Below, in pieces: positions 1-64,000 of a stretch of 64,000 nucleotides of DNA (its first letter is position 1; the number at the start of each line of letters is the position of its first letter). Source of the DNA: Scytonema millei VB511283 (GTDB lineage: Bacteria > Cyanobacteriota > Cyanobacteriia > Cyanobacteriales > Chroococcidiopsidaceae); the NCBI RefSeq assembly GCF_000817735.3, contig NZ_JTJC03000002.1, positions 504,242 through 568,241 on the forward strand, in the 5' to 3' direction. The notes below the pieces were generated by a model. That model made no database searches, was not told the DNA's origin, and saw only the letters and a list, made by a program, of their open reading frames with translations. The translations under genes were made by a program, and so were the position numbers.

Positions 1-380
1 CAGCTTTTACCGTAGAGAGAGTGGGCGTGGGCAGCGGCGACGATATCGGGACGGGCGGCGTGAATTTGAGAATGGATGGCGAAGGCGGCTGCGTTAACTG
101 GTTTGTTGCCTTCTACAACTTCACCTTTGTCGTTGACGAGAATCAAATCTCGCGCGCGAATCTGTCCGAAGTGCATTCCAAAAGGGTTGACCCAAAAGCG
201 ATCGCGGTATTCGGGATCGCGGGCTGTGATGTGTCCGGCGATACCTTCGTCGAAGCCGTAGCGGGAGAATAGGCGGAAAGCAGCGGCTAAGCGTTGTTTG
301 CGATCGCGACGTTCTTCTGCAACTGTGGCAAAAGTTGGCGGTTCGGGCAGTTTAGGAATTGACGTGGATAAGGTTGTCAT
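1..380 (-). CDS. Class II aldolase/adducin family protein (partial, C-terminus outside window)
   Basis: The first 126 residues are visible; the rest lies off the left edge. The start is the ATG at 378-380, giving MTTLSTSIPKLPEP. The segment carries the class II aldolase/adducin signature: a helix FRLFSRYGFDEGIAGHITARD, an NPFGMHFGQI strand, and AHAHS near the cut edge, where His residues normally bind the divalent metal. Known members are aldolases or decarboxylases acting on sugar phosphates; the substrate here cannot be read from the fragment. The family is clear, the specific reaction is not. Confidence 0.8.
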   Translation of the reverse strand, partial: MTTLSTSIPKLPEPPTFATVAEERRDRKQRLAAAFRLFSRYGFDEGIAGHITARDPEYRDRFWVNPFGMHFGQIRARDLILVNDKGEVVEGNKPVNAAAFAIHSQIHAARPDIVAAAHAHSLYGKS

Positions 381-612
381 GCGATCGCCTCCTTTATTTA
401 TACCCCTGCCCGAATCAATTAACTGACTCTATTTTACCGTTCAGGAAAACTTAGTAGTATATTTCTCGATTTTTTGTATAGAAAAGCACAGAGATTTCAA
501 ACATACATGAGATATTTTTGAGCTATCTTTTCTGGGAAAGTATGAGCTTTTATTGTTGCTCATAATTCGATTTCAGCTATTTTTCTGACGACTGAATTTT
601 ACTAATTTCAGA
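381..612. other. Intergenic, AT-rich, between divergent genes
   Basis: This 232-bp stretch separates the aldolase gene (leftward) and the GT39 gene (rightward), so it must hold both promoters. It is AT-rich with no ORF, hairpin or clear -35/-10 pair that I would defend. Confidence 0.4.
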
Positions 613-2199
613 ATGAATATGAGATTAAAGCAAGTCAAGCAGACAGATTTGTTAGTTTGTATAGGCTTTACGATTTTCGTTTTTCTCTTACGATTGCCAG
701 CTTTCTTTGAGTTTGGTATTAACAATAATGGTGATGAAGGTTTATATTTTTTAATAGCAAGAGATTGGATTGCGGGTAAACTTCCTTACACTGAGATTTG
801 GGACAATAAACCCATTGGCATCTACCTAATTTATTCTTTAGGTATATTTTTGTTTGGCAATTCAGTGTTTTCGACAGCTATTATGGCTTGTATTGCTATT
901 ACAATAACGTGTTTTATTTTATACAAATTCGGCACATTAATCGGTAACGGTCAGCGGCAACTCGGACTAATAGCAGGCTTACTTTACGCCACTTTTTCAA
1001 CTGGAAATGACGAACTTGCAGCTAATACAGAAATTTTTTTCGCTGTCTTTACTACATTTTCATTCTACCAGTTATTTCAAGTCAATACTGAAAATTCAGT
1101 TCGTCGCAACTCCCTGCGGCTATTTATTATTGGTCTAGCAATGGGAATAGCATTATCGATTAAACAAGTCATAATATTTGAGTTTATCGCTATTGTCATT
1201 TTCACCGCGATCGCTTTGCGGTTTTTGCCACCAAAAACTAAGAGATATAGGATTAAATACCTCTGTCAAAGTTATGTATTTCTCCTTTTCGGGTTTCTCC
1301 TTCCTACCATATTAATCATATTTTATTTTTGGACTAACGGACACTTCAACGATTATATATCTGCTAATTTTACCGCCAACTTATTGCGCGTTACTGGTGA
1401 GAGAGTAACATTAACAAGCCTAGCATCAGGCTTGACAATTCAGATTAAGAGAAATTTATTTCTTTTATTGGGCTTACTCGCGACACCGATTTATATGACA
1501 ACGATTGGTAAAAAGAATTTAGGTGAGAATAGAAAGCTAACTTACTTACTTATGTGGATATTTGCAGCTCTTCTCGGTATTTCTTCTCCTAAAAGTTTCT
1601 ATCCTAATTACTTTATTCAAGTCTTACCTTCTCTAGCCTTGCTAAATGCCTATTTAATCAATAACGCGATCTTGAATTTTAATAAAATTACTAATATCAA
1701 AAGTCTTCTTTTATTGAGCTTTATCTTAATAACGCCAATATTTAATAATTTATATTCTCAAATTCAACTCAGTGGGAAGTATTTATATTTTCGCAGTATC
1801 AAAGGAATAGAGGATTGGGGTAATACTCCTTCTGCGATCGCTAGATACCTGAACCGAAGAGTGAGTTCTACAGATTATATATATGTCTTTAACTATCATG
1901 CAGTAATTTACTGCTTAGTACCAGCTAAAGTACCAACTAGATATGCGTTTCCCCTATTTGTCACGACAAAACTAGCAAAGATTACTGGTAAAGATCCAGC
2001 CGAAGAACTAGATGCAATCATGGCAAAAAAACCACTTTACGTGATTAAATCGAGCGTTGGAGCTGAAAATAAAAATATCTTAGCCAAAATGAACAATTAT
2101 CTCCGAAAAAACTATAGCATGGAGAAAAGTTTTGTAGATCTAGAAAGGGAAATTCCAGGTAGAGAAAGATTACAGATTCAGCTTTATAGAAGAGTATAG
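613..2199 (+). CDS. GT39-type (PMT/ArnT-like) integral membrane glycosyltransferase
   Basis: A 528-residue polytopic membrane protein. After a first membrane helix (about residues 13-33) comes a loop with NNGDEGLY (D41, E42), the acidic pair of PMT/ArnT-type glycosyltransferases that use polyprenyl-phosphate sugars on the outer face of the membrane. Next is WDNKPIGIYLIY, another family hallmark, then about eight to ten hydrophobic segments and a hydrophilic C-terminal region from about residue 420. The acceptor is unknown. It stands alone, divergent from the aldolase gene. Its base composition is clearly more AT-rich than the neighbours and has fewer HIP1 sites, suggesting acquisition or relaxed selection. 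No strong Shine-Dalgarno precedes the ATG. Confidence 0.75.
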   Translation: MNMRLKQVKQTDLLVCIGFTIFVFLLRLPAFFEFGINNNGDEGLYFLIARDWIAGKLPYTEIWDNKPIGIYLIYSLGIFLFGNSVFSTAIMACIAITITCFILYKFGTLIGNGQRQLGLIAGLLYATFSTGNDELAANTEIFFAVFTTFSFYQLFQVNTENSVRRNSLRLFIIGLAMGIALSIKQVIIFEFIAIVIFTAIALRFLPPKTKRYRIKYLCQSYVFLLFGFLLPTILIIFYFWTNGHFNDYISANFTANLLRVTGERVTLTSLASGLTIQIKRNLFLLLGLLATPIYMTTIGKKNLGENRKLTYLLMWIFAALLGISSPKSFYPNYFIQVLPSLALLNAYLINNAILNFNKITNIKSLLLLSFILITPIFNNLYSQIQLSGKYLYFRSIKGIEDWGNTPSAIARYLNRRVSSTDYIYVFNYHAVIYCLVPAKVPTRYAFPLFVTTKLAKITGKDPAEELDAIMAKKPLYVIKSSVGAENKNILAKMNNYLRKNYSMEKSFVDLEREIPGRERLQIQLYRRV

Positions 2200-2333
2200 C
2201 CAGAAGAGAAGTCGAAGGTCGGGGAAGAGAGCTGCTCTTGAGCTGAGGAGGCTGGGGGAGATAAGGAAGACAAGGAAGACAAATCATTCACAATTCACAA
2301 TTACTGCTCGCGCGCTCCCTGCTCCTTTTCTTC

Positions 2334-2377
2334 ACTGACAACTGACAACTGATAACTGATAACTGATAACTGATAAG
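2334..2377. repeat. Heptamer tandem array (ACTGACA/ACTGATA)
   Basis: About six tandem copies of a 7-bp unit (ACTGACA, then ACTGATA) lie between the GT39 gene and the zinc-ribbon gene, preceded by purine-rich low-complexity sequence (2200-2290). This matches the STRR heptamer class known in cyanobacteria. Confidence 0.8.
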
Positions 2378-2469
2378 CCCGTTTTGCTATATATTAAGCG
2401 ATCGCCCTCTAACTATCAGAAGATTGGATAATAAGAGTCATTAGGAACTAACTAAGCAAAGAGGTTCTC

Positions 2470-3024
2470 ATGGCTTACGTATGCGAGATTGGCACGGGTC
2501 AAAGAGCCTACCTCGACAATCAAGGTAAGCAAACAATTGTGACTACTGCTAGTAGTAGCCTCGGACAGCAGCAACAATCGAGTCAAAGTTTTCTGACGGG
2601 AAGTTGGACAGCATCCCCAGAATCATTCCGAAATGCTAGCGGTGCGATCGTCAAAATTACGACTAGTCAAGGACAATACTTTATCCAAATCCAGGGTAAT
2701 AGTATGGGCATGATGGCTGAATCTCCTTCACTCCAAGGCGCTCAACAAATCCAATTACAACAGGTCGATTATATTCCTACCTCATTAATGTCACCGATGG
2801 AGCCGATGAAACCGATGGAACCGATGAAACCGATGGAACCGATGAAGCCGATGAAAATGGGTGACATGGAAATGAGTCTGAACCCAATGCAAATGCGCAT
2901 GGGTAACATGGAACTGCGCATGGATAAGGCAGTCTCAGGTACGCACCGCTTTTGCAGTCAGTGCGGTACGGAAGTCAGTCCGAGCGATCGCTTCTGTTCT
3001 GCTTGCGGACATCGCTTGCAGTAA
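2470..3024 (+). CDS. Met/Pro-repeat protein with C-terminal zinc ribbon
   Basis: A 184-residue soluble protein of unknown function. Residues 1-100 form a Ser/Gln-rich region. Residues about 110-135 are a tandem hexapeptide (MEPMKP repeated) followed by a Met-rich stretch. The end is a zinc-ribbon with C162, C165, C176 and C179 (CSQCG and CSACG), of the kind annotated as zinc-ribbon domain. GAGG lies 8 bases before the ATG. The gene is monocistronic and ends at a perfect palindrome shared with the convergent DUF3172 gene. The Met repeat could be a flexible or metal-binding linker; that is inference. Confidence 0.75.
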   Translation: MAYVCEIGTGQRAYLDNQGKQTIVTTASSSLGQQQQSSQSFLTGSWTASPESFRNASGAIVKITTSQGQYFIQIQGNSMGMMAESPSLQGAQQIQLQQVDYIPTSLMSPMEPMKPMEPMKPMEPMKPMKMGDMEMSLNPMQMRMGNMELRMDKAVSGTHRFCSQCGTEVSPSDRFCSACGHRLQ

Positions 3025-3032
3025 TTCATAAG

Positions 3033-3070
3033 TTTTAGGGGGCGTACAGCTAGCTGTACGCCCCCTAAAA
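3033..3070. repeat. Diverged family-A palindrome; bidirectional terminator candidate
   Basis: A perfect 38-bp palindrome (arms TTTTAGGGGGCGTACAGC around TA) lies between the convergent zinc-ribbon and DUF3172 genes. The arms begin with A-runs on one strand and end with T-runs on the other, so it could terminate both transcripts. It resembles the family-A element but carries GTACAGC in place of CGCACAG. Confidence 0.7.
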
Positions 3071-3093
3071 TACCCTAATTAGCCTTTTAGCTT

Positions 3094-3624
3094 TTAGAAT
3101 TGTTCGGTCTGACCAGGCGTACCACCAGATTGCGTCAGATAGAAATTCTTGGCTCCGTCATTTTGATAAACGCAATTAATTTCTGGAGAAGTGCCTAAAT
3201 CTCCCGTAAAACCAAACGTATTCATTCGGTTTTTGCAATCTCGCACTTGTTCGTGAGTCACTAATTTACGGTCTTCTAAAAGATTCCAGCTGTTGGTTCT
3301 CAGCACGCAACCTGGGCGCATACTAGGCTGAGATACATACACGTTGAAGGGGTTGAGAGAAACAAATAGTCTAGTATCCATGACCATTGCACTAGCGCCA
3401 TACTGCACGCATAGATCGGCATTGGGTGCAGCGCGATCGATAAACTCGCGAGAGGCAACGTTTCTAGTGTCGGTAATTGTCGTGGAACTAAAAGCAATGC
3501 CAATACCAATTCCTAAGATTAACACAGCCGCCATTACCATAACCGAAAGGTAATTAAAGGCAGTTTTGACTGGTGAAGACTTCGGAGCGGGTGCAGTTCT
3601 AGTAGTAGCTTTACGTTTCATCAT
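3094..3624 (-). CDS. DUF3172 family protein, single-pass membrane
   Basis: A 176-residue protein. A basic N-terminus (MMKRKATTRT) is followed by one membrane helix at about residues 24-46 and a soluble domain with ASREFIDRAAPN, CVQYGASAMVMDTRLF and NPFNVYVSQPSM, the conserved core of cyanobacterial DUF3172. No biochemical function is established for the family. The topology suggests a membrane-anchored thylakoid-lumen or periplasmic domain. The start has two adjacent ATGs (MM). A GGGAGTA heptamer array abuts the start codon, so the promoter must lie in or beyond the array. Confidence 0.8.
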   Translation of the reverse strand: MMKRKATTRTAPAPKSSPVKTAFNYLSVMVMAAVLILGIGIGIAFSSTTITDTRNVASREFIDRAAPNADLCVQYGASAMVMDTRLFVSLNPFNVYVSQPSMRPGCVLRTNSWNLLEDRKLVTHEQVRDCKNRMNTFGFTGDLGTSPEINCVYQNDGAKNFYLTQSGGTPGQTEQF

Positions 3625-3630
3625 GAGAGA

Positions 3631-3669
3631 GTAGGGAGTAGGGAGTAGGGAGTAGGGAGTAGGGAGTGG
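3631..3669. repeat. Heptamer tandem array (GGGAGTA)
   Basis: About five copies of GTAGGGA lie immediately upstream of the DUF3172 start codon, covering the position where a ribosome-binding site or promoter would be expected. Confidence 0.8.
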
Positions 3670-3753
3670 TAACTAGTAACTGGTTACTGGCTCCCGATCT
3701 CTGATTACTCATAGAATTAAGAAGTATAAATTAGTATCTTTGATTAGCAGTCA

Positions 3754-4563
3754 GTGGATTTTCAAGTTGGCACGTTAAAAGCAAGAAAGAGTTATCTACA
3801 AACCCTGATAGCAGATAGTTTAACGATATTTTGGGGCGATTGGCTAGAATTACGGGTGCGGATTGCCCAAGTTGCTGCTTCAGGCTTAGTGTCGCCCTTG
3901 ATTTATATTTTGGCGTTTGGTCTGGGTTTGGGAAGTTCATTGCCCAAGCCTGCTGTAGGTGATAGCTATCTAGAGTTTATTTTGCCTGGAATGGCAGCGC
4001 TATCGTCCATGACCATTAGCTTTGGTGGCACGACATTTTCAATTTGTGGCGATCGCCTATTTGCCAAAACCTTTGAGGAATTGCTCTTAGTCCCCGTTCA
4101 TCCCCTTGCCTTACACCTGGGGAAAATGCTAGCTGGAGTTGTGAGGGGGTTAATGACTTCAGCGGCGGTGGTTTTAGTGGCGGCGATCTTTACTGGTAAG
4201 GTTTGGAGTTTTCTCAATCCCTTATTTTGGCTGCTGTTAGTTTTGAACTGTGCTGTCTTTGCAGGTTTAGGGGTAATAGTCGGGTTGAAGGTGCGATCGC
4301 TCGAAAGCGTAGGTTTGGTTAACAACTTTCTCATCGTGCCAATGTCATTCCTGGGAGCCACATTTTTCGAGCCTGAGACGCTACCAGGTTTCCTCAAAGT
4401 GGTTGTTTACCTTTTACCACTAACCTACACCAGTATTGGGCTAAGAGCGGCTGCATACTTACCACTGTCGCAGTTTCCTTGGTATAGCATTTTTGTTTTA
4501 GTCACAGTGGCGATCGCCTTATCTCTTTACGGTGCTTACTTGTTCTCCCACCAGCAGGATTAG
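3754..4563 (+). CDS. ABC-2 type transporter permease
   Basis: A 269-residue membrane protein starting at a GTG (3754), with six hydrophobic segments. It has the DrrB/NodJ-type ABC-2 layout: SGLVSPLIYILAFGLGLG early, YLEFILPGMAAL, FEELLLVPVHP and the C-terminal SFLGATFFEPETLP motif. It would form the membrane half of an ABC exporter. No ATPase gene is adjacent in this window, so its partner must be elsewhere. The substrate is unknown. The stop is followed by a heptamer array (4564-4620). Confidence 0.85.
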   Translation: MDFQVGTLKARKSYLQTLIADSLTIFWGDWLELRVRIAQVAASGLVSPLIYILAFGLGLGSSLPKPAVGDSYLEFILPGMAALSSMTISFGGTTFSICGDRLFAKTFEELLLVPVHPLALHLGKMLAGVVRGLMTSAAVVLVAAIFTGKVWSFLNPLFWLLLVLNCAVFAGLGVIVGLKVRSLESVGLVNNFLIVPMSFLGATFFEPETLPGFLKVVVYLLPLTYTSIGLRAAAYLPLSQFPWYSIFVLVTVAIALSLYGAYLFSHQQD

Positions 4564-4620
4564 TCAGTTATCAGTTGGCAGTGAACAGTTAACTGTCAAC
4601 TGTCAACTGTCAACCGACAA
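4564..4620. repeat. Heptamer tandem array (AACTGTC type)
   Basis: Tandem AACTGTC/AGTTATC heptamers separate the convergent permease and KaiB-like genes, with an inverted arrangement (left half on one strand, right half on the other). Confidence 0.75.
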
Positions 4621-4626
4621 CAATTT

Positions 4627-5526
4627 TTACAATTCCGGCGATATCAGCAATTTCAAAATCTTAGCCGTGTTATCTAAGTCACCTACGAGTCTTCGGACTG
4701 GGTGAGGCCACGCTCTGACTAAAGTAGGGGTAGCAGAAACTTGATATAGTTCGGCTTGCTCTGGATGCTTAAAGACATCGACAACTTTTAAGGTATAAGG
4801 ATGGCGTAGCGATTGTTCTAGCAGCTGATGTAAAGTCTGAAGGATTCGCTCTGTATTTACACTGTGTCCCGCTACAAATAAGCGCAGCACGTAACCTAGC
4901 TTTTCGGAATATTGAGATTCTGCTGGGGTTGCCTCTGTAGCTGTCACTGTGGTTTCTATTTCCGGTGCTTTTAGCTCCGTCTGAGAGAAATTAGCAGTCG
5001 CATCGTATCTCATATGTGGGGTAGCAGCGGATGGATCGAACCGCACGATCAAACCACGATCGTCCCACAATTGGGGAAAATAAGCGCGATAGGTAGCTAA
5101 TGCGATCGGATCGCAAAATTCTTCCGACCAAGGAGCTGCTTGCCACACTAATTCTCCGACATCAAAAACTGCATTGAGTAATGCCTGATGGCGCATCACT
5201 AATGGATAAGCTTCCGCAAAGGTTTGGATTTGCTGAGTCTGTGGATCTAACCAACAATCTAGCGTTGCTGTGTAACAAGGAACGAGAAAGTGGGGTGGCT
5301 CTGGCAGCCCTAGTATTTGTTGTAGCTCCATGCATAACTGTAAATGCCAGCGCTGTTGTTTAGAGCGGTCGATACAGTATATCAGATCCCCGCCTGGCGT
5401 AAACAGGGCGATGCCTTTAAATACTTTGAGCGATTTGGAATGACTCAATTTTAGCGGGGGTAGGGGATAAGGGGAAAGTCGCAAGTCGGAAGTTGGGAGT
5501 AAGGCGCGATCGCGCCTTACTCCCAA
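4627..5526 (-). CDS. Two-domain protein with C-terminal KaiB-like domain
   Basis: About 299 residues. The N-terminal 190 residues (KVFKGIALFTPGGDLIYCID) are an unrecognised domain. Residues about 205-299 are KaiB-like: LRLFVAGHSVNTERIL, LKVVDVFKHPEQAE, SATPTLVRAWPHPVRRLVGDL, matching the thioredoxin-like KaiB fold and its PPPVRR(I/V)IGDL end. The gene follows pilT after about 4 bases, so the two are probably cotranscribed. There is no in-frame ATG: the longest frame opens at TTG 5526 inside a 34-bp palindrome, and TTG at residue 27 (MSHSKSLKVFK) is an alternative start. A role linking pilus motor activity to clock or redox state is inference from context. Confidence 0.7.
   Translation of the reverse strand: MGVRRDRALLPTSDLRLSPYPLPPLKLSHSKSLKVFKGIALFTPGGDLIYCIDRSKQQRWHLQLCMELQQILGLPEPPHFLVPCYTATLDCWLDPQTQQIQTFAEAYPLVMRHQALLNAVFDVGELVWQAAPWSEEFCDPIALATYRAYFPQLWDDRGLIVRFDPSAATPHMRYDATANFSQTELKAPEIETTVTATEATPAESQYSEKLGYVLRLFVAGHSVNTERILQTLHQLLEQSLRHPYTLKVVDVFKHPEQAELYQVSATPTLVRAWPHPVRRLVGDLDNTAKILKLLISPEL
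5493..5526. repeat. 34-bp perfect palindrome centred on HIP1
   Basis: TTGGGAGTAAGGCGCGA is followed directly by its reverse complement, with GCGATCGC at the centre. It sits at the pilT/KaiB-like junction and provides the putative TTG start of the downstream gene. An RNA hairpin here could attenuate or separate translation of the two genes. Confidence 0.8.
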
Positions 5527-5530
5527 TGTA

Positions 5531-6919
5531 CTAAACTCGACCTCTGAGGGTCATAGCCATTTCATTGGGTTTGGGTGAGGCTTCTAGGGCTGTTTCTTCT
5601 GTGATTCGTCCTTGTTCGTATAGCTGATACAAAGACTGATTCATGGTACACATACCCTCGAAGCCACAACGAGGAATAATTGCCTCTATTTCTTCAACCT
5701 GATTACGTATAATGTAATCTTTAATTGCGTCTGTATTAATCATAATTTCGTGTACGGCTGCTCGTTTGCTATCTGTCGTACGAACTAAGCTTTGCGCGAT
5801 GACTGCTACGAGCGATTCAGCTACCTGAATTCGCATGGGTCCCTGTTCTTCGGGATTGTAAAGGTTCAAGATCCGTTCGATCGTTTTTACGGCGCTGTTT
5901 GTGTGTAACGTACCAAATACTAAGTGTCCGGTTTGTGCTGCTTTGAGGGCTGTGTTCACTGTCTCGCGATCGCGCATTTCCCCAATCAGAATGATATCTG
6001 GGTCTTCTCGTAAGGATGCTTTGAGGGCGTTATCAAATTTTAATGTATGAATTCCTACTTCCCGTTGCTTGATCAACGACTTTTGACTAACATGCACGAA
6101 TTCAACTGGATCTTCAATTGAAATGATATTCTTCGGCATAGTCTTGTTGATAAAGTCGATCATTGCTGCCATCGTGGTAGACTTACCCGAACCTGTCGGT
6201 CCCGTCACCAAAATTAATCCTTTGTGGTAGTGACATAGATCTCTAAATACCTGTGGCAAATTCAATTGTTCCATTGTTAAGATTTTTAACGGAATCAGCC
6301 GTAGTACCATTGCTGGACCATTGAGCGCAACAAAAATATTGATCCGCACCCGCACCAATCCTTCATATTGGGTTGCTCCGTCGAATTCTAAATCTTCTTT
6401 GAATTGCTCGATTTGCCGATCGCTAAGAATTTCCCGCAGCCAACTGAAAAAAGTCTCTTCGTCAATCAGGGGATGATCGGTGAGAATAATTTGACCGCGA
6501 TCGCGAAAACGCGGGACTTCACCTACTCCTAGATGTAAGTCAGAAATGCCGCGATCGTATGCTTCTCGTACCAATTGTTCTAATGTAGGTGCGTTATTCG
6601 TCTTACTTTGTCTAGGACGGACAGCACTAGGTGGTGCTGGTCTAGGCACGTTGAGACGAGGACTTGTAGATGGTAACGGTAACGGTTCTTCTGGCGTATT
6701 CACTGCTACATGAGTGCTAGGTATCGGCTGGATTGGCTGCGTCGAACTCACTCCTGTCACATTCACCGCCACATGGGTGCTGGGTATCGGCTGGATTGGC
6801 TGCGTCGAACTCACCACTCCCGTGTCTCCACTAACATTCATTCGCTGCGGTGGTGGTGGTATGGGAGGAACGCGGGGTGCGGGAGATGGATAATTTGGCT
6901 GACGTTGGGGTTCTGTCAT
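5531..6919 (-). CDS. pilT: Type IV pilus retraction ATPase PilT
   Basis: A 462-residue PilT with start ATG 6919 (MTEPQRQPN). Residues 1-115 are a Pro-rich extension with a 21-residue tandem duplication containing STQPIQPIPSTHVAVN. The PilT core follows: N-terminal PAS-like part, Walker A GPTGSGKSTT (about residue 236), Asp box EDPVEFVH, Walker B LIGEMRDRETV, His box FGTLHTNSA. The protein is a hexameric cytoplasmic motor that retracts type IV pili for twitching and phototaxis. The C-terminus (MAMTLRGRV) is complete. It lies directly upstream of a KaiB-like gene on the same strand. The N-terminal extension is longer than in proteobacterial PilT (about 345 residues). Confidence 0.93.
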   Translation of the reverse strand: MTEPQRQPNYPSPAPRVPPIPPPPQRMNVSGDTGVVSSTQPIQPIPSTHVAVNVTGVSSTQPIQPIPSTHVAVNTPEEPLPLPSTSPRLNVPRPAPPSAVRPRQSKTNNAPTLEQLVREAYDRGISDLHLGVGEVPRFRDRGQIILTDHPLIDEETFFSWLREILSDRQIEQFKEDLEFDGATQYEGLVRVRINIFVALNGPAMVLRLIPLKILTMEQLNLPQVFRDLCHYHKGLILVTGPTGSGKSTTMAAMIDFINKTMPKNIISIEDPVEFVHVSQKSLIKQREVGIHTLKFDNALKASLREDPDIILIGEMRDRETVNTALKAAQTGHLVFGTLHTNSAVKTIERILNLYNPEEQGPMRIQVAESLVAVIAQSLVRTTDSKRAAVHEIMINTDAIKDYIIRNQVEEIEAIIPRCGFEGMCTMNQSLYQLYEQGRITEETALEASPKPNEMAMTLRGRV

Positions 6920-7639
6920 ATGCCTCAAGTCTGTGTGATTACACGTTTAGTTTTCCCCTAATCAGTTATCAGTTATTCAGTGACTGGTGACTGGTGCGTG
7001 GTGTGTGGGGTGTGGGGTGTGAGGTGTTGCAGGACGCGGCTCCCGCCCGCTCCGGTTGGCGAGGTTTCCTTGCTAACAAAGCTACGTCGTGGCGCGTGAA
7101 TCACTTTTGACTTTTGACTTTTGACTTTTGACTTTTGACTTTTGACTTTTGACTTCTCTGCTCGCTAGTTATAAAAATTCATGAACTTGCTTTGAGGATA
7201 GTTTTAATCTAACGATTATCAAAATGAGGAATTAAGGTGGGCGATCGCTTTCTTTTTGGTCAATAAGTCATGGAGGAATTATGAGAAACTACCGCTGTAT
7301 TTATACGAAATGTTAAGCCAACAAGGGAGCGATTGTTTTTTGCATTTGCTAGCGATCTTGTTTCACATAATATTTCTCGCTCGATCGGTGTGAAAGCTAG
7401 ATTCTAGAAGACTTTGAGGTTATATATCTCAAGATAGATGTTTTAACTTGCCTGGGTTTTTTATATGCTTTTCCGTTCGGATTTATAAACACAAATTATC
7501 TAGTGTAAAGATTAATAACTATCCGATCATCTTATCTATGGGTATCTGTATACTAATTTTCAATAGGGCTTAACTGGCTCCGACTCGGCGTACAGAATTT
7601 TACAAATCTGAATTTTTGCATTGACTTTGGAGAGAAACT
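6920..7639. other. 720-bp intergenic region with tandem arrays
   Basis: Divergent spacer between pilT and a small membrane protein gene. It holds GTGTGGG-type low-complexity sequence (about 6978-7030) and a TTTTGAC heptamer array (7103-7155). The rest is AT-rich with no convincing ORF or RNA gene. Confidence 0.5.
7103..7155. repeat. Heptamer tandem array (TTTTGAC)
   Basis: About seven perfect copies of TTTTGAC. Shorter arrays of the same heptamer occur near 19365-19400, 57665-57690 and 59765-59785. Confidence 0.9.
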
Positions 7640-8020
7640 ATGGCTTTAACTCAAAGCTCCAATTTAGGGACATCTTCTTCTTTATTTACACTCAAAAGCT
7701 TTTTAATCTGGAGTTTCACATTAGCAGTTTGTTTGCTCGTTGTGGGCTTTCCTTTAGTAGTTTTGATGGCTACAGTAGCTTTCTTGTTGTCGATGGTACT
7801 GCAATCTGTGATGCCAGTAAGTGCAGTTTTATTAGTAGCAGGAAGTGTAATTGGCTTCAATGTTTTGGCAGTGCTGATTGGAGCTAGCATGTTGACTTTG
7901 AAAGGAATTCATCCACATGAAGTTAGATGGTTAAGCTGGCTGCATGGCGAGGCAGATGACATTGATACTTCCGTTTATGCAGCTTGTCCTTTAACCTGTG
8001 ATATGGAGCCAAAGTTCTAG
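7640..8020 (+). CDS. Small integral membrane protein, unknown function
   Basis: A 126-residue protein with a strong Shine-Dalgarno (GGAGAG, 5 bases before the ATG). It has two or three closely packed hydrophobic segments (about residues 20-45, 48-65, 68-88) and a hydrophilic C-terminal tail of about 35 residues with Trp, Asp and two Cys (AACPLTC). I do not recognise the family. It is monocistronic, with its own upstream spacer and a terminator-like hairpin just after the stop. The C-terminal CxxxxC could bind metal or form a disulfide; that is inference. Confidence 0.65.
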   Translation: MALTQSSNLGTSSSLFTLKSFLIWSFTLAVCLLVVGFPLVVLMATVAFLLSMVLQSVMPVSAVLLVAGSVIGFNVLAVLIGASMLTLKGIHPHEVRWLSWLHGEADDIDTSVYAACPLTCDMEPKF

Positions 8021-8057
8021 CGGAAGCTCAGTTTATTTCATCCAAATAATGCATCTG

Positions 8058-8081
8058 CCCAGTGTACCAGCTGGGTTTTTT
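8058..8081 (+). terminator. Rho-independent terminator candidate
   Basis: CCCAG, an 8-base loop, CTGGG, then six T residues, 38 bases after the stop of the small membrane protein. Confidence 0.6.
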
Positions 8082-8114
8082 CATTTATTTAGAATCGCTC
8101 TCATACTGTCGAGA

Positions 8115-8495
8115 CTATTGGGAATCAGCTTGTCTTTTATAAGCAAAATAACGATTTAAATCTTTGCTACTTGCCATATAGACCGGAATAATAGCGCTGA
8201 GAACGATCGCGATCGAACTTCCAATGATGAGAAGAGTGGAGAGCTTTGAACTCAGTGCCACAACCACTGCGATTAGACTGACAACAAACAAACTACAGAT
8301 GCCAATCAGAAGCCATCTTGCCCATTTTCGCCCCTGCATCACAAAGTACATCACGACAATTGTTAGTAATATACGACCGATAGCCCACCTGTCCCGTACT
8401 GCGATCGCTAACGTAACGTCTAAAATGCACAGTAGTAGAAACATAGCGAGTAATTGATTTCGAGCTTGCATAGCAGCTCGGTCGAGCTGAGTCAT
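8115..8495 (-). CDS. Small four-helix membrane protein, unknown function
   Basis: About 126 residues from ATG 8495 (MTQLDRAAMQARNQ); the frame stays open upstream to 8555, but the extra 20 residues look unconserved. Four hydrophobic segments alternate with short basic loops (GRKWARW, KDLNRYFAYKR), giving a compact four-helix membrane protein. No family is recognised with confidence. It is convergent with the upstream small membrane protein and divergent from wecB. Confidence 0.6.
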   Translation of the reverse strand: MTQLDRAAMQARNQLLAMFLLLCILDVTLAIAVRDRWAIGRILLTIVVMYFVMQGRKWARWLLIGICSLFVVSLIAVVVALSSKLSTLLIIGSSIAIVLSAIIPVYMASSKDLNRYFAYKRQADSQ

Positions 8496-8593
8496 GGTTT
8501 TTGTAGTAAGGGTAAGACATTGATATTTACTGTACGATAAATGACCGTTGACCAATTACCATTGACCAATGAACCACTAGCAAAACCAGCTCA

Positions 8594-9697
8594 ATGAAAA
8601 AAATCTGCATTATCTTAGGCACTCGCCCAGAAGCAATTAAGCTAGCACCAGTGATTCAGGTGTTTCAGCGCGCGCCTCAGTTTGATACCCAAGTTGTTTT
8701 AACCGGACAGCATCGCGAGATGGTTGCCCAAGTCATGCAACTATTCAACCTAAAGGCAGATGCAGATTTGGAAATTATGCAAATGCAACAATCTCTAAGC
8801 GATATTACTTGTCGCAGTCTGCGAGGATTGGAAACCTTGTTTGAACAGCAGCAGCCGGATTTAGTTTTAGTTCAAGGGGACACGACTACGGCTTTTGCAG
8901 CTACTTTGGCAGCATTTTATCAAAAAATTCCGGTAGGACATGTAGAGGCGGGACTGAGAACGGACAATATATTCGATCCTTACCCAGAAGAAGCTAATCG
9001 CAGGTTGATTTCTCAGTTGGCGCAGTTGCACTTTGCCCCCACGCCGCAGGCAGTTGAGAATTTGCAACGATCGGGCGTTTTAGGAGAAATTCATCAAACG
9101 GGTAACACGGTCATTGATGCATTGCTATCGGTAGCAGAACAGCAACCAGCTTGTCAGATCGATGGTTTAGAGTGGGACAAATATAGAGTTTTATTAACTA
9201 CAGTGCATCGGCGAGAAAACTGGGGCGAACCGCTTCAGGGAATTGCCCAAAGTTTTTTGCAAATACTAGAAAAGTTTGAGGATACAGCTTTATTGTTGCC
9301 ATTGCACCGCAATCCCATCGTGCGCGAACCGCTACAACAGATTTTGGGCAAGCATCCCAGAGTCTTCTTGACAGATCCGCTAGATTATGGAGAATTAGTA
9401 GGGGCGATCCAGCGATCGCACTTGCTTTTAACTGATTCTGGTGGTTTGCAGGAAGAAGCACCGAGTTTGGGTAAACCAGTTTTGGTCTTGCGCAAAACGA
9501 CAGAAAGACCCGAAGCAGTGACGGCTGGAACGGCAAGATTGGTTGGAACCCAAACAGAAGAAATTGTGATGGCGGCGGCTGAGTTGTTGAGCAACCCGTC
9601 TGCTTATGAAAAAATGGCAACAGCAATTAATCCTTTTGGAGACGGACATGCAGCGGAACGAATCTTGCAGGCTGTGACCAATTACATATGCTCATAA
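8594..9697 (+). CDS. wecB: UDP-N-acetylglucosamine 2-epimerase (non-hydrolysing)
   Basis: A 367-residue protein of the usual WecB/MnaA length. It interconverts UDP-GlcNAc and UDP-ManNAc for envelope polysaccharides. Family motifs are in order: LGTRPEAIKLAPV at the N-terminus, LTGQHREM, QGDTTTAFAATLAAF, GHVEAGLRT, PEEANRRLI, TVHRRENWG, PLHRNP and TDSGGLQEEAPSLGKPVLVLR. All expected catalytic and UDP-binding segments are intact. The SAM adenosyltransferase gene follows 3 bases later, suggesting cotranscription, although no metabolic link is obvious. Confidence 0.95.
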   Translation: MKKICIILGTRPEAIKLAPVIQVFQRAPQFDTQVVLTGQHREMVAQVMQLFNLKADADLEIMQMQQSLSDITCRSLRGLETLFEQQQPDLVLVQGDTTTAFAATLAAFYQKIPVGHVEAGLRTDNIFDPYPEEANRRLISQLAQLHFAPTPQAVENLQRSGVLGEIHQTGNTVIDALLSVAEQQPACQIDGLEWDKYRVLLTTVHRRENWGEPLQGIAQSFLQILEKFEDTALLLPLHRNPIVREPLQQILGKHPRVFLTDPLDYGELVGAIQRSHLLLTDSGGLQEEAPSLGKPVLVLRKTTERPEAVTAGTARLVGTQTEEIVMAAAELLSNPSAYEKMATAINPFGDGHAAERILQAVTNYICS

Positions 9698-9700
9698 CTT

Positions 9701-10489
9701 ATGCAAATTAACCTCATTGCAGATTATGGAAATGGCGACCCAGCTTTTGCTGAAGTTACCCAACGGCTATTGATGTCGTTACCAACAGCGCAAATTCACT
9801 GGGTTTCCGTACCACCATTCAGCACGCTAGCGACTGGTTTTTGGGTGGCTCAACTCGGACTGAATCCTGGTGCAGCAGAAAGGCTGATCTATCATAATTG
9901 CGCGCCGCGTCAGGATGATGCACAACCCAGAAAAGATAATGAAGGTGAGGGACTGACATACGTACTGTTACCTAACAATATCAAAGTTGTGGGAGTCAAT
10001 GCAGGTTATACTCTGTCTTTCATCAAATCTGCTGCACAAGCGATCAAAATTGTCAAGGTATCTCGCGGTGGTTCTCAGTTTCGATCGCGAGACGTATTTC
10101 CTCAAGCAGCGGCAGCGATCGCCTCTGACGACTTGAGTTTATTAGGCGACGAGTTAGATCCGCAGCAGATTCCCGACCCACCAAGCGATCGCGTGGCGTG
10201 GATCGATGGCTACGGTAACATTAAAACTACCATTCCCGCCGATAGCGTCAACCTAGAGCCAGAAACTAAGGTAACGATTCGAGTAGGGGATACGGTCAGC
10301 GATGCCGTGTATTCGGATGGTAGCTTCCGCGTTCCAGAAGGGACGCTGGCTTTTGCGCCAGGGAGTTCTGGCTGGCAAGAGACGAATGGGAAGGAAATTC
10401 GTTGGATGGAATTATTTCTGCGTGGAGGCAATGCCTGGGAGAGATTCGGCAGACCTCGGATCGATCGCGTTGTTAGTTATAGCAGGTAA
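9701..10489 (+). CDS. SAM hydroxide adenosyltransferase / SAM hydrolase family (DUF62)
   Basis: A 262-residue member of the SAM-dependent chlorinase/fluorinase superfamily. Most bacterial members cleave S-adenosylmethionine with hydroxide to adenosine and methionine. Seen here: LIADYGNGDPAFAEVTQRLL at the N-terminus (canonical members have a DFG-type motif with the substrate-binding Asp), NNIKVVGVNAGYTLSF, and C-terminal WIDGYGNIKTTIP, the usual D-x-x-GN-x-x-T motif of the C-terminal domain. It directly follows wecB. Halogenase activity is unlikely in this context but cannot be excluded from sequence alone. Confidence 0.82.
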   Translation: MQINLIADYGNGDPAFAEVTQRLLMSLPTAQIHWVSVPPFSTLATGFWVAQLGLNPGAAERLIYHNCAPRQDDAQPRKDNEGEGLTYVLLPNNIKVVGVNAGYTLSFIKSAAQAIKIVKVSRGGSQFRSRDVFPQAAAAIASDDLSLLGDELDPQQIPDPPSDRVAWIDGYGNIKTTIPADSVNLEPETKVTIRVGDTVSDAVYSDGSFRVPEGTLAFAPGSSGWQETNGKEIRWMELFLRGGNAWERFGRPRIDRVVSYSR

Positions 10490-10524
10490 TGGGTAGTTGG
10501 TAGTTGGTAGTTGGTCATGTTGTT

Positions 10525-10585
10525 GTAGGGGCGGGTTTATCGACGATCTCTACCGCTAGATGAAGATCTTGACAAACCCGCCCTC
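10525..10585. repeat. Family-B element (copy B1)
   Basis: An inverted-repeat element with outer arms GTAGGGGCGGGTTT and AAACCCGCCCTC around an AT-richer centre of about 35 bp. It lies between the convergent SAM hydrolase and glgA genes. Confidence 0.8.
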
Positions 10586-10613
10586 AATGGATTTGTGATT
10601 GATGAAAAACCTC

Positions 10614-12092
10614 TTATTTGTGCCGAATGCGATCGTAAATTTCTAGATATTCCGTGCCTGGATGGTTCCAAGAGTAATCGTATGCCATGCCTTGTAGGGC
10701 AAGCTGGCGAAACTCTTGAGGATAGTTGTACCACAAGCCGATCGCCCGATCCATTGCCGATTCCAAAGCGCTGTAATCAGTTTGATAGAATACGTAACCA
10801 TTGCGTTCTTCTGGTGGTTTGTTGGGGTCGTAGTCGCGATCGAACACCGTATTGACCAGCCCGCCAACTCCGCGCACGATCGGTACAGTACCGTATTTCA
10901 TCCCAATTGTCTGCGTCAACCCGCAAGGTTCGTAATTACTAGGGACGAGAATCATATCAGCTCCAGCATAGATGAGATGAGATAATTCTTCGTTAAAACC
11001 GAGTTCTAAATGGCAGTCGGGGTTATCGTTTAAAAAGTTTTTCTCATGGCGGAAATGAGCGTTGATTCCTGGTTCTGTTGCCGAACCTAGTAAGACGAAC
11101 TGCGCTTCTCTCTGGAGAGCATAATAGATCGCGTGATGGACGAGGTGAACCCCTTTTTGATTATCTAATCGACCAATATAGGCAATAACAGGTTTTTGCG
11201 GTTCATCGCGTAGTAAAAGCCGTTCCCGTAAAGCTTTTTTGTTATAGACTTTTTGCTCAAAGTCGTCCGGAGTGTAATTGAAAGGTATGTATCGATCTAC
11301 TTCTGGATTCCAGAAATCGTAATCGATCCCGTTGAGAATGCCGCTGAATTTATCTTGATGCAGGTCTAAAGTATGACCTAAACCACTGCCAACTTCTGTA
11401 TAGTGAGCTTCCCAAGCATGGTTGGGCGAGACAGTCGTGACGGCGTTAGAGTAAACAATCCCCCCTTTCATCAGGTTAATGGCAAAGGGATTGAAGTTAT
11501 CTTTTAGCTTGTCATATTGGAAGTAATACTCTGCCCGATTGAGTTCTGTTGCTTGTAATACTTCGGTTCCAGCAATCCCCTGGTGTTTGAAGTTGTGGAT
11601 TGTATAACAAACTCGTTGATTGCCCATACCGTGATACTTGTAGATTTCATACAGCATCACGGGTATTAGCCCTGTTTGCCAGTCGTGACAGTGAATCACA
11701 TCGGGGCGCTTATTGCTCTGGAGCAGAAATTCTAAAGCGGCTTTGCTGAAAAAAGCAAATCGCATATTGTCATCATCGCAACCGTAATAGCAACCGCGAT
11801 TGAAGAAATTATCTTGAGAATGAGGTTCGATAAAGAAACAGACTCTTCCGTGTACCCAGCCGCAATAGACAGAACAGTGAATTCTGCCGCCATACCAAGG
11901 AACCCACAAGTCGCGGTAGGCATCGTGCAGTCCCCATATGTGGTCGTAGCGCATACAATCATATTTGGGCAGGATCAGCTCGACACAGTTTCCCCGAATC
12001 TCTAATTCCCGACTCAGCCCGTAGACGACATCGCCTAAGCCGCCTGCTTTGATAACAGGAGCGCATTCAGAGGCAATTTGCACGACGTACAT
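10614..12092 (-). CDS. glgA: Glycogen synthase (ADP-glucose, GT5)
   Basis: A 492-residue GT5 glycogen/starch synthase. It transfers glucose from ADP-glucose to alpha-1,4-glucan in the cytoplasm. The N-terminal KAGGLGDVV (K15-V23) corresponds to the KTGGL ADP-glucose motif, with Ala in place of Thr as in one of the two cyanobacterial GlgA types. IHCHDWQTGLIP, YTIHNFKHQG, ITTVSPNHA and the C-terminal PSNYEPCGLTQTIGMKYGTVPIVRGVGGL are all present. A good Shine-Dalgarno (GAGGAG) lies 9 bases before the ATG. The gene is monocistronic with a long upstream spacer. Confidence 0.93.
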   Translation of the reverse strand: MYVVQIASECAPVIKAGGLGDVVYGLSRELEIRGNCVELILPKYDCMRYDHIWGLHDAYRDLWVPWYGGRIHCSVYCGWVHGRVCFFIEPHSQDNFFNRGCYYGCDDDNMRFAFFSKAALEFLLQSNKRPDVIHCHDWQTGLIPVMLYEIYKYHGMGNQRVCYTIHNFKHQGIAGTEVLQATELNRAEYYFQYDKLKDNFNPFAINLMKGGIVYSNAVTTVSPNHAWEAHYTEVGSGLGHTLDLHQDKFSGILNGIDYDFWNPEVDRYIPFNYTPDDFEQKVYNKKALRERLLLRDEPQKPVIAYIGRLDNQKGVHLVHHAIYYALQREAQFVLLGSATEPGINAHFRHEKNFLNDNPDCHLELGFNEELSHLIYAGADMILVPSNYEPCGLTQTIGMKYGTVPIVRGVGGLVNTVFDRDYDPNKPPEERNGYVFYQTDYSALESAMDRAIGLWYNYPQEFRQLALQGMAYDYSWNHPGTEYLEIYDRIRHK

Positions 12093-12663
12093 GTTTAACT
12101 TTCTCCTCGCTTAATGGCTTAATAAAAGTTCATTTTTATATTTCATCCATTATATGAAAAATGTACTCATTGACAATAGCTTGCGTAAGTGATAGGTACT
12201 GATGTTTTAGTAGTGGTGAATGTTACAGGATTTGGGAGAGTTGACAGTAAATGCTCCGCTACACTGCGTGAAGACGGCTGACAGTTAACGGCTAACAATT
12301 GACGGTCAATCCCACATTCCATACATGATGGCTTGCATTGAACGAGCAATTAATAAAAATGTACTTTGTCGTCATATATTTATGTCGTTAGATAGAAGAC
12401 AGCTTTCTACTATTTTATAGAGTGAAATTTTGTGAAAATGTTTGAATCGAATTAACAATTACTGATTTACTAATAGTCAGGAAAATATAGAATAAGCTAG
12501 GCTGAAACTGAGCCACAATTAGTATTCTTGCACGCTCGAATGCGATCGCCTGCCTCCATTTATTGATATTAAAAGTTAAACGAGAGAAAAAATGTGGCAG
12601 ATGTGACGCAAAATTGGTAAAAAAATCTCCAAAGTGTTGGTAAGGAAGTATGGGAATTAAGTT
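12093..12663. other. 570-bp divergent intergenic region
   Basis: Spacer between glgA and the 129-residue gene. It contains an inverted family-D repeat (about 12242-12292) joined to AACTGTC-type heptamer remnants. The right 300 bp are AT-rich with no ORF or RNA that I can support. Confidence 0.45.
12242..12292 (-). repeat. Family-D dispersed repeat (copy D1)
   Basis: Contains CGCTACACTGCGTGAAGACG, the reverse complement of the core found at 38917-38953 and 62489-62528, flanked as in those copies by GACAGT/TGACAG heptamer sequence. Confidence 0.7.
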
Positions 12664-13053
12664 ATGAAGCTGATTTACAACAAAGAAAAACCAACCGCAA
12701 TTGAAAAAGCTGAAATTGAAAATACCTTAATTGAGATGTGCGATCCTCAGACGAGGGCTTTGTTACGTCTGGCTGTAGATTTTAACGTTTGGTCTTGCGA
12801 ACAATCTAACCGCCCCAAGCTGATGGTACATTGCAAAAGCCGCGAGGTGACGGCAGCGATCGGTTCCAGGCAAGAGATCCTCAAAAATCTACTTCAGCGC
12901 ATCCTCGGTTGTGAGGTGACAATGGAAATCTACTACAACATTCCTGAAGGACTCGTGTACTTCGACACCGAAGGCGCAGTTGCACCCGCGAAATGGTATC
13001 TTTGCAATCGCAAAGATTGCGGTTCGATGAAAATTCCTTTACCCGATTGTTGA
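12664..13053 (+). CDS. Conserved-looking hypothetical protein, 129 aa
   Basis: A soluble 129-residue protein without signal peptide or membrane helix. It has an acidic helical N-terminus (AIEKAEIENTLIEMCDPQTRALLRL), a mixed alpha/beta middle and a C-terminus with three Cys (KWYLCNRKDCGSMKIPLPDC). GGAAG lies about 12 bases upstream of the ATG. I do not recognise a family. Codon use and one HIP1-like site agree with the neighbours, so it is probably a resident gene. It is followed by a heptamer array. Confidence 0.6.
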   Translation: MKLIYNKEKPTAIEKAEIENTLIEMCDPQTRALLRLAVDFNVWSCEQSNRPKLMVHCKSREVTAAIGSRQEILKNLLQRILGCEVTMEIYYNIPEGLVYFDTEGAVAPAKWYLCNRKDCGSMKIPLPDC

Positions 13054-13054
13054 C

Positions 13055-13136
13055 GGCTGACGGTCACTGGTCACTGGTCACTGGTCACTGATAACTGGTC
13101 GCTGATAACTGGTCACTGATAACTGGTCGCTGATAA
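13055..13136. repeat. Heptamer tandem array (GGTCACT/GATAACT)
   Basis: About eleven heptamer units alternating among GGTCACT, GGTCGCT and GATAACT, placed just upstream of the M48 peptidase gene. Confidence 0.85.
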
Positions 13137-13174
13137 GATCGCATCCATATACTACAAACTGGTTCGCAATACTC

Positions 13175-14050
13175 ATGTCTTCCTTCAAGACGCAGTTAGT
13201 TGGGCTAAAAGCAGATTCTTTTCGTCATCCTTTAGACTTAGAAGCTACTAAAGCACTGAAACAAATTCCTGGTGTCGATTTGCTGGTGCGAAATTTATTG
13301 GGACAATTGGCAGAACAATTTTTCTATATCGAAAATATTGCCTCAAGTATTTTGGTGAGCGATCGCCAATTACCTCAATATCATCAACTGTTAATAGAAG
13401 CGTGTCAGGTTTTGGATCTGGAACCGCCGCAACTATATGTCAGACAGCATCCAGTCCCCAATGCTTACACGTTTGCCATGCGGGGCAAACAGCCATTTAT
13501 TGTCATGCACACTTCGCTGATCGATCTGCTGACACCAGAGGAAGTGCAAGCGGTAATTGCTCACGAACTGGGTCATCTCAAGTGCGACCACGGTGTCTAT
13601 TTAACACTAGTGAATTTAATCGTCCTCGCAGCCGGACAACTACCGAATGTGGGTCAGTTACTCGTCCAAACCCTACAGGCGCAACTATTAGAATGGGTAC
13701 GCTGTGCTGAGTTTACCTGCGATCGCGCTGCCTTGCTAGCGACTCAAGACCCCAAAGTCGTGATGTCTATATTGATGAAACTCGCTGGCGGTTCTCCCGT
13801 TCTGGCTTCCCAGCTCAATCTCGATGCTTTTATCGAGCAAGCGCGTGCCTACGACAATATTAGCAATACCGAAATTGGCGAAATGCTCAAATCAGCGCAC
13901 TCCTCTCAACTCACCCATCCCGTGCCAGTCTTACGCGCCAGAGAGATCGATCGCTGGGCATCTAGTCGCGAATATCAAAACTTGTTAGAAAATACAAAAA
14001 TAGATTACAATGGTAAAGCTGAAAAAAAGGGCGGGTGGCGAAACTGGTAG
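13175..14050 (+). CDS. M48 family zinc metallopeptidase, 3' end overlapping tRNA-Leu
   Basis: A 291-residue M48-type (HtpX/Ste24-like) peptidase. The zinc motif HELGH is at residues 130-134 (AVIAHELGHLKCDHG), with the distal Glu in EFTCDRAAL. Residues 100-115 (YTFAMRGKQPFIVMHTSLID) and the weakly hydrophobic segment after HELGH match cyanobacterial M48 proteins lacking strong membrane helices. The last eight codons and the stop (14029-14050) lie inside tRNA-Leu(CAA). RNase P cleavage at the tRNA 5' end would remove the stop from a shared transcript. The C-terminal GGWRNW therefore cannot be under ordinary protein selection. Confidence 0.9.
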   Translation: MSSFKTQLVGLKADSFRHPLDLEATKALKQIPGVDLLVRNLLGQLAEQFFYIENIASSILVSDRQLPQYHQLLIEACQVLDLEPPQLYVRQHPVPNAYTFAMRGKQPFIVMHTSLIDLLTPEEVQAVIAHELGHLKCDHGVYLTLVNLIVLAAGQLPNVGQLLVQTLQAQLLEWVRCAEFTCDRAALLATQDPKVVMSILMKLAGGSPVLASQLNLDAFIEQARAYDNISNTEIGEMLKSAHSSQLTHPVPVLRAREIDRWASSREYQNLLENTKIDYNGKAEKKGGWRNW

Positions 14051-14112
14051 ACGCACTTGACTCAAAATCAAGCGGGCTTAAACCCATAGGAGTTCGATTC
14101 TCCTCCTGCCCA
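14029..14112 (+). tRNA. tRNA-Leu(CAA)
   Basis: An 84-nt class II tRNA. The acceptor arms GGGCGGG and CCTGCCC pair with one G-T, followed by discriminator A. The D-loop contains GGTAG. The anticodon stem-loop CTTGA CTCAAAA TCAAG gives anticodon CAA. There is a long variable arm and a T-arm with GTTCGATTC. CCA is not encoded. The 5' 22 nt overlap the M48 gene on the same strand. Confidence 0.95.
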
Positions 14113-14149
14113 TCAGCACAATACCAGGAAAGCTGCAAAGGAGCAGAGT

Positions 14150-14362
14150 ATGCGACTCAAACGATGGGAGTCGCCCCGTCGCGAAGGTAGAAACGACAAA
14201 GGTAGAGGCGGTGCGGCAAGAGCCAGACAATTGAAGAAACAGGCGCAGATGATGCGTCAAAAGCTAAAAGAAGGCGATAAAGCCGGAAATAATCAAAATA
14301 ACCGCAAGAAAGAGGGGAAGGACAAGAAAAATCCTTCTCCTCTTTTTTTATTAAAAATGTAG
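14150..14362 (+). CDS. Small basic protein, 70 aa, unknown
   Basis: A 70-residue, highly basic, disordered-looking protein (RREGRNDKGRGGAARARQLKKQAQMMRQKLKEGDKAG) preceded by GGAG 7 bases before the ATG. It starts 37 bases after tRNA-Leu and could share its transcript. The last 15 or so codons coincide with a strong rho-independent terminator, so the C-terminal KKEGKDKKNPSPLF is dictated by the hairpin. No family is recognised; its charge suggests nucleic-acid or ribosome contact, which is inference. Confidence 0.55.
   Translation: MRLKRWESPRREGRNDKGRGGAARARQLKKQAQMMRQKLKEGDKAGNNQNNRKKEGKDKKNPSPLFLLKM
14311..14349 (+). terminator. Rho-independent terminator inside a coding 3' end
   Basis: A 12-bp stem (AGAGGGGAAGGA with TCCTTCTCCTCT, one G-T pair), 9-base loop and six following T residues. 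It overlaps the last codons of the 70-residue ORF. Confidence 0.8.
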
Positions 14363-14388
14363 GGGCGCACAGTCGTGCGCCCCTACAT
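14357..14388. repeat. Family-A palindrome (copy A2)
   Basis: ATGTAGGGGCGCAC, loop AGTC, then the exact reverse complement. It lies between the terminator and the convergent GspE-type gene. Confidence 0.85.
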
Positions 14389-14413
14389 TCAAATGAAATA
14401 AATACCGCGATCG

Positions 14414-16123
14414 CTATTGCATTCTCCCCAATTCAGGAAGCTTGCGCCCGTTTAATTCGTATTCCGATTCAGCCACACTATCGCTGGCAAAATGGTTGTT
14501 ATATAAAGCACAACGAGGCAGGACGCGCAAGACTTCTTGCACGGTAGTCAACCCAGCCATTACCTTCTCTACCGCTGCCTTACGGAAAGACGCATAGTTA
14601 ATCTCTCGCAAGTAACGCTGTAACTGGGTCATCGTACCTTCGTAGATAATATCGCGGATGCGATCGTCTACGTCGATTAATTCGACAACTGCTTCTCGTC
14701 CCAAAAATCCCGAATTGAAACACATCGAGCAACCTCGACCTTTACGCCACGTATCAGTACGCATTTGCTCTCGTCCCAATCCCAGCACTTTCAAATCTGA
14801 TTCTGTAGGGTTATAAGGTTCGCTGCAATGAGGACAAACGCGACGTACCAAGCGCTGAGCCACAACTCCTAACAACGCATCGCTTAACAAACCAGGATCT
14901 ATACCTAAATCCTTCAGACGCGGAATTGCTCCGAGTGCATCATTCGTGTGGAGAGTGGTAAATACCAAGTGTCCGGTTAGCGCCGCTCTAACTGCGGTTT
15001 CTGCCGTTTCGCTATCGCGGACTTCACCCACCATGATAATGTCTGGATCTTGACGCAAAATTGCCCGCATCCCTGCGGCAAATGTCATTCCTGCTGCTTC
15101 GTGGACTTGAGTTTGAGTAATTCCTGGCAGTACGTACTCAACCGGATCTTCTACCGTGACGACGTTAACGTGTTCTTTAGCAACATTCTGCAAACTCGTA
15201 TACAGCGTACTAGTTTTACCGCTCCCCGTGGGACCCGTTAGAATAATCATGCCTTGAGGTTGTTCTAACCAAGCTTTGTAGGCGTTCATCGTTTCTGGAA
15301 CAAAGCCCAGGTTACCCAAGTGAGTAAAGGGATTTTCTCGGGGCAAGAGGCGGATAACTGCTTTTTCGCCATTGACGCAGGGCAAGGTACTGACGCGCAT
15401 ATCCATGTTGAGTTCTGCTTCATCGCCTGAAGCATACTTTTCCTCAATCCTGCCATCTTGAGGGCGACGGTGTTCGGCAATGTCCATGTTGCACATCACC
15501 TTCAATGCCATCACGACGCGGCGGCTCATGGTTATTGGTAAGGTGGTAATGTCACGTAGCACGCCATCAATTCGGTAACGCACTCTCAAGCCGTCTACCA
15601 TTGGCTCTAAGTGGATGTCGCTAGCTCGGTTGCGTAATGCTCCAGAGATAATCGTTTTGATCCGCTCGATTTGATCGCCAGCTTTGCTCAGATAAATTTC
15701 TGTCGTTTCGCTGATGTCTTCTTGCTCAAGTTGTCCCGTGATCGGGTTAACTATGGGCATAGAGCTAATCCGATTGGGATTGAGGCTTTGAGAGTGAAAC
15801 CAAGTGCGGTAGCTCTTATCAGCAATTGGGACGACTTCGATTTGGCTACCCGTGCGCTGTTGTAGTTGGGCTAGTGTTTCTTTCGAGAGGGGTACGGGCG
15901 AACCGAGATAGTAACATCCACGCCACAATAGCAAGGGAATCGCTGGGGGCAAAGAAGACTTATCGGGAAAGTGGCGCAAAAATCTGCTACTAACTTCCTT
16001 ATCTAGTAGTGTTTGGTTGACAATTCCTTCATTATCTACTAGAAGGGCGATCGCTTCTTCACAGCTCAGTTCGTTTCTTTTGAGCCGTTGCCAAGCGGAG
16101 GTAATGTTTGGGGAAGCTTGCAT
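14414..16123 (-). CDS. GspE/PilB-type secretion or pilus assembly ATPase
   Basis: A 569-residue GspE/PulE-PilB family ATPase. The N-terminal about 130 residues are shorter and more divergent than a full MshEN/PilB N-domain. The core has SDIHLEP, RRPQDGRI, Walker A GPTGSGKTST (about residue 296), Asp box VEDPVEY, Walker B IIMVGEVRDSETAE, His box TTLHTND, and a zinc-type tetracysteine (CPHC and CSMC). This hexameric motor drives pilus extension or secretion. The housekeeping cyanobacterial PilB is longer, so this may be a PilB paralogue. It is monocistronic, with a 420-bp upstream spacer. Confidence 0.88.
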   Translation of the reverse strand: MQASPNITSAWQRLKRNELSCEEAIALLVDNEGIVNQTLLDKEVSSRFLRHFPDKSSLPPAIPLLLWRGCYYLGSPVPLSKETLAQLQQRTGSQIEVVPIADKSYRTWFHSQSLNPNRISSMPIVNPITGQLEQEDISETTEIYLSKAGDQIERIKTIISGALRNRASDIHLEPMVDGLRVRYRIDGVLRDITTLPITMSRRVVMALKVMCNMDIAEHRRPQDGRIEEKYASGDEAELNMDMRVSTLPCVNGEKAVIRLLPRENPFTHLGNLGFVPETMNAYKAWLEQPQGMIILTGPTGSGKTSTLYTSLQNVAKEHVNVVTVEDPVEYVLPGITQTQVHEAAGMTFAAGMRAILRQDPDIIMVGEVRDSETAETAVRAALTGHLVFTTLHTNDALGAIPRLKDLGIDPGLLSDALLGVVAQRLVRRVCPHCSEPYNPTESDLKVLGLGREQMRTDTWRKGRGCSMCFNSGFLGREAVVELIDVDDRIRDIIYEGTMTQLQRYLREINYASFRKAAVEKVMAGLTTVQEVLRVLPRCALYNNHFASDSVAESEYELNGRKLPELGRMQ

Positions 16124-16543
16124 GATTCCTCTGTAAAAGATTTGTGTAGCAACATTGACAGATATTGCACGCCAAACACTTCAAGCAAAACTAGAGATTG
16201 CCCAATTTGCCGACGCTAGGGGATGTTCTCGAATTAATTTACTAACATAATTTAATGAACTTATAAAAATTCCTTCACAAACTTATCTTCACTTTCATTC
16301 AATCTTCAAGCGGACTTTTACTGTAACTTCATTTTATTTTTTATACCAACTGCTCGTTACTTCCGTAAATGTACAGTTATATTCTAGAAAAATCTCGTCC
16401 AAATATGAGTTTGATTATAACGTTTTTTGACTTGCTGAAGTCACATTTTTTACATCAATTTTAAGCATATACGTATGAGAAAATATTACCGCTAAATCCG
16501 ATCGCGTAATTTAGTTGTTGGTTGTTGGTTAACTGATAACTGG
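16124..16543. other. 420-bp intergenic region
   Basis: AT-rich spacer between the 5' end of the GspE-type gene and the 3' end of the NIF3-like gene, probably carrying the GspE-type promoter. A heptamer array (about 16512-16567) closes its right end. No ORF or RNA is supported. Confidence 0.4.
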
Positions 16544-16567
16544 TCACTGATAACTGATAACTGATAA
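16512..16567. repeat. Heptamer array encoding the NIF3-like C-terminus
   Basis: Tandem TTGGTTG and ACTGATA/ACTGGTC heptamers. The last codons and stop of the NIF3-like gene (SVISYQ, stop at 16544-16546) are read from it. Confidence 0.8.
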
Positions 16568-17242
16568 CCCAGACCAGCGATCGCGCAACAGTCCGGCAAG
16601 GGATTTTAAACCCCATTGCTCGCAACGGCGATGTCCGACTGCGATCGCGCTAATTCCTGTTTCCTTCAAAGCTTCAATAGCTGGCTGGCGCATTTGTCCG
16701 GTTACATACAGATGAGCGCCGCGTGTTGCAGCTTCCCTAACTAGTTCATCGTTCATTCCTCCTACAACTGCTATACGTGAAACTTCGATTGCTTTACCTA
16801 AATGTACTTCCTCTCGTCCGCCAAAAATTTCGGTAATGCAATGTAAATATTCCGCGATCTTTTGCTGGGGTATGTTGCCGATCGCCCCAATCGCTCGCCC
16901 TTGTTTTTCTCCCAGTACCTCCAAGTCTGACATAGATAATACATCCGCTAGACGGGAATTAAACCCCAATGTCATGCACTCGTCAAAAGCCAAGTGATAG
17001 GATAAGACCCCAATATCTGGCAATAATTCCGCTTGGAAATTCCAAGGACGATGGAGAAACAGAGCATCCAATTTTTGTTGCTCCACCCATTGGGGTAAAT
17101 TTTCCCACGGCTCCAAAGCTAGTCCTATTCTACTAATTGGGCGCGTTGATGGGATGTAAACACCACCCCTTTCAGAAGTAGAATAGCGCTCGATCGCGAA
17201 AAAGCGATCGAGAAATTGAGCTAAATCGTTTAAGTAAGGCAT
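16544..17242 (-). CDS. NIF3-like dinuclear metal-centre protein
   Basis: A 232-residue protein of the NIF3/YbgI family, widely conserved hexameric proteins with a dinuclear metal site and uncertain function. LFLHRPWNF, YHLAFDE (His/Asp ligand region) and the C-terminal AVGHRRCEQWG (paired His and Glu region) are visible. ERYSTSERGGVYIPSTRPI is a divergent version of the N-terminal segment. It is at the short end for the family. The C-terminal SVISYQ derives from an adjacent heptamer array. Confidence 0.8.
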   Translation of the reverse strand: MPYLNDLAQFLDRFFAIERYSTSERGGVYIPSTRPISRIGLALEPWENLPQWVEQQKLDALFLHRPWNFQAELLPDIGVLSYHLAFDECMTLGFNSRLADVLSMSDLEVLGEKQGRAIGAIGNIPQQKIAEYLHCITEIFGGREEVHLGKAIEVSRIAVVGGMNDELVREAATRGAHLYVTGQMRQPAIEALKETGISAIAVGHRRCEQWGLKSLAGLLRDRWSGLSVISYQ

Positions 17243-17250
17243 GGAGATCG

Positions 17251-17312
17251 GTTAACAGTTGACGGTTGACAGTTGACGGTTAACTGTTAACTGTCAACCG
17301 TCAACCAACAAC
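17251..17312. repeat. Heptamer inverted array (TTGACGG / AACTGTC)
   Basis: GTTGACGG-type heptamers run into AACTGTC-type heptamers, forming an imperfect inverted repeat between the NIF3-like and ferritin-like genes. Confidence 0.75.
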
Positions 17313-17328
17313 CCTTTACCACCCTCCC

Positions 17329-18093
17329 TTAAACAGCTGTTAATTCTTGAGGTTGAGATTCGGCTGGCATTTCTGCGGGAACGCCATCTTGGACTAGAGA
17401 ACGTGGTTTGTCTTTGCCTTGAAGCATATTGCTGGTAAATGCGATCAGAGCGTTGACTTTACGGGTGCGCCACTCATCTACAAGTTGTTGCACTTGGGTT
17501 GCAGGCATTCGCCGCATCATGGCTTCATAGAGGTAGTTGGCGTGACCAGTTTCATCTTGAGCTACACTCAGAAGGCTCTTTTTCAGGTTACGGCTAGTTG
17601 GTTCGTCTTCAGGTAATACATTTGCCATGCGGACGAAATCTTTGCTAGCATCCAACTCTAAAATGTAGGTGCTAGCTAAAAATACATTCCACTCCATATT
17701 TTCCGGCTTGAGCTGCTCTGGGGAGTAGTCTTTGAAGAAAGCATCAAAAAAGGGACTGCGCTGCTGCTCCTTCGGTTTTTCATCTGGCGTTTTTTCGCGC
17801 TCCCGCTTGAAATCGATGACCTGTTTATTCAGTTGTTTCAAAGCATGGGCGAAAATTTGACCGTGCCTAGTTTCATCAGCTGCGTGTTTCGCCAGTTTCT
17901 CAGCCAACCACTCATCGCCTTCTGCTTTGGCACGTTGACTCAATTTTGTCAAGAAGGGAACCGAGCCTGATTCTGCTAATTGGAAGCCAGCGAGAGTATT
18001 GGGACGTGTGAGGGGATCGCGGATTTGTCGAGCAGTATAGTACGCGATCGCACCCGAACCTACTACATGGAGAATGTAAGTTAAAAAGTTCAT
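17329..18093 (-). CDS. Ferritin-like diiron protein
   Basis: A 254-residue helical protein with a short hydrophobic N-terminus (MNFLTYILHVVGSGAIAYYT), then two helix pairs with diiron-type motifs: AADETRHGQIFAHAL (about residue 90) and AQDETGHANYLYEAMM (about residue 190), each E-x-x-H. This fits the ferritin-like superfamily; cyanobacterial homologues are annotated only at that level. The reaction is unknown (oxygenase, peroxidase or iron handling). The linker KREREKTPDEKPKEQQR is charged. The upstream region has a GGGAGCA heptamer array rather than a recognisable promoter. Confidence 0.78.
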   Translation of the reverse strand: MNFLTYILHVVGSGAIAYYTARQIRDPLTRPNTLAGFQLAESGSVPFLTKLSQRAKAEGDEWLAEKLAKHAADETRHGQIFAHALKQLNKQVIDFKREREKTPDEKPKEQQRSPFFDAFFKDYSPEQLKPENMEWNVFLASTYILELDASKDFVRMANVLPEDEPTSRNLKKSLLSVAQDETGHANYLYEAMMRRMPATQVQQLVDEWRTRKVNALIAFTSNMLQGKDKPRSLVQDGVPAEMPAESQPQELTAV

Positions 18094-18140
18094 GCCTGCT
18101 GCATCTGGAAGATTTCTCTGTTTTATCCTAGTACATTTGT

Positions 18141-18189
18141 TAGGGAGCAGGGAGCAGGGAGCAGGGAGCAGGCAGGGAGCAGGGAGCAG
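18141..18189. repeat. Heptamer tandem array (GGGAGCA)
   Basis: About seven copies of GGGAGCA between the ferritin-like gene and kdpD, with one slipped unit (GGCAGGGAGC). Confidence 0.88.
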
Positions 18190-18216
18190 TTAATTCTCTA
18201 CTTACGGCTTACGACT

Positions 18217-19320
18217 TTATAGTGGTTCTTTTTTGTCGGTAGCGATGATGTGTAAATCGACGTTTTTTAGTAGGCGGACTAATTTTTGAGTTAGGGAGCC
18301 TTTCAATAAGATTTTCCAACGAGATCTTTGACTTTCTCCAATGACGATTTGGGTGACATGATACTTACAGGCTACCTCTGCGATCGCTTTGGCAATGTCA
18401 TGATTCTTGACGCGAATAAATGTACCGCCAAATTCTTGACACAACTTTTCACAAGTCTCGACGTGTAGGCTTTCTTCCCTGGTGAGGAATTTATCTGGAT
18501 CTTCCACGAATGCTGCATATAGTGGTGCATTCATGTAGCCAGCAATTCTCGCGCCTCGGCGTAAGAGCTGAACGGAATTAGGATAAGTAGAGACGCAGAC
18601 TAAAACCCGTTCGTGAATGTTACAATACTGTCCGTCTAGGTCACTTCCGTTGTTACGGGCGTTCAGTTCTAAAGCATCTTCTTCGACATTATCGGCGACT
18701 TCTCTTAGTGCTAGTTCGCGCAAAGCGATCAGATTGCGGCGTTGGAAAAAGTTTTGCAAGCATTGGTCGATTTTGTGAGAAGCGTAAATTTTACCTTCTA
18801 ACAATCTTTCTTCCAAAGTTTCTGGCGTGACATCGACTACCACCACCTCATCTGCTTCGTCTAGTAGGCGATCGGGTACGCGCTCTCGTACTACAATTCC
18901 AGTAATTCGCGCTACCAGATCGTTGAGACTTTCGAGGTGTTGAATATTGACGGTAGAGTAGACATCAATTCCCGCTCTTAAAATATCTTCGACATCCTGA
19001 TAGCGTTTTTCATGGATCGAATCAGGGACATTTGTATGAGCGAGTTCGTCTACTAATACTAACTGAGGCGATCGCTTGATAATTGCCTCGGTATCCATTT
19101 CTGTTAATGTCATACCACTACGCTGAATTTGTTGGCGTGGTACGATTTCTAAACCTTCAGCTTTCTGAGCGGTTTCTTTCCTTCCGTGGGTTTCTAGCAA
19201 TCCAATAACAACATCAATTCCTTCTCGCTTTAAAGCATGACCTTCATCTAGCATCCGATAGGTCTTTCCTACCCCAGGAGCCATACCTATAAAAATTTTA
19301 TGCTTACCTTTTTTTGTCAT
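18217..19320 (-). CDS. kdpD: KdpD N-terminal/USP protein lacking histidine kinase domain
   Basis: A 367-residue protein equal to the cytoplasmic N-terminal part of KdpD. Residues 1-215 are the KdpD domain with Walker A GMAPGVGKT and Walker B LVLVDELAHTNVPDS. Residues about 235-365 are a universal-stress-type domain (ERVLVCVSTYPNSVQLLRRGA). The four membrane helices, GAF and kinase domains of E. coli KdpD (about 890 residues) are absent. Short KdpD proteins are known from Anabaena kdp operons, so this is a lineage trait, not a truncation. It is last in kdpA-B-F-C-D. The start ATG lies in an ATGACAA heptamer repeat. Confidence 0.92.
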   Translation of the reverse strand: MTKKGKHKIFIGMAPGVGKTYRMLDEGHALKREGIDVVIGLLETHGRKETAQKAEGLEIVPRQQIQRSGMTLTEMDTEAIIKRSPQLVLVDELAHTNVPDSIHEKRYQDVEDILRAGIDVYSTVNIQHLESLNDLVARITGIVVRERVPDRLLDEADEVVVVDVTPETLEERLLEGKIYASHKIDQCLQNFFQRRNLIALRELALREVADNVEEDALELNARNNGSDLDGQYCNIHERVLVCVSTYPNSVQLLRRGARIAGYMNAPLYAAFVEDPDKFLTREESLHVETCEKLCQEFGGTFIRVKNHDIAKAIAEVACKYHVTQIVIGESQRSRWKILLKGSLTQKLVRLLKNVDLHIIATDKKEPL

Positions 19321-19402
19321 TTGTCATTTGTCATTTATCAGTGGTGAGGAGTTAGTATTTGATAACTTTTGACTTTTGACTTTTAGCTTTTGACTTTTGA
19401 TT
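19318..19402. repeat. Heptamer arrays between kdpC and kdpD
   Basis: Three ATGACAA units (bottom strand, about 19318-19340) give the kdpD start codon, and TTTTGAC-type units (about 19361-19402) end at the kdpC stop. Confidence 0.8.
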
Positions 19403-20004
19403 TACGACTTCCCCTTTGTGATTTCTAAAATATCTAATTCTTGATTTAGCTTTAGTACGTTAACTCCAGGTTCACCAAATATTCCTAAAAATCTACCTTG
19501 AGTGTGTTTATTTACCAAAGGTACAATTTCATCAGTTGAAAAATTCCGTGCTTTGGCAACTCGTACTAACTGTGCTGCTACAGAGTCTAGTGTAATATGA
19601 GGGTCTAAGCCAGAACCAGAGGTATAAACCAGATCGCCACTGGGTTGAATACCGTTCTCTTGCAACTGCTTGGCTTGGGTTTCAATTCGTTTGAGTAATT
19701 CTGGATTGCTAGGAGCTAAATTACTCGCACCAGATATTCCTGTAGGTGCAGCTTCTTTGTCAGTACTATATTCAACCGTACTAGGACGACTTTGGAAATA
19801 CTTTTCAGAGGTAAACGGTTGACCGATTAAAACCGAACCTACAGGTTGATTTTCTAAATTTACTACGAGACTACCATTAGCTTGACTTTGTAAAAATGGT
19901 AATTGTCCAACTAATAAAATTAAACCAGGATAAATAACTGCCGTTAATATCCACAGTACCAGAGTCAGACGAATTCCTTTGATAATTTCTCGAAATACGG
20001 ACAT
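19402..20004 (-). CDS. kdpC: Potassium-transporting ATPase subunit C
   Basis: A 200-residue KdpC with one N-terminal membrane helix (residues about 12-34) and an extracytoplasmic domain with VGSVLIGQPFTSEKYFQSRPS and SGSGLDPHITLDSVAAQLVRVA, both diagnostic. KdpC stabilises the KdpFABC high-affinity K+ pump and assists ATP binding. The start ATG (20004) overlaps the stop of the preceding kdpF/G gene by one base, indicating translational coupling. Confidence 0.96.
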   Translation of the reverse strand: MSVFREIIKGIRLTLVLWILTAVIYPGLILLVGQLPFLQSQANGSLVVNLENQPVGSVLIGQPFTSEKYFQSRPSTVEYSTDKEAAPTGISGASNLAPSNPELLKRIETQAKQLQENGIQPSGDLVYTSGSGLDPHITLDSVAAQLVRVAKARNFSTDEIVPLVNKHTQGRFLGIFGEPGVNVLKLNQELDILEITKGKS

Positions 20005-20264
20005 TAGTATCGCTCCGGTCGAAATACGACATCAAATAAATAAACTACTAGTCCCAATGTTACGAAACCTAATATTCCTAGTGCGTATGCTTGGGTTCGT
20101 TGCCACGTTCCATCTGTTGCTGCATATACTATTGGAGCGAGGATGACGTTAAGAGATAGAACTAGGAAAATTACGAGGGGTAGTTTGTGGCGGAATGAAA
20201 GATTAGTAGTTGATAGTTGGTAGTTGGTAGTTGGTAGTTGGTTCAATTTTGTCTGTCGTTTCAT
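20004..20264 (-). CDS. kdpF: KdpF/KdpG-like small membrane subunit
   Basis: An 86-residue protein between kdpB and kdpC, the position of the small kdpG/kdpF gene in Anabaena kdp operons. There are two hydrophobic helices (about residues 28-48 and 60-80). The second ends VVYLFDVVFRPERY, which resembles the end of E. coli KdpF (29 residues, at the operon front there). Residues 8-22 (NQLPTTNYQLSTTN) are translation of a TTGGTAG heptamer array, so the N-terminus is recent or variable. The true start could differ, but no other ATG precedes the first helix. Confidence 0.75.
   Translation of the reverse strand: MKRQTKLNQLPTTNYQLSTTNLSFRHKLPLVIFLVLSLNVILAPIVYAATDGTWQRTQAYALGILGFVTLGLVVYLFDVVFRPERY
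20205..20241. repeat. Heptamer array inside the kdpF/G N-terminus
   Basis: About five TTGGTAG units that on the bottom strand encode the NQLPTTNYQLSTTN segment. Confidence 0.85.
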
Positions 20265-20329
20265 TTATTTTGACTCCTCTATATCTTCATTTGTGTTCAT
20301 CTACGTTCAAATTATCTAAATATCTCGCA

Positions 20330-20390
20330 GGGCGGGTTTGTGTGGATATTGGGTGAGAGTCAAATATGGTAGGTAAACCCGCCCCTACAG
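20330..20390. repeat. Family-B element (copy B2) in kdp operon
   Basis: Arms GGGCGGGTTTG and GGTAAACCCGCCCCTAC enclose about 35 bp. It lies between kdpB and kdpF/G within the operon and could fold in the mRNA. Confidence 0.75.
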
Positions 20391-20416
20391 GCGATCGCCA
20401 TCTGCGTTCAAAATCA

Positions 20417-22513
20417 TCATGCCAAACCTATCCCTGACACCAACACATCAATTAACTTAATTGCAATAAACGGTGCAATTACTCCACCTAAACCATAAAT
20501 TAGAATATTTCGTTGTAGCAATTGATTTGCCGATAGTGGTCTAAATTTCACTCCCTTCAAAGCCAGAGGAATTAGAGCCGGAATAATCAAAGCATTATAA
20601 ATTAACGCCGATAATATAGCTGAATTTGTGCTAGTTAAACCCATGATATTTAAACTTTGTAAATTAGCTGAAGCAAAAATGACGGGGATAATTGCAAAAT
20701 ACTTAGCGATATCATTGGCAATAGAAAAAGTTGTCAGCGCCCCACGGGTAATTAATAGCTGCTTACCAATCGTTACGATATCTATTAGTTTTGTCGGATC
20801 GGAATCTAGATCGACCATATTCGCTGCTTCTTTCGCCGCCTGAGTTCCCGAATTCATGGCTACACCCACGTTAGCCTGTGCTAAAGCTGGTGCGTCGTTT
20901 GTCCCGTCTCCTGTCATAGCAACAATTTTGCCCTGCGCCTGTTCCCGTTGAATCACTTCGATTTTATCTTCGGGTGTGGCTTCGGCAATAAAGTCATCTA
21001 CCCCAGCTTCTTGAGCAATTACACTAGCAGTAATCCGGTTATCTCCAGTTAACATCACCGTGCGTACACCCATGCGCCGCAACTGATCGAAGCGATCGCG
21101 TATGCCCGGTTTAACGATATCTTTAAGGTAAATTACGCCATAAATATCGCCATTAAGTGCAACTGCTAAGGGCGTACCACCTAATTGAGAAATGCGTTCG
21201 TATGCTGTATCGAGTTCGGGGGTTTCGCGTCCGTTGCGCGATCGCACGAACCCTTTAATCGCGCCTACCGCACCCTTACGCACCTCACTCCCATCGGGTA
21301 AATTCGTCCCACTCATGCGAGTTTTAGCAGAAAATTCAATTCCTTCAGCCTTATTGCGATCGAAGTCTACTGTTGCTCCCAATTTTTCCGCTAGGCGGAC
21401 GATTGATTTTCCTTCCGGTGTATTGTCAAACACGCTGGCTGCTAAAGCTACCCGCGCAATGTCATGTACCGTATGACCGTTGACAGGCACGAATTCCTCT
21501 GCCAAGCGGTTGCCTAGCGTGATCGTCCCTGTTTTGTCTAAAACGAGAGTGTTGACATCGCCGCAGGCTTCTACGGCGCGTCCAGAGGTAGCTATGACGT
21601 TAAATTGTGCCACCCGATCCATACCTGCAATCCCGATCGCGCTCAATAAACCGCCGATGGTAGTTGGGATGAGTGCGACTAACAAGGCAATCAAAATTGC
21701 GATACTGACGGGACTATTTACATAACTAGCAATTGTTGGTAATGTCGCTACAACAAACAGAAACACCAATGTTAAAACTGCTAATAACACCGTTAAAGCA
21801 ATTTCGTTGGGAGTTTTAGCGCGTTCCGCCCCTTCTACCAGGGAAATCATGCGATCGATAAAACCTTTGCCAGGATCGGCGGTAATGCGGATACTCAGTT
21901 CGTCGGAGAGAATGCGCGTCCCACCCGTGACGGAACTAGCCACATCCGAACCTGGTTCTTTTAATACGGGTGCGGATTCCCCCGTAATTGCCGATTCATC
22001 TACAGAAGCTACACCCGCTAACACTTCGCCATCAGCAGGAATGATATCACCTGCAACTACCTTTACCAGATCGCCGCGATGCAGTTGGGTGGATGAAATT
22101 TCTTGAATCGAGCCATCGGGTAAAAGTTTTTTGGCAATTGTATCTGATTTCGTCGATCGCAAAGCATCGGCTTGCGCCTTACCTCGTCCTTCTGCCACGG
22201 CTTCGGCAAAGTTCGCAAAAACAATGGTGAAGAATAAAATTACGGCGATTAATCCGTTAAAAAATCGTAGGTTTTCTCCTTGAACTGGTCCAAATAAATT
22301 AGGATCGAATGTCATTAAGACGGTGATAATTGTTCCTACGTAAACCACAAACATGACGGGATTTTTTAACATCACTCGTGGCTTAAGCTTGACAAAAGAT
22401 TCCTTAATTGCTCTTTTGTAAAGTCCTTTTGTGTCTACTTTCGGTGTATGCTTGCGATCGCCGCGTGGTCCTTGGGGTCTGGGACGTGGGGGTTTTGTAG
22501 AGGTTGCTTCCAT
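20417..22513 (-). CDS. kdpB: Potassium-transporting P-type ATPase subunit B
   Basis: A 698-residue KdpB, the catalytic P-type ATPase of the KdpFABC pump. The phosphorylation motif is DKTGT (D326). The A-domain TGESAP, the N-domain EGKSIV, and the hinge MLTGDN and [15 protein letters not shown] are all present, with membrane helices in usual order and a basic N-terminal extension of about 40 residues. Length matches the family (about 680-700). It is cotranscribed with kdpA after a 50-bp spacer holding a family-A palindrome. Confidence 0.97.
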
Positions 22514-22536
22514 ATAAAAGTGTTGCGTGGTGCGTG

Positions 22537-22563
22537 GTAGGGGCGCACAGCCGTGCGTCCGCG
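22537..22563. repeat. Family-A palindrome (copy A3) between kdpA and kdpB
   Basis: GTAGGGGCGCAC, AGCC, then GTGCG with a slightly decayed right arm. It directly abuts the kdpA stop codon, so the kdpA-kdpB mRNA carries a hairpin right after the first gene. Confidence 0.8.
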
Positions 22564-24246
22564 TTAATTGCCAGATACTAGTTGAAATCCTTCTGCAATT
22601 GGTCCCAAAGCTAGGATGGGGAAGAATGTGAGTACGCCAAGGATGAGAATTACGCCAGCCGTAACGCCTGTAAATAGCAGCGTGTCAGTTCTCAAAGTAC
22701 CAGTTGTTTCTGGAACTGGCTGTTTGCGTGCCATGCTATCGGCTAATAGCAACAAGGCAATAATTGGTAAGTATCGTCCAGCTAATAAGCTGAAACAAGC
22801 GGTTAAATTCCACCATAAAGTAGCATCTCCTAATCCTTCAAAGCCAGAACCATTGTTAGCGGCAGCTGAGGTATATTCGTAGACAACTTGAGAAATTCCG
22901 TGAAACCCAGGGTTGCTAATTCCTGCTAAGGTATCAGGAAAGGCAAGGGTAATCGCACTGGGAATTAAAATCGCGATCGGGTGGACGAGTAAAATAACGC
23001 TAGCAAGAACGATTTCCCGTTTTTCAATTTTGCGTCCCAAAAATTCTGGGGTTCTCCCTACCATTAAACCCGTGAGAAACACGGTCAAAATTAGGTAAAC
23101 GAACAAATAAGCCGTTCCCGTTCCCTGTCCGCCCCAAACCATTTGAACGAACATATTAAATAGGGTGGAAAATCCCCCATTGGGCATAAGAGAATCGTGC
23201 ATTCCATTGACTGCACCGCACATCGTTCCTGTTGTTAAGACTGCCCACAATGCGGTTTCTGCCCAACCAAATCTGATTTCTTTGCCTTCTAAATTGGGCT
23301 GGTCGCCAATTAAATTATTTACGAGAGGGTTGCCTTGATATTCACCTACTCCTGTCACGACAACTAGCGTGACAAAAATGATAAATACCATCCAAAACAG
23401 CAACCACCCCTGCTTTTTATTATTAGCAAAGATACCGTAGGTGATGATTAATGCGGCTGGAACGCAAACCATCGCAATCATTTCTACCAAATTTGTAAAC
23501 GCATTTGGGTTTTCAAAGGGATGGGCGGAGTTGATGCCAAAAAAGCCGCCGCCATTTTCTCCCAGTTCTTTAATAATTTCAAAATGGGCAACTGGACCTC
23601 TGGCAATAACTTGAGTTGCGCCCTCTAAAGTAGTAACTGTTGCTGGTTCTGCTAGGGTTTCTGGTACACCTGCAATTAATAATGCGATCGCCCCTACGAT
23701 CGAAATTGGCAGTAAGATTCGGGTAATCGATCGCACTAAATCCACATAAAAATTACCTAGAGGTCTACCCGTCAAACCGCGAATAAAGGCTATTCCTACA
23801 GATAACCCCGTGGCGGCTGAGGTAAACATCAAAAATCCTAAAGCTAGCATTTGACTGGCATAACTAAAGGTTGTTTCACCAGAATAATGCTGTTGATTGG
23901 TGTTTGTGACAAATGAGATAGTGGTGTGTAGGGCTAAATCCCAACTGGATGCTGGTAAATTCGTTGGATTTAAGGGCAATCTTTCCTGAAACATTAATAT
24001 GAAATAAACAAAAATGCCCATCACAATATTGCTGTAAAGTATTGCTTGGGCGTATTGCCATCCGGTCATATCACCTTTGGTACGGATGCCTCCTAAAGTA
24101 TATATAATCCGTTCTATTGGCTTTGCCACCGGATCGAGAAGCGTTCTCTTTTCTAAGAAAACAGAGGCGATGTAGCTACCAAAGAAAGGAGTGATGGCTA
24201 CCAAAATAATGAGTGTTATTGCAATTTGAAAAAATCCTTGCCACAT
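22564..24246 (-). CDS. kdpA: Potassium-transporting ATPase subunit A
   Basis: A 560-residue KdpA, the K+-channel-like subunit with about ten membrane helices. All four selectivity-filter-type loops can be seen: [40 protein letters not shown] and [10 protein letters not shown]. Length is typical. It is first in the operon, with about 520 bp upstream shared with a divergent sensor kinase. Expression is probably induced by K+ limitation or desiccation, as in other cyanobacteria; that is from family knowledge. Confidence 0.97.
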
Positions 24247-24702
24247 ATATATTTAAAATTGATATGTTTGATAGCAAAGTAGGTTTTGTTCACCTTATGC
24301 TTGAGATTCTGCTGACTTTATCCTGTAGAGTAAGCTCACCACCTGCTAATATCAATGGTTTTTTCTGTTCCAAACTATAACAACATAATTATTTGAGCAG
24401 TCTGCTAAATATTTATGACTTGTAATAACTTAGCTGATGTTACTTAAATTTTACAATTGAGTTTAGATATAAGTTTTATCTTGCTACTGTTTATACAATG
24501 ACAAGAAAAAGAGCAGCGATCGCATAGAGTAGACTATATATATAATTTATTCTCTTGTTATATCTGTCGGTATAGTTAGAACTAAACACTGACTAAACAC
24601 TCCCTCCAGTAGAGACAAACAGTAAGATATATCGGAGATTGCCTAGATTTTTTCGTTAAAGATGACAAAATAATAATTAAAGAATCGAACGAGGATAAGA
24701 CC
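24247..24702. promoter_or_regulatory. Divergent kdpA / sensor kinase promoter region
   Basis: About 450 AT-rich bases between kdpA and the divergent kinase gene. It must hold the kdp promoter. I see TATATATATAATT near 24536-24548 but no unambiguous operator. No ORF is supported. Confidence 0.4.
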
Positions 24703-24765
24703 ATCGCACTTCACAAAAACTTTAGCTGGAGTTCGCTGTGGCAAGTTATTAGCCTATTTGCAGTA

Positions 24766-25776
24766 GTGCTGATACTAGAGTTCGTGACTCCTGTAGATTA
24801 TGTCTTTGGCTATCTTTACACGGGACCAATCCTAATTTCAGCTTCCCGCTTGGGTAGAAAAGCAACATTTTACACTACTCTTGCTGCTGTAGGATTGACA
24901 ATTTTAAATTTATGGCTGCCTGGGGATAAGATTGCAGAACCTTCAACGGTAGCTAGTCGCATCATTGCCGCGATCGCTCTGATTGTGACAGGAATCTTGG
25001 GCGATCGCAACCGTCAATACGAAATTGCGATCGCTCAACAACAAGTTCAGTTACAATCTCAACAGGAATTGGCTAGAGTCAGAGAAGATTTTGCCTCGAC
25101 GCTTACCCACGACTTAAAAACTCCGTTACTCGGTGCGATTGAAACTCTCAAAGCTTGGGAACAAGGAAAATTTGGCACGGTTACGCCTACCCATCACAAG
25201 ATTTTAGAAAAAATAATCCGTTCGCATCAGTCTAGATTACAACTGGTGGAAACCTTGCTAGACGTTTATCGCAACGACACGGAAGGATTGCAATTACAAC
25301 TAGCGCCTGTGGATTTAGTCACAATCGCGCAAGCAGCGATCGCCTCCTTGACAGATCTCGCTGCTTCGCGTCAAATTTATATCAATTTGGGATATGGCGA
25401 CTCAGATTTTCGCCGCGCCATGCGAGTAAATGGTGACGCGCTGCAATTAGCACGGGTGTTTACCAATCTCCTCACCAACGGAATTAATCATTCGCGTCGC
25501 GGTGGTAAGGTAGAAGTGGTATTTGAATCCCAGACGGGATATTGCCTTGTCAAAGTTTTGGATAACGGTTTGGGAATTACCAGCGAACAACTACCCCATT
25601 TATTTGAACGATTTTATCAGGGACATAGCGATCGTCAAGCGAAAGGTTCGGGTTTGGGACTCTACCTAACACGGCAAATTATTTCCGCGCGTGGCGGTAC
25701 AATTTGGGCAGAGAATCGTTTGCCTCAAGGTGCGCTGTTCTGTTTTCGCTTACCCGCTTTGTCAGTTTATACATAA
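24766..25776 (+). CDS. Membrane-anchored sensor histidine kinase
   Basis: A kinase with short membrane input (two or three helices), a coiled linker and a full transmitter: H-box THDLKTPLLGAIETL, N-box NLLTNGINHS, G1 VLDNGLGI, F and G2 GSGLGLYLTRQ. The first canonical start, GTG 24766, would cut the first membrane helix. The frame stays open back to a stop at 24610, with no ATG, GTG or TTG in between. GAGGA (24691-24695) sits 7 bases before an in-frame ATC (24703), giving a natural N-terminus xALHKNFSWSS. It is 2 bases from the response regulator and divergent from kdp, so it may control kdp. Confidence 0.88.
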   Translation: MLILEFVTPVDYVFGYLYTGPILISASRLGRKATFYTTLAAVGLTILNLWLPGDKIAEPSTVASRIIAAIALIVTGILGDRNRQYEIAIAQQQVQLQSQQELARVREDFASTLTHDLKTPLLGAIETLKAWEQGKFGTVTPTHHKILEKIIRSHQSRLQLVETLLDVYRNDTEGLQLQLAPVDLVTIAQAAIASLTDLAASRQIYINLGYGDSDFRRAMRVNGDALQLARVFTNLLTNGINHSRRGGKVEVVFESQTGYCLVKVLDNGLGITSEQLPHLFERFYQGHSDRQAKGSGLGLYLTRQIISARGGTIWAENRLPQGALFCFRLPALSVYT

Positions 25777-25778
25777 GA

Positions 25779-26417
25779 ATGTCTCCTTCCTTACGGTTAC
25801 TCCTGGTTGAAGATGACGAACTCTTTCGCCTTGGTTTAGAAGTCAAATTGCAACAAGAATCGGATATCGAAATCGTTGCTGAAGCGGAGGATGGAGAAAC
25901 AGCCGTAGAAATGGTACAGCGTCACGCCCTCGATGTGGTATTACTCGATGTAGGATTACCTGGAATTGGCGGTGTAGAGGCGTGTCGGCAAATTAAACAG
26001 CAAAATCCTCAGCTACCAGTTTTAGTTTTAACTTCTCATTCTCAAAAGTCTTTGATTGCGCGGTTGATTGCCGCAGGAGCAGCGGGTTATTGTTTGAAAG
26101 GGATTGCTGCCGAGACTTTGATTTTAGCAATTCGTTCGGTGGCTGCTGGTGCTTCTTGGTGGGATCGCACGGCAACCACAGAAATTCGCACTACATTCGA
26201 GCATAACCCAGATACGGGTGAGGCGATCGCAACTCCAGCCGAATCGACTTTACCGCTAACACAACGAGAACGAGAGATTTTAGCTTTGATTGCGGCGGGT
26301 AAGTCTAACCAAGAAATTGCTTCTACCCTATACATTACCCCAGGTACGGTGAGGGTACACGTCCATACCATTATCCAGAAATTAGGAGTACGCGATAACT
26401 TCGTTAAGCTTCGCTAA
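25779..26417 (+). CDS. NarL/LuxR-family response regulator with truncated C-terminus
   Basis: A 212-residue regulator starting at ATG 25779. The receiver domain has EDD near residues 11-13, the phospho-acceptor Asp in VLLDVGLPG, and K in LVLKG-type SYCLKG context. The LuxR helix-turn-helix is LTQREREILALIAAGKSNQEIASTLYITPGTVRVHVHTI. The usual end (GVRDRTQAAVLAIQ) is lost: after GVRD the frame reads NFVKLR then TAA. Bases 26418-26444 still encode RTQAAVLAI in the same frame, then TAG. A 21-nt insertion (26397-26417) therefore explains the truncation of the last helix, which in this family supports dimerisation. Partner of the upstream kinase. Confidence 0.88.
   Translation: MSPSLRLLLVEDDELFRLGLEVKLQQESDIEIVAEAEDGETAVEMVQRHALDVVLLDVGLPGIGGVEACRQIKQQNPQLPVLVLTSHSQKSLIARLIAAGAAGYCLKGIAAETLILAIRSVAAGASWWDRTATTEIRTTFEHNPDTGEAIATPAESTLPLTQREREILALIAAGKSNQEIASTLYITPGTVRVHVHTIIQKLGVRDNFVKLR
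26397..26417 (+). other. 21-nt in-frame insertion with stop codon
   Basis: AACTTCGTTAAGCTTCGCTA plus A sits between GAT and CGA codons of the response regulator. It is imperfectly palindromic (TTCGTTAAGCTTCGC) and contributes the TAA stop. Confidence 0.6.
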
Positions 26418-26467
26418 CGAACCCAGGCGGCGGTGTTGGCAATTTAGAATAAATGGATTGCAGGTGG

Positions 26468-26530
26468 GTAAGGGCGGGTTTACCAGCAATCTCTGCTGCT
26501 TATCTAGATCTCGGTGAACCCGCCCTTACA
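26468..26530. repeat. Family-B element (copy B3)
   Basis: Arms GTAAGGGCGGGTTTACC and GGTGAACCCGCCCTTAC, with about 30 bp between. It lies downstream of the truncated response regulator. Confidence 0.85.
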
Positions 26531-26660
26531 TTTTCCAAGCCACGACTAAATCGCTAAATTTCATAAAGATATTCAAACAATTTTCTCCCCTTTGTGCAAG
26601 TGCAGCTAAGCTATTCGGAGATTCAAACCGACCAAGAGCTGTATAGCGAGGATGTCAAAT

Positions 26661-27596
26661 ATGACCTATACGATCGCCACTGCTAATATGAAAGGGGGTG
26701 TCGGCAAAACGACTCTCAGCGTCAACTTAGCCACGGCGCTAGCAAAAGAGCATGGTAAGCGAGTATTGATTTTTGACTTAGATACCCAAATTAGCGCCAC
26801 TCTCAGCTTAATGGCTCCCACAGAGTTTGCTAACTATAGAAAAAGAAAGCGTACCCTCAAGAATTTTATTAATCAAATTATTCAGCCGAATCCACCAGCT
26901 AAAATTCCGATTCAAGATGCAATTCATCGTTCTGTCTGTAACATCAATAACCTGGATTTGTTACCAGGAGATATTGAGTTATATGACGAATATATGGTGG
27001 CAGAAATGCTACATGAAAAAGCTTTTGAAGTCGATCGCTTGGACTTTGAAGTTGTCTGGAATCGGTTTGAGAGAACTTTGCTCAGACAGATTTTGCAGCC
27101 AATTATGTCTGACTACGATTGCATTATTTTTGATTGCGCTCCTGGCTACAATCTCATGACTCGTAGCGCCCTTGCTGCCAGCGATTTCTATATTTTACCA
27201 GCTAAGCCAGAACCTCTATCAATTGTAGGAATTCAGTTATTAGAAAGACGCATTGCCGAATTAAAAAAAAGCCATGAAGCCGAGGCTGTCATGGGAATTC
27301 AACTCATTGGTATTGTGTTTACAATGGCTGGCAATCTATTTACAGGTAGATACCAAAGACAAGTCGTACAGCGAATTAATCAAGATTTTACCCCTGATAA
27401 AATCTTTAATACTCAAATTCCAATGGATGTCAATGTTGCTAAAGCAGTTGATAGTTTCATGCCCGTAGTTTTGAGCAATCCTCACTCTGCTGGAGCCAAA
27501 GCTTTTAGTCAGCTAACTCAGGAGTTCGTTCAGAAGTTAAACGTAGCTCAAGAGCGAAAAACTCAGCCGATGAATCCTAGTTTTGCTACTGTTTAA
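26661..27596 (+). CDS. ParA/MinD-type AAA ATPase, orphan
   Basis: About 311 residues. I choose the second ATG (26661) because GCGAGG lies 9 bases before it; the first ATG (26652) directly abuts that site. The deviant Walker A KGGVGKTTLSVNLA, the A' motif FDLDTQISAT, and Walker B CIIFDCAPGYNLMTRSA are intact. A 40-residue insertion-like region with basic KRKRTLKNF follows the A' motif. This is a Soj/ParA-type partition ATPase, but no ParB gene or parS cluster is adjacent. Cyanobacterial orphan ParAs position cargo such as carboxysomes (McdA); no McdB-like gene is seen here. Function is undetermined. Confidence 0.85.
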   Translation: MTYTIATANMKGGVGKTTLSVNLATALAKEHGKRVLIFDLDTQISATLSLMAPTEFANYRKRKRTLKNFINQIIQPNPPAKIPIQDAIHRSVCNINNLDLLPGDIELYDEYMVAEMLHEKAFEVDRLDFEVVWNRFERTLLRQILQPIMSDYDCIIFDCAPGYNLMTRSALAASDFYILPAKPEPLSIVGIQLLERRIAELKKSHEAEAVMGIQLIGIVFTMAGNLFTGRYQRQVVQRINQDFTPDKIFNTQIPMDVNVAKAVDSFMPVVLSNPHSAGAKAFSQLTQEFVQKLNVAQERKTQPMNPSFATV

Positions 27597-27604
27597 AATA
27601 GTCA

Positions 27605-27623
27605 GGTGCGTTATTAACGCACC
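27605..27623. repeat. Short palindrome GGTGCGTTA / TAACGCACC
   Basis: 9-bp arms around one base, between convergent genes. No T-run follows, so it is a poor terminator but a plausible dispersed repeat. Confidence 0.5.
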
Positions 27624-27629
27624 CTCCGA

Positions 27630-27887
27630 CTATCCTTTAGAAATTTTCCCTTCAAGAATAACTCTATTTGCGATCGCAATTAATGTTTCTGCAACCTCAT
27701 CGCGACTCATTAAGTTAACCAAACCAATAATTGAACCAGATAAACAACTATTATCAATAACCACATTTAAGCCTGAGTGTTCGCCAATCAACCGTTGTAC
27801 TAACTCAGCTTTATCTTCTAGTGGCAAACTCTCTGCAAGAGGCAGAACTTCATCTAATGTACGTTTAATGTTACCGTTTGAAGCCAC
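27630..27887 (-). CDS. Small hypothetical protein, 85 aa
   Basis: An 85-residue acidic protein. An N-terminal helix pair, LDEVLPLAESLPLEDKAELVQRLIGEHSG, is followed by a region with GSIIGLVNLMSRDEVAETLIAIANRVILEG. The LPLEDKAELVQRL segment resembles helices often seen in small antitoxin-like or regulatory proteins, but no toxin is adjacent and I do not assign a family. It is convergent with the ParA gene. The composition is like the neighbours. Confidence 0.55.
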   Translation of the reverse strand: MASNGNIKRTLDEVLPLAESLPLEDKAELVQRLIGEHSGLNVVIDNSCLSGSIIGLVNLMSRDEVAETLIAIANRVILEGKISKG

Positions 27888-28194
27888 AACGCACCTTTTG
27901 TTTTCTAAGTGAAAATTGAATATGAGATCATCCTAGAATGAGGTTGATTTTTATTTAACCGCAAATTCACTGGTTTATTCTGCACTTGTGCAGCTGTCTC
28001 CGCATTCTTACTTAGACATGACTAGGTATTTATTGGTATATTCTCAGGTGATGGGATGCGATCGCCTATTTTAAAAGGTATATCGGTAAGGTTACTGAAT
28101 TGCTGAGATGAAACACGTAACCTGTAGTAGGGGCGCACAGCTGTGCGCCTCTACAAGTATCATGCTGTATAGAATATTTACGTTCTCATCCCCA
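27888..28194. other. Intergenic region upstream of the BioF-like gene
   Basis: 307 bp between divergent genes. It contains the family-A palindrome A4 and otherwise AT-rich sequence, presumably both promoters. Confidence 0.4.
28127..28154. repeat. Family-A palindrome (copy A4)
   Basis: GTAGGGGCGCACAG followed by its near-exact reverse complement (one C-to-T change), 40 bp upstream of the BioF-like start. The frame is open through it (SRGAQLCAS), but I place the start downstream. Confidence 0.85.
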
Positions 28195-29379
28195 ATGTCA
28201 AACGATCCTTATGCTTGGATAGAACAATCTCTAGCAACCATCCACAAAGCCAATTGGTATCGCGTCGTACAGACAATTGACAGCCGCCCTGGTGCTACAA
28301 TCCAGATGGAAGGGCGATCGCTACTCAATTTTGCTAGTAACGACTACTTAGGGTTAGCAGGGGACGAACGCCTAATTCAAGCCGCTATAACGGCTACGCA
28401 GATATACGGTGCGGGAAGTACGGGTTCTCGTTTACTTAGCGGACATCGAGAATTGCATCGAGAATTGGAACGAGCGATCGCAATCTTAAAACAAACTGAC
28501 GATGCTTTGGTTTTCAGTTCTGGATATTTGGCAAATTTAGGCACAATTGCGGCTTTAGTTGACAAACGAGATCTAATTCTTTCAGACCAATACAATCATT
28601 CTTGCTTAAAAAATGGAGCGCTTCTCAGTGGTGCAACAATTATTGAGTATCCCCACGGCGATATTTTGTTTTTAAAAACCCAATTAGAACAACGCGATCG
28701 CTACCGTCGTTGTTTAATTATGACTGATAGCGTCTTTAGTATGGATGGGGATTTATGTCCTTTACCAGAACTAATAGATCTAGCAGCGCAATTTAACTGT
28801 ATGCTATTAATTGATGAGGCTCACGCTACTGGAGTTTTTGGTGAGACTGGGGCTGGTTGTGTCGAACATTTTAATCTTACTGGTAGCCCGTTAATTCAAG
28901 TCGGAACTTTGAGTAAAGCTTTAGGAAGTTTAGGCGGTTATGTCGCAGGTTCAGCCGCTTTAATTGACTTTTTACGCAACCGTGCGGCTAGTTGGATTTA
29001 TACTACAGCTCTTTCTCCTGCTGATACTGCGGCTGCGATCGCGGCAATTTCTATTGTACGGGAAGAACCAGACCGCAGACAGAAACTCTGGCAAAATATT
29101 AATTATTTAAAACAGTTACTTACTCAAGAATTACCCCAATTAAAATTATTACCTTCTGAGTCGCCAATTCTGTGTTTGCAATTAGCAGATGCAGCGACGG
29201 CTTTAAAATTTGGTTCGGATTTGAAAGAGTTGGGAATTTTTGCCCCAGCAATTCGTCCCCCCACCGTACCGACAAGTAGGATTAGATTTTCCATAATGGC
29301 GACTCATGAGTTAAGTCAGATTGAGCAATTAGTAGAAATTTTGTGTCAGCTTAATTCTCAGGTGCATTTCAAGATATAG
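28195..29379 (+). CDS. bioF: 8-amino-7-oxononanoate synthase-type aminotransferase
   Basis: A 394-residue PLP-dependent alpha-oxoamine synthase starting at ATG 28195 ([16 protein letters not shown]). It condenses pimeloyl thioester with alanine in biotin synthesis if a true BioF. The motifs are [56 protein letters not shown] and the PLP-lysine context [18 protein letters not shown]. Length (about 385 in E. coli) and motifs fit. The frame remains open 29 codons upstream, through a family-A repeat, which is unlikely to be coding. No other bio gene is adjacent, so a related acyl-CoA specificity cannot be excluded. Confidence 0.85.
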
Positions 29380-29387
29380 TTTTGTGT

Positions 29388-29450
29388 CGCGCATCAGCCG
29401 TAGGCGAAGCGTTCACGAAGTGTAGCGCAGCGTTAGCGTTAGACGCAGAG
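29388..29450. repeat. Family-D-like dispersed repeat (copy D4)
   Basis: Contains GCCGTAGGCGAAGCG, TTCACGAAGTGTAGCGCAGCG and a tail TTAGACGCAGAGG. It is between convergent bioF-like and GNAT genes. Related to the D1-D3 cores but more diverged. Confidence 0.6.
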
Positions 29451-29472
29451 GCGCCAAGAAGAAGACTTTAAC

Positions 29473-29928
29473 TTATAGATCCTTCGCCATAAAAATACTG
29501 TTTGGATCTTCTTTATATGTGGCAAAAGGCGCACAGTTCTTAAAGCCGTATTTCTCATATAAATTGCGTGCTGGCTGAAAAAAAGGCATTGAACCAGTTT
29601 CTAAACTTATACGCCGATAACCTCGTAGCTTTGCTTCGTTCAAGATATGCTGAAGTAGCATTGATGCAATACCTTTCCCTCTATATGCAGTAGCCGTACG
29701 CATCGACTTAATTTCAGCATGGCTTGCGTCTAATTCTTTCATCGCACCACAGCCGATTAACCTACTATCATCCCACACCGTCCAAAATGTAATTTCTGGT
29801 TTTCTTAACCCTGCTAAATCTAAAGCATGTTTACTTTCAGGAGGCGAAACGGACTTCATTTCTCTGATATGATCTTTCAAAAACTCAGCAATTTCAGAGC
29901 CAGAAAGATCGTCAATCTTTATTTCCAT
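29473..29928 (-). CDS. GNAT family N-acetyltransferase
   Basis: A 151-residue GNAT protein. The acetyl-CoA loop is TAYRGKGIASMLLQHIL (Q/RxxGxG/A type), preceded by the strand IKSMRT and followed by LETGSMPFFQPARNLYEKYGF. The substrate is unknown. The gene begins one base after the stop of the 66-residue gene; the two share a duplicated ATTTCCATTTAT-like junction. It is last in a three-gene leftward cluster. Confidence 0.88.
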   Translation of the reverse strand: MEIKIDDLSGSEIAEFLKDHIREMKSVSPPESKHALDLAGLRKPEITFWTVWDDSRLIGCGAMKELDASHAEIKSMRTATAYRGKGIASMLLQHILNEAKLRGYRRISLETGSMPFFQPARNLYEKYGFKNCAPFATYKEDPNSIFMAKDL

Positions 29929-30129
29929 TTATATTTCCATTTGTCTCCTTTTCTGCTGCTGTCGCGTTCGATAAGCGTATGATGGACTATTACGAATATC
30001 TGCTTCTGCACTTGCGATCGCGCGATCGAGTAACTCATTCAACTCGTCAAACTGACGACAAACTTCCTTCAACTTCTCAACAGATCGCCTTCTAGTTTCT
30101 GGATCGGGTATTCTAGGTTGGTTACTCAT
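29929..30129 (-). CDS. Small charged helical protein, 66 aa
   Basis: A 66-residue highly charged helical protein (PETRRRSVEKLKEVCRQFDELNELLDRAIASAEAD, then TRQQQKRRQMEI). No family is recognised. Its ATG overlaps the stop of the upstream 90-residue frame in ATGA, and its stop abuts the GNAT start, so the three are translated as one operon. Confidence 0.6.
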   Translation of the reverse strand: MSNQPRIPDPETRRRSVEKLKEVCRQFDELNELLDRAIASAEADIRNSPSYAYRTRQQQKRRQMEI

Positions 30130-30398
30130 AGCAAATTCCAGTTCCTTTTGACATCCATAATACTTGCTGCTGCTGAATCAACATAGGCTTGTGTCTGCTC
30201 TATCGATTGCTCCAGTAAATTTAGCGTAGCAGAACTAGCTACTGGTTGAGCCTCTGCTACTCTCAACAAAAGAGTGTAGAGTCGAGTGTAAGCAGATGTC
30301 GATCTCTCCCTAATACTTTGGAGTTCTTCTAGTTCTGGTCTTGTTTCCCACTTCTCCAAACCGCTCAAAGATGGCTGCATCTGTAGCTGTAGCTTCAT
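30126..30398 (-). CDS. Hypothetical helical protein, 90 aa; possible 5' frameshift
   Basis: A 90-residue helical protein (PELEELQSIRERSTSAYTRLYTLLLRVAEAQ) with no recognised domain. Its stop overlaps the next ATG (ATGA). The N-terminal ATG at 30398 lacks a Shine-Dalgarno. Another frame, 30468 to 30310, starts with a better-looking MAKLPDETFSTIFSLQRRLLERINEATATDAAIFERFG and would join this frame with a one-base shift near 30355. So this may be the 3' part of a longer, frameshifted gene of about 113 residues. Confidence 0.5.
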   Translation of the reverse strand: MKLQLQMQPSLSGLEKWETRPELEELQSIRERSTSAYTRLYTLLLRVAEAQPVASSATLNLLEQSIEQTQAYVDSAAASIMDVKRNWNLL

Positions 30399-30468
30399 TG
30401 ATGCGTTCTAGCAGTCGTCGTTGCAAGCTAAAGATAGTTGAAAATGTTTCATCAGGTAACTTTGCCAT
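30310..30468 (-). other. Short overlapping ORF, likely original N-terminus of the 90-aa frame
   Basis: A 52-codon ORF (MAKLPDETFS start). The first 37 residues look like genuine helical protein; the tail (GNKTRTRRTPKY) looks like out-of-frame reading. This pattern suggests a frameshift with the overlapping frame rather than two genes. Confidence 0.4.
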
Positions 30469-30541
30469 TTCGTTCGCCGTTGCATTTTTGAATCATATGG
30501 CATATTACCTTTAAGAGAGACTGCATAAACTGACTGACTCG

Positions 30542-32698
30542 ATGGTAAACATTCCCCAACTACTAGCTCAAGAACTGACTCTCAAACCCTTCCAGGTGCA
30601 AAGCGCACTCGAACTGATGGCAGAGGGTGCAACAATTCCATTTATCGCTCGTTACCGCAAAGAACGCACGGGGGAGATGAACGAAACCCAATTGCGGGAA
30701 CTAGCTGACAGACACGCATATCTCACAGAACTAGAAGAAAGAAAAGCAGCAATTTTAAGCGCGATCGCCTCTCAAGGTAAACTGACAGAGGAACTACGGG
30801 CAAAAATAACCGCCTGTTTGCAGAAAACTGAATTAGAAGATTTATACCTCCCCTATCGCCCCAAACGCCGCACCCGCGCTACGGCGGCGCGAGAAAAGGG
30901 ATTGGAACCACTTGCCGATTGGATTAAATCTCTCAATGTCAAAAACGCCCCCATCGTACCTTTAGAAACAGAAGCAGCGAAATATATTTCTGAGGAAACA
31001 GGAGTTAAGTCAAACGAGGAAGCGCTTAAAGGTGCGGCTGATATCTTAGCGGAAGAAATTGCCGAAAAAGCAGAGTTACGCGCCTATATTCGCGAATATC
31101 TCCTCAACGAAGGGTTATTTGTCTCGCGAGTCAAGGACGATTACCCCGAAGGTACGACAAAATTTGAAATGTACCGCAACTATCAAATTCGAGTTGAAGA
31201 TATCGCACCGCACAATCTACTCGCGCTATATCGCGGTGAAGCCGAAGGAATATTGAATTTCGATCTCAGTTTTGATGAAGGGGTGGTACTGTCCTATCTA
31301 GAATCGCAGGAAATTCGCACGAAGAACCCCAGTTTGAGGAAATTTTACCACGATTTACTCAAAGATGGATGGACGCGATTAATGAAAGAGTCATTAATTA
31401 GTGCCGTCCGTGCTGAGAAGAAAAGCTTTGCCGATGTTGAATCAATTAAAACTTTTGAAGCAAATTTACGCGATTTATTGTTATCCAGTCCCGCCGGAAT
31501 GCGCCCGACACTAGCGATCGATCCTGGGTTTCGGACGGGGTGCAAGGTAGCCGTGCTATCGCAAACAGGGCAGTTTTTGGCATATCAAGCAATTTTTCCC
31601 CACCAATCAGCAGCAGCGCGATCGCAAGCAGCACAAACTGTGAAGCAATTGTTGGAAAAACATCAAATTGAGTTAATTGCGATCGGTAACGGTACGGCAG
31701 GACGAGAAACGGATGAATTTATTTCAGAAGTTTTGCAAACGGTAGAACGCAAACCAATTAAAGTGATGGTGAACGAATCGGGTGCATCGATTTATTCCGC
31801 CAGTCAAGTCGCGATCGCGGAATTTCCCGATCTCGATGTTACCGTGCGCGGGGCGATTAGTATTGGACGACGCTTGCAAGATCCGCTAGCAGAATTAGTC
31901 AAAATCGATCCCAAATCAATTGGTGTGGGACAATATCAACATGACGTAGACCAAAAGCTTTTGAAGCAAAAGCTAGAGGAAATTGTAGAAAGTTGCGTCA
32001 ACTACGTTGGTGTAGATCTCAATACTGCTTCGCAAGAATTGTTAGGCTACGTCTCTGGAATTACACCAACAATTGCCAACAATATTGTCGCCTATCGGGA
32101 TACCAACGGTGTATTTAAAAACCGCCGCCAATTACTGAAAGTAGCAAAATTAGGACCGAAAGCTTTCGAGCAAGCTGCCGGATTTCTGCGAATTCGAGGT
32201 GGAGAAAACCCTTTAGATAATACCGCAGTGCATCCTGAGAGTTATAAAATTGTAGAGGCGATCGCTAAAGATTTAAACGTATCTCTAACTCAGATTTCTC
32301 AAGTTGCATCTAAGCTCAAAGGAACGAATCTGAAAAAATACGTTACCGAAACTGTAGGCGAACCAACATTAAGAGACATGATCGGCGAATTAGAAAAGCC
32401 AGGGAGAGATCCCAGAGCTGAATTTAAATATGCTACATTTCGAGAGGATATTAAAGAAATTTCCGATCTCAAATCGGGAATGGAATTAGAAGGAATTGTG
32501 ACTAACGTAGCCAACTTTGGCGCATTTGTAGATATTGGCGTACACCAAGATGGTTTAGTTCATATTTCTCAACTAGCCGATCGCTTTGTGGACGATCCGA
32601 AAAAGATTGTTAAGGTTGGGCAAATTGTGAAAGTGCGCGTATTAGAAATTGACGTGCAAAGAAAACGAATTGGGTTGTCAATGAAGTTAAATAAATAA
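30542..32698 (+). CDS. tex: Tex family RNA-binding protein (S1 domain)
   Basis: A 718-residue Tex-type transcription accessory protein. The N-terminal helical Tex region is IPFIARYRKERTGEMNETQLREL. YqgF/RNase H-like residues about 320-445 include LAIDPGFRTGCKVAVL. The helix-hairpin-helix segment is LNTASQELLGYVSGITPTIANNIVAYR. A C-terminal S1 domain starts near residue 645 (GMELEGIVTNVANFGAFVDIGVHQDGLVHISQLAD). Length is slightly below E. coli Tex/YhgF (about 773). It is a cytoplasmic nucleic-acid-binding protein. Monocistronic, with a family-B repeat right after the stop. Confidence 0.95.
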   Translation: MVNIPQLLAQELTLKPFQVQSALELMAEGATIPFIARYRKERTGEMNETQLRELADRHAYLTELEERKAAILSAIASQGKLTEELRAKITACLQKTELEDLYLPYRPKRRTRATAAREKGLEPLADWIKSLNVKNAPIVPLETEAAKYISEETGVKSNEEALKGAADILAEEIAEKAELRAYIREYLLNEGLFVSRVKDDYPEGTTKFEMYRNYQIRVEDIAPHNLLALYRGEAEGILNFDLSFDEGVVLSYLESQEIRTKNPSLRKFYHDLLKDGWTRLMKESLISAVRAEKKSFADVESIKTFEANLRDLLLSSPAGMRPTLAIDPGFRTGCKVAVLSQTGQFLAYQAIFPHQSAAARSQAAQTVKQLLEKHQIELIAIGNGTAGRETDEFISEVLQTVERKPIKVMVNESGASIYSASQVAIAEFPDLDVTVRGAISIGRRLQDPLAELVKIDPKSIGVGQYQHDVDQKLLKQKLEEIVESCVNYVGVDLNTASQELLGYVSGITPTIANNIVAYRDTNGVFKNRRQLLKVAKLGPKAFEQAAGFLRIRGGENPLDNTAVHPESYKIVEAIAKDLNVSLTQISQVASKLKGTNLKKYVTETVGEPTLRDMIGELEKPGRDPRAEFKYATFREDIKEISDLKSGMELEGIVTNVANFGAFVDIGVHQDGLVHISQLADRFVDDPKKIVKVGQIVKVRVLEIDVQRKRIGLSMKLNK

Positions 32699-32700
32699 AA

Positions 32701-32762
32701 CGTAGGGCAAGTTTACCAAGACACTGCGATTAGCCTAAAGATTGTTGGTAAACCATCCCTAC
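32701..32762. repeat. Family-B element (copy B4)
   Basis: Arms CGTAGGGCAAGTTTACC and GGTAAACCATCCCTACG with about 28 bp between, downstream of tex. It is the most diverged B copy. Confidence 0.75.
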
Positions 32763-32797
32763 GATGACACGTTCAAACCAATAAAATTAAATTTAAA

Positions 32798-33736
32798 TTA
32801 TCCGTCCGCATTAATTTGACTAATGATTTCCCTCAATGTTTCATCCACTGCTTCATGCGCGACCTGACAAGTTCCAGCGTTAGCATGACCACCACCACCA
32901 TACTTTAACATCAACTCGCCAATATTAACTTGAGAACTGCGATCGAAAATCGATTTGCCAACTGCGAAAACTGTATTTTGTTGCTTCAAACCCCACATCA
33001 CATGAATTGAGACAGTACACTCAGGATACAAAGCGTAAATCATAAACCGATTTCCCGCGTAAATTATCTCTTCTTGCCTTAGATCTAATACAACTGTCTT
33101 ATCGCGAACGATCGCACACTTTTTAATTTGTGCTTTAAACTTAGCCTCGTGTTCGCGATAAATATCGACCCTTTCTTTCACGTCAGGAAGATTTAAAATC
33201 TCGTCAATCGTGCTACTTTTGCAAGCATCGATCGAATTCATCATCAGCTCGTAATTAGAAATTCTAAAATCTCTAAACCTGCCTAACCCCGTTCTCGCAT
33301 CCATCAAAAAATTCAGCAGGACCCAGCCTTGAGGTTGTAAAACTTCCTCTAGGGTAAACTGAGCCGAGTCCGCTCGGTCAACTGCTGTCATCATCTCTTG
33401 GGAAATATGAGGAAATTTTTCCGCTCCACCAAAATAATCGTAAACAACTCTGGCAGCAGATGGAGCGTTAGGATCGATGATATGAGTAGAGGAGCGATCG
33501 CGATTTCTCAGCGTTTCGCTAAAATGATGGTCGAAGGCTAAATATGCACCTTCAACATAAGGTAAATTTGTAGTAATATCATGATTAGTAATTTCAATTT
33601 TGCCATCTTGCATATCTTTCGGATGGACGAACTTAATCTCATCGATTAAATTCAAACTTTTTAGTAAAACAGCACATACGAGACCGTCAAAATCGCTTCT
33701 CGTAACTAACCGATACTGTTGGGTTTTTAGTAACAT
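32798..33736 (-). CDS. DHH superfamily phosphoesterase
   Basis: A 312-residue protein with the N-terminal DHH domain (TRSDFDGLVCAVLL, then AFDHHFSET, giving DxD and DHH metal ligands) and the C-terminal DHHA1-type motif KYGGGGHANAGTCQV. The family includes exopolyphosphatases, RecJ and nano-RNases. The short size and single DHH/DHHA1 layout resemble exopolyphosphatase-like proteins, but substrate cannot be fixed by sequence. Its start ATG lies at the end of the bottom strand, next to a 240-bp spacer. Confidence 0.85.
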   Translation of the reverse strand: MLLKTQQYRLVTRSDFDGLVCAVLLKSLNLIDEIKFVHPKDMQDGKIEITNHDITTNLPYVEGAYLAFDHHFSETLRNRDRSSTHIIDPNAPSAARVVYDYFGGAEKFPHISQEMMTAVDRADSAQFTLEEVLQPQGWVLLNFLMDARTGLGRFRDFRISNYELMMNSIDACKSSTIDEILNLPDVKERVDIYREHEAKFKAQIKKCAIVRDKTVVLDLRQEEIIYAGNRFMIYALYPECTVSIHVMWGLKQQNTVFAVGKSIFDRSSQVNIGELMLKYGGGGHANAGTCQVAHEAVDETLREIISQINADG

Positions 33737-33854
33737 AGTAATCTTGACCTCTTGAGTAAGCGTTCAAATCGATTTGCATAGACAGTACACCTCTTGGTTT
33801 CTAGCTATGCTCGATCTAGTTTTCCCAGGAATTTGCTTAAATAAACAAATAAGA

Positions 33855-33970
33855 AGGGAATCGGGAGTCGGGAGTCGGGGGAAGAATTCAAAACTCACGC
33901 ATTCAAAATTCAAAATTATCTAGCCACCAGTCACTAGTCACTAGCCACTCTTTACTGATAACTGACGAGA
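33855..33970. repeat. Low-complexity heptamer region
   Basis: GGGAGTC, ATTCAAA and CACTAGT/CACTAGC heptamer units in series just before the PEP-synthase-like gene. The same ATTCAAA and GACTCCC units recur inside that gene. Confidence 0.75.
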
Positions 33971-33978
33971 GAAAATTC

Positions 33979-36408
33979 TTGAACACACTCTACTTACTAG
34001 AGCAAATTTCAGCCGCAGAACGCCTACAGATAGGAGAAAAGGCATTCCATCTCGGTCGGATTGCGATAAACGGTTATCCAGTAGTACCTAGTTGTGTCGT
34101 TCCCGCTCAAACTCTATGGAAATTTCTCACGCAGTTAAATTCGTCCGATCCATTAATTGCCGATCTGCCAGAATCTTCATTGAGAATAAATGTTGATGAT
34201 AGTCATCAACTCCAGAAAGTTGCCCAACGCCTACAGCAAGAAATTCTTGCCGCACCCTTACCAGAAGAGTACTGGCGATCGCTGCTAGAAGCGACGCAAT
34301 CGTGGCAAGCATCGGCATTAATTTTTCGCCCTTCTTTAATCCTGAAAACTGCGGCAATCCAAAATCTCAATTTCTCTGGACTGCTAGAAGCTCAAATATG
34401 TTGTCCAGAACCGGAAGCGATCGCCCTAGCTTTGAAGCAAACCTGGAGCCAGTTATTTCGCGCCAGAAGTCTTTTATATTGGCAGCGCCACGGGATTGAA
34501 TGGCGAGACATTCATCTCGCAGTCTTGGTACAACCCCTACAAAATGCGATCGCCTCGGGAATTTTAACGTGTAACCCTTCTGAGATTGAGATTAGCGCCA
34601 CTTGGGGTTTAGGTATAGCGATCGCCCGTGGGGAAGTTTCACCCGATCTCCACTTCGTTTCCACCGCAACGAATCAAGTGCGATCGCGGCAGTTGGGTAA
34701 TAAAATCTTGGCTTATGGAGTCGGCAATATTCCCTTCATTCCAGATTTAACTCTTTGTACGACTTCTCTTTTACCCTCATCTGTCACTCCTTGCTTGCAA
34801 ACATACTTGTTGAGCGAAGCACAACAGCAGCAGTATTCTCTCAGCGATGAGTTTCTCCAACAACTGATTCAACTCACGCAACAACTAAAAACAGATTTGG
34901 GCGCAACATTCTATTTAGAGTGGACGTTGGCTCAAACAGCAATCGACGCAGAACCGCAACTCTACTTGACCCACGCGAATACCTATAGAGTTCGGGGAAT
35001 AGAAGCCAGCAGCCAGCAGCTAAAAGAGAATTCCGAATTGCGATCGCGCAGTATAGCGTCACTATCTATTCCCAACCCCGAATTCATGCCAGGAATTGCA
35101 GCAGCAAGGGGAGAGGTCATTGCTCCAGCATACGCGATCGCAAAAAGCGAACCGCGACCTGTAACTATACCAGCAGGATCGATTTTAGTCGCTCCAGCGA
35201 TCGCCCCAGACTGGCTACCCCTATTGCAACAAGCAGCGGGAATTGTTACCGAGCAAGGAGGATTGACTTCTCACAGCGCTATCCTTGCTAGAGAATTAGG
35301 TATTCCGGCTGTTGTGAGTGTTGCGCGCGCCACAGCATTAATCCAAACAGGAGAATTATTGGAATTGAATGGCGATCGCGGTGAAGTGTGGAGAAGAGGA
35401 GACAAGGGGGACAAGGGGGACAAGGGAGAAGTCAAAAGTCAAAATTCAAAATTCAAAATTTCCCGACTCCCGACTCCCGACTCCCAACTCCCGACTATAG
35501 CCACTCAACTCATGCTCAACTTGAGTCAGCCGAGCGTAATTGCGCAGGTCAAGGATTTACCCGCTGATGGCGTGGGGTTGTTGCGATCGGAACTAATGAT
35601 GCTGAACGTGTTAGAGGGACAGCACCCGAGAGTGTGGCTGCAACAGGGACGACAGGCTGAATTATTAGATTTATGGCACTCACAAATTCGTCAATTTGTC
35701 AATGCTTTTGCTCCCAGACCCGTATTCTATCGCTCTTTAGATTGGCGATCGCCAGAATTTCAATCTTTGAACCTGGATGGGCTAGATGCTTCTGCTGGTA
35801 ACAGCCGTAATTCCATCCTGGGACAGCGCGGTACGTTGAGTTACCTTAAAGATCCGCAAGTTTTTGACTTAGAACTAGCTGCTTTAGCCGCCGTGCAGCA
35901 GTCTGGTCAAACAAATCTTCACCTCATGTTACCGTTTGTCCGCAGTGTCGAAGAGTTTAGTTTCTGCCGTCAGCGCGTCGAGCAAGCAGGACTAACTCAT
36001 GTTCCTCAATTTCAATTATGGATCGTGGCAGAAGTGCCTTCAGTGCTATTTCTGCTACCTCAATACGTTAAAGCAGGAGTTCAAGGAGTCTCCATTGGTA
36101 CGAACGACTTGACTCAGTTGTTGCTGGGAGTAGACCGCGATCGCGGTGAGTTAGCCGCTAATTTAAACGAACGCCACCCAGCAGTCCTGCAAGCGATCGC
36201 CCAAATTATCCAAATGGCGCAGCAAGCCAATATTCCTTGCTCGATCTGCGGTCAGGCTCCCGTCCTTTATCCAGAAATTATCGACTCTTTGATCCAATCG
36301 GGCATTACCTCTATTTCCGTCGAACCGAATGCCGTCGAACAGACTTATAGAGCGATCGCCCGTGCCGAGCAAAGATTGCTCCTGGCTGCTGCGCGGAAGA
36401 TAATATAA
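33979..36408 (+). CDS. ppsA: Phosphoenolpyruvate synthase-like protein
   Basis: An 809-residue PEP-synthase-like protein starting at TTG 33979, with GACGAGAG upstream. The N-terminal nucleotide-binding part (residues 1-340) is recognisable but diverged: the usual RSSATAED segment is replaced by FRPSLILKTAAIQN. The swivelling phospho-His domain has GGLTSHSAILARELGIPAVV. The C-terminal barrel has MLPFVRSVEEF, SIGTNDLTQLLLGVDRDRG and CSICGQAP. The PpsA reaction makes PEP from pyruvate and ATP. A 36-residue low-complexity insert (RRGDKGDKGDKGEVKSQ onward, nt about 35392-35500) lies between the His domain and the barrel. The altered ATP loop makes activity uncertain. Confidence 0.8.
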   Translation: MNTLYLLEQISAAERLQIGEKAFHLGRIAINGYPVVPSCVVPAQTLWKFLTQLNSSDPLIADLPESSLRINVDDSHQLQKVAQRLQQEILAAPLPEEYWRSLLEATQSWQASALIFRPSLILKTAAIQNLNFSGLLEAQICCPEPEAIALALKQTWSQLFRARSLLYWQRHGIEWRDIHLAVLVQPLQNAIASGILTCNPSEIEISATWGLGIAIARGEVSPDLHFVSTATNQVRSRQLGNKILAYGVGNIPFIPDLTLCTTSLLPSSVTPCLQTYLLSEAQQQQYSLSDEFLQQLIQLTQQLKTDLGATFYLEWTLAQTAIDAEPQLYLTHANTYRVRGIEASSQQLKENSELRSRSIASLSIPNPEFMPGIAAARGEVIAPAYAIAKSEPRPVTIPAGSILVAPAIAPDWLPLLQQAAGIVTEQGGLTSHSAILARELGIPAVVSVARATALIQTGELLELNGDRGEVWRRGDKGDKGDKGEVKSQNSKFKISRLPTPDSQLPTIATQLMLNLSQPSVIAQVKDLPADGVGLLRSELMMLNVLEGQHPRVWLQQGRQAELLDLWHSQIRQFVNAFAPRPVFYRSLDWRSPEFQSLNLDGLDASAGNSRNSILGQRGTLSYLKDPQVFDLELAALAAVQQSGQTNLHLMLPFVRSVEEFSFCRQRVEQAGLTHVPQFQLWIVAEVPSVLFLLPQYVKAGVQGVSIGTNDLTQLLLGVDRDRGELAANLNERHPAVLQAIAQIIQMAQQANIPCSICGQAPVLYPEIIDSLIQSGITSISVEPNAVEQTYRAIARAEQRLLLAAARKII
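35392..35500 (+). repeat. Heptamer-type low-complexity insert inside the PEP-synthase-like gene
   Basis: GACAAGG (three or more), AAAGTCA/AATTCAA and GACTCCC heptamer units in frame, encoding GDKGDKGDKG, SQNSKFK and RLPTPDSQLPT. Matching noncoding arrays flank the gene at 33855-33970 and 36412-36560. Confidence 0.85.
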
Positions 36409-36411
36409 CGG

Positions 36412-36560
36412 GGATAAAGAGGATAAGGGGGACAAGGAAGACTTGGGAGACAAGGAAGACATGGAAGCGGGCAAGAATGTTAGATCTATTCTCTCTGCTT
36501 CTAGCTCTTGACTTCTTTCCCTAGCCACTAGCCACCAGCCACTAGCCACTTCCCCGACTC
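36412..36560. repeat. Low-complexity heptamer region
   Basis: GACAAGG/GACATGG and CACTAGC/CACCAGC units between the convergent PEP-synthase-like and proS genes. Confidence 0.75.
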
Positions 36561-36563
36561 CCG

Positions 36564-38054
36564 CTAATAAGCTCTAGCAAAAATGACTCGTCGATCTGTT
36601 TGCCTACCCGTATAAAAACATTTCCCCGTACCTTGTTGTAGGTCGAAAGGAATGCAGCGTCCCGTGGCTTTGGTTTCTTCTTTGATTTTCTCTTCGTCGT
36701 CAGAATCACCATCAAAGTAAGCAACGTAAAAACCTGCTTTTTCTTCGATTTGTTGCTGAAATTCAGCGTAGGTTTCTACGAAGTGTAAATTTTGTTGCTG
36801 AAATTCTTGCGCCCGTTTGAATAAGTTGACTTGGATGTCTTCTAATAAAGTTTTAATTTGCGATTCCAAGTCACTTTGAGCCACACTAATTTTCTCGCCA
36901 GTATCGCGACGAACTAACACGGCAGTACCATTTGCTAAGTCTCTCGGACCCATTTCTAAACGTAAAGGAATGCCTTTTAATTCCCAATCGTTAAACTTGA
37001 ATCCAGGGCTTAAGTTATCCCGCGTATCGACTTTAAATGAAAACGCTTTTGTGGTCTTAAACTGCTCTTGGAGTTCGGTAAATCGAGCTAATACTTGCTC
37101 TTTTTCCGCATCTTTACGATAAATCGGTACGCCAATTACTTGCAGAGGAGCAATGCGTGGCGGACAGACAAAACCGCGATCGTCGGAGTGAACCATAATG
37201 AGAGTACCGATCATTCTGGTCGTAATCCCCCAACTCGTCGCAAATGGATACTCTTGCGTCCCTTCGGCAGACAAATATTTCACGTCAAAGGCTTTAGAAA
37301 AAGTCGTTCCTAAATTGTGGCTAGTACCAACTTGAATGGCGCGTTTATCTTGCGTCATTGTTTCGATTGTATAAGTATGTACTGCCCCAGGAAACTTCTC
37401 ATTTTCTGTCTTGCGTCCGGCAAATACTGGGATAGCTAAATACTGCTCGACAAAAGTTTTGTAAATTTCTAACATTTGCCTTGCTTCAGCTTCAGCTTCA
37501 TCAGCAGTTGCATGAGCTGTGTGTCCTTCTTGCCAAAGAAATTCGGTTGTGCGTAAGAAAGGTCTGGTTCTCAACTCCCAGCGACAAATATTTGCCCATT
37601 GATTCAATAGAATCGGTAAATCTCGATAGCTTTGAATCCAATTACGATATGCCGACCAAATAATAGTTTCGCTTGTCGGTCTGACAACGAGTGGTTCGGA
37701 TAGTTCAGCATCGGGATCGACGGTAATTTCTCCCGATTCAGTGAGTTGTAGCCGATGGTGAGTGACGACAGCGCATTCTTTGGCAAAGCCAGAAACGTGT
37801 TCGGCTTCTTTAGAGAAGTAGCTGACGGGAATAAATACCGGAAAGTAAGCATTCGTGTGTCCGGTGTCTTTAAACATTCCGTCTAGGGTTTGCTGCATTT
37901 TCTCCCAAATCGCAAATCCTTCCGGTCGAATAATCATGCAACCGCGAATCCCAGAGTCTTCGGCTAGCTTAGCTCTGTCTACTATATCTAGATACCAGCG
38001 GGAGTAGTCTTCATCGCGTCTGGTGATTTTGAGTGCATCAGCTTTCTCTGCCAT
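36564..38054 (-). CDS. proS: Prolyl-tRNA synthetase (archaeal/eukaryotic-type, short form)
   Basis: A 496-residue class II synthetase of the archaeal-like ProRS type (without the INS editing domain of the approximately 570-residue bacterial type). Motifs: RGCMIIRPEGFAIWEKMQQTLDGMF, VVRPTSETIIWSAYRNWIQSYRDLP (motif 2 region), FLWQEGHTAHATADEAE, motif 3 LGTTFSKAFDVKYL and SWGITTRMIGTLIMVH, anticodon-binding domain from about residue 290, and the characteristic aromatic C-terminus VIFARAY. It charges tRNA-Pro. The gene is monocistronic and divergent from the glycosylase gene. Confidence 0.95.
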   Translation of the reverse strand: MAEKADALKITRRDEDYSRWYLDIVDRAKLAEDSGIRGCMIIRPEGFAIWEKMQQTLDGMFKDTGHTNAYFPVFIPVSYFSKEAEHVSGFAKECAVVTHHRLQLTESGEITVDPDAELSEPLVVRPTSETIIWSAYRNWIQSYRDLPILLNQWANICRWELRTRPFLRTTEFLWQEGHTAHATADEAEAEARQMLEIYKTFVEQYLAIPVFAGRKTENEKFPGAVHTYTIETMTQDKRAIQVGTSHNLGTTFSKAFDVKYLSAEGTQEYPFATSWGITTRMIGTLIMVHSDDRGFVCPPRIAPLQVIGVPIYRKDAEKEQVLARFTELQEQFKTTKAFSFKVDTRDNLSPGFKFNDWELKGIPLRLEMGPRDLANGTAVLVRRDTGEKISVAQSDLESQIKTLLEDIQVNLFKRAQEFQQQNLHFVETYAEFQQQIEEKAGFYVAYFDGDSDDEEKIKEETKATGRCIPFDLQQGTGKCFYTGRQTDRRVIFARAY

Positions 38055-38198
38055 TAACGTTCCCTTGTGCCTTGACGATCTCAGATTTAGTCTAAAGCAT
38101 TAGCTGCCCCTGTTAAGGAGGTCATTTCGGTTAAATGCGCGATCGCAAAACCCAGGCAAGAAATACAATGTTAAGATGGCAAGCTCTGAGGGTCAAGA

Positions 38199-38870
38199 AT
38201 GGATTATTCAGTTGCGATCGCGGCACTTACAAAATCCGACCCTATCCTTGCTACTCTGATTCACCAAGTTGGTGCTTGTCAACTTAATCAAGTTCAACAA
38301 ACGGGAGATTTATTTTTCTCCCTCTCCAAAGCCATTATCCACCAACAGCTTTCAACTAAATCTGCAACTGCGATTCATCAACGGTTTCTGAAGATTTCTC
38401 CCGCACAACCTCCCTCAGCTTTAGATATCCTCAACACTCCAGATGAAGTTTTGCGGGGAGTGGGTATTTCTCGTCCCAAAATTATTTACCTGAAAGATTT
38501 AGCAGCAAAGGCGATAAATGGATTGCCTACCATTGCTGAGTTGGAATTAATGGACGACGAAACAATTATTCAAACTCTTACACAAGTCAAAGGAATCGGA
38601 CGTTGGACGGTGCAGATGTTATTAATTTTTCGGTTGCATCGCTGGGACGTTTTACCCATAGATGACTTAGGTATTCGAGCTGGCGTACGAAAAGTCTACA
38701 ATCTAGCAGAGCTACCTCACCGCAAAACTGTAGAACAATTGGGACAGATGTGGAAACCTTATTGCACGATCGCATCCTGGTATCTTTGGCGCAGTCTGGA
38801 ACAGTTATCAGTGACCAGTGACCAGTTATCAGTGACCAGTGACCAATTATCAGTGACCAGTGACCAGTGA
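38199..38870 (+). CDS. DNA-3-methyladenine glycosylase 2 (AlkA-type, HhH-GPD)
   Basis: A 223-residue HhH-GPD glycosylase that removes alkylated bases. Seen: IHQQLSTKSATAIHQRF, the helix-hairpin-helix LTQVKGIGRWTVQMLL, and the catalytic Asp loop WDVLPIDDLGIRAGVRKVY. This is the short form without the AlkA N-terminal domain. Ordinary homologous sequence ends around WYLWRSLEQ. The rest (LSVTSDQ three times) is read from a 21-bp tandem repeat, so the C-terminus and stop are repeat-derived. Confidence 0.92.
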   Translation: MDYSVAIAALTKSDPILATLIHQVGACQLNQVQQTGDLFFSLSKAIIHQQLSTKSATAIHQRFLKISPAQPPSALDILNTPDEVLRGVGISRPKIIYLKDLAAKAINGLPTIAELELMDDETIIQTLTQVKGIGRWTVQMLLIFRLHRWDVLPIDDLGIRAGVRKVYNLAELPHRKTVEQLGQMWKPYCTIASWYLWRSLEQLSVTSDQLSVTSDQLSVTSDQ

Positions 38871-38877
38871 CCAGTTA
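38809..38877 (+). repeat. 21-bp tandem repeat (three heptamers) encoding LSVTSDQ
   Basis: Three copies of TTATCAGTGACCAGTGACCA with one extra base per unit. Each unit is three heptamers, so it is frame-neutral. It encodes the last 21 residues of the AlkA-type protein. Confidence 0.9.
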
Positions 38878-38895
38878 TCAGTTAACCAACAACCA

Positions 38896-38953
38896 ACAAC
38901 TGTTAACTGTCAACCGTTTTCACGCAGTGTAGCGTAGCGTTTACTGTCAACCA
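38896..38953 (+). repeat. Family-D dispersed repeat (copy D2)
   Basis: AACTGTCAACCG, TTTTCACGCAGTGTAGCG, TAGCGTTTACTGTCAACC. It is nearly identical to copy D3 at 62480-62530. Confidence 0.85.
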
Positions 38954-39029
38954 ATGACAAATGACAAATGACAAAATTATAGGTATTTAGATTTTAGGCG
39001 ACCAACTGTTTACAAAAATAGTTTTTAGA

Positions 39030-39239
39030 TTATTGAAAATCTTCTTCAGACAATTGAGCTATTTTCATCAACGCTCTGAGAGTTCCAACTTTCAAATCGC
39101 GATCGCTGTGAACGGGAATTGATAATATTTGATTAGCTTCCGATTTCGTATATATGTGATGACTACCTTTAATTCTCTGTAAAACCCAACCTTTTCTCTC
39201 CACGATCTTGCATAGTCTCTTACCAGAAATAGATGTCAC
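39030..39239 (-). CDS. hicA: HicA family toxin (type II mRNA interferase)
   Basis: A 69-residue HicA: SGKRLCKIVERKGWVLQRIKGSHHIYT, with the catalytic His in GSHHIY, and IPVHSDRDLKVGTLRALMKIAQ, the standard dsRBD-like fold end. It starts at GTG 39239 inside a GTGA overlap with the hicB stop. It cleaves mRNA unless bound by HicB. The order here is hicB then hicA, the reverse of E. coli hicAB but common in cyanobacteria. Confidence 0.92.
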   Translation of the reverse strand: MTSISGKRLCKIVERKGWVLQRIKGSHHIYTKSEANQILSIPVHSDRDLKVGTLRALMKIAQLSEEDFQ

Positions 39240-39439
39240 ACAGCAATTTCTACAACCCGATCTGTTGATGCAGTAGAATGGCTGTCGTTGGCAACCTCAA
39301 GCCAACCTTCAATAGCCTCCTTTAAATTAGCCATTACTTCGTCCATTGTCTCCCCTTCAGTAATGCAACCTGGGAGTGCTGGAACCTCTGCCCAATAGCC
39401 TCCCTCTTCTGCTGGGTGAATTATTGCTTTGACTTTCAT
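39236..39439 (-). CDS. hicB: HicB family antitoxin
   Basis: A 67-residue short HicB: AIIHPAEEGGYWAEVPALPGCITEGETMDEVMANLKEAIEGWLEVA, the degenerate RNase H-like fold that covers HicA. It lacks a C-terminal DNA-binding domain, so autoregulation by it alone is doubtful. Four-base overlap with hicA indicates coupling. Confidence 0.92.
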   Translation of the reverse strand: MKVKAIIHPAEEGGYWAEVPALPGCITEGETMDEVMANLKEAIEGWLEVANDSHSTASTDRVVEIAV

Positions 39440-39495
39440 GCTTTTCGTGTCAATGTTTTATAAATCTCTATAAACATATTAGTTATATTTTGTAC

Positions 39496-40347
39496 TTACT
39501 GTCTTGAAGGAAAAGCCAAAAACTCCAAAACCAAATTATTAAATTTCTCTGGATATTCTAAATGAGGATGATGCCCGCAGCGATCGAAAATGTGGAGACG
39601 AGCGTTTGGTATAGTTTTGGCTGCAATATAAGCGTGAGCTACTGGTATAATTCTGTCTTGTTTGCCCCAAATTATTAAAGTTGGTGCGGTAATGGTAGCG
39701 AGTTGGCTGAGAATTGGACGAAATACTTGCGATCGCACTCCTAATAAGTGAAAATTCGTCTTAACCATTGCCATCAGTGCGGGTTTTCTTCCAGGTAAAG
39801 CAAAGATAGGGTAGCGCAATTCTATCCACTCGGAAGGAATGCTTTGCGGATTGAAAAAATTATTTTTCAACATTGGAGCCAGCAGGCGGCGCGAGGGACG
39901 CAGTAACCTAATGAGTAAGGGTAAAGTTGTCAGGCGGATACCTAAAGCAATTTCCCTCCCAAAGCCCATACTATCCACCAACACCAACTTATTGACTCGC
40001 TGGGGAAATAGCAAAGCCAACTGTAACGCCGCACCACCACCCATAGAATTGCCAATCAAAGTTGCAGACTCAATCTCAAGGGTATCCATAAAATCTTTGA
40101 TAAACTGAGCCTGGTAAGTGAGAGAATAGGAAGCTTGAGGCTTATCCGAACGTCCAGAACCCACCATATCGAGTGCGTAGACGCAGTTAGATTTTGCTAG
40201 AGTACCAATGTTATACAACCAAAACTCTACCGAACCTTGACCCCCATGTAACAAAATAATAGGATTTTCACTTCCCATCATCCAATAGCGAATATTAATA
40301 GAACCAACTTTAACGTATCGATCTATTGGTACTTGTGTTTTTTGCAT
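39496..40347 (-). CDS. Alpha/beta hydrolase
   Basis: About 283 residues from ATG 40347 (MQKTQVPIDRYVKVGSI); eight more residues are possible upstream. Oxyanion loop LLHGGQGSVEFW, nucleophile elbow GNSMGGGAAL, acid GKQDRIIP, and catalytic His DRCGHHPHLEYP complete the triad. A basic cap (LLRPSRRLLAPMLKNNFF) follows the elbow. Substrate unknown. It is near hicBA on the same strand but separated by about 60 bp and probably independent. Confidence 0.88.
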   Translation of the reverse strand: MQKTQVPIDRYVKVGSINIRYWMMGSENPIILLHGGQGSVEFWLYNIGTLAKSNCVYALDMVGSGRSDKPQASYSLTYQAQFIKDFMDTLEIESATLIGNSMGGGAALQLALLFPQRVNKLVLVDSMGFGREIALGIRLTTLPLLIRLLRPSRRLLAPMLKNNFFNPQSIPSEWIELRYPIFALPGRKPALMAMVKTNFHLLGVRSQVFRPILSQLATITAPTLIIWGKQDRIIPVAHAYIAAKTIPNARLHIFDRCGHHPHLEYPEKFNNLVLEFLAFPSRQ

Positions 40348-40454
40348 AAGCCAACAAAAGTCAAAAGTCAAAAGTTAGAAGTCAAAACTGAGGAGACAGG
40401 ATTCATAATTCTTCCCCTACTCCCTACTCCCTACTCTCCACTCCCTCATTCCGA

Positions 40455-41156
40455 ATGTCTAAATCTTACAAACATCTAGACGCGATCGCGACTTTATTTG
40501 TCACTGTTTTATTAATCTCAAATATTACCTCAACTAAAATCGTTAACTTGGGATGGTTTACCTTTGATGGCGGAACGCTAATTTTTCCACTCAGTTACAT
40601 TTTTGGCGATATTTTAACTGAAGTTTACGGATATTCTCGTTCTAGAAAGGTTATTTGGTTAGGTTTTTTCTGTGCTTTTTTAATGGCTGTAACTTTTAGT
40701 CTTGTTGGCGCGTTACCTCCAGCAGCAGATTGGAAATATCAAGAGGCATATAATCAAATTTTAGGCTCTACTCCGAGAATTGTTGCTGCAAGTTTAATAG
40801 CTTACTGGGTAGGAGAGTTTTCTAATTCTTTTATTTTAGCAAAACTGAAAATATTAACTCGCGGTAAGTGGCTGTGGACTCGTACAATTGGCTCAACTTT
40901 AGTAGGGCAAGTTTTGGATACGACAATATTTATTCTAATTGCTTTTCTTGGAGTTGTTCCCAATAGTGTAATAGGGTCGCTGATTGTATCTAATTATTTA
41001 TTTAAATGTGGGATTGAAATTTTATTTACACCTATGACTTATTGGGTTACCAATTGGTTAAAGCGTCAAGAACAAGAAGATTACTACGATACCAATACGA
41101 ATTTTAATCCGTTTCGTTTTTCCAAACTCACATCTTACACCAAGCCCTCAGAATAG
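40455..41156 (+). CDS. Queuosine precursor transporter (YhhQ/VUT family)
   Basis: A 233-residue membrane protein with six helices. It matches the VUT/YhhQ family: LLISNITSTKIV, FTFDGGTLIFPLSYIFGDILTEVYGY, the middle TRTIGSTLVGQVLDTTIFI and the C-terminal YLFKCGIEILFTPMTYWVTNWLK. Known members import queuine precursors (preQ0/preQ1). The upstream spacer contains heptamer arrays (GGGAGTA type reversed). Confidence 0.9.
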   Translation: MSKSYKHLDAIATLFVTVLLISNITSTKIVNLGWFTFDGGTLIFPLSYIFGDILTEVYGYSRSRKVIWLGFFCAFLMAVTFSLVGALPPAADWKYQEAYNQILGSTPRIVAASLIAYWVGEFSNSFILAKLKILTRGKWLWTRTIGSTLVGQVLDTTIFILIAFLGVVPNSVIGSLIVSNYLFKCGIEILFTPMTYWVTNWLKRQEQEDYYDTNTNFNPFRFSKLTSYTKPSE

Positions 41157-41279
41157 AATTCTGAGGCTATACAAACATAGACGCAAAGCGGCTTCCCGAA
41201 GGGTAGTCCGCCTGCGCGGACTCATGAAAAATCAACAATTTGAACCCCGCGCACCATTCAGGTTTTGTACGCGGCTAAT

Positions 41280-41301
41280 GTTGGGCAACCCGTTGCCCAA
41301 C
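41280..41301. repeat. Palindrome GTTGGGCAAC / GTTGCCCAAC
   Basis: 10-bp perfect arms around CC between the convergent transporter and nucleoside hydrolase genes. It is a hairpin without a T-run. Confidence 0.6.
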
Positions 41302-41356
41302 CGCCCGCTGTAGCTGCGACTTGCAGTCGCCTGGTGCAAGATCCGCTTTCTACCTT

Positions 41357-42946
41357 CTATTCGCTAGTACAAACCAAACCAAAGACAAAATCTTGAATCG
41401 TCGTCTTAAAATCAGGATCGCCAGCAGCAGGCTTCACCGACAAACTCAACCTTACGGGGTTCTTAACTCTTCCCAAGGCAAAAAGATTGCCAATATCCCG
41501 CCGAAAAAGTTCTGCTTCTGGTAATTGTCCCGTTACCGTACTCGGATCTCCATTTGTCAGTGTTGTGATTTCTAAATCGGCGAAATCTTCAAAATTTAGA
41601 AAATCATTCCACAGACTAGCTACAGTTAAAGTATCCCAGAAAAATAACGTATCAAAAACGAAAACGCCAGGAGCGGGTGAATTAGCAAATTGCACGTTTT
41701 TGATATATTGTGCGGGGGCAGTATTACACTGAGAGGGATTATCTTGAATGCGTTGGGCGAATCCTTGCAAGCGGGCGAAATTTGTGGCATTTAACGGTAC
41801 GATATCCGCCGGAATTCCTGAATTGAGGATTTTATCTACCGCAGGCGCATCAATCCAGAAATTGACTTCGGCATTATTCAGGGAATTGAAAGCTTTTTTG
41901 TGTTCGGCAGTTTGAATATTCTCAAAATTTGTCCCTGGAAATGGTAAATGGTGCGAGCCAAAAACATGTTCTCCATCTTGATAGTAAATATTACCTTCCG
42001 TCCAAACTGGAAATGGTTCGTTTAAACGGTAGTTACCATTAGCATCAAAATTATCAGCTTTATTTTCATCCAAAACGCCGCCCATGTGAATAGTAGAAAT
42101 GACATGATTTAAATCTGCAAGTTTGATTTTCTTAGGACAGCCGTACTTGCGAGGATTTTCTTCTATATAAGAATAAGCTCTTGCTAAGTTAGTTACGGGT
42201 CCAACGGTAGCAATTGTCAGCGGCTCGTCCTTTTTATATGCTTCACAGATAGAAGTTGCCAAGTAGTTAGCCGCCTTTTTTTTCGGATCGATCAGATCGA
42301 CTTCTCGTAATTGAAATTGCTCTAAAGCTGCTTGAGCTTGCGGCAGAATATACCTTAAAGTTTCATCGCGAAACGTTCGATTAAACTCGTTCCAACAGAC
42401 AAAATCGCGGGGAGACGACATGAATTCTTGATGGAACAGGCAAGGTTCTAAAGCTGGTTTACCTGCAAATGGTAACTGAACTCGTACTGAAGTAAAGTCA
42501 GTTCCAAAGACGGGTTTACCAAAATCATCAGCTTTGTTTGGCACGTTAATAGTTGTTGCACTTTCATCACAACCAGAATATATTTTTGCGTCCCGATATT
42601 GAGCGATCGCTAAAACTTTTTGCGTCAGTCCGTCAATGGATCCTGCTTCAGAACTAAAATCGCCTAGCAGCTCCCGTTTTAATTCTGGATAACCTTCAGA
42701 ATTATTACAATAAGATTCTCCATGCGCCATTGTGGTAATTCCAATTAGCTTGACTGGCGGAGATTTCTGCTGGGAAGCCAGGGCTAAAGTTAAGATGGCA
42801 TAGTAGTCTTCAAATGCCCCATCGTGATCGAAAATGACTCGAATTGGACGATCGCCAGCCACAGCAGAATTTGGCAAACAAAAAGTTGCGGAAATAGCTG
42901 CGATCGCTAATCCAGAAACGAGTTTTTTCAGTTGACAATTTAACAT
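41357..42946 (-). CDS. Exported nucleoside hydrolase
   Basis: A 529-residue protein with a Sec signal peptide (KKLVSGLAIAAISATFCLPNSAVAG, cut after about residue 30). The metal motif FDHDGAFEDYYAILTLALA corresponds to the D-x-D-x4-DD site of inosine-uridine nucleoside hydrolases. The core continues with TIATVGPVTNLARAYSYI, IHMGGVL and NFWIDAPA. Mature protein is about 500 residues, longer than cytoplasmic IunH (about 310). It would release bases from nucleosides in the periplasm. The downstream region includes about 200 residues of family-unspecified sequence. It may feed the xanthine dehydrogenase encoded at 60-64 kb; that is inference. Confidence 0.85.
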   Translation of the reverse strand: MLNCQLKKLVSGLAIAAISATFCLPNSAVAGDRPIRVIFDHDGAFEDYYAILTLALASQQKSPPVKLIGITTMAHGESYCNNSEGYPELKRELLGDFSSEAGSIDGLTQKVLAIAQYRDAKIYSGCDESATTINVPNKADDFGKPVFGTDFTSVRVQLPFAGKPALEPCLFHQEFMSSPRDFVCWNEFNRTFRDETLRYILPQAQAALEQFQLREVDLIDPKKKAANYLATSICEAYKKDEPLTIATVGPVTNLARAYSYIEENPRKYGCPKKIKLADLNHVISTIHMGGVLDENKADNFDANGNYRLNEPFPVWTEGNIYYQDGEHVFGSHHLPFPGTNFENIQTAEHKKAFNSLNNAEVNFWIDAPAVDKILNSGIPADIVPLNATNFARLQGFAQRIQDNPSQCNTAPAQYIKNVQFANSPAPGVFVFDTLFFWDTLTVASLWNDFLNFEDFADLEITTLTNGDPSTVTGQLPEAELFRRDIGNLFALGRVKNPVRLSLSVKPAAGDPDFKTTIQDFVFGLVCTSE

Positions 42947-43041
42947 GATTCACTTGTCTGCAAATGGAGACAAGCTAACACGATAAAAGATTTTTCTCGG
43001 TAGCAATTTTTACTTATGCTATTGCTTTAAGACTACGCCAC

Positions 43042-43077
43042 GGAAGATCCCCCCAACCCCCCTTACAAAGGGGGGCT
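43042..43077. repeat. Family-C element core (copy C1)
   Basis: GATCCCCCCAACCCCCCTTA, CAAAGGGGGGC. It lies just after the molybdopterin oxidoreductase gene and shares the core with C2 and C3, but its outer arm is diverged. Confidence 0.75.
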
Positions 43078-43088
43078 TTTGCGCCTTA

Positions 43089-45230
43089 CTAGAGTGCTAT
43101 GACCTCAACTAAAGCATCGCCAACAGCGGCGGCGTGACCCATATCTGCAAACGCAGACGAGGTAGCAGCATTGATGGTATTATTGGCAAGGCTGAGTTTA
43201 CGCCAATATCCCAAAGGTGCGATCGCCACCCCAGAACGAGTCATATCGCTGACAATTGCAGGGACTTGGAAAGAACCGCGATCGTTAAATACCTTCACCA
43301 CTTGACCGTTAGCTATACCCCGCTTAGCTGCATCGTCGGGATGAATAATTACCCTCGGTTCGCCTTGAAGTTTGGCGTGCTTGGGTAAATTAGCAAAACA
43401 AGAGTTGATGAATTGGTGGGGTTTTGCCGAGAGGAGATTGAGCGGATACCGCTTTGCGAGTTCGGGGTTACTAGATGCAGATTCCCGTTGTGGCGTGTAA
43501 GTAGGCAACGGATCGATTGGTTCTCCTGGTTGATATTCTGAATATCCCTGACGAAACGCAGGCAAGACGAAGTTACTATCTACTTGTGCAGTAGCCAGAA
43601 ATTCGCATTTACCTGACGGTGTGGGAAAATTGCCTTGGGCATGAGGAACGAGATCGACCTTTAACTTGCCATAGCCCTGCTGCTGGAGCGATTCCATACT
43701 CATGTCTTGCATGACGGGTGCTGACCAGTCGAGGACTTCCATCGCCAGTTGTTCGTCAGTCAATTTGAAACATTCTTCCTCAAAACCCATCCGCGCAGCC
43801 AAACGACGGAATAATTCAGTGTTGGGAACAGCTTCACATAAAGGCGCGATCGCGGGTTGGTTTAATGTTACATAGGTATGACCCCAGGAAAACATCAAAT
43901 CTAAATTTTCAACTTGAGTCGTTGCAGGTAGAAGAATATCGGCGTAGTCGGCAGTATCGGTCATAAAATGTTCGCTGACTACCGTAAATAGATCTTCCCG
44001 TGCCAAGCCAGCCACAATCTTGTCTTGTTCTGCCGACTGCGTGACGGGGTTGCAGTTATAAACAAATAGAGCCTGAATCGGTGAGTCGAGACTCATTTCT
44101 CCCGTCAGTGCTGCTCCCAATTGCCACAAGTTAATTAATCGCGTCCCAGGCTGAATAAATTCAGGGCGATGCACGACTTCCCAACGGATGGGGAAGGGCC
44201 ACATCGGAGCTTGGAGTAATCCACCGCCTAAATGTCGCCAAGCACCGACTAAAGCAGGTAAACAACAAATGGCTCTGACTCCCTGACCGCCACCCGCCTG
44301 TTTTTCTAGCGCCACTCCCAGACGAATTACGGATGGCTGGTTAGAAGCATATTCCCTTGCTAGTGTCAAGATATCTGACACGGGAATACCTGTGATTTGG
44401 GCAACTTTCTCAGGAGGATACTGGGCGACTCGCTCTTTCAGTTCGGCATAGCCGAGAGTATACTTTTCCACATACTCAGCATCGACCAGATTTTCGCTAA
44501 TAATAACGTGCATCATTCCCAAAGCCAGCGCCCCATCTGTACCTGGTCGTAAGGGGATATGCCAGTCAGACTGGTTGGCGGTGCGAGTGCGTACTGGGTC
44601 AATTGAAACTAATTTCGCCCCGTTTTTACGTGCCTCTTGAATAAAAGACCATAAATGTACGTTGGTGCTGAGAGCGTTGCAACCCCAGAGAATGATGTAT
44701 TTAGAATGCTTGAACGTATCGGGGTCAGTACCGTGAGTCAGTCCGCAAGTCATCATGTAAGCGGTACTGGTACAGGAGGCGCAAAAGGTACGTTCGCTAA
44801 TCGTTGCACCTAAGCGATTGAAGAAAGCATCGCCCACAGTTAAGCCATTCAGCAGCCCTTCATGACCGAGATAGCTGCAAGGCATAATTGCCTCAGCCCC
44901 ATATTCGTTAATAATTTGCTTAAAGCGATTAGCAATCTCATCTAAAGCATCATCCCAAGAAATGCGCTCGAACTGCTTGCTACCCTTCGCACCCACGCGC
45001 CGCATTGGGTACAGGATGCGATCGCTACTATAAACTCGATCTAGATAATCGCTCACTTTGCCGCAGAGCGTACCACGGGTAAAAGGATGGTCTGGATTCC
45101 CTTCTACCTTAGTAGCGCGACCGTTTTCCACTGTAACTAACATCGCGCAAGTATCGGGGCAATCGTGGGGACAAGCACCAAAGACTACCGACTTCTCATT
45201 TGCTGACTTCTCACTGGCAGTACTGACCAT
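43089..45230 (-). CDS. Molybdopterin-dependent oxidoreductase (bis-MGD type, Fe-S)
   Basis: A 713-residue member of the DMSO-reductase/formate-dehydrogenase family. N-terminal 4Fe-4S ligands C20, C24, C28 and C56 (ACPHDCPDTCAM and GTLCGK). The active-site region is RTFCASCTSTAYMMTCG, and the Mo-cofactor-binding segments ILWGCNALSTNVHLW, SIDPVRTRTANQSDWHIPLRPGTDGALALG and LLSAKPHQFINSCFANLPKHA are present. There is no Tat signal at the N-terminus, so it is likely cytoplasmic. No partner Fe-S or membrane subunit is adjacent. The substrate is unknown; similar orphan proteins are loosely called formate dehydrogenase. Confidence 0.9.
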   Translation of the reverse strand: MVSTASEKSANEKSVVFGACPHDCPDTCAMLVTVENGRATKVEGNPDHPFTRGTLCGKVSDYLDRVYSSDRILYPMRRVGAKGSKQFERISWDDALDEIANRFKQIINEYGAEAIMPCSYLGHEGLLNGLTVGDAFFNRLGATISERTFCASCTSTAYMMTCGLTHGTDPDTFKHSKYIILWGCNALSTNVHLWSFIQEARKNGAKLVSIDPVRTRTANQSDWHIPLRPGTDGALALGMMHVIISENLVDAEYVEKYTLGYAELKERVAQYPPEKVAQITGIPVSDILTLAREYASNQPSVIRLGVALEKQAGGGQGVRAICCLPALVGAWRHLGGGLLQAPMWPFPIRWEVVHRPEFIQPGTRLINLWQLGAALTGEMSLDSPIQALFVYNCNPVTQSAEQDKIVAGLAREDLFTVVSEHFMTDTADYADILLPATTQVENLDLMFSWGHTYVTLNQPAIAPLCEAVPNTELFRRLAARMGFEEECFKLTDEQLAMEVLDWSAPVMQDMSMESLQQQGYGKLKVDLVPHAQGNFPTPSGKCEFLATAQVDSNFVLPAFRQGYSEYQPGEPIDPLPTYTPQRESASSNPELAKRYPLNLLSAKPHQFINSCFANLPKHAKLQGEPRVIIHPDDAAKRGIANGQVVKVFNDRGSFQVPAIVSDMTRSGVAIAPLGYWRKLSLANNTINAATSSAFADMGHAAAVGDALVEVIAL

Positions 45231-45465
45231 AGATCTATCTCTGCAAGAGCGAATGTTTGATATCTCAAGATCGAATCAGTAATTGTGTCGCGATATGTGT
45301 AAGCAAATTTACAGTTACTTGCTTGTCTCATGAATTCTTAACAAATTAGTGAATAGTGAGTCGTGTATCGTTCAGTATGATATCGAAATACTAGAAACTG
45401 CGAGCAAGTACTTTTAACTATAATTAGCTAAAAATTTAAAAAATTAATAGAGTTTGATAATAGCA

Positions 45466-45969
45466 ATGATAGTTAGAAAATTAGCAAAAACTGATGCAGA
45501 AGATTATAGACAAATTCGATTAGAAGCTTTATACAACAATCCAGATTCCTTCGGTACGACGTACCATGAAGAAACAATTAGAACGATAAATGAATTTAGA
45601 AACAGAATGCCAGAAGGCAATAACAACTTTATATTAGGCTGCTATGAAAAGCAAGAGTTAATTGGCATAATCGCATTCCATCAAGAGGAAAGAATAAAAG
45701 TAAGACATAAAGCCTATATTCGTAGTATGTATGTCAAACAACAATATCGCGGACAAGGTATAGGTAAATTACTCTTGGGTAAATTGATTGACATAGCAAA
45801 AGCTATCAATGAAATAGAAATATTATTGCTTGATGTCGTTACAAATAATATGCCAGCAGAACAACTTTATTTATCGTTTGGTTTTCAAGTCTATGGAATA
45901 GAAACAATGGCATATAAGTTTAACGATCGCTATTTCGATCTAAAATTTATGTTTCTACGGATTAAATAA
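45466..45969 (+). CDS. GNAT family N-acetyltransferase, AT-rich
   Basis: A 167-residue GNAT starting at ATG 45466 (MIVRKLAKTDAEDYRQIRLEAL); the four codons upstream from TTG 45454 are less likely. Motifs: IRSMYVKQQYRGQGIGKLLLGKLID (acetyl-CoA loop) and NMPAEQLYLSFGFQVYGIE. It is strongly AT-rich with one HIP1-like site, unlike flanking genes, suggesting transfer. It runs into the 14-bp tandem array after the stop. Substrate unknown. Confidence 0.88.
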   Translation: MIVRKLAKTDAEDYRQIRLEALYNNPDSFGTTYHEETIRTINEFRNRMPEGNNNFILGCYEKQELIGIIAFHQEERIKVRHKAYIRSMYVKQQYRGQGIGKLLLGKLIDIAKAINEIEILLLDVVTNNMPAEQLYLSFGFQVYGIETMAYKFNDRYFDLKFMFLRIK

Positions 45970-45987
45970 GCTGATACTCGGTTAGCT

Positions 45988-46144
45988 ACTGATAACTGTC
46001 AACTGATAACTGTCAACTGATAACTGTCAACTGATAACTGTCAACTGATAACTGTCAACTGATAACTGTCAACTGATAACTGTCAACTGATAACTGTCAA
46101 CTGATAACTGTCAACTGATAACTGTCAACTGATAACTGTCAACT
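45988..46144. repeat. 14-bp tandem repeat, about 11 copies
   Basis: Near-perfect ACTGATAACTGTCA units (two heptamers each) over 157 bp, between convergent genes. The LD-carboxypeptidase stop codon (46125-46127) and last residues (QLTVIS) are read from its right end on the bottom strand. It is likely length-variable. Confidence 0.95.
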
Positions 46145-47048
46145 GCCCTTTATCTGCATCTAAAGTTGCGGGAATACCAACGGGTAACGCGGCATTAACT
46201 CCATCGTGACCGAAGGGTAAATCGGAAACTATAGGAAGATTTAAATCGCTCAGGCGATCGCGCAATACTTCCTCTATAGTTAAACTAGAAATATTGGCTG
46301 GTGCTTCGCAACGGCTAAAGCGTCCTAAAGCAATACCTTTAACCTGAGTAAATGCACCACTCAAACGCCATTGTGTCAACAGGCGATCGATCCGATACGG
46401 TGCTTCGGTAACATCTTCTAAGGCAAGAATCACATCATCAAAATTCGGTTGAATCGACGTACCCAGGAGATGAGTCGCAACAGTCAGATTTGCTGGTAGC
46501 AACACACCCGTCATCACGCCACCACCCCAACCTGTACCCTGGAGGGGAGGTAGAGGACGACCTTCCACCCAATCAAATAATCTTTGTCTAGACCAATCTG
46601 GTTCCCCTGCTAGCGTCGTCAATACAGGTGCATGAACTCCTGAAATCCCTTCTTTACTCAGACTCCAGAGTAAAGCCGTGATGTCGGAAAAACCAATCAA
46701 CCATTTGGGTAATGATATAGGGGCGCACAGCTGTGCGCCCCTGCCAACCATCCACGTCCAATCTTCCAAAATCCTCATCCCACCGTAGCCACCCCTGGCA
46801 CAGAGGATACCGCGACAGTCGGGATCTTGCCATGCATCGAGGAGTTGTTGGCGACGGCTAGCGTCTGTTCCGGCTAAATATCCAAAAGTGTCGCCAATTG
46901 TAGGACTAACTTTAACTTGATAACCGCGCGATCGCCATATTTCGATCCCCTTTTCAAATGCTGCCATTTCTCGTAAAGCACCGCTAGGGGCAATTACCTT
47001 TAATAAATCTCCTGGTTTTAATGGTGGTGGCGGCTGGCAAATAAACAT
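46125..47048 (-). CDS. LD-carboxypeptidase (S66 family) with in-frame family-A insertion
   Basis: A 307-residue muramoyltetrapeptide carboxypeptidase-type protein that trims L,D bonds in peptidoglycan recycling. It has LKPGDLLKVIAPSG, LCARGGYGGMRIL, nucleophile Ser in LIGFSDITALLWSL, Glu in LALEDVTEAPYRIDR and His in LPFGHDGVNAALP. Between LEDWTW and PKWLIGFSD the protein reads [14 protein letters not shown], where the family has a short loop; those codons are family-A palindrome A5. The C-terminal TVIS and stop come from the adjacent tandem array. Confidence 0.92.
   Translation of the reverse strand: MFICQPPPPLKPGDLLKVIAPSGALREMAAFEKGIEIWRSRGYQVKVSPTIGDTFGYLAGTDASRRQQLLDAWQDPDCRGILCARGGYGGMRILEDWTWMVGRGAQLCAPISLPKWLIGFSDITALLWSLSKEGISGVHAPVLTTLAGEPDWSRQRLFDWVEGRPLPPLQGTGWGGGVMTGVLLPANLTVATHLLGTSIQPNFDDVILALEDVTEAPYRIDRLLTQWRLSGAFTQVKGIALGRFSRCEAPANISSLTIEEVLRDRLSDLNLPIVSDLPFGHDGVNAALPVGIPATLDADKGQLTVIS
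46717..46744. repeat. Family-A palindrome (copy A5) inside LD-carboxypeptidase
   Basis: TAGGGGCGCACAG and its reverse complement, read in frame on the bottom strand as [10 protein letters not shown]. Confidence 0.9.
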
Positions 47049-47144
47049 TGCTGCATATAGCGAAACTGTAGTTAGCGTAAAATATACTTGGGAGGTATAC
47101 GATTATGCAAATAGCTAATACAGATTTAATGGGAAGAATTATAA

Positions 47145-48230
47145 CTACAAAATATCCCTAAACCACTGCTCAAACCGATCGCCTAGCGCCTCTAAAGAAA
47201 ATTCTGCTTCGGCTTGTTGACGGCACGTATAACGGTCAATCTCATCCAAACGCGCGATCGCATTTACCAATCCCTCTACACTATCTGGTGTGACTAAAAA
47301 CCCCGTCTTTCCATCTTGAATAATTTCTGCTGGTCCTCCACGGCGATATGATATGACTGGTACACCGCAAGCTAAAGCTTCAATCGCTACGTTGCCGAAT
47401 GCTTCTACCCAGCGCGGAGTCATTAACATTGCCCGACATTGACGCAATTCTTGCTGCATCTTTGTTGTCGAAAGAAACCCTAAATATTCAAAAGATGCAT
47501 CGGAATAATTTTGACAAATTTGCTGCCAATAGTCTTCATCTTGAATTTTTCCCATGATTTTAAGGGGAATTTTAGCAATTTGAGCTGCCGCAATCGCATC
47601 TTCTAAGCCCTTTTCAGGAGCAATCCTCGCTAACCAAGCTAATTTGTTTTGCGGTTGAGGACAAAACTCGTATAAAGATAAATCAATGCCGCTACTGAGG
47701 TAGTATACAGGTAGATTGTTGTGCAGGGGCGCACAGCTGTGCGCCCCTACGAAGGAAAATGTTGCCCCTTGAGAGGGTGTATAAAATCCTATTGTCCCTG
47801 GAAATTGCTCTGCAACTTGTGCCACAATTTCATCCATTGCATTATAAATTGAACCCATACTGACGAAATGAGCGATGGGAGTTTTAAAAAAAGGTGTGAG
47901 ATAAAATGGCAACCAATCGTAAGCAAAATTGACAATTAAATCGTACTCATTCTGTACTTGTCTTGCATATTCGCACATATTTGCCAAGACAGAATTTTCG
48001 GGCATAGTAATGGGTGCATTTCGTTCTTGACTCTGGGCAATAACTTGTAAATTACCAGGAATTTCTATAATAGGCATTGACTCAAGTTTTGAGCCTTGGG
48101 GAGCAAGAATTTGCAGCGTATGCCCCCGCTTTATCATTTCTTGAGCGATATTGTACAGGCTTAATTCTACTCCACCCCCCAGCCCTGTACCGAGGGGTCC
48201 CACGGAAGTAGAGATAAATAACAGTTTCAA
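47145..48230 (-). CDS. GT4 family glycosyltransferase with in-frame family-A insertion
   Basis: A 361-residue retaining glycosyltransferase. The N-terminal Rossmann half begins LLFISTSVGPLGTGLGGGVELSLYNIAQEMIKRGH, and the C-terminal GT1-type half has LAWLARIAPEKGLEDAIAAAQ, FEYLGFL and EAFGNVAIEALACGVPVISYRRGGPAEI with the E-x7-E. Donor and acceptor are unknown. Between SQGATFSF and the conserved strand YYLSSGIDLSLYEF the sequence reads [15 protein letters not shown]. The first part is a translated family-A palindrome (A6), read in a different frame from A5 and A8. Confidence 0.9.
   Translation of the reverse strand: MKLLFISTSVGPLGTGLGGGVELSLYNIAQEMIKRGHTLQILAPQGSKLESMPIIEIPGNLQVIAQSQERNAPITMPENSVLANMCEYARQVQNEYDLIVNFAYDWLPFYLTPFFKTPIAHFVSMGSIYNAMDEIVAQVAEQFPGTIGFYTPSQGATFSFVGAHSCAPLHNNLPVYYLSSGIDLSLYEFCPQPQNKLAWLARIAPEKGLEDAIAAAQIAKIPLKIMGKIQDEDYWQQICQNYSDASFEYLGFLSTTKMQQELRQCRAMLMTPRWVEAFGNVAIEALACGVPVISYRRGGPAEIIQDGKTGFLVTPDSVEGLVNAIARLDEIDRYTCRQQAEAEFSLEALGDRFEQWFRDIL
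47724..47752. repeat. Family-A palindrome (copy A6) inside the GT4 gene
   Basis: GCAGGGGCGCACAG plus inverse, read on the bottom strand as VGAHSCAPL. Confidence 0.9.
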
Positions 48231-48270
48231 TTGTGGTTGGTAGTTGGTAGTTGGTAATAGGTAATTGATA
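48228..48270. repeat. Heptamer array (TTGGTAG / TAATTGA)
   Basis: Three or four TTGGTAG-type units cover the region just upstream of the GT4 start codon. Confidence 0.7.
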
Positions 48271-48482
48271 GGTGTAAGATATCGAGATTAGATTGCATTT
48301 CAACCTTTTCTAGCTACTCTACCAGCTACCCATCTGACATTGTAAGTAAGTATTGATTTTGACACGTAAGTTAAAAATTCGTTGCAATCGAAACAATGTA
48401 TATTCTAAGAAAGTTTTTGGGCAATCTATAGCTAGGAAGCTCATGCCTGCACTCTTAATGCCCATCATCTTAGTAGATAACC

Positions 48483-51374
48483 ATGAAATCGTCTCAACCG
48501 ATCGCGTCACCACAAGAGCAAGATATTCCAAAACATACAAACTTTAGAGGATTGTCTCTACGATTAGTTCTAGTCTTACCTTTTGTGCTGGAAATTGTTG
48601 GCGCAGTGGGATTGGTAGGCTATCTTTCCTTCAAAAATGGGCAAGGAGCAGTTAGCGATCTTGCCGATCGCTTGATGGATAAAAGTAGTAATTTAGTGTC
48701 CGAACACCTCAATAATTATTTAGAAACTCCTCAAAGACTCAATCAAATTAATGTTGATGCGATCGAGCTTGGTTTGTTGAACTTAAAAAATTTTAAGACG
48801 ACAGGACATTATTTTTGGAAACAAATGCAAGCTTATCCTGAAATAACTTATATTTCTCATGCACTGACAACAGGAGAATTTGCTGGTGCAGGAAGATTTT
48901 TAGCAGGAAAGGGAGTTACCATAGATGAACTTTCAGGTGCGACTAAGTGGAAAACATACACCTACACTACAGACGCTCGGGGCAACCGTGCAAAAGTAGC
49001 AGCAGTATATGATGACTACGAACCTTTAATGGAAGTTTGGTACAAGGAAACAGTTAAAGCAGGTAAACCAATATGGAGTTCAGTAGCTAACTGGGATGGA
49101 GAAAATTTAGCAGGATATATATCTATTACAGCTAATCAACCTATTTACGATCGCCAAAATCAGCTTATTGGTGTCATAGGAATCGATTTACTATTAGCCA
49201 ATATTAGTCATTTTTTACAACAATTAAAAATCAGTCCTACAGCCAGAACTTTTATTATCGAGCGTGATGGTTTACTAATTGCATCTTCTAGTACTGAAAA
49301 ACCTTTTACCATAATTAATGGCGTAGCTAAAAGGCTAAGCGTCCTGAATAGCTCGGACTCTCAAATTCAAGCTACAGCTAAACATTTACATCAACAATTC
49401 GGTGATTTTCAAAAGATTACAGGCACACAAAAACTGAATTTTCAATTACAAGGAAAAGAGCAGTTCATTCGAGTCACTCCCTGGCAAGATAAATTTGGGC
49501 TGAATTGGCTAGTCGTGACTACCATCCCCGAATCAGATTTCATGGCACAAATTCATGCCAACAACCAGACAACCATCATTCTTTGTTTTATAGCGCTTGT
49601 AGTAGCAGTTTGGTTAGGATTAATTACTTCTCGTTGGATTACTCAACCAATCCTACGTTTGAGTAAAGCTTCAGTGGCGATCGCTCAAGGAAATTTGAAC
49701 CAACAAGTAGAAGTTAAAAACATCGTTGAACTTAGAATATTGTCGCATTCTTTCAATGAGATGGCGCAGCAATTACAAGCATCCTTTGCTAATTTAGCTC
49801 AAACCAATCAAGAACTCGATCGCAAAAATCAAGAATTTATTAAAGTTAATGAAAAGTTAGATAAGGCGAACCAAGAATTAGAAATTACTAATGATGAACT
49901 CGAACTTCGAGTTGAGAAAAGAACAGTCGAATTACAACAAGCTAAAAACATAGCAGAATTAGCCAATCGTGCTAAAAGCGAATTTTTAGCAAACATGAGT
50001 CATGAATTAAGAACTCCTCTCAACGCCATTCTTGGTTTTTCCCAACTGATGAATCGCGAAGCCTCTTTAACAAAACAGCAACAGGAAAATTTGGGAATTA
50101 TCAATCGCAGTGGCGAGCATTTACTCTCGCTAATTAATGACATACTAGACTTAGCTAAAATTGAGTCAGGAAAAATGACTCTTTATCCAACTGACTTCGA
50201 TCTATATGCCTTATTAGACTTGATGGAAGAGATGTTGGCATTACGAGCAGAATCTAAGAATTTACAACTTACTATCGCTCGCAATAACAATTTACCTCGA
50301 TATATTAAAACTGACGATAAAAAATTGCGGCAAGTTTTAATTAATCTATTGGGTAATGCTATTAAATTTACTGACAAAGGAAGCATAATCTTAAGAGCCT
50401 GGTTAGGAGAGCAAAAACAAATAATAGCTAACGAGCAACCAATAACTATTCATTTTGAAGTTGAAGATACTGGTACAGGTATTGCACCCGCAGAAATTGA
50501 TAGTCTGTTTGAAGCATTTGTTCAAACGGAAACGGGTAAACAATCTCAACAGGGAACTGGATTAGGCTTACCTATTACCAAAAAGTTTATCGAACTGATG
50601 GGAGGAGAGATTACTGTTACTTCCGAGCTAGAAAAAGGTACGGTTTTTAAATTTGACATTCAAGTTTTAGCAAGCGAAGTTAATAAAGTTAGCGGACAGA
50701 AAATAATTCAAAGAGTTATTGAACTTCAACCAAATCAACAGGAGTATCGGATTTTAGTAGTAGACGATCGCTGGGAGAATCGCCAGCTTTTATTAAGATT
50801 ATTAGAACCAATTGGTTTTCAAGTTAAAGAAGCAGCTAACGGACAAGAAGCAATAGAAATGTGGCAACAATGGCAACCACATTTGATTTGGATGGACATG
50901 CGAATGCCAGTCATGAATGGTTATGAGGCAACTCAACAGATTAAATCTCATTTGCAAGGACAAGCTACTGCAATTATTGCCCTCACAGCCAGTACTCTTG
51001 AAGAAGAAAAAGCAATAGTTCTTTCAGCTGGATGCGATGATTTTGTCCGCAAACCTTTTCATGAAGAAGTCATTTTTGACAAAATGGCTCAATTTTTAGG
51101 CGTGCGATATATTTATGAAGAGATTGACTCTACAAATATTTCTGTCGCTGTAAATATTATAAATTTGACGGCGGAAGCTTTAACAATTATGTCTAATGAA
51201 TGGTTAGTCAAACTGTCGGAAGCAGCCGCTTTACTTGACGAGCAACAAATTGCTCAACTATTAACTCAGATACCCGAAGAAAATCAAGCTTTAGCTCAAT
51301 CTATCCAAAAAGAAGTCGATGAATTTGATTTCGATCGCATTATGAACCTTGCTCAAACGGCTGCCAATTTATGA
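48483..51374 (+). CDS. Cache-HAMP hybrid sensor histidine kinase / receiver
   Basis: A 963-residue hybrid kinase. Membrane helix 1 is at about residues 27-48; an extracellular double-Cache region (about 50-350) has [13 protein letters not shown] and [19 protein letters not shown]. Helix 2 is [15 protein letters not shown] (about 360-378), then HAMP, a long coiled coil, H-box [14 protein letters not shown] with H507, N-box [12 protein letters not shown]-boxes [10 protein letters not shown] and GTGLGLPI. A receiver domain carries D805 ([14 protein letters not shown]). The C-terminal 90 residues are helical without a clear HPt His. The stop overlaps the next ATG in ATGA, so it should signal to the REC-GGDEF-EAL protein. 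Confidence 0.93.
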
Positions 51375-53206
51375 ATGATATTCAGTTGAGTCAGACTTAT
51401 GAACGTATTTTATTGGTAGATGATATACCTGATAATTTGCGAGTTTTATCTACATCTTTAATCGAACGAGGTTATCAAGTTCGTTGTGCTAAAAATGGTT
51501 TGATGGCGTTGAATGCTGCTAGTAAAGAACCACCTCAGCTGATTTTACTGGATATCAAAATGCCAGACATGGATGGCTATGAAGTTTGTCGAAACTTGAA
51601 AAATAATGACTCGACTCGCGATATACCAGTTATTTTTCTGAGCGCTTTAGACGATGTTTTTGATAAAGTAAAAGCTTTTACAGTTGGCGGTGCAGACTAT
51701 ATTACAAAACCCTTTCAAATCGAAGAGGTTTTAGTTCGCGTTCGGCATCAGTTAGATTTGCAAACAGCAAAGGCAGAGATTTATCAGTTAAATACTAAAT
51801 TAGAACAAAAAGTCCAGCAAAGAACTGCACAACTCGAAACAGTTATTAACAAACTGAATCTAGAAATTAACGAACATAAACAAACACAAGAAAAACTCAT
51901 CCATCATGCTTTGCACGATGCTTTGACGGGTTTACCAAATCGAACGTTGTTCATGGAGCATCTGCAAAAATCTCTTTACCGTATTACTAGAAATAACGAT
52001 TATTTATTTGCCGTATTATTTATCGATCTCGACCGCTTTAAAATTATTAACGATAGCTGGGGACACGTTGTCGGCGATCGCCTTTTAATTGCGATTTCTC
52101 GTATTCTTCAAGAGTGCTGCCGTGAGTTAGATACTGTGGCACGTTTAAGTGGAGATGAGTTTACTATCTTATTAGAAAATCTACAACACTTTCAAGATGC
52201 GATCGCGATCGCCGAGCGACTGTTAGATAAACTCGCTGCTCCAATCGATTTAGATGAATATCAAGTATATATTGGTGCTAGCATTGGCATTGCTTTGGGT
52301 TCTGTAACTTACCAAACTAGCGATGAATTACTACGAGATGCCGATATTGCGATGTACCGTGCCAAGGCTTTAGGAAAAGGACGTTATGCAGTCTTCGATC
52401 GCGAGATGTACGCTCAAACGTTGCATCTTTCACAAATAGAAGTAGACTTGCGGTATGCTTTGGAACGTCAAGAATTTATCCTGCATTATCAACCAATTAT
52501 TTCTCTAACAACTGGTAGACTGACGGGTTTTGAAGCCTTGTTACGCTGGCAGCATCCACAAAGAGGATTGATTTATCCAGGGGATTTTATGACAATTGCC
52601 GAAGAAACTGGCTTAATTGTCCCGCTGGGTGAATGGATTTTACAGGAAGCTTGCCAACAGTTGCATCTTTGGCAACAAAAGTTTTCCACTGCTGCATCTT
52701 TATATATCAGCGTCAATCTCTCTAGCAAGCAAATTAAACAGTTTAACTTTGTGGATAAGTTAGCTTGGATTTTGGCTGATACTGGTTTAAGTGGCAGAAA
52801 TCTGAAATTAGAATTGACTGAAACTATGTTAATGGATCGAGGAGAAAAGACAATCGAACTTCTTTCCCAGATCAAAGAACAAAATATTCAACTCAGCATT
52901 GATGACTTTGGCACGGGATATTCCTCTTTAAGTTATTTACACCGTTTCCCGATAGATGCGCTGAAAATCGATCGCTCTTTTGTCAGTCCAATTGACGCAG
53001 AAGGCAAAAACTGTGAAATAGTCAAGACAATTATTACTCTAGCTCATGCTTTAGGAATTAAAGCGATCGCCGAAGGAGTAGAGACAGCCGCACAATTAGC
53101 TGTATTAAAAAAATTAGGATGTGAGGAAGCACAAGGATATTTCTTTGCCAAACCCGTCAACTCTCAACTAGCAGAAGCGATCGCCTCTAAAAATCCCCAA
53201 TGGTAA
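51371..53206 (+). CDS. Response regulator REC-GGDEF-EAL (c-di-GMP turnover)
   Basis: A 611-residue protein. REC domain ([13 protein letters not shown], Asp in [17 protein letters not shown]), a coiled coil (about 130-175), a GGDEF domain with active motif SGDEF and an upstream RELD inhibitory site five residues before it, and an EAL domain with all metal-binding segments: [48 protein letters not shown] and QGYFFAKP. It likely hydrolyses c-di-GMP; synthesis is possible if SGDEF is active. It overlaps the hybrid kinase by four bases. Confidence 0.94.
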
Positions 53207-53230
53207 TTTACTATTAATTTAATAGATTTC

Positions 53231-53276
53231 TTATACCATTTTACTAAAACTATGCTATGGACGATCCCCCCAACCC
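53231..53276. repeat. Left half of family-C element (copy C2) with target duplication
   Basis: The TTATACCATTTTACTAAAAC arm runs to GATCCCCCC. The last 10 bases before the IS (CCCCCAACCC, 53267-53276) are the left copy of the target duplication. Confidence 0.75.
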
Positions 53277-53296
53277 CAATACTTCTCGGTTAAGCC

Positions 53297-53458
53297 TTAA
53301 GCAGAGTTGGGAATCGCAAAAATAAGTTGCGGTCGTTGGGTTTCCCGCTCGAGATGATGTCGCTTCTTGGCAGGAAACTTTGACCTGGGCTTTTTGACCA
53401 CTCTCGGATTGACTCTGCCTTGAGGGGGTGGAATTTGAGCATCGAGAATCTCGCGCAT
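53297..53458 (-). CDS. Out-of-frame C-terminal tail of the IS transposase
   Basis: A 53-residue frame (MREILDAQIP start) in the -1 frame after the transposase stop, with ATG overlapping the stop (TGATG). RVNPRVVKKPRSKFPAKK looks like the usual basic C-terminus of IS4-family transposases. Either a frameshift in CCCCTTTTTGG (near 53470) separated it, or ribosomal slippage or reinitiation there makes a full-length protein. Confidence 0.6.
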   Translation of the reverse strand: MREILDAQIPPPQGRVNPRVVKKPRSKFPAKKRHHLERETQRPQLIFAIPNSA

Positions 53459-54693
53459 CAACCAACTCCAAAAAGGGGAAGTTCATCAGGGGAGACCACT
53501 TGAAATTTAGCTACGGCTCGACGCAAAACGTGCAACGTGCCAGTAAAGCTCAAGCACAACGGTGAGATACCTTCTAGTTGTGCCGCTTGCACCATTAACG
53601 AACGCACTGCCCAATGCCCGAGCAATAACCCGTAAACCTCCTGCACCACCTCACGGGGCTTGAGCGAACGAATCGGCACCTTGCGTCCAAGTAAATGCGT
53701 TTTGACTTCATCTATCGTCGTTTCCACTTGCCACCGTTGATGATATTGCTCGGCTAACAACAGGGCAGGAAACTGTTGCCGGTCGAGCAAGCTGGTAATC
53801 AGTCGGTAACTTTGTTGCTGTTCAGGTTGTTGGGCATTGTCAATGGTGTACTCAATCACCCGCACTTGCATTCGGGTTGCTCCTTTTTTCTTTGATTTCC
53901 GGTCTGGATAAATCCAACTGAGATAGGAGCCATCCGAGAGCACTTGCTCGACTTCAAACTTGACATTGGCAGGCACTCGTCCCAAGTAATGTCCTCCCCG
54001 TGCCACGGTTGCTTGCACCATTGCAAACGAATGCAGTCCTCGGTCCCACATCAGCAGCATTCCTGTGCCAATCGCTCGCAGCAGTCGCAGTGCCCGTCGT
54101 CGTTCCCCCATGCGATACGGGCAGATAAGCGCATCAGTAATCAAATGCGTTCCTGCTTCAATTAACAGTACCAGTCGCACTTTGGGAAATGCCGCCTGAT
54201 GACCAAAGCGAGTTCCGGGATAGCCAAACACCCGTGCATTGGCTTTGCTGTCTGGGATATCCAGCAATGTGCCATCCACTGCCATCAATCGCAACCCGCC
54301 TAGAAATGCCCCAGGTGTTTCTGCTGTGGCTAACGGTCGCACCACTTGCTCAAATAACTGCCGCATCACCTGGCATCCCAACTTGGCTCGTGCCTCACTG
54401 ATTGAGGCACTGTTGGGCACTTTCCAATACTGCGCTAAGCGTGTCCATTGCACACTGAGCCCATCCACCAAGTTCTTGAGCACCTCTCGCATCGCTGCTT
54501 TCGACCAAAAGCTGAAGGCGATGACTAAGCACACGACCAAGTGAGCAGGCAGTTTCCGTTGTCGTTGACTTTGGCAATGACTCTTAGCGATTGTCTGATG
54601 AATTAACTCGATAGGAATGACAGTTTCAATCGCTTTGAACACTTGTCCTGCTCCAATCGTGGGACTAATCAGGGTGAATTCTCGTAGTTGCAT
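53458..54693 (-). CDS. IS4-family DDE transposase (possibly frameshifted at 3' end)
   Basis: A 411-residue transposase. It has the first Asp in LMAVDGTLLDIPD, the second in LMWDRGLHS and Glu in YHQRWQVETTIDEVK, which fits Y-x2-R-x3-E-x6-K of IS4. An N-terminal IS4-type helical region (residues 1-115) is present. It ends PDELPLFGVG, where reading one base back would continue FWSWLMREILDAQ into the tail frame. It may therefore lack the last 55 or so residues unless slippage occurs. Confidence 0.93.
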   Translation of the reverse strand: MQLREFTLISPTIGAGQVFKAIETVIPIELIHQTIAKSHCQSQRQRKLPAHLVVCLVIAFSFWSKAAMREVLKNLVDGLSVQWTRLAQYWKVPNSASISEARAKLGCQVMRQLFEQVVRPLATAETPGAFLGGLRLMAVDGTLLDIPDSKANARVFGYPGTRFGHQAAFPKVRLVLLIEAGTHLITDALICPYRMGERRRALRLLRAIGTGMLLMWDRGLHSFAMVQATVARGGHYLGRVPANVKFEVEQVLSDGSYLSWIYPDRKSKKKGATRMQVRVIEYTIDNAQQPEQQQSYRLITSLLDRQQFPALLLAEQYHQRWQVETTIDEVKTHLLGRKVPIRSLKPREVVQEVYGLLLGHWAVRSLMVQAAQLEGISPLCLSFTGTLHVLRRAVAKFQVVSPDELPLFGVG

Positions 54694-54761
54694 CGGGCAG
54701 GGAATGAAAAGGTTATTACATCCTGTAATTTACCAGTTTTGTCCTTAACCGAGAAGTATTG

Positions 54762-54834
54762 CCCCCAACCCCCCTTATCAAGGGGGGCTAGGGGGGATCT
54801 CTTTTGTCGTAGTCAAAGAGTAAATTGGTATTAC
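54762..54834. repeat. Right half of family-C element (copy C2)
   Basis: CCCCCAACCC begins the half (right target duplication copy). Then CCCTTATCAAGGGGGGC, a second G-run and an arm ending AAATTGGTATTAC that is imperfectly inverse to the left arm at 53231. Confidence 0.75.
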
Positions 54835-54922
54835 AAAAATACTGAAGATATGCAATTCAACACAGATGGATGTTGGGTGTTGCAAGAAACATTAGGAATG
54901 AAAATCTTTTTTCCTGACTCCA

Positions 54923-54950
54923 GTACGGGCGCATAGCCGTGCGCCCCTAC
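54923..54950. repeat. Family-A palindrome (copy A7)
   Basis: GTACGGGCGCATAGCCGTGCGCCCCTAC overall, written here as arms GTACGGGCGCA and TGCGCCCCTAC with several decayed positions, just after the EamA gene stop. Confidence 0.8.
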
Positions 54951-54964
54951 GAATTCCGATTTCC

Positions 54965-56056
54965 TTATAACTCTGATTTGTTTGTAGGTACAGGTATGGA
55001 CTTTGCTGATTCTAAAGTTTGTCTAGATTCGGATGAATGTGACTCTTGCGTTGTACTTTTCTGAAACAATAGTTCTAATTTCTCTCGCTGATTCACCAGG
55101 TAAATACTAACTAAGGTGAGAGAAACGCCCGTCCACTGGATGGGGCTGAGAACTTCGGAGAGAATTAAGTTGCCAAATAAGAGGGCAAATACAGGTGTGA
55201 GAAAGGTGAGGGCGCTGAGACTGGTAAGATTACCGCTAGAAGCGAAGTAGAAAAATAGTCCATAGGCGATCGCACTACCAAAAATCGTGGCATAACTTAG
55301 CGATATCCACCCAGATAAACTAATATCTGCCCATTGCCCAGCCTCTAACCCCGCAGAAAGAGCAAATAAGGGAATTCCACCGATAATCATATGCCATCCC
55401 GTTGCTGAGACTGGATCGGCGTGACGACAAACATAACGAATAGCTACCGTACCGACAGCCATTGATAGGGCTGCAAGTAACATCAACCATTCGCCGCTGG
55501 CGAATAAGGATTGTAGGGGCGGATTCACCTGAAATATTTGTTGCAACACTGACATATCTGGTAAACCCGCCCCTACAGGGGTAATACCAGAAAATAGGTT
55601 GAGAATTAAATTATCTGGTAAGCCAATTAAACTAATCCCCAGTACGCCAAACATCAATCCCAGCCATCCCCATAAACCGATTCGTTCGCCAAATAGCCAA
55701 CTCGACATTAAAGCCACGGCTAGAGGCTGGGAGTCAATCATCACCGATCCTAAACCCGCCCCAGTTCTGACTAAACCTTCAGCCAAGAAGCCTTGAAATA
55801 AAGATCCATCAATTAAGGCAAATAGACTTATCCACAACCACGCCGCCCATCCTTTAGGCTGAGGTCTACCCATCGCCATTGCTGCACCTAATACTAATAT
55901 GCCAGCAGGCAACAGCCTTACTCCTGCCATAAATAAAGGTGTTGTATGGGGAATAACGCCTTTCATCGCTACCATTGCTGTTCCCCAGAGAAAAAAGGGT
56001 GCGATTAGTAGCACGGAGGCAAAGGGCAATCTTGATTCAGTCAGTTTCAGATGCAT
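54965..56056 (-). CDS. EamA/DMT family transporter with 22-residue family-B insert
   Basis: About 363 residues from ATG 56056 (MHLKLTESRLP). Ten membrane helices in two EamA repeats: APFFLWGTAMVAMKGVIPHT, GVRLLPAGILVLGAAM, GLVRTGAGLGSVMIDSQPLAVALMSSW, then SLSYATIFGSAIAYGLFFYFA and LSALTFLTPVFALLFG. It is probably an exporter or permease for amino acids or nucleotide-like solutes; specificity unknown. In the cytoplasmic or periplasmic loop before GEWLMLLAALSMAVG, the residues PVGAGLPDMSVLQQIFQVNP are the translation of family-B element B5, an insert of exactly 66 bp. C-terminal tail Ser-rich. Confidence 0.9.
   Translation of the reverse strand: MHLKLTESRLPFASVLLIAPFFLWGTAMVAMKGVIPHTTPLFMAGVRLLPAGILVLGAAMAMGRPQPKGWAAWLWISLFALIDGSLFQGFLAEGLVRTGAGLGSVMIDSQPLAVALMSSWLFGERIGLWGWLGLMFGVLGISLIGLPDNLILNLFSGITPVGAGLPDMSVLQQIFQVNPPLQSLFASGEWLMLLAALSMAVGTVAIRYVCRHADPVSATGWHMIIGGIPLFALSAGLEAGQWADISLSGWISLSYATIFGSAIAYGLFFYFASSGNLTSLSALTFLTPVFALLFGNLILSEVLSPIQWTGVSLTLVSIYLVNQREKLELLFQKSTTQESHSSESRQTLESAKSIPVPTNKSEL
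55512..55577. repeat. Family-B element (copy B5) inside the EamA gene
   Basis: 66 bp with 18-nt imperfect arms (TGTAGGGGCGGATTCACC and GGTAAACCCGCCCCTACA). Its length is a multiple of three, and it is read in frame. Confidence 0.9.
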
Positions 56057-56213
56057 GGGATGGCTGACGGCTGGGATGAGATGACATTTCTCCGATCTTA
56101 ATCGATTATGTATTTTTGTGAAGCGATCGCCCTGCACTGTAACAGAAATCTACAGAGAAAAAATGTTCTATGCTTAAAGTCTAAATTGAGTTACGTCTGG
56201 TATATAACTGTAC

Positions 56214-57035
56214 ATGCTACGGCTGTTTAAAACCCCTTTTCGCAAACAAATTGCACGGCTAGAAATTACTGGGGCGATCGCGAGTGCGACGCGCAAAAGA
56301 GTTCTAGAAGCCCTCAAAACTGTAGAAGAAAGACGCTTTCCCGCCTTACTACTCCGCATTGATAGCCCTGGCGGTACGGTAGGAGATTCTCAGGAAATCT
56401 ATAGTGCTTTAAAACGACTGCGAGAAAAAATCAAAATTGTTGCCAGTTTTGGTAATATCTCTGCTTCTGGCGGTGTCTATATTGGTATGGGAGCCAGTCA
56501 TATTGTGGCAAACCCAGGTACGATTACGGGTAGTATTGGGGTAATTCTGCGGGGTAACAACCTAGAACGCTTGCTAGATAAGATTGGTGTTTCGTTCAAA
56601 ACGATCAAATCCGGTCCTTATAAAGATATTTTGGCTTTCGATCGCGAATTGACAGAACCAGAACAACATATTTTGCAAGAATTGATCGATACCAGCTATC
56701 GGCAATTCGTTCAATCTGTGGCTGAAGGGCGAAATCTGACAGAGGAAGCTGTGAGAAGCTTTGCAGACGGACGCATTTTCACCGGACAGCAAGCTTTAGA
56801 GTTAGGCGTTGTGGATCGGTTGGGAACTGAAGAAGATGCCCGTCGTTGGGCAGCAGAGTTAGTCGGACTCGATCCTGAAAAAACCAAGTGTTTCACTCTA
56901 GAAGAACGCAAGCCCCCATTGCAGCGATTACTTTCTAGGGAGTCTACGGTAGCATCTGGTTTATTAACTGGGGTAGATTGGTTAGAGTTTGAGCTATCTA
57001 CGAGTGGCTTACCTTTGTGGCTGTATCGTCCGTAA
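56214..57035 (+). CDS. sppA: Signal peptide peptidase SppA, short form
   Basis: A 273-residue SppA-type serine/lysine protease. LLLRIDSPGGTVGDSQEIY precedes the nucleophile region FGNISASGGVYIGMGA; TITGSIGVI follows, and the general-base Lys is in KSGPYKDILAFDRELTEPE. ADGRIFTGQQALELGVVDRLG is the C-terminal family motif. It is half the size of E. coli SppA (618), as in Bacillus and archaea. The protein degrades cleaved signal peptides. No strong N-terminal membrane anchor is visible, which is unusual for the family. Confidence 0.92.
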   Translation: MLRLFKTPFRKQIARLEITGAIASATRKRVLEALKTVEERRFPALLLRIDSPGGTVGDSQEIYSALKRLREKIKIVASFGNISASGGVYIGMGASHIVANPGTITGSIGVILRGNNLERLLDKIGVSFKTIKSGPYKDILAFDRELTEPEQHILQELIDTSYRQFVQSVAEGRNLTEEAVRSFADGRIFTGQQALELGVVDRLGTEEDARRWAAELVGLDPEKTKCFTLEERKPPLQRLLSRESTVASGLLTGVDWLEFELSTSGLPLWLYRP

Positions 57036-57060
57036 TTAAGATAATTTTGGCTGATTCTAG

Positions 57061-57108
57061 TTAACAGTTGACAGTTGACAGTTATCAGTTAACCGTCAAC
57101 CGTCAACC
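57061..57108. repeat. Heptamer inverted array (AACAGTTGACAGTT / AACCGTCAACC)
   Basis: Tandem TTGACAG heptamers followed by inverse TCAACCG units between sppA and aroH. Confidence 0.75.
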
Positions 57109-57174
57109 AAAAACGTTTTAAGAAGTCAACACAAAAAACTATTCAGTTAATTTAAATTAAGGGAGGAATTGAGC

Positions 57175-57591
57175 GTGGAGTGGCGATTAAAAGCAATTCG
57201 TGGGGCAACAACCGTTACAGAAAATACGGTGCAGGCAATTGACGAAGCCGTGACAGAAATGTTAAATGAGCTGGAAATGAAGAATCAGCTAGATCCGACT
57301 CAAATTGTGAGCGTCACTTTTACTGTCACTCGCGATCTCGATGCCATTTTTCCCGCTGCGATCGCCCGCAAGCGCCCTTTCTGGGATTGTGTAGCCATGC
57401 TTGACGTACAGCAGATGCATGTAGAAGGTAGTTTAGAACGTTGCATCCGCTGCTTAATCCACGCAAATCTTCCTGCTAACCAAGTCCAGGTTTGGCATCC
57501 TTATTTACGCAAAGCAAAGAATTTACGTCCCGATTGGAGTTCTCCCCAACGACTCGTACAACCAGAATCAGTCCAACCTCATTTAAGGTGA
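57175..57591 (+). CDS. aroH: Chorismate mutase, AroH type
   Basis: A 138-residue monofunctional chorismate mutase (chorismate to prephenate). I place the start at GTG 57175 (MEWRLKAIRGATTV), because GGGAGGA lies 8 bases upstream; TTG 57169 would be too close. Active-site residues include R7-G-A-T-T in RGATTV, E79-like in VEGSLERCIRCLIH and RPDW. The fold is the trimeric barwin-like AroH, as in B. subtilis (127 residues). Upstream sppA is separated by a heptamer array. Confidence 0.93.
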   Translation: MEWRLKAIRGATTVTENTVQAIDEAVTEMLNELEMKNQLDPTQIVSVTFTVTRDLDAIFPAAIARKRPFWDCVAMLDVQQMHVEGSLERCIRCLIHANLPANQVQVWHPYLRKAKNLRPDWSSPQRLVQPESVQPHLR

Positions 57592-57701
57592 TAGTAACTC
57601 GTTCCACATTTAATTAGCAAATAGGCAGCATTCAAAAGCCTTACTAGAAATATATTTTCCCTTTTTGACTTTCGACTTTTAACTTTTGACTTGCTTAACT
57701 T

Positions 57702-58949
57702 TCAACTGCAAAACTTTTCCACGCAACGCACGAAAATTTCTACTCCCATTCCTAAAGCAGTTTCATCAAAATCAAATCGAGGATGGTGGTGAGGATAAGC
57801 TAAGTTTCTGCTGAGATTAGCAGCACCTAAAAAGAAGTAACACCCTGGAACTTCTTGTAGGAAAAATGACATATCTTCACCACCCATTGTCTGACATTCC
57901 GGCACGATTCCAAGGGGCGTTTCTACAACTTTTTCAGCTTGCGATCGCACTAAATCTGCTATTTCTAAATTATTGATTACGGGTGGATACAATTGCCAGT
58001 AATCTAACTCATATGTCGCACCTTGACTTTGGCAAACACCTGCAACAACTTGTTCAAATCGTTGACCGAAATAGCCATCGTATTTAGGATTAAAATAACG
58101 AATTGTGCCACTTAAGTGAGCTGAATCTGCAATGACGTTATGGGCAGAACCAGCGTGAAATTCTCCTACCGTGACCACAGCAGAATCAATTGGATCGACA
58201 TTTCGCGCCACAATTGTTTGTAATGCATTCACAACTTGACTGGCGACGACAATAGCATCTACTGTTTGATGCGGCATTGCACCGTGTCCGCCTTTGCCTT
58301 TAATTTTGAGATCGAATAGTTCTACCGCAGCCATTAGCGCGTCGCTACGCACTCCAACCGTACCCAAAGGTAAGTTATTCCACAGATGCAAACCGATAAT
58401 TGCATCCACATTGGGATTTTTCAAAACTCCCGCTTCAATCATTGGCTTTGCGCCGCCTGGTCCTTCTTCTGCTGGTTGAAAGATAATTTTTACAGTACCC
58501 GCAAAATCTTCGCGGTGCTGGGAAAGATAGTATGCTGTTCCTAATGCGATCGCGGTATGTCCGTCATGTCCGCAAGCGTGCATCACACCATCATGTTGCG
58601 ACTTGTAAGGCACGTCATTTTGTTCTTGGATGGGTAACGCATCCATATCGGCACGAATGGCTAGGACGGGATGATTTGTAGGGGCGCACAGCTGTGCGCC
58701 CCTACTTAAGGTTTTTTTGCCATTGATGGTGGCGACAATGCCAGTTATGGCTATCCCTGTTTGATGTTCTATGCCCCATTCTTGCAACTTTTGCGTAATA
58801 AATTCAGATGTAATACGTTCCTTAAATCCCAGTTCTGGACGTTGATGCAACCGCCGCCGCCATTCTACCAATTGTGCTTGCAATGCTTGGATATCTGGAC
58901 GAATGCGGGAGCGATCGACTGTGAGAGGATTTAAGGAAGTAGAAACCAT
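57702..58949 (-). CDS. M20 family amidohydrolase with in-frame family-A insertion
   Basis: A 415-residue M20D-type metallohydrolase (N-acyl amino acid or hippurate hydrolase-like). Metal motifs are AIRADMDALPIQE, HACGHDGHTAIALG and PAEEGPGGAKPMIEAG, and the C-terminal domain has TMGGEDMSFFLQEVPG and AYPHHHPRFDFDE. The sequence just before PVLAIRADMDAL reads [13 protein letters not shown], the translation of family-A palindrome A8, in a loop normally only a few residues long. Reaction substrate unknown. Length otherwise matches the family (about 400). Confidence 0.93.
   Translation of the reverse strand: MVSTSLNPLTVDRSRIRPDIQALQAQLVEWRRRLHQRPELGFKERITSEFITQKLQEWGIEHQTGIAITGIVATINGKKTLSRGAQLCAPTNHPVLAIRADMDALPIQEQNDVPYKSQHDGVMHACGHDGHTAIALGTAYYLSQHREDFAGTVKIIFQPAEEGPGGAKPMIEAGVLKNPNVDAIIGLHLWNNLPLGTVGVRSDALMAAVELFDLKIKGKGGHGAMPHQTVDAIVVASQVVNALQTIVARNVDPIDSAVVTVGEFHAGSAHNVIADSAHLSGTIRYFNPKYDGYFGQRFEQVVAGVCQSQGATYELDYWQLYPPVINNLEIADLVRSQAEKVVETPLGIVPECQTMGGEDMSFFLQEVPGCYFFLGAANLSRNLAYPHHHPRFDFDETALGMGVEIFVRCVEKFCS
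58678..58705. repeat. Family-A palindrome (copy A8) inside the amidohydrolase gene
   Basis: A perfect 28-bp palindrome, arms GTAGGGGCGCACAG. It is read on the bottom strand as [10 protein letters not shown]. Confidence 0.95.
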
Positions 58950-59116
58950 GCTAAGTCAGTAATATTTCGGGGCGGAATTGAGGATATGCCTATACTCAGT
59001 TTAAGGTGCTGCGAGGAAAACTGCATCCGATGGTTAAGTAGTGCGATCGCTCTTTGATTTAATGCAGAGAAGAGAGATTCGGGGTCATCAAACTAGATAT
59101 TAAGCTGGAATTACAG

Positions 59117-59758
59117 TTAAGCGCGATCGAGCTGCGATCGCAAACGTTGACGAAATTCTTTTGCAGCTGCTAAGGGATTGGAATTACTCAAGCATTCAGC
59201 CAGTAGATTAATATCTAAATTTGGTAGTATTTCACTTCGCTCTATTTTTCCATATCCAAAAGTCTGCATCGACTGAGAAGGCGTTTCTTCCCATAAATAG
59301 TAAGGAGAAAAACTCTCATTTTCCCAAAACCAAACTTCTCGCACGCCCAATCGCTGATAAAGTTCTAATCGATTAATTCCACCACGGGTTACTACTACTT
59401 CAATAGCTAAATCTGGAAAATCTTTTTCAGTACCAATACAATAGCTTTCGTCTGGTTCCCCTCCTGCTTGATTATCTTCCTTGCGGAAAGTTGTAGAACC
59501 TGTAGGAAAGTACTCTGTATCTGTTTCTAAAAAGAATAGTTCTAATAATCCACCAATGCGAGTTTTTCCCCTTTCATGGCGACGACTTGGCGACACAATT
59601 TCCAATACTCCATCTAAATAAGCAACCCGATAGCCAGAATTATCTCCCAAATCAGCTATCAAGGCTTCGTATTGCTGCCAACTCACACCTGTAACAATCC
59701 GCTTCTCTTCAGGATCGTCAGCTTGCAAGCGTTGAGTTAAATCGTTGAGTAACACCAT
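59117..59758 (-). CDS. Uma2 family (DUF820) endonuclease-like protein
   Basis: A 213-residue member of the Uma2 family, abundant in cyanobacteria. The PD-(D/E)xK-like core is visible: YRVAYLDGVLEIVSPSRRHERGKTRIGGLLEL, DFPDLAIEVVVTRGGINRLELYQRLGVREVWFWE (Asp, Glu and downstream acidic residues). Proven function is lacking for the family; nuclease activity or association with transposition is inferred. The upstream region carries TTTTGAC heptamers. Confidence 0.9.
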   Translation of the reverse strand: MVLLNDLTQRLQADDPEEKRIVTGVSWQQYEALIADLGDNSGYRVAYLDGVLEIVSPSRRHERGKTRIGGLLELFFLETDTEYFPTGSTTFRKEDNQAGGEPDESYCIGTEKDFPDLAIEVVVTRGGINRLELYQRLGVREVWFWENESFSPYYLWEETPSQSMQTFGYGKIERSEILPNLDINLLAECLSNSNPLAAAKEFRQRLRSQLDRA

Positions 59759-59812
59759 AGTCGAAAGTCAAAAGTCAAAAGTCAAAATAATACGTTATAA
59801 ACTATTTTCTAT

Positions 59813-59878
59813 AGCCCCCCTTAAAAAGGGGGGCTGGGGGGATCTTTCTGTCGTAGTTAAACAGTTAATTGGTATTAA
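59813..59878. repeat. Family-C element (copy C3)
   Basis: AGCCCCCCTTAAAAAGGGGGGC, a G-run, then an arm ending CAGTTAATTGGTATTA that matches the right arm of C2. The 59759-60034 gap otherwise has only AT-rich sequence. Confidence 0.8.
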
Positions 59879-60034
59879 TAGACGTACCATAAAAACCAAT
59901 TTTCAACTGGGTTTATCTTAATATATTTTGGTTTGCAAGCTCGGAGGTCTTGGAGATCCTCTAACTGAGTTAAAAAGGGGGCTAAGATACGAGATTAAAA
60001 AGGGGCTAAAATAATTTCCTCTTTAATTCCAATC

Positions 60035-62380
60035 CTAACCTGAAACAGGCTGCGGTTCCCCCACTGCCTCCACAGCTTCAGTAGCGCGATCGCGCACGTA
60101 TTCGATTGCCCATAAAATAGCTTCAGGAGTCGCAGGAGAAGCCAAAGGAACGTAATCTGTCTCGCCAAATGCTGCAACTGCGGCGCGAATTGCTTCCCGT
60201 ACCGAAAGCGCCAACATCAACGGGGGTTCGCCTACAGCTTTACTACCATAAATTACCCCATCTTGAGCCGCCCGTTCTAATAAATGTAAATTGAAATTTT
60301 CTGGTATTTCACCAATTGTCGGAATTTTATAAGTACTGGGGGCATAAGTGCGGATGCGTCCTTTCTCATCCCACACCAACTCTTCCATCGTCAACCAACC
60401 CATTCCCTGTACGAAACCGCCTTCAATCTGCCCGCGATCGACTAAGGGATTCAAAGATTCTCCCACATCATGCACGATGTCAACTTGTCGTAACTTAAAG
60501 TTACCTGTAAAGCCATCCACCTCAACTTCACTTACAGCAGCGCCGTAAGCAAAATAGTAAAACGGTCTGCCTTTACCCGTCGCATCATCCCAATAAATAT
60601 TAGGAGTGCGATAATATCCTGTAGCTGAGAGGCTAATGCGATCGCCATACGCTTGTTTCGTCACTTCTTCAAAATGGACTCTTGCTGAAGGGTAAGTCCG
60701 ACAGTAAATCCAATCGTCGGCAAATACCATTTCTTCCGGTGTATCCAATTTCAGCAACCCAGCCGCCACCACAGCCAAGCGAGATTTCAGCGTTTCGCAA
60801 GCATCTTTCACTGCTTGTCCGTTTAAGTCTGCACCGCTAGAAGCAGCCGTGGCAGAAGTATTCGGTACTTTTTCCGTACTCGTAGGCATGATCCGCAAGC
60901 GTTCGATCTTTACCCCTAGCGTTTGGGCGGCGACTTGCAACATTTTAGTATGCAACCCCTGCCCCATTTCCGTGCCACCGTGGTTTAATTGAATGCTGCC
61001 GTCGGTGTAGATTAAAACTAACGCGCCTGCTTGGTTGTATTGGGTTTTATTGAAGGAAATCCCGAATTTTACGGGAGTAATTGCCAAACCGCGTTTTTTA
61101 TAAGTACTAGCTTGGTTGTACTGCGCGATCGCCTCTCTACGGGCAGTAAAATTAGAGCTATCTTTTACTTGCTGCCAAACTTTTGTAATCCGGTTATCAA
61201 AAATTTCTTGGTCGTAATGAGTAGTATTCGTTTCTCCTTCCCCGTGGTAGAAATTGCGTTCTCTCACCACTTCTGGGGGTAAACCTAAATGCCGCGCTAC
61301 TCGATCCACAATATCTTCAATGACTACCATGCCTTGGGGACCGCCAAAGCCTCGAAATGCTGTATTAGAAACTTTATTAGTTTTGGCAATTTGTCCTTTT
61401 ACTGCTAAATGGGGAATGTAATAAGCATTATCTACGTGTAACATTGCCCGCAAAAGTACGGGAGAAGATAAATCCAAACTCCAGCCACCATCGGCGTATA
61501 AATCTACATCTAAAGCAACGATTTTTCCCTCATTGGTAAAACCAACTTTATATTGTCCTAAAAAGCCGTGACGCTTACCCGTCAAAATCATATCGTGGTG
61601 ACGTTTTAATTTTACCCGCACCGGACGACCTGTTTTACACGCTGCGATCGCGGCTACACCTGCGAATGGATTTGCCTGCGATTCTTTCCCACCAAATCCG
61701 CCACCCATTCTGATACAAGTGACGACAACTTGATTTTTAGTAATCCCTAACACGCGGGAAACGACAATTTGAGTTTCTGTGGGATGCTGGGTAGAAGCAT
61801 AAACTTGATAATTACCTTCCCCATCTGGTATTACCCAACTCGCATGGGTTTCGAGGTAGAAATGATCTTGTCCGTTCATTGCCATTTCGCCTTCAAGATA
61901 GCAGTCTACCTGTTGTAAAGCCGCAGTCGGATCGCCTCGTTTAATCGCTTTCGGTTTAAGATGAAAGCTATCTGCTGCGATCGCGTCTTTTATCGTCAAG
62001 ATTGGTTCTAGTGGTTCGTATTCAACGACAACTTTTTCTGCACCCAGTCTTGCAGCTTCATCGGTTTCTCCTGCTACCCAAACTACTGCTTGTCCGTAGT
62101 AACTAATTTCCTCGTCGGGAAGTAGGATTTCATCGTAGACAATCGTTCCAGTATCGTTGACTCCTGGTACGTCGGCGGCGGTGATAACAGTAACAACTCC
62201 ATCAATTTCATATGCGCCAGCAGGATCGATTTTGGTAATTCGCGCCTTCGCGTGGGGAGAGAGTACGGGGTAGAGGGAAAGCATCCCTGCTGGTAAGCGT
62301 TGGTCATCAGTATAAATTGCTTTGCCGCTGACGTGTCCAACTGCGCTTTCGTGGCTTCTTTTTTCCCCTACTGTGTTCAT
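60035..62380 (-). CDS. xdhB: Xanthine dehydrogenase molybdenum-binding subunit
   Basis: A 781-residue large subunit of the xanthine oxidase family, start ATG 62380 (MNTVGEKRSHESAVGHVSGKAIYTDD). Cofactor-contacting segments are GGGFGGKESQANPF, NTAFRGFGGPQG, HGGTEMGQGLHTKMLQ and, near the C-terminus, GSKAVGEPPLMLALSVREAI with the catalytic Glu. It oxidises hypoxanthine and xanthine to urate together with the [2Fe-2S]/FAD subunit. The upstream partner gene is 143 bp away on the same strand. No xdhC chaperone is in the window. Cytoplasmic. Confidence 0.94.
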   Translation of the reverse strand: MNTVGEKRSHESAVGHVSGKAIYTDDQRLPAGMLSLYPVLSPHAKARITKIDPAGAYEIDGVVTVITAADVPGVNDTGTIVYDEILLPDEEISYYGQAVVWVAGETDEAARLGAEKVVVEYEPLEPILTIKDAIAADSFHLKPKAIKRGDPTAALQQVDCYLEGEMAMNGQDHFYLETHASWVIPDGEGNYQVYASTQHPTETQIVVSRVLGITKNQVVVTCIRMGGGFGGKESQANPFAGVAAIAACKTGRPVRVKLKRHHDMILTGKRHGFLGQYKVGFTNEGKIVALDVDLYADGGWSLDLSSPVLLRAMLHVDNAYYIPHLAVKGQIAKTNKVSNTAFRGFGGPQGMVVIEDIVDRVARHLGLPPEVVRERNFYHGEGETNTTHYDQEIFDNRITKVWQQVKDSSNFTARREAIAQYNQASTYKKRGLAITPVKFGISFNKTQYNQAGALVLIYTDGSIQLNHGGTEMGQGLHTKMLQVAAQTLGVKIERLRIMPTSTEKVPNTSATAASSGADLNGQAVKDACETLKSRLAVVAAGLLKLDTPEEMVFADDWIYCRTYPSARVHFEEVTKQAYGDRISLSATGYYRTPNIYWDDATGKGRPFYYFAYGAAVSEVEVDGFTGNFKLRQVDIVHDVGESLNPLVDRGQIEGGFVQGMGWLTMEELVWDEKGRIRTYAPSTYKIPTIGEIPENFNLHLLERAAQDGVIYGSKAVGEPPLMLALSVREAIRAAVAAFGETDYVPLASPATPEAILWAIEYVRDRATEAVEAVGEPQPVSG

Positions 62381-62479
62381 GCGTTTACCCCTGACGAATG
62401 ATAAGATTTCGATCGCGCAAAGACGCAAAGGCGCAAAGATAAGAAGGTCAAAAGCTAAAAGTTAAAAGTCAAAATTACA

Positions 62480-62530
62480 ACAACTGTCAACCGTCTTCAC
62501 GCAGTGTAGCGTAGCGTTTACTGTCAACCA
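62480..62530 (+). repeat. Family-D dispersed repeat (copy D3)
   Basis: AACTGTCAACCGTCTTCACG, CAGTGTAGCGTAGCGTTTAC, then TGTCAACC. The stop codon of the upstream xdhA gene (62524-62526) is within its end. AACTGTC-type units and AAAGTCA heptamers lie on its left (62433-62480). Confidence 0.85.
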
Positions 62531-63927
62531 CCCATTTCCACAAAAAATTTCTCAAACAAATTTGCAACTAGCATCTTGCGATACTCGGCGCTACCGCGTA
62601 AATCGGTAAGTGGTGTAAAGGCTTGTTTCAATTCTGGTTTCGCTTGTTTTACTGTCTCAGCATTCCAAGGTTTGCCAAGTAGCATTGATTCTACTGCTAT
62701 TGCCCTAGCTGGTGTTGCGGCAACTCCGCCGTATGCGAGTCTGGCGTGTTGGATTTGGTTGCGATCGCCCAAGTCGATTGTAAATGCAGCTGCGACAATA
62801 CTAATATCATCCGTACCGCGTTTCCCAACTTTATAAGATTGACTCAAACGGCGCACGCCTGTTGTAGTTTTGGGAATTTGGATGGAGACAATCACTTCCC
62901 CAGGCTGCAAGTCTGTTTTTCTATATCCTTTGAAAAAATCTGCGATGGGAAGAGTTCTTTCACCTCCACTCCCAGCTATACGTAATTGGGCATCTAAGGC
63001 TAGTAATACTGGAGGCAAGTCGCCAATTGGTGAAGCTGTACCGATATTACCTCCTAATGTGGCTCGGTTTCTAATTTGACGCGCCGCAAACCAGTACAGC
63101 ATCTCATCCATTGCCGGAAAGACACCGCGTAGGTTGTCTTCAATATGGCTTAGTGGTACTGCTGCCCCAATTTCTACTAATTCTGGTGTATTTGTCAGTA
63201 TTTTCAATTCTGCTACTGCTTCTAAGGAAATCAGCACCAGAAAGTCTTTGCTATGGTGGCTCATTTCCAGTCCTAAATCTGTTGCGCCTGCAACTAAGCT
63301 AGCGTCGGGGTGCTGTTGCAGTAATTCTAAAACTGTCTGTAACTGCGTCGGGCGATAAAACTTTTGGTCGGCGCAAGTGTAGCTAATTTGACTAAATTCA
63401 GTAGTTGCTTGTGCTATCTTCTGGCTGAAACAATCTCTGGGCGGCTGCATCTGCATCACTTGTTGAGCAGCACGGCGAATTGGTAAATATCCCGTACAAC
63501 GGCACAAGTTCCCCTCTATCGCTAGATCGTCAACTTGGCGATCGTAGTAGGCAGCAAACATGCTCATGATAAAGCCAGGGGTACAGTAGCCACACTGAGA
63601 ACCACCCGTCTCTACCATTGCGGCTTGGACTGGATGTAACTGTCCGTTGGCAACCCCTTCTACAGTAACAATTTCTCTTCCCGCTACCGCACCCAAGGGG
63701 ATAAGACAGCTATTGACTGCTTGATAGTGGGGTTTTCCATCCGCGCCTTCGCCTACAATGGCAATAGTACAAGCTCCACAGTCGCCATCGCCACAGCCTT
63801 CTTTCGTGCCGATGCGTCCGCTTTGCCGCAAGTACTCTAACAGCGTTATCGTCGGTGAGACATCTTTCAGGCGAACTGTTTCGCCATTGATGGTTAAAAT
63901 TAAGCGTTCTGATGATAATTGCTGCAC
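62524..63927 (-). CDS. xdhA: Xanthine dehydrogenase [2Fe-2S]/FAD subunit
   Basis: A 467-residue fused small subunit. The plant-type 2Fe-2S cluster is bound by C45, C50, C53 and C74 (GCGDGDCGAC and NSC), and the second cluster by QCGYCTPG and LCRCTG. The FAD domain begins near residue 190 (FYRPTQLQTVLELLQQHP) with SLVAGATDLGLEMS and ATLGGNIGTASPIGDLPPVLLALDA. Together with the downstream molybdenum subunit it forms the XdhAB enzyme of purine catabolism. The gene ends EMGG with the stop supplied by a family-D repeat. Confidence 0.94.
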   Translation of the reverse strand: MQQLSSERLILTINGETVRLKDVSPTITLLEYLRQSGRIGTKEGCGDGDCGACTIAIVGEGADGKPHYQAVNSCLIPLGAVAGREIVTVEGVANGQLHPVQAAMVETGGSQCGYCTPGFIMSMFAAYYDRQVDDLAIEGNLCRCTGYLPIRRAAQQVMQMQPPRDCFSQKIAQATTEFSQISYTCADQKFYRPTQLQTVLELLQQHPDASLVAGATDLGLEMSHHSKDFLVLISLEAVAELKILTNTPELVEIGAAVPLSHIEDNLRGVFPAMDEMLYWFAARQIRNRATLGGNIGTASPIGDLPPVLLALDAQLRIAGSGGERTLPIADFFKGYRKTDLQPGEVIVSIQIPKTTTGVRRLSQSYKVGKRGTDDISIVAAAFTIDLGDRNQIQHARLAYGGVAATPARAIAVESMLLGKPWNAETVKQAKPELKQAFTPLTDLRGSAEYRKMLVANLFEKFFVEMGG

Positions 63928-64000
63928 TTTCTAAATCCAATAGTTAAAAAGTGACTTCGCGATCGATCTTATACGAGTCAGCCACTGGGCTGCATAAAAG
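63928..64000. other. Window edge, upstream of xdhA
   Basis: 73 bp of probable xdhA leader. One HIP1-like site (GCGATCG) is present. No promoter call is possible at the cut edge. Confidence 0.3.

Follow-up and report, generated by a model that had tools for sequence, protein, structure and literature searches.

The 64,000-nucleotide stretch of Scytonema millei VB511283 analyzed here (the window) raises the question of what kind of element a 28-bp palindrome is that recurs between genes and is also read in frame inside conserved enzymes, and how its copies spread. The palindrome, GTAGGGGCGCAC-AGCT-GTGCGCCCCTAC, has seven copies in the window. Its arm GTAGGGGCGCAC, with at most one mismatch, gave 12 window matches, where shuffled sequences averaged 0.08 with a largest count of 1 (0 of 100 reached 12). 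A search of the whole genome for the 28-bp core, as an earlier note on this DNA had suggested, returned 258 palindrome matches at up to three mismatches and 0 for the reversed sequence used as the control. The note had counted eight copies; seven elements were confirmed, but the one at 3033 was rejected, its sequence TTTTAGGGGGCGTACAGCTAGCTGTACGCCCCCTAAAA being a different hairpin.

The copies, listed without strand, lie at 14359..14386 (intergenic, 3′ of two convergent ORFs, with the orthologous place in congener G001 occupied too), 22537..22564 (right arm decayed, between two minus-strand ORFs), 28127..28154 (at the N-terminal end of ORF 28108-29379, of the class I/II aminotransferase family), 54923..54950 (intergenic, immediately 3′ of ORF 54965-56137) and, in frame within enzyme genes, 46717..46744, 47723..47750, and 58678..58705. 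Two of these starts, 14359 and 47723, replace the 14357 and 47724 first given, which were off by two bases and one; the other five stand. The copy at 28127 probably lies upstream of the true start (MSNDPYAW...) and would hence be untranslated. At the ends of the palindrome, GT[AG]G (5′) and C[TC]AC (3′) bound a long hairpin, the double-foot arrangement. Among 18 hand-picked sequences, 6 of the 12 stem pairs had changed on both sides, a number that none of 500 shuffles reached.

Three conserved enzymes, all encoded on the minus strand, are interrupted in frame, as had been proposed: an LD-carboxypeptidase with Peptidase_S66 N and C domains (46125..47048, 307 aa), a GT4-type glycosyltransferase (47145..48230, 361 aa), and an M20 amidohydrolase (TIGR01891; 57702..58949, 415 aa). 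The predicted structure of the LD-carboxypeptidase (pLDDT 89.6) has a sole segment below 50, residues 102-110 (GRGAQLCAP), which is the insert. Two reading frames of the palindrome are open and the third has TAG, as the note had it; the third can nevertheless be read, and is so beyond the window, at the copy with window coordinate 114456, because the foot there is GTAC in place of GTAG. Among 42 sampled copies of the genome, 12 lie in frame in a host gene, a count that rests on crude ORF calls, and the sample holds in-frame insertions of this one hairpin in eleven genes of one genome. Besides the three enzymes, these genic copies fall in ChlH (two), MutS2, RecJ, and others. No role is evident for the insert peptide (RGAQLCAP or VGAHSCAP).

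Such a peptide might be ancestral protein sequence, and the LD-carboxypeptidase copy is indeed common to the three congeners. Outside the genus, however, the peptide was found in 0 of 80 named LD-carboxypeptidase homologues, as well as in 0 of 14 M20 and 0 of 12 GT4 sequences, these last two sets being the sequences recovered via an anchor search. The GT4 genes of both congeners carry no copy, and the same DNA occurs at some 250 other places in the genome, so we give an ancestral origin practically no credence. The in-frame insert is derived and sited in loops of variable length, as the note had held. Nor do the interrupted genes look like pseudogenes, a reading in favor of which we found nothing and which we consider very improbable. 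The dN/dS ratio was about 0.09 for the LD-carboxypeptidase, 0.07-0.10 for GT4, and 0.08-0.11 for M20 (0.07-0.11 overall, across seven comparisons of four genes). At two more genic sites, the net difference in length was divisible by three in all 4 comparisons; among sites not classed as genic, this held for 9 of 24. The REP-bearing enzyme genes appear to stay functional under purifying selection. It had also been supposed that the 28 bp must be made up by two more bases, taken from a flank that was duplicated or deleted. The net differences from the congeners do not bear this out: they were +21 nt for GT4 (both congeners), +9 and +18 nt for M20, and 0 for the LD-carboxypeptidase, in which all three species carry the element.

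We consider it highly probable that the 28-mer is the double-foot REP of a subclass 2.4-type RAYT/TnpAREP whose gene lies at another place in the genome and which spreads its copies. The grounds are that RAYT and REP are associated, that their arms match in some genomes, that the copies are dispersed, that the hairpin covaries, that sister species differ in which sites are filled, and that in-frame copies stand in genes under purifying selection. The RAYT gene lies outside the window, at G000:C1:216940-217467. Within its locus (L216), the palindrome occurs just upstream of the gene (1435), in frame inside it (1789), downstream (2064), and a fourth time at 1251. REP copies therefore flank the gene on both sides, and the internal copy falls between the HuH and Y motifs, both being features of subclass 2.4. 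The protein's motifs NHIH, WQ, and YIINNP agree with those given for subclass 2.4 (NH[IFV]H, WQ, YIxNNP) in the part of PMC6006769 that we draw on, and it is by these motifs that the protein is placed provisionally with this type. Its sole NCBIfam match was REP_Tyr_transpos (E 2e-19, 69.5-69.8 bits, split in two stretches). The curated cut-off of 80 bits, which is NCBIfam's and not part of the published subclass definition, was not reached by this protein, and all eight scanned RAYT proteins fall short of it. The TnpA of IS200/IS605 was rejected as a mobilizer: the genome has eight such genes with no 28-mer within 1.5 kb, and GTAGGGG / CCCCTAC was absent from 8 of 8 of these loci when 1.5 kb to either side was included. 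The Y1-type genes that PF01797 retrieved from relatives were likewise set aside, with a 28-mer at 1 of 23 loci inspected (L190).

Under this model, a hairpin body with GTAG/CTAC at both ends would belong to the REP-associated tyrosine (Y1, HuH) transposase of the same genome. The RAYT, which we name as the probable driver of the REP copies, would act at the GTAG foot of single-stranded REP hairpins, cutting and rejoining them, and would thereby spread copies, mostly into 3′ intergenic DNA, with some carried within a 90-bp MITE. Selection would purge most genic insertions, and those surviving would be the ones in flexible loops or linkers that are read without a stop and whose net length leaves the frame intact.

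The family extends beyond this genome. Across 146 genomes of the phylum, 21, our own included, hold 28-mers with constant ends and varying, mostly palindromic centers. Of 28 RAYT-type loci inspected, 9 had a 28-nt double-foot palindrome in the frame or within 300 bp of it, and 19 had none nearby. The palindrome sits well inside the RAYT gene at 7 of the 9; at locus L293, it lies at the N-terminal margin of the frame, taken from stop to stop, and not well inside. In genomes G033 and G082, the arms of the RAYT-associated palindrome match a family dispersed in the respective genome. Against the model, some genomes rich in copies yielded no matching RAYT: the RAYT loci inspected in G001 carry another repeat family, the cognate RAYT gene of congener G002 is interrupted by an in-frame stop, and G007 gave no RAYT hit with the single query used.

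Two other explanations bear on how the copies are placed. The element could be useful to the host and kept by selection, for example as a hairpin protecting mRNA 3′ ends, a termination aid, or a binding site, with the genic copies being accidental. Of the 42 sampled copies, 28 were classed between ORFs, and 26 of these were convergent or unidirectional (14 convergent, 12 unidirectional, and 2 divergent, against 19%, 48%, and 33% of background intergenic bases). This convergent excess (binomial p 2e-4; 6e-4 without the miscalled 28127 copy) speaks for a host function, as do foot changes on both arms at two orthologous sites (L012/G002, L014/G001). A 3′ bias is, however, also expected from selection against insertions in promoters and genes, and other REPs show the same bias in the sections of PMC3733652 used here. 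At shared orthologous sites, moreover, the REP diverges about as much as its flanks: 15 ungapped comparisons retained 22 to 28 of the 28 bases, with flank identity of 0.88-0.98. Of the nearest genomes, 40 were searched and 22 gave no 28-mer match, and stabilizing 3′-end hairpins are described as largely absent in the cyanobacterium of PMC13289151, as far as the portion considered goes. On balance, we think a host function unlikely.

The copies might alternatively have spread only as passengers of the 90-bp MITE or via gene conversion, with the RAYT irrelevant. Seven of the 42 sampled copies do sit centrally in the MITE, and the one clean insertion is itself a MITE that G001 and G002 lack, with the REP mid-element and a 3-bp TTA duplication. 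The other 35 copies, including the 12 genic ones, nevertheless lie outside the MITE by the pattern used, and the RAYT genes of several genera have 28-mers with changed centers within and around them. We regard this explanation as more doubtful still than host function. A point against the RAYT model is that no clean empty site for a single REP, with 28 bp gained and nothing else, occurred among 18 mapped contig-1 sites, three of which (L001, L006, L008) had no usable pair, and the orthologous-flank sites of 224 kb. Where shared sites differ as AGAT versus ATCT or GGCT versus AGCC, the loop seems inverted, but an inversion is not claimed, as single changes from AGCT can give each form.

Returning to the transposase-driven reading, the 28-mer family falls within an established type of very small mobile repeat that goes with a transposase-like gene. 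A known class thereby takes the place of the new one that had been proposed. Contrary to the note, which knew of no cyanobacterial equivalent, such repeats have been published. Double-foot REPs of TnpAREP subclass 2.4 are abundant in Cyanobacteria and include in-frame REPs within tnpAREP (Quentin et al. 2018, PMC6006769, in the part consulted). Ours shares with them the long hairpin, with GTAG as its 5′ foot and the complement of GTAG as its 3′ one; beyond that account, as far as it is drawn on here, we find 122-258 copies in each of three genomes of one cyanobacterial genus, and in-frame copies in unrelated enzymes. GTAG REPs are also reported in Anabaena, Nostoc, and Cyanothece, in three cyanobacterial families (GTAG-12, -15, -16), and in several other taxa within genes, some of which serve DNA repair (Di Nocera et al. 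2013, PMC3733652, sections used). The present element resembles these in its size class of 20-40 bp, GTAG tag, high copy number, position mostly between convergent or unidirectional ORFs, and occasional residence in DNA repair genes (here RecJ and MutS2); unlike them, described in those sections as tagged at one end, it is tagged at both. The Rickettsia palindromic elements, offered before as the precedent, are less close than the subclass 2.4 REPs. They too are palindromes translated in frame in conserved genes, a likeness in how they work, but their hosts differ, and RPE-4 and RPE-6 are of the CGTC, not the GTAG, kind according to the same part of PMC3733652. A text search of the literature with the literal 28-mer returned three papers, all unrelated by title, and the article passages and abstracts consulted contained no account of REPs lying in frame within the enzymes named here. 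Our copies also recall very small mobile hairpin repeats of another cyanobacterium, sometimes nested in mini-transposons: the small dispersed repeats (SDR) of Nostoc, reportedly described by Elhai and colleagues in 2008 as families of 21-27 nt with other sequences.

One 28-bp hairpin in frame in eleven genes, set beside sister-species loops with no REP, another frame, or another repeat, makes a natural set in which the frequency of REP entry into coding sequence and its tolerance by proteins are directly testable. We suggest, tentatively and at somewhat less than even likelihood, that a few protein loops are recurrent landing sites at which REP hairpins and unrelated small repeats insert or replace each other between sister species, with the frame kept. 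If so, tiny repeats driven by transposases would keep supplying core enzymes, ChlH, MutS2, and RecJ included, with new peptide loops. The unrelated repeats seen at such loops are what look like short tandem arrays, members of the 64-bp GTAGGGGCGGGTTT family, and other hairpins. The M20 site is the sharpest case, because the same REP stands there in two frames in two sister species, our strain and G002, and a different sequence occupies it in the third, G001.

The window contains seven copies of a 28-nt palindrome (the 28-mer) of the form GTAGGGGCGCAC-N4-GTGCGCCCCTAC, two of which have a noticeably decayed foot or arm. At up to one mismatch, the arm matched 12 times in the window, a number reached by none of 100 dinucleotide shuffles. 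An earlier note had counted a further copy at 3033, which was not borne out, as another hairpin occupies that site. This hairpin, at 3033–3070, is perfect, terminator-like, and different from the 28-mer (TTTTAGGGGGCGTACAGCTAGCTGTACGCCCCCTAAAA). Across the Scytonema millei genome (5.97 Mb, 17 contigs), allowing up to three mismatches gave 258 matches, and a reversed control pattern gave none. Two congeners gave 122 and 242 matches, and 18 of the 40 genomes searched, S. millei included, had at least one.

Across the phylum, the ends of the 28-mer with the ten central bases left free, GTAGGGGCG-N10-CGCCCCTAC, matched in 21 of 146 genomes, again counting S. millei. The center varied by species and, among the matches listed, was mostly a perfect or near-perfect palindrome: CACAGCTGTG in S. 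millei, AATGGCCATT and AACGGCCGTT in G149, AAAAATTTTT in G097, and TACGGCCGTA in G068, with exceptions on, for example, contigs G024:C11 and G079:C1. The same pattern gave TATTGCAATA in G082 and G095, and the stricter pattern of the 40-genome search gave CAATGCATTG in G007 and G033. In a covariation set of 18 distinct, hand-picked 28-mers, both sides had changed in 6 of 12 stem pairs and all cells paired; the covariation score was reached by 0 of 500 shuffles and the count of further pair types by 21 of 500. As well-formed sequences were chosen, the 100% pairing partly reflects selection, and the free-center pattern is the fairer evidence for the family.

A Y1 transposase profile search of the S. 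millei genome first gave only eight IS200-type genes, which were rejected as a source of the 28-mer because the surroundings of all eight lacked it. With the REP-associated tyrosine transposase (RAYT) protein of G095 as query, matches were obtained in 22 of 25 genomes, including an S. millei RAYT gene at G000:C1:216940-217467 (locus L216). This gene has one 28-mer directly upstream, another in frame inside it, another downstream, and a fourth further upstream: four in 0.84 kb, against 0.04 expected from 258 per 5.97 Mb. The sole NCBIfam match of its protein was REP-associated tyrosine transposase (E ~2e-19, below the curated cut-off), and that match is divided by the 28-mer insert. Across 28 RAYT-type loci, chosen partly for elements already known near some of them, a 28-nt double-foot palindrome lay inside the stop-to-stop frame or within 300 bp at 9. 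It was well inside the gene at seven of these (L216, L292, L294, L296, L299, L190, and L300, with L299 and L190 coming from one genus), at the N-terminal edge of the frame at L293, and only outside the frame at L291. The other 19 loci, four of them without a recognized RAYT ORF, had no such palindrome within these limits. The copy inside the RAYT gene has the same arms as the family dispersed in that genome in G033 and G082, and in G149 is one stem pair off the commonest copy listed.

The 28-mer is a double-foot REP with its RAYT, a known kind. It fits the descriptions of such elements in both Quentin et al. 2018 (PMC6006769) and Di Nocera et al. 2013 (PMC3733652). The former covers the double-foot REPs of TnpAREP subclass 2.4, with REPs also lying in frame within tnpAREP. 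The latter's account of GTAG REPs includes three cyanobacterial families, a 3' intergenic bias of these REPs, and copies inside genes, DNA repair genes in particular.

We then examined placement in a non-random sample of 42 copies. On contig 1 these were the first 24 perfect copies listed; the other 18, with up to five mismatches, came from a 224-kb stretch of contig 2 that takes in the window and its surroundings. A crude ORF call placed 13 of the 42 inside ORFs; discounting the copy at locus L003, which lies in a 104-aa ORF at a MITE, leaves 12 copies in 11 genes. The hosts are the RAYT, an LD-carboxypeptidase, a GT4 glycosyltransferase, an M20 amidohydrolase, a PMT-like protein (its ORF truncated where the locus ends), a 586-aa protein with no Pfam match, an acetate-CoA ligase with a GNAT domain, MutS2, RecJ, a pyridine-nucleotide oxidoreductase, and magnesium chelatase ChlH, which has two copies. 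Copies inside ORFs were strongly depleted relative to the 82% of the 224 kb that is coding by the same crude call (p 5e-14). The 28 copies classed between ORFs were 14 convergent, 12 unidirectional, and 2 divergent, though the copy at 28127 was wrongly called convergent, leaving 13 of 27 without it.

The proposal that the element sits in frame in conserved enzymes held up: these inserts are real and derived, and the carrier genes look functional. All three congeners had the LD-carboxypeptidase peptide, and it was missing from every one of 80 named homologues, taken as the best 80 among 579 relatives. In an AlphaFold2 model of this protein (mean pLDDT 89.6), the sole segment below 50 was residues 102–110, GRGAQLCAP. 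For GT4, both congeners have FSFVETSDRSIYYLSS at the 28-mer position, S. millei has a net seven additional residues, and none of 12 sequences recovered from outside the genus carried the insert. The M20 insert was likewise absent from all 14 sequences recovered from outside the genus; congener G002 carries this REP read in a different frame (VGTHSCAP), and congener G001 has a different sequence. This frame difference could have arisen by two insertions, or by a single one with compensating indels afterwards. ChlH of G001 has other sequence at both 28-mer places, which is longer than the S. millei sequence at the first place and shorter at the second, and ChlH was not found in the G002 stretch compared. 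Host gene dN/dS (Nei-Gojobori) was 0.07–0.11 in seven comparisons. Net length differences at genic sites L015 and L018 were +6, +6, −81, and −60, all multiples of three, and at sites not counted genic 9 of 24 were.

Several other cyanobacteria have longer inserts of unrelated sequence in this same LD-carboxypeptidase loop, which is flanked by W and PKW (loci L064, L072, L079, L094, L100, L106, L112, and L115–L117). Stretches such as PTPGSRLPTP, PDSRLPTPDS, and EEDKEDKEDKEE also occur in ChlH (L158:13421-17263), MutS2 (L156:5384-7960), and the gene at L155:4474-7335, which looks like entry of short tandem repeats into the same linkers or into different ones. On the boldest reading, a small number of protein loops would act as common landing sites for multiple repeat families.

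To follow movement, 18 contig-1 sites were mapped in the congeners, three of them without a usable pair. L003 was the one clean case, a 93-bp gain with empty sites in both congeners. It consists of a 90-bp MITE (TAGCGGTTTTCAATTG...CAATCGAAAATTGCTA; L003:1469-1558; terminal inverted repeats TAGCRRTTTTCRATTG) with the REP mid-element, plus a 3-bp TTA duplication. The remaining sites had elements in common, repeats of other kinds, or gaps of greater width. Elements in common kept 22–28 of 28 bases in 15 ungapped comparisons, about as in the flanks (0.88–0.98), which gives no indication that they are specially conserved. Seven of the 42 sampled copies lie within MITE composites, with similar 90-bp MITEs at L006, L009, L016, L019, L022, and window coordinate −31740; the 22537 copy, a script match, was rejected as an eighth because no such composite exists there. 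Part of the spread is therefore by hitch-hiking, and single-REP transposition is a candidate route. In G002 a stop interrupts the cognate RAYT, the inspected RAYT loci of G001 carry the other repeat family (described below), and G007 gave no RAYT match with the one query used; mobilization may be over in some lineages.

Finally, we also note a second repeat family of ~64 bp (GTAGGGGCGGGTTT...AAACCCGCCCCTAC) at window 55513–55576 and 26468–26530, with half copies near 10525 and 20380. The copy at 55513 is in frame in an EamA transporter ORF (54965–56137). Copies or half copies related to it occur within or next to other RAYT genes in the genus (L219, L221, L237, and L290), which suggests that this repeat is the REP belonging to a second RAYT. 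Separately, the syntenic place in both G001 and G002 lacks a stretch of ~6.7 kb that runs from the GT4 gene to 54967 in S. millei (window 48259–54966); part of this stretch recurs at 82% identity elsewhere in the S. millei genome.
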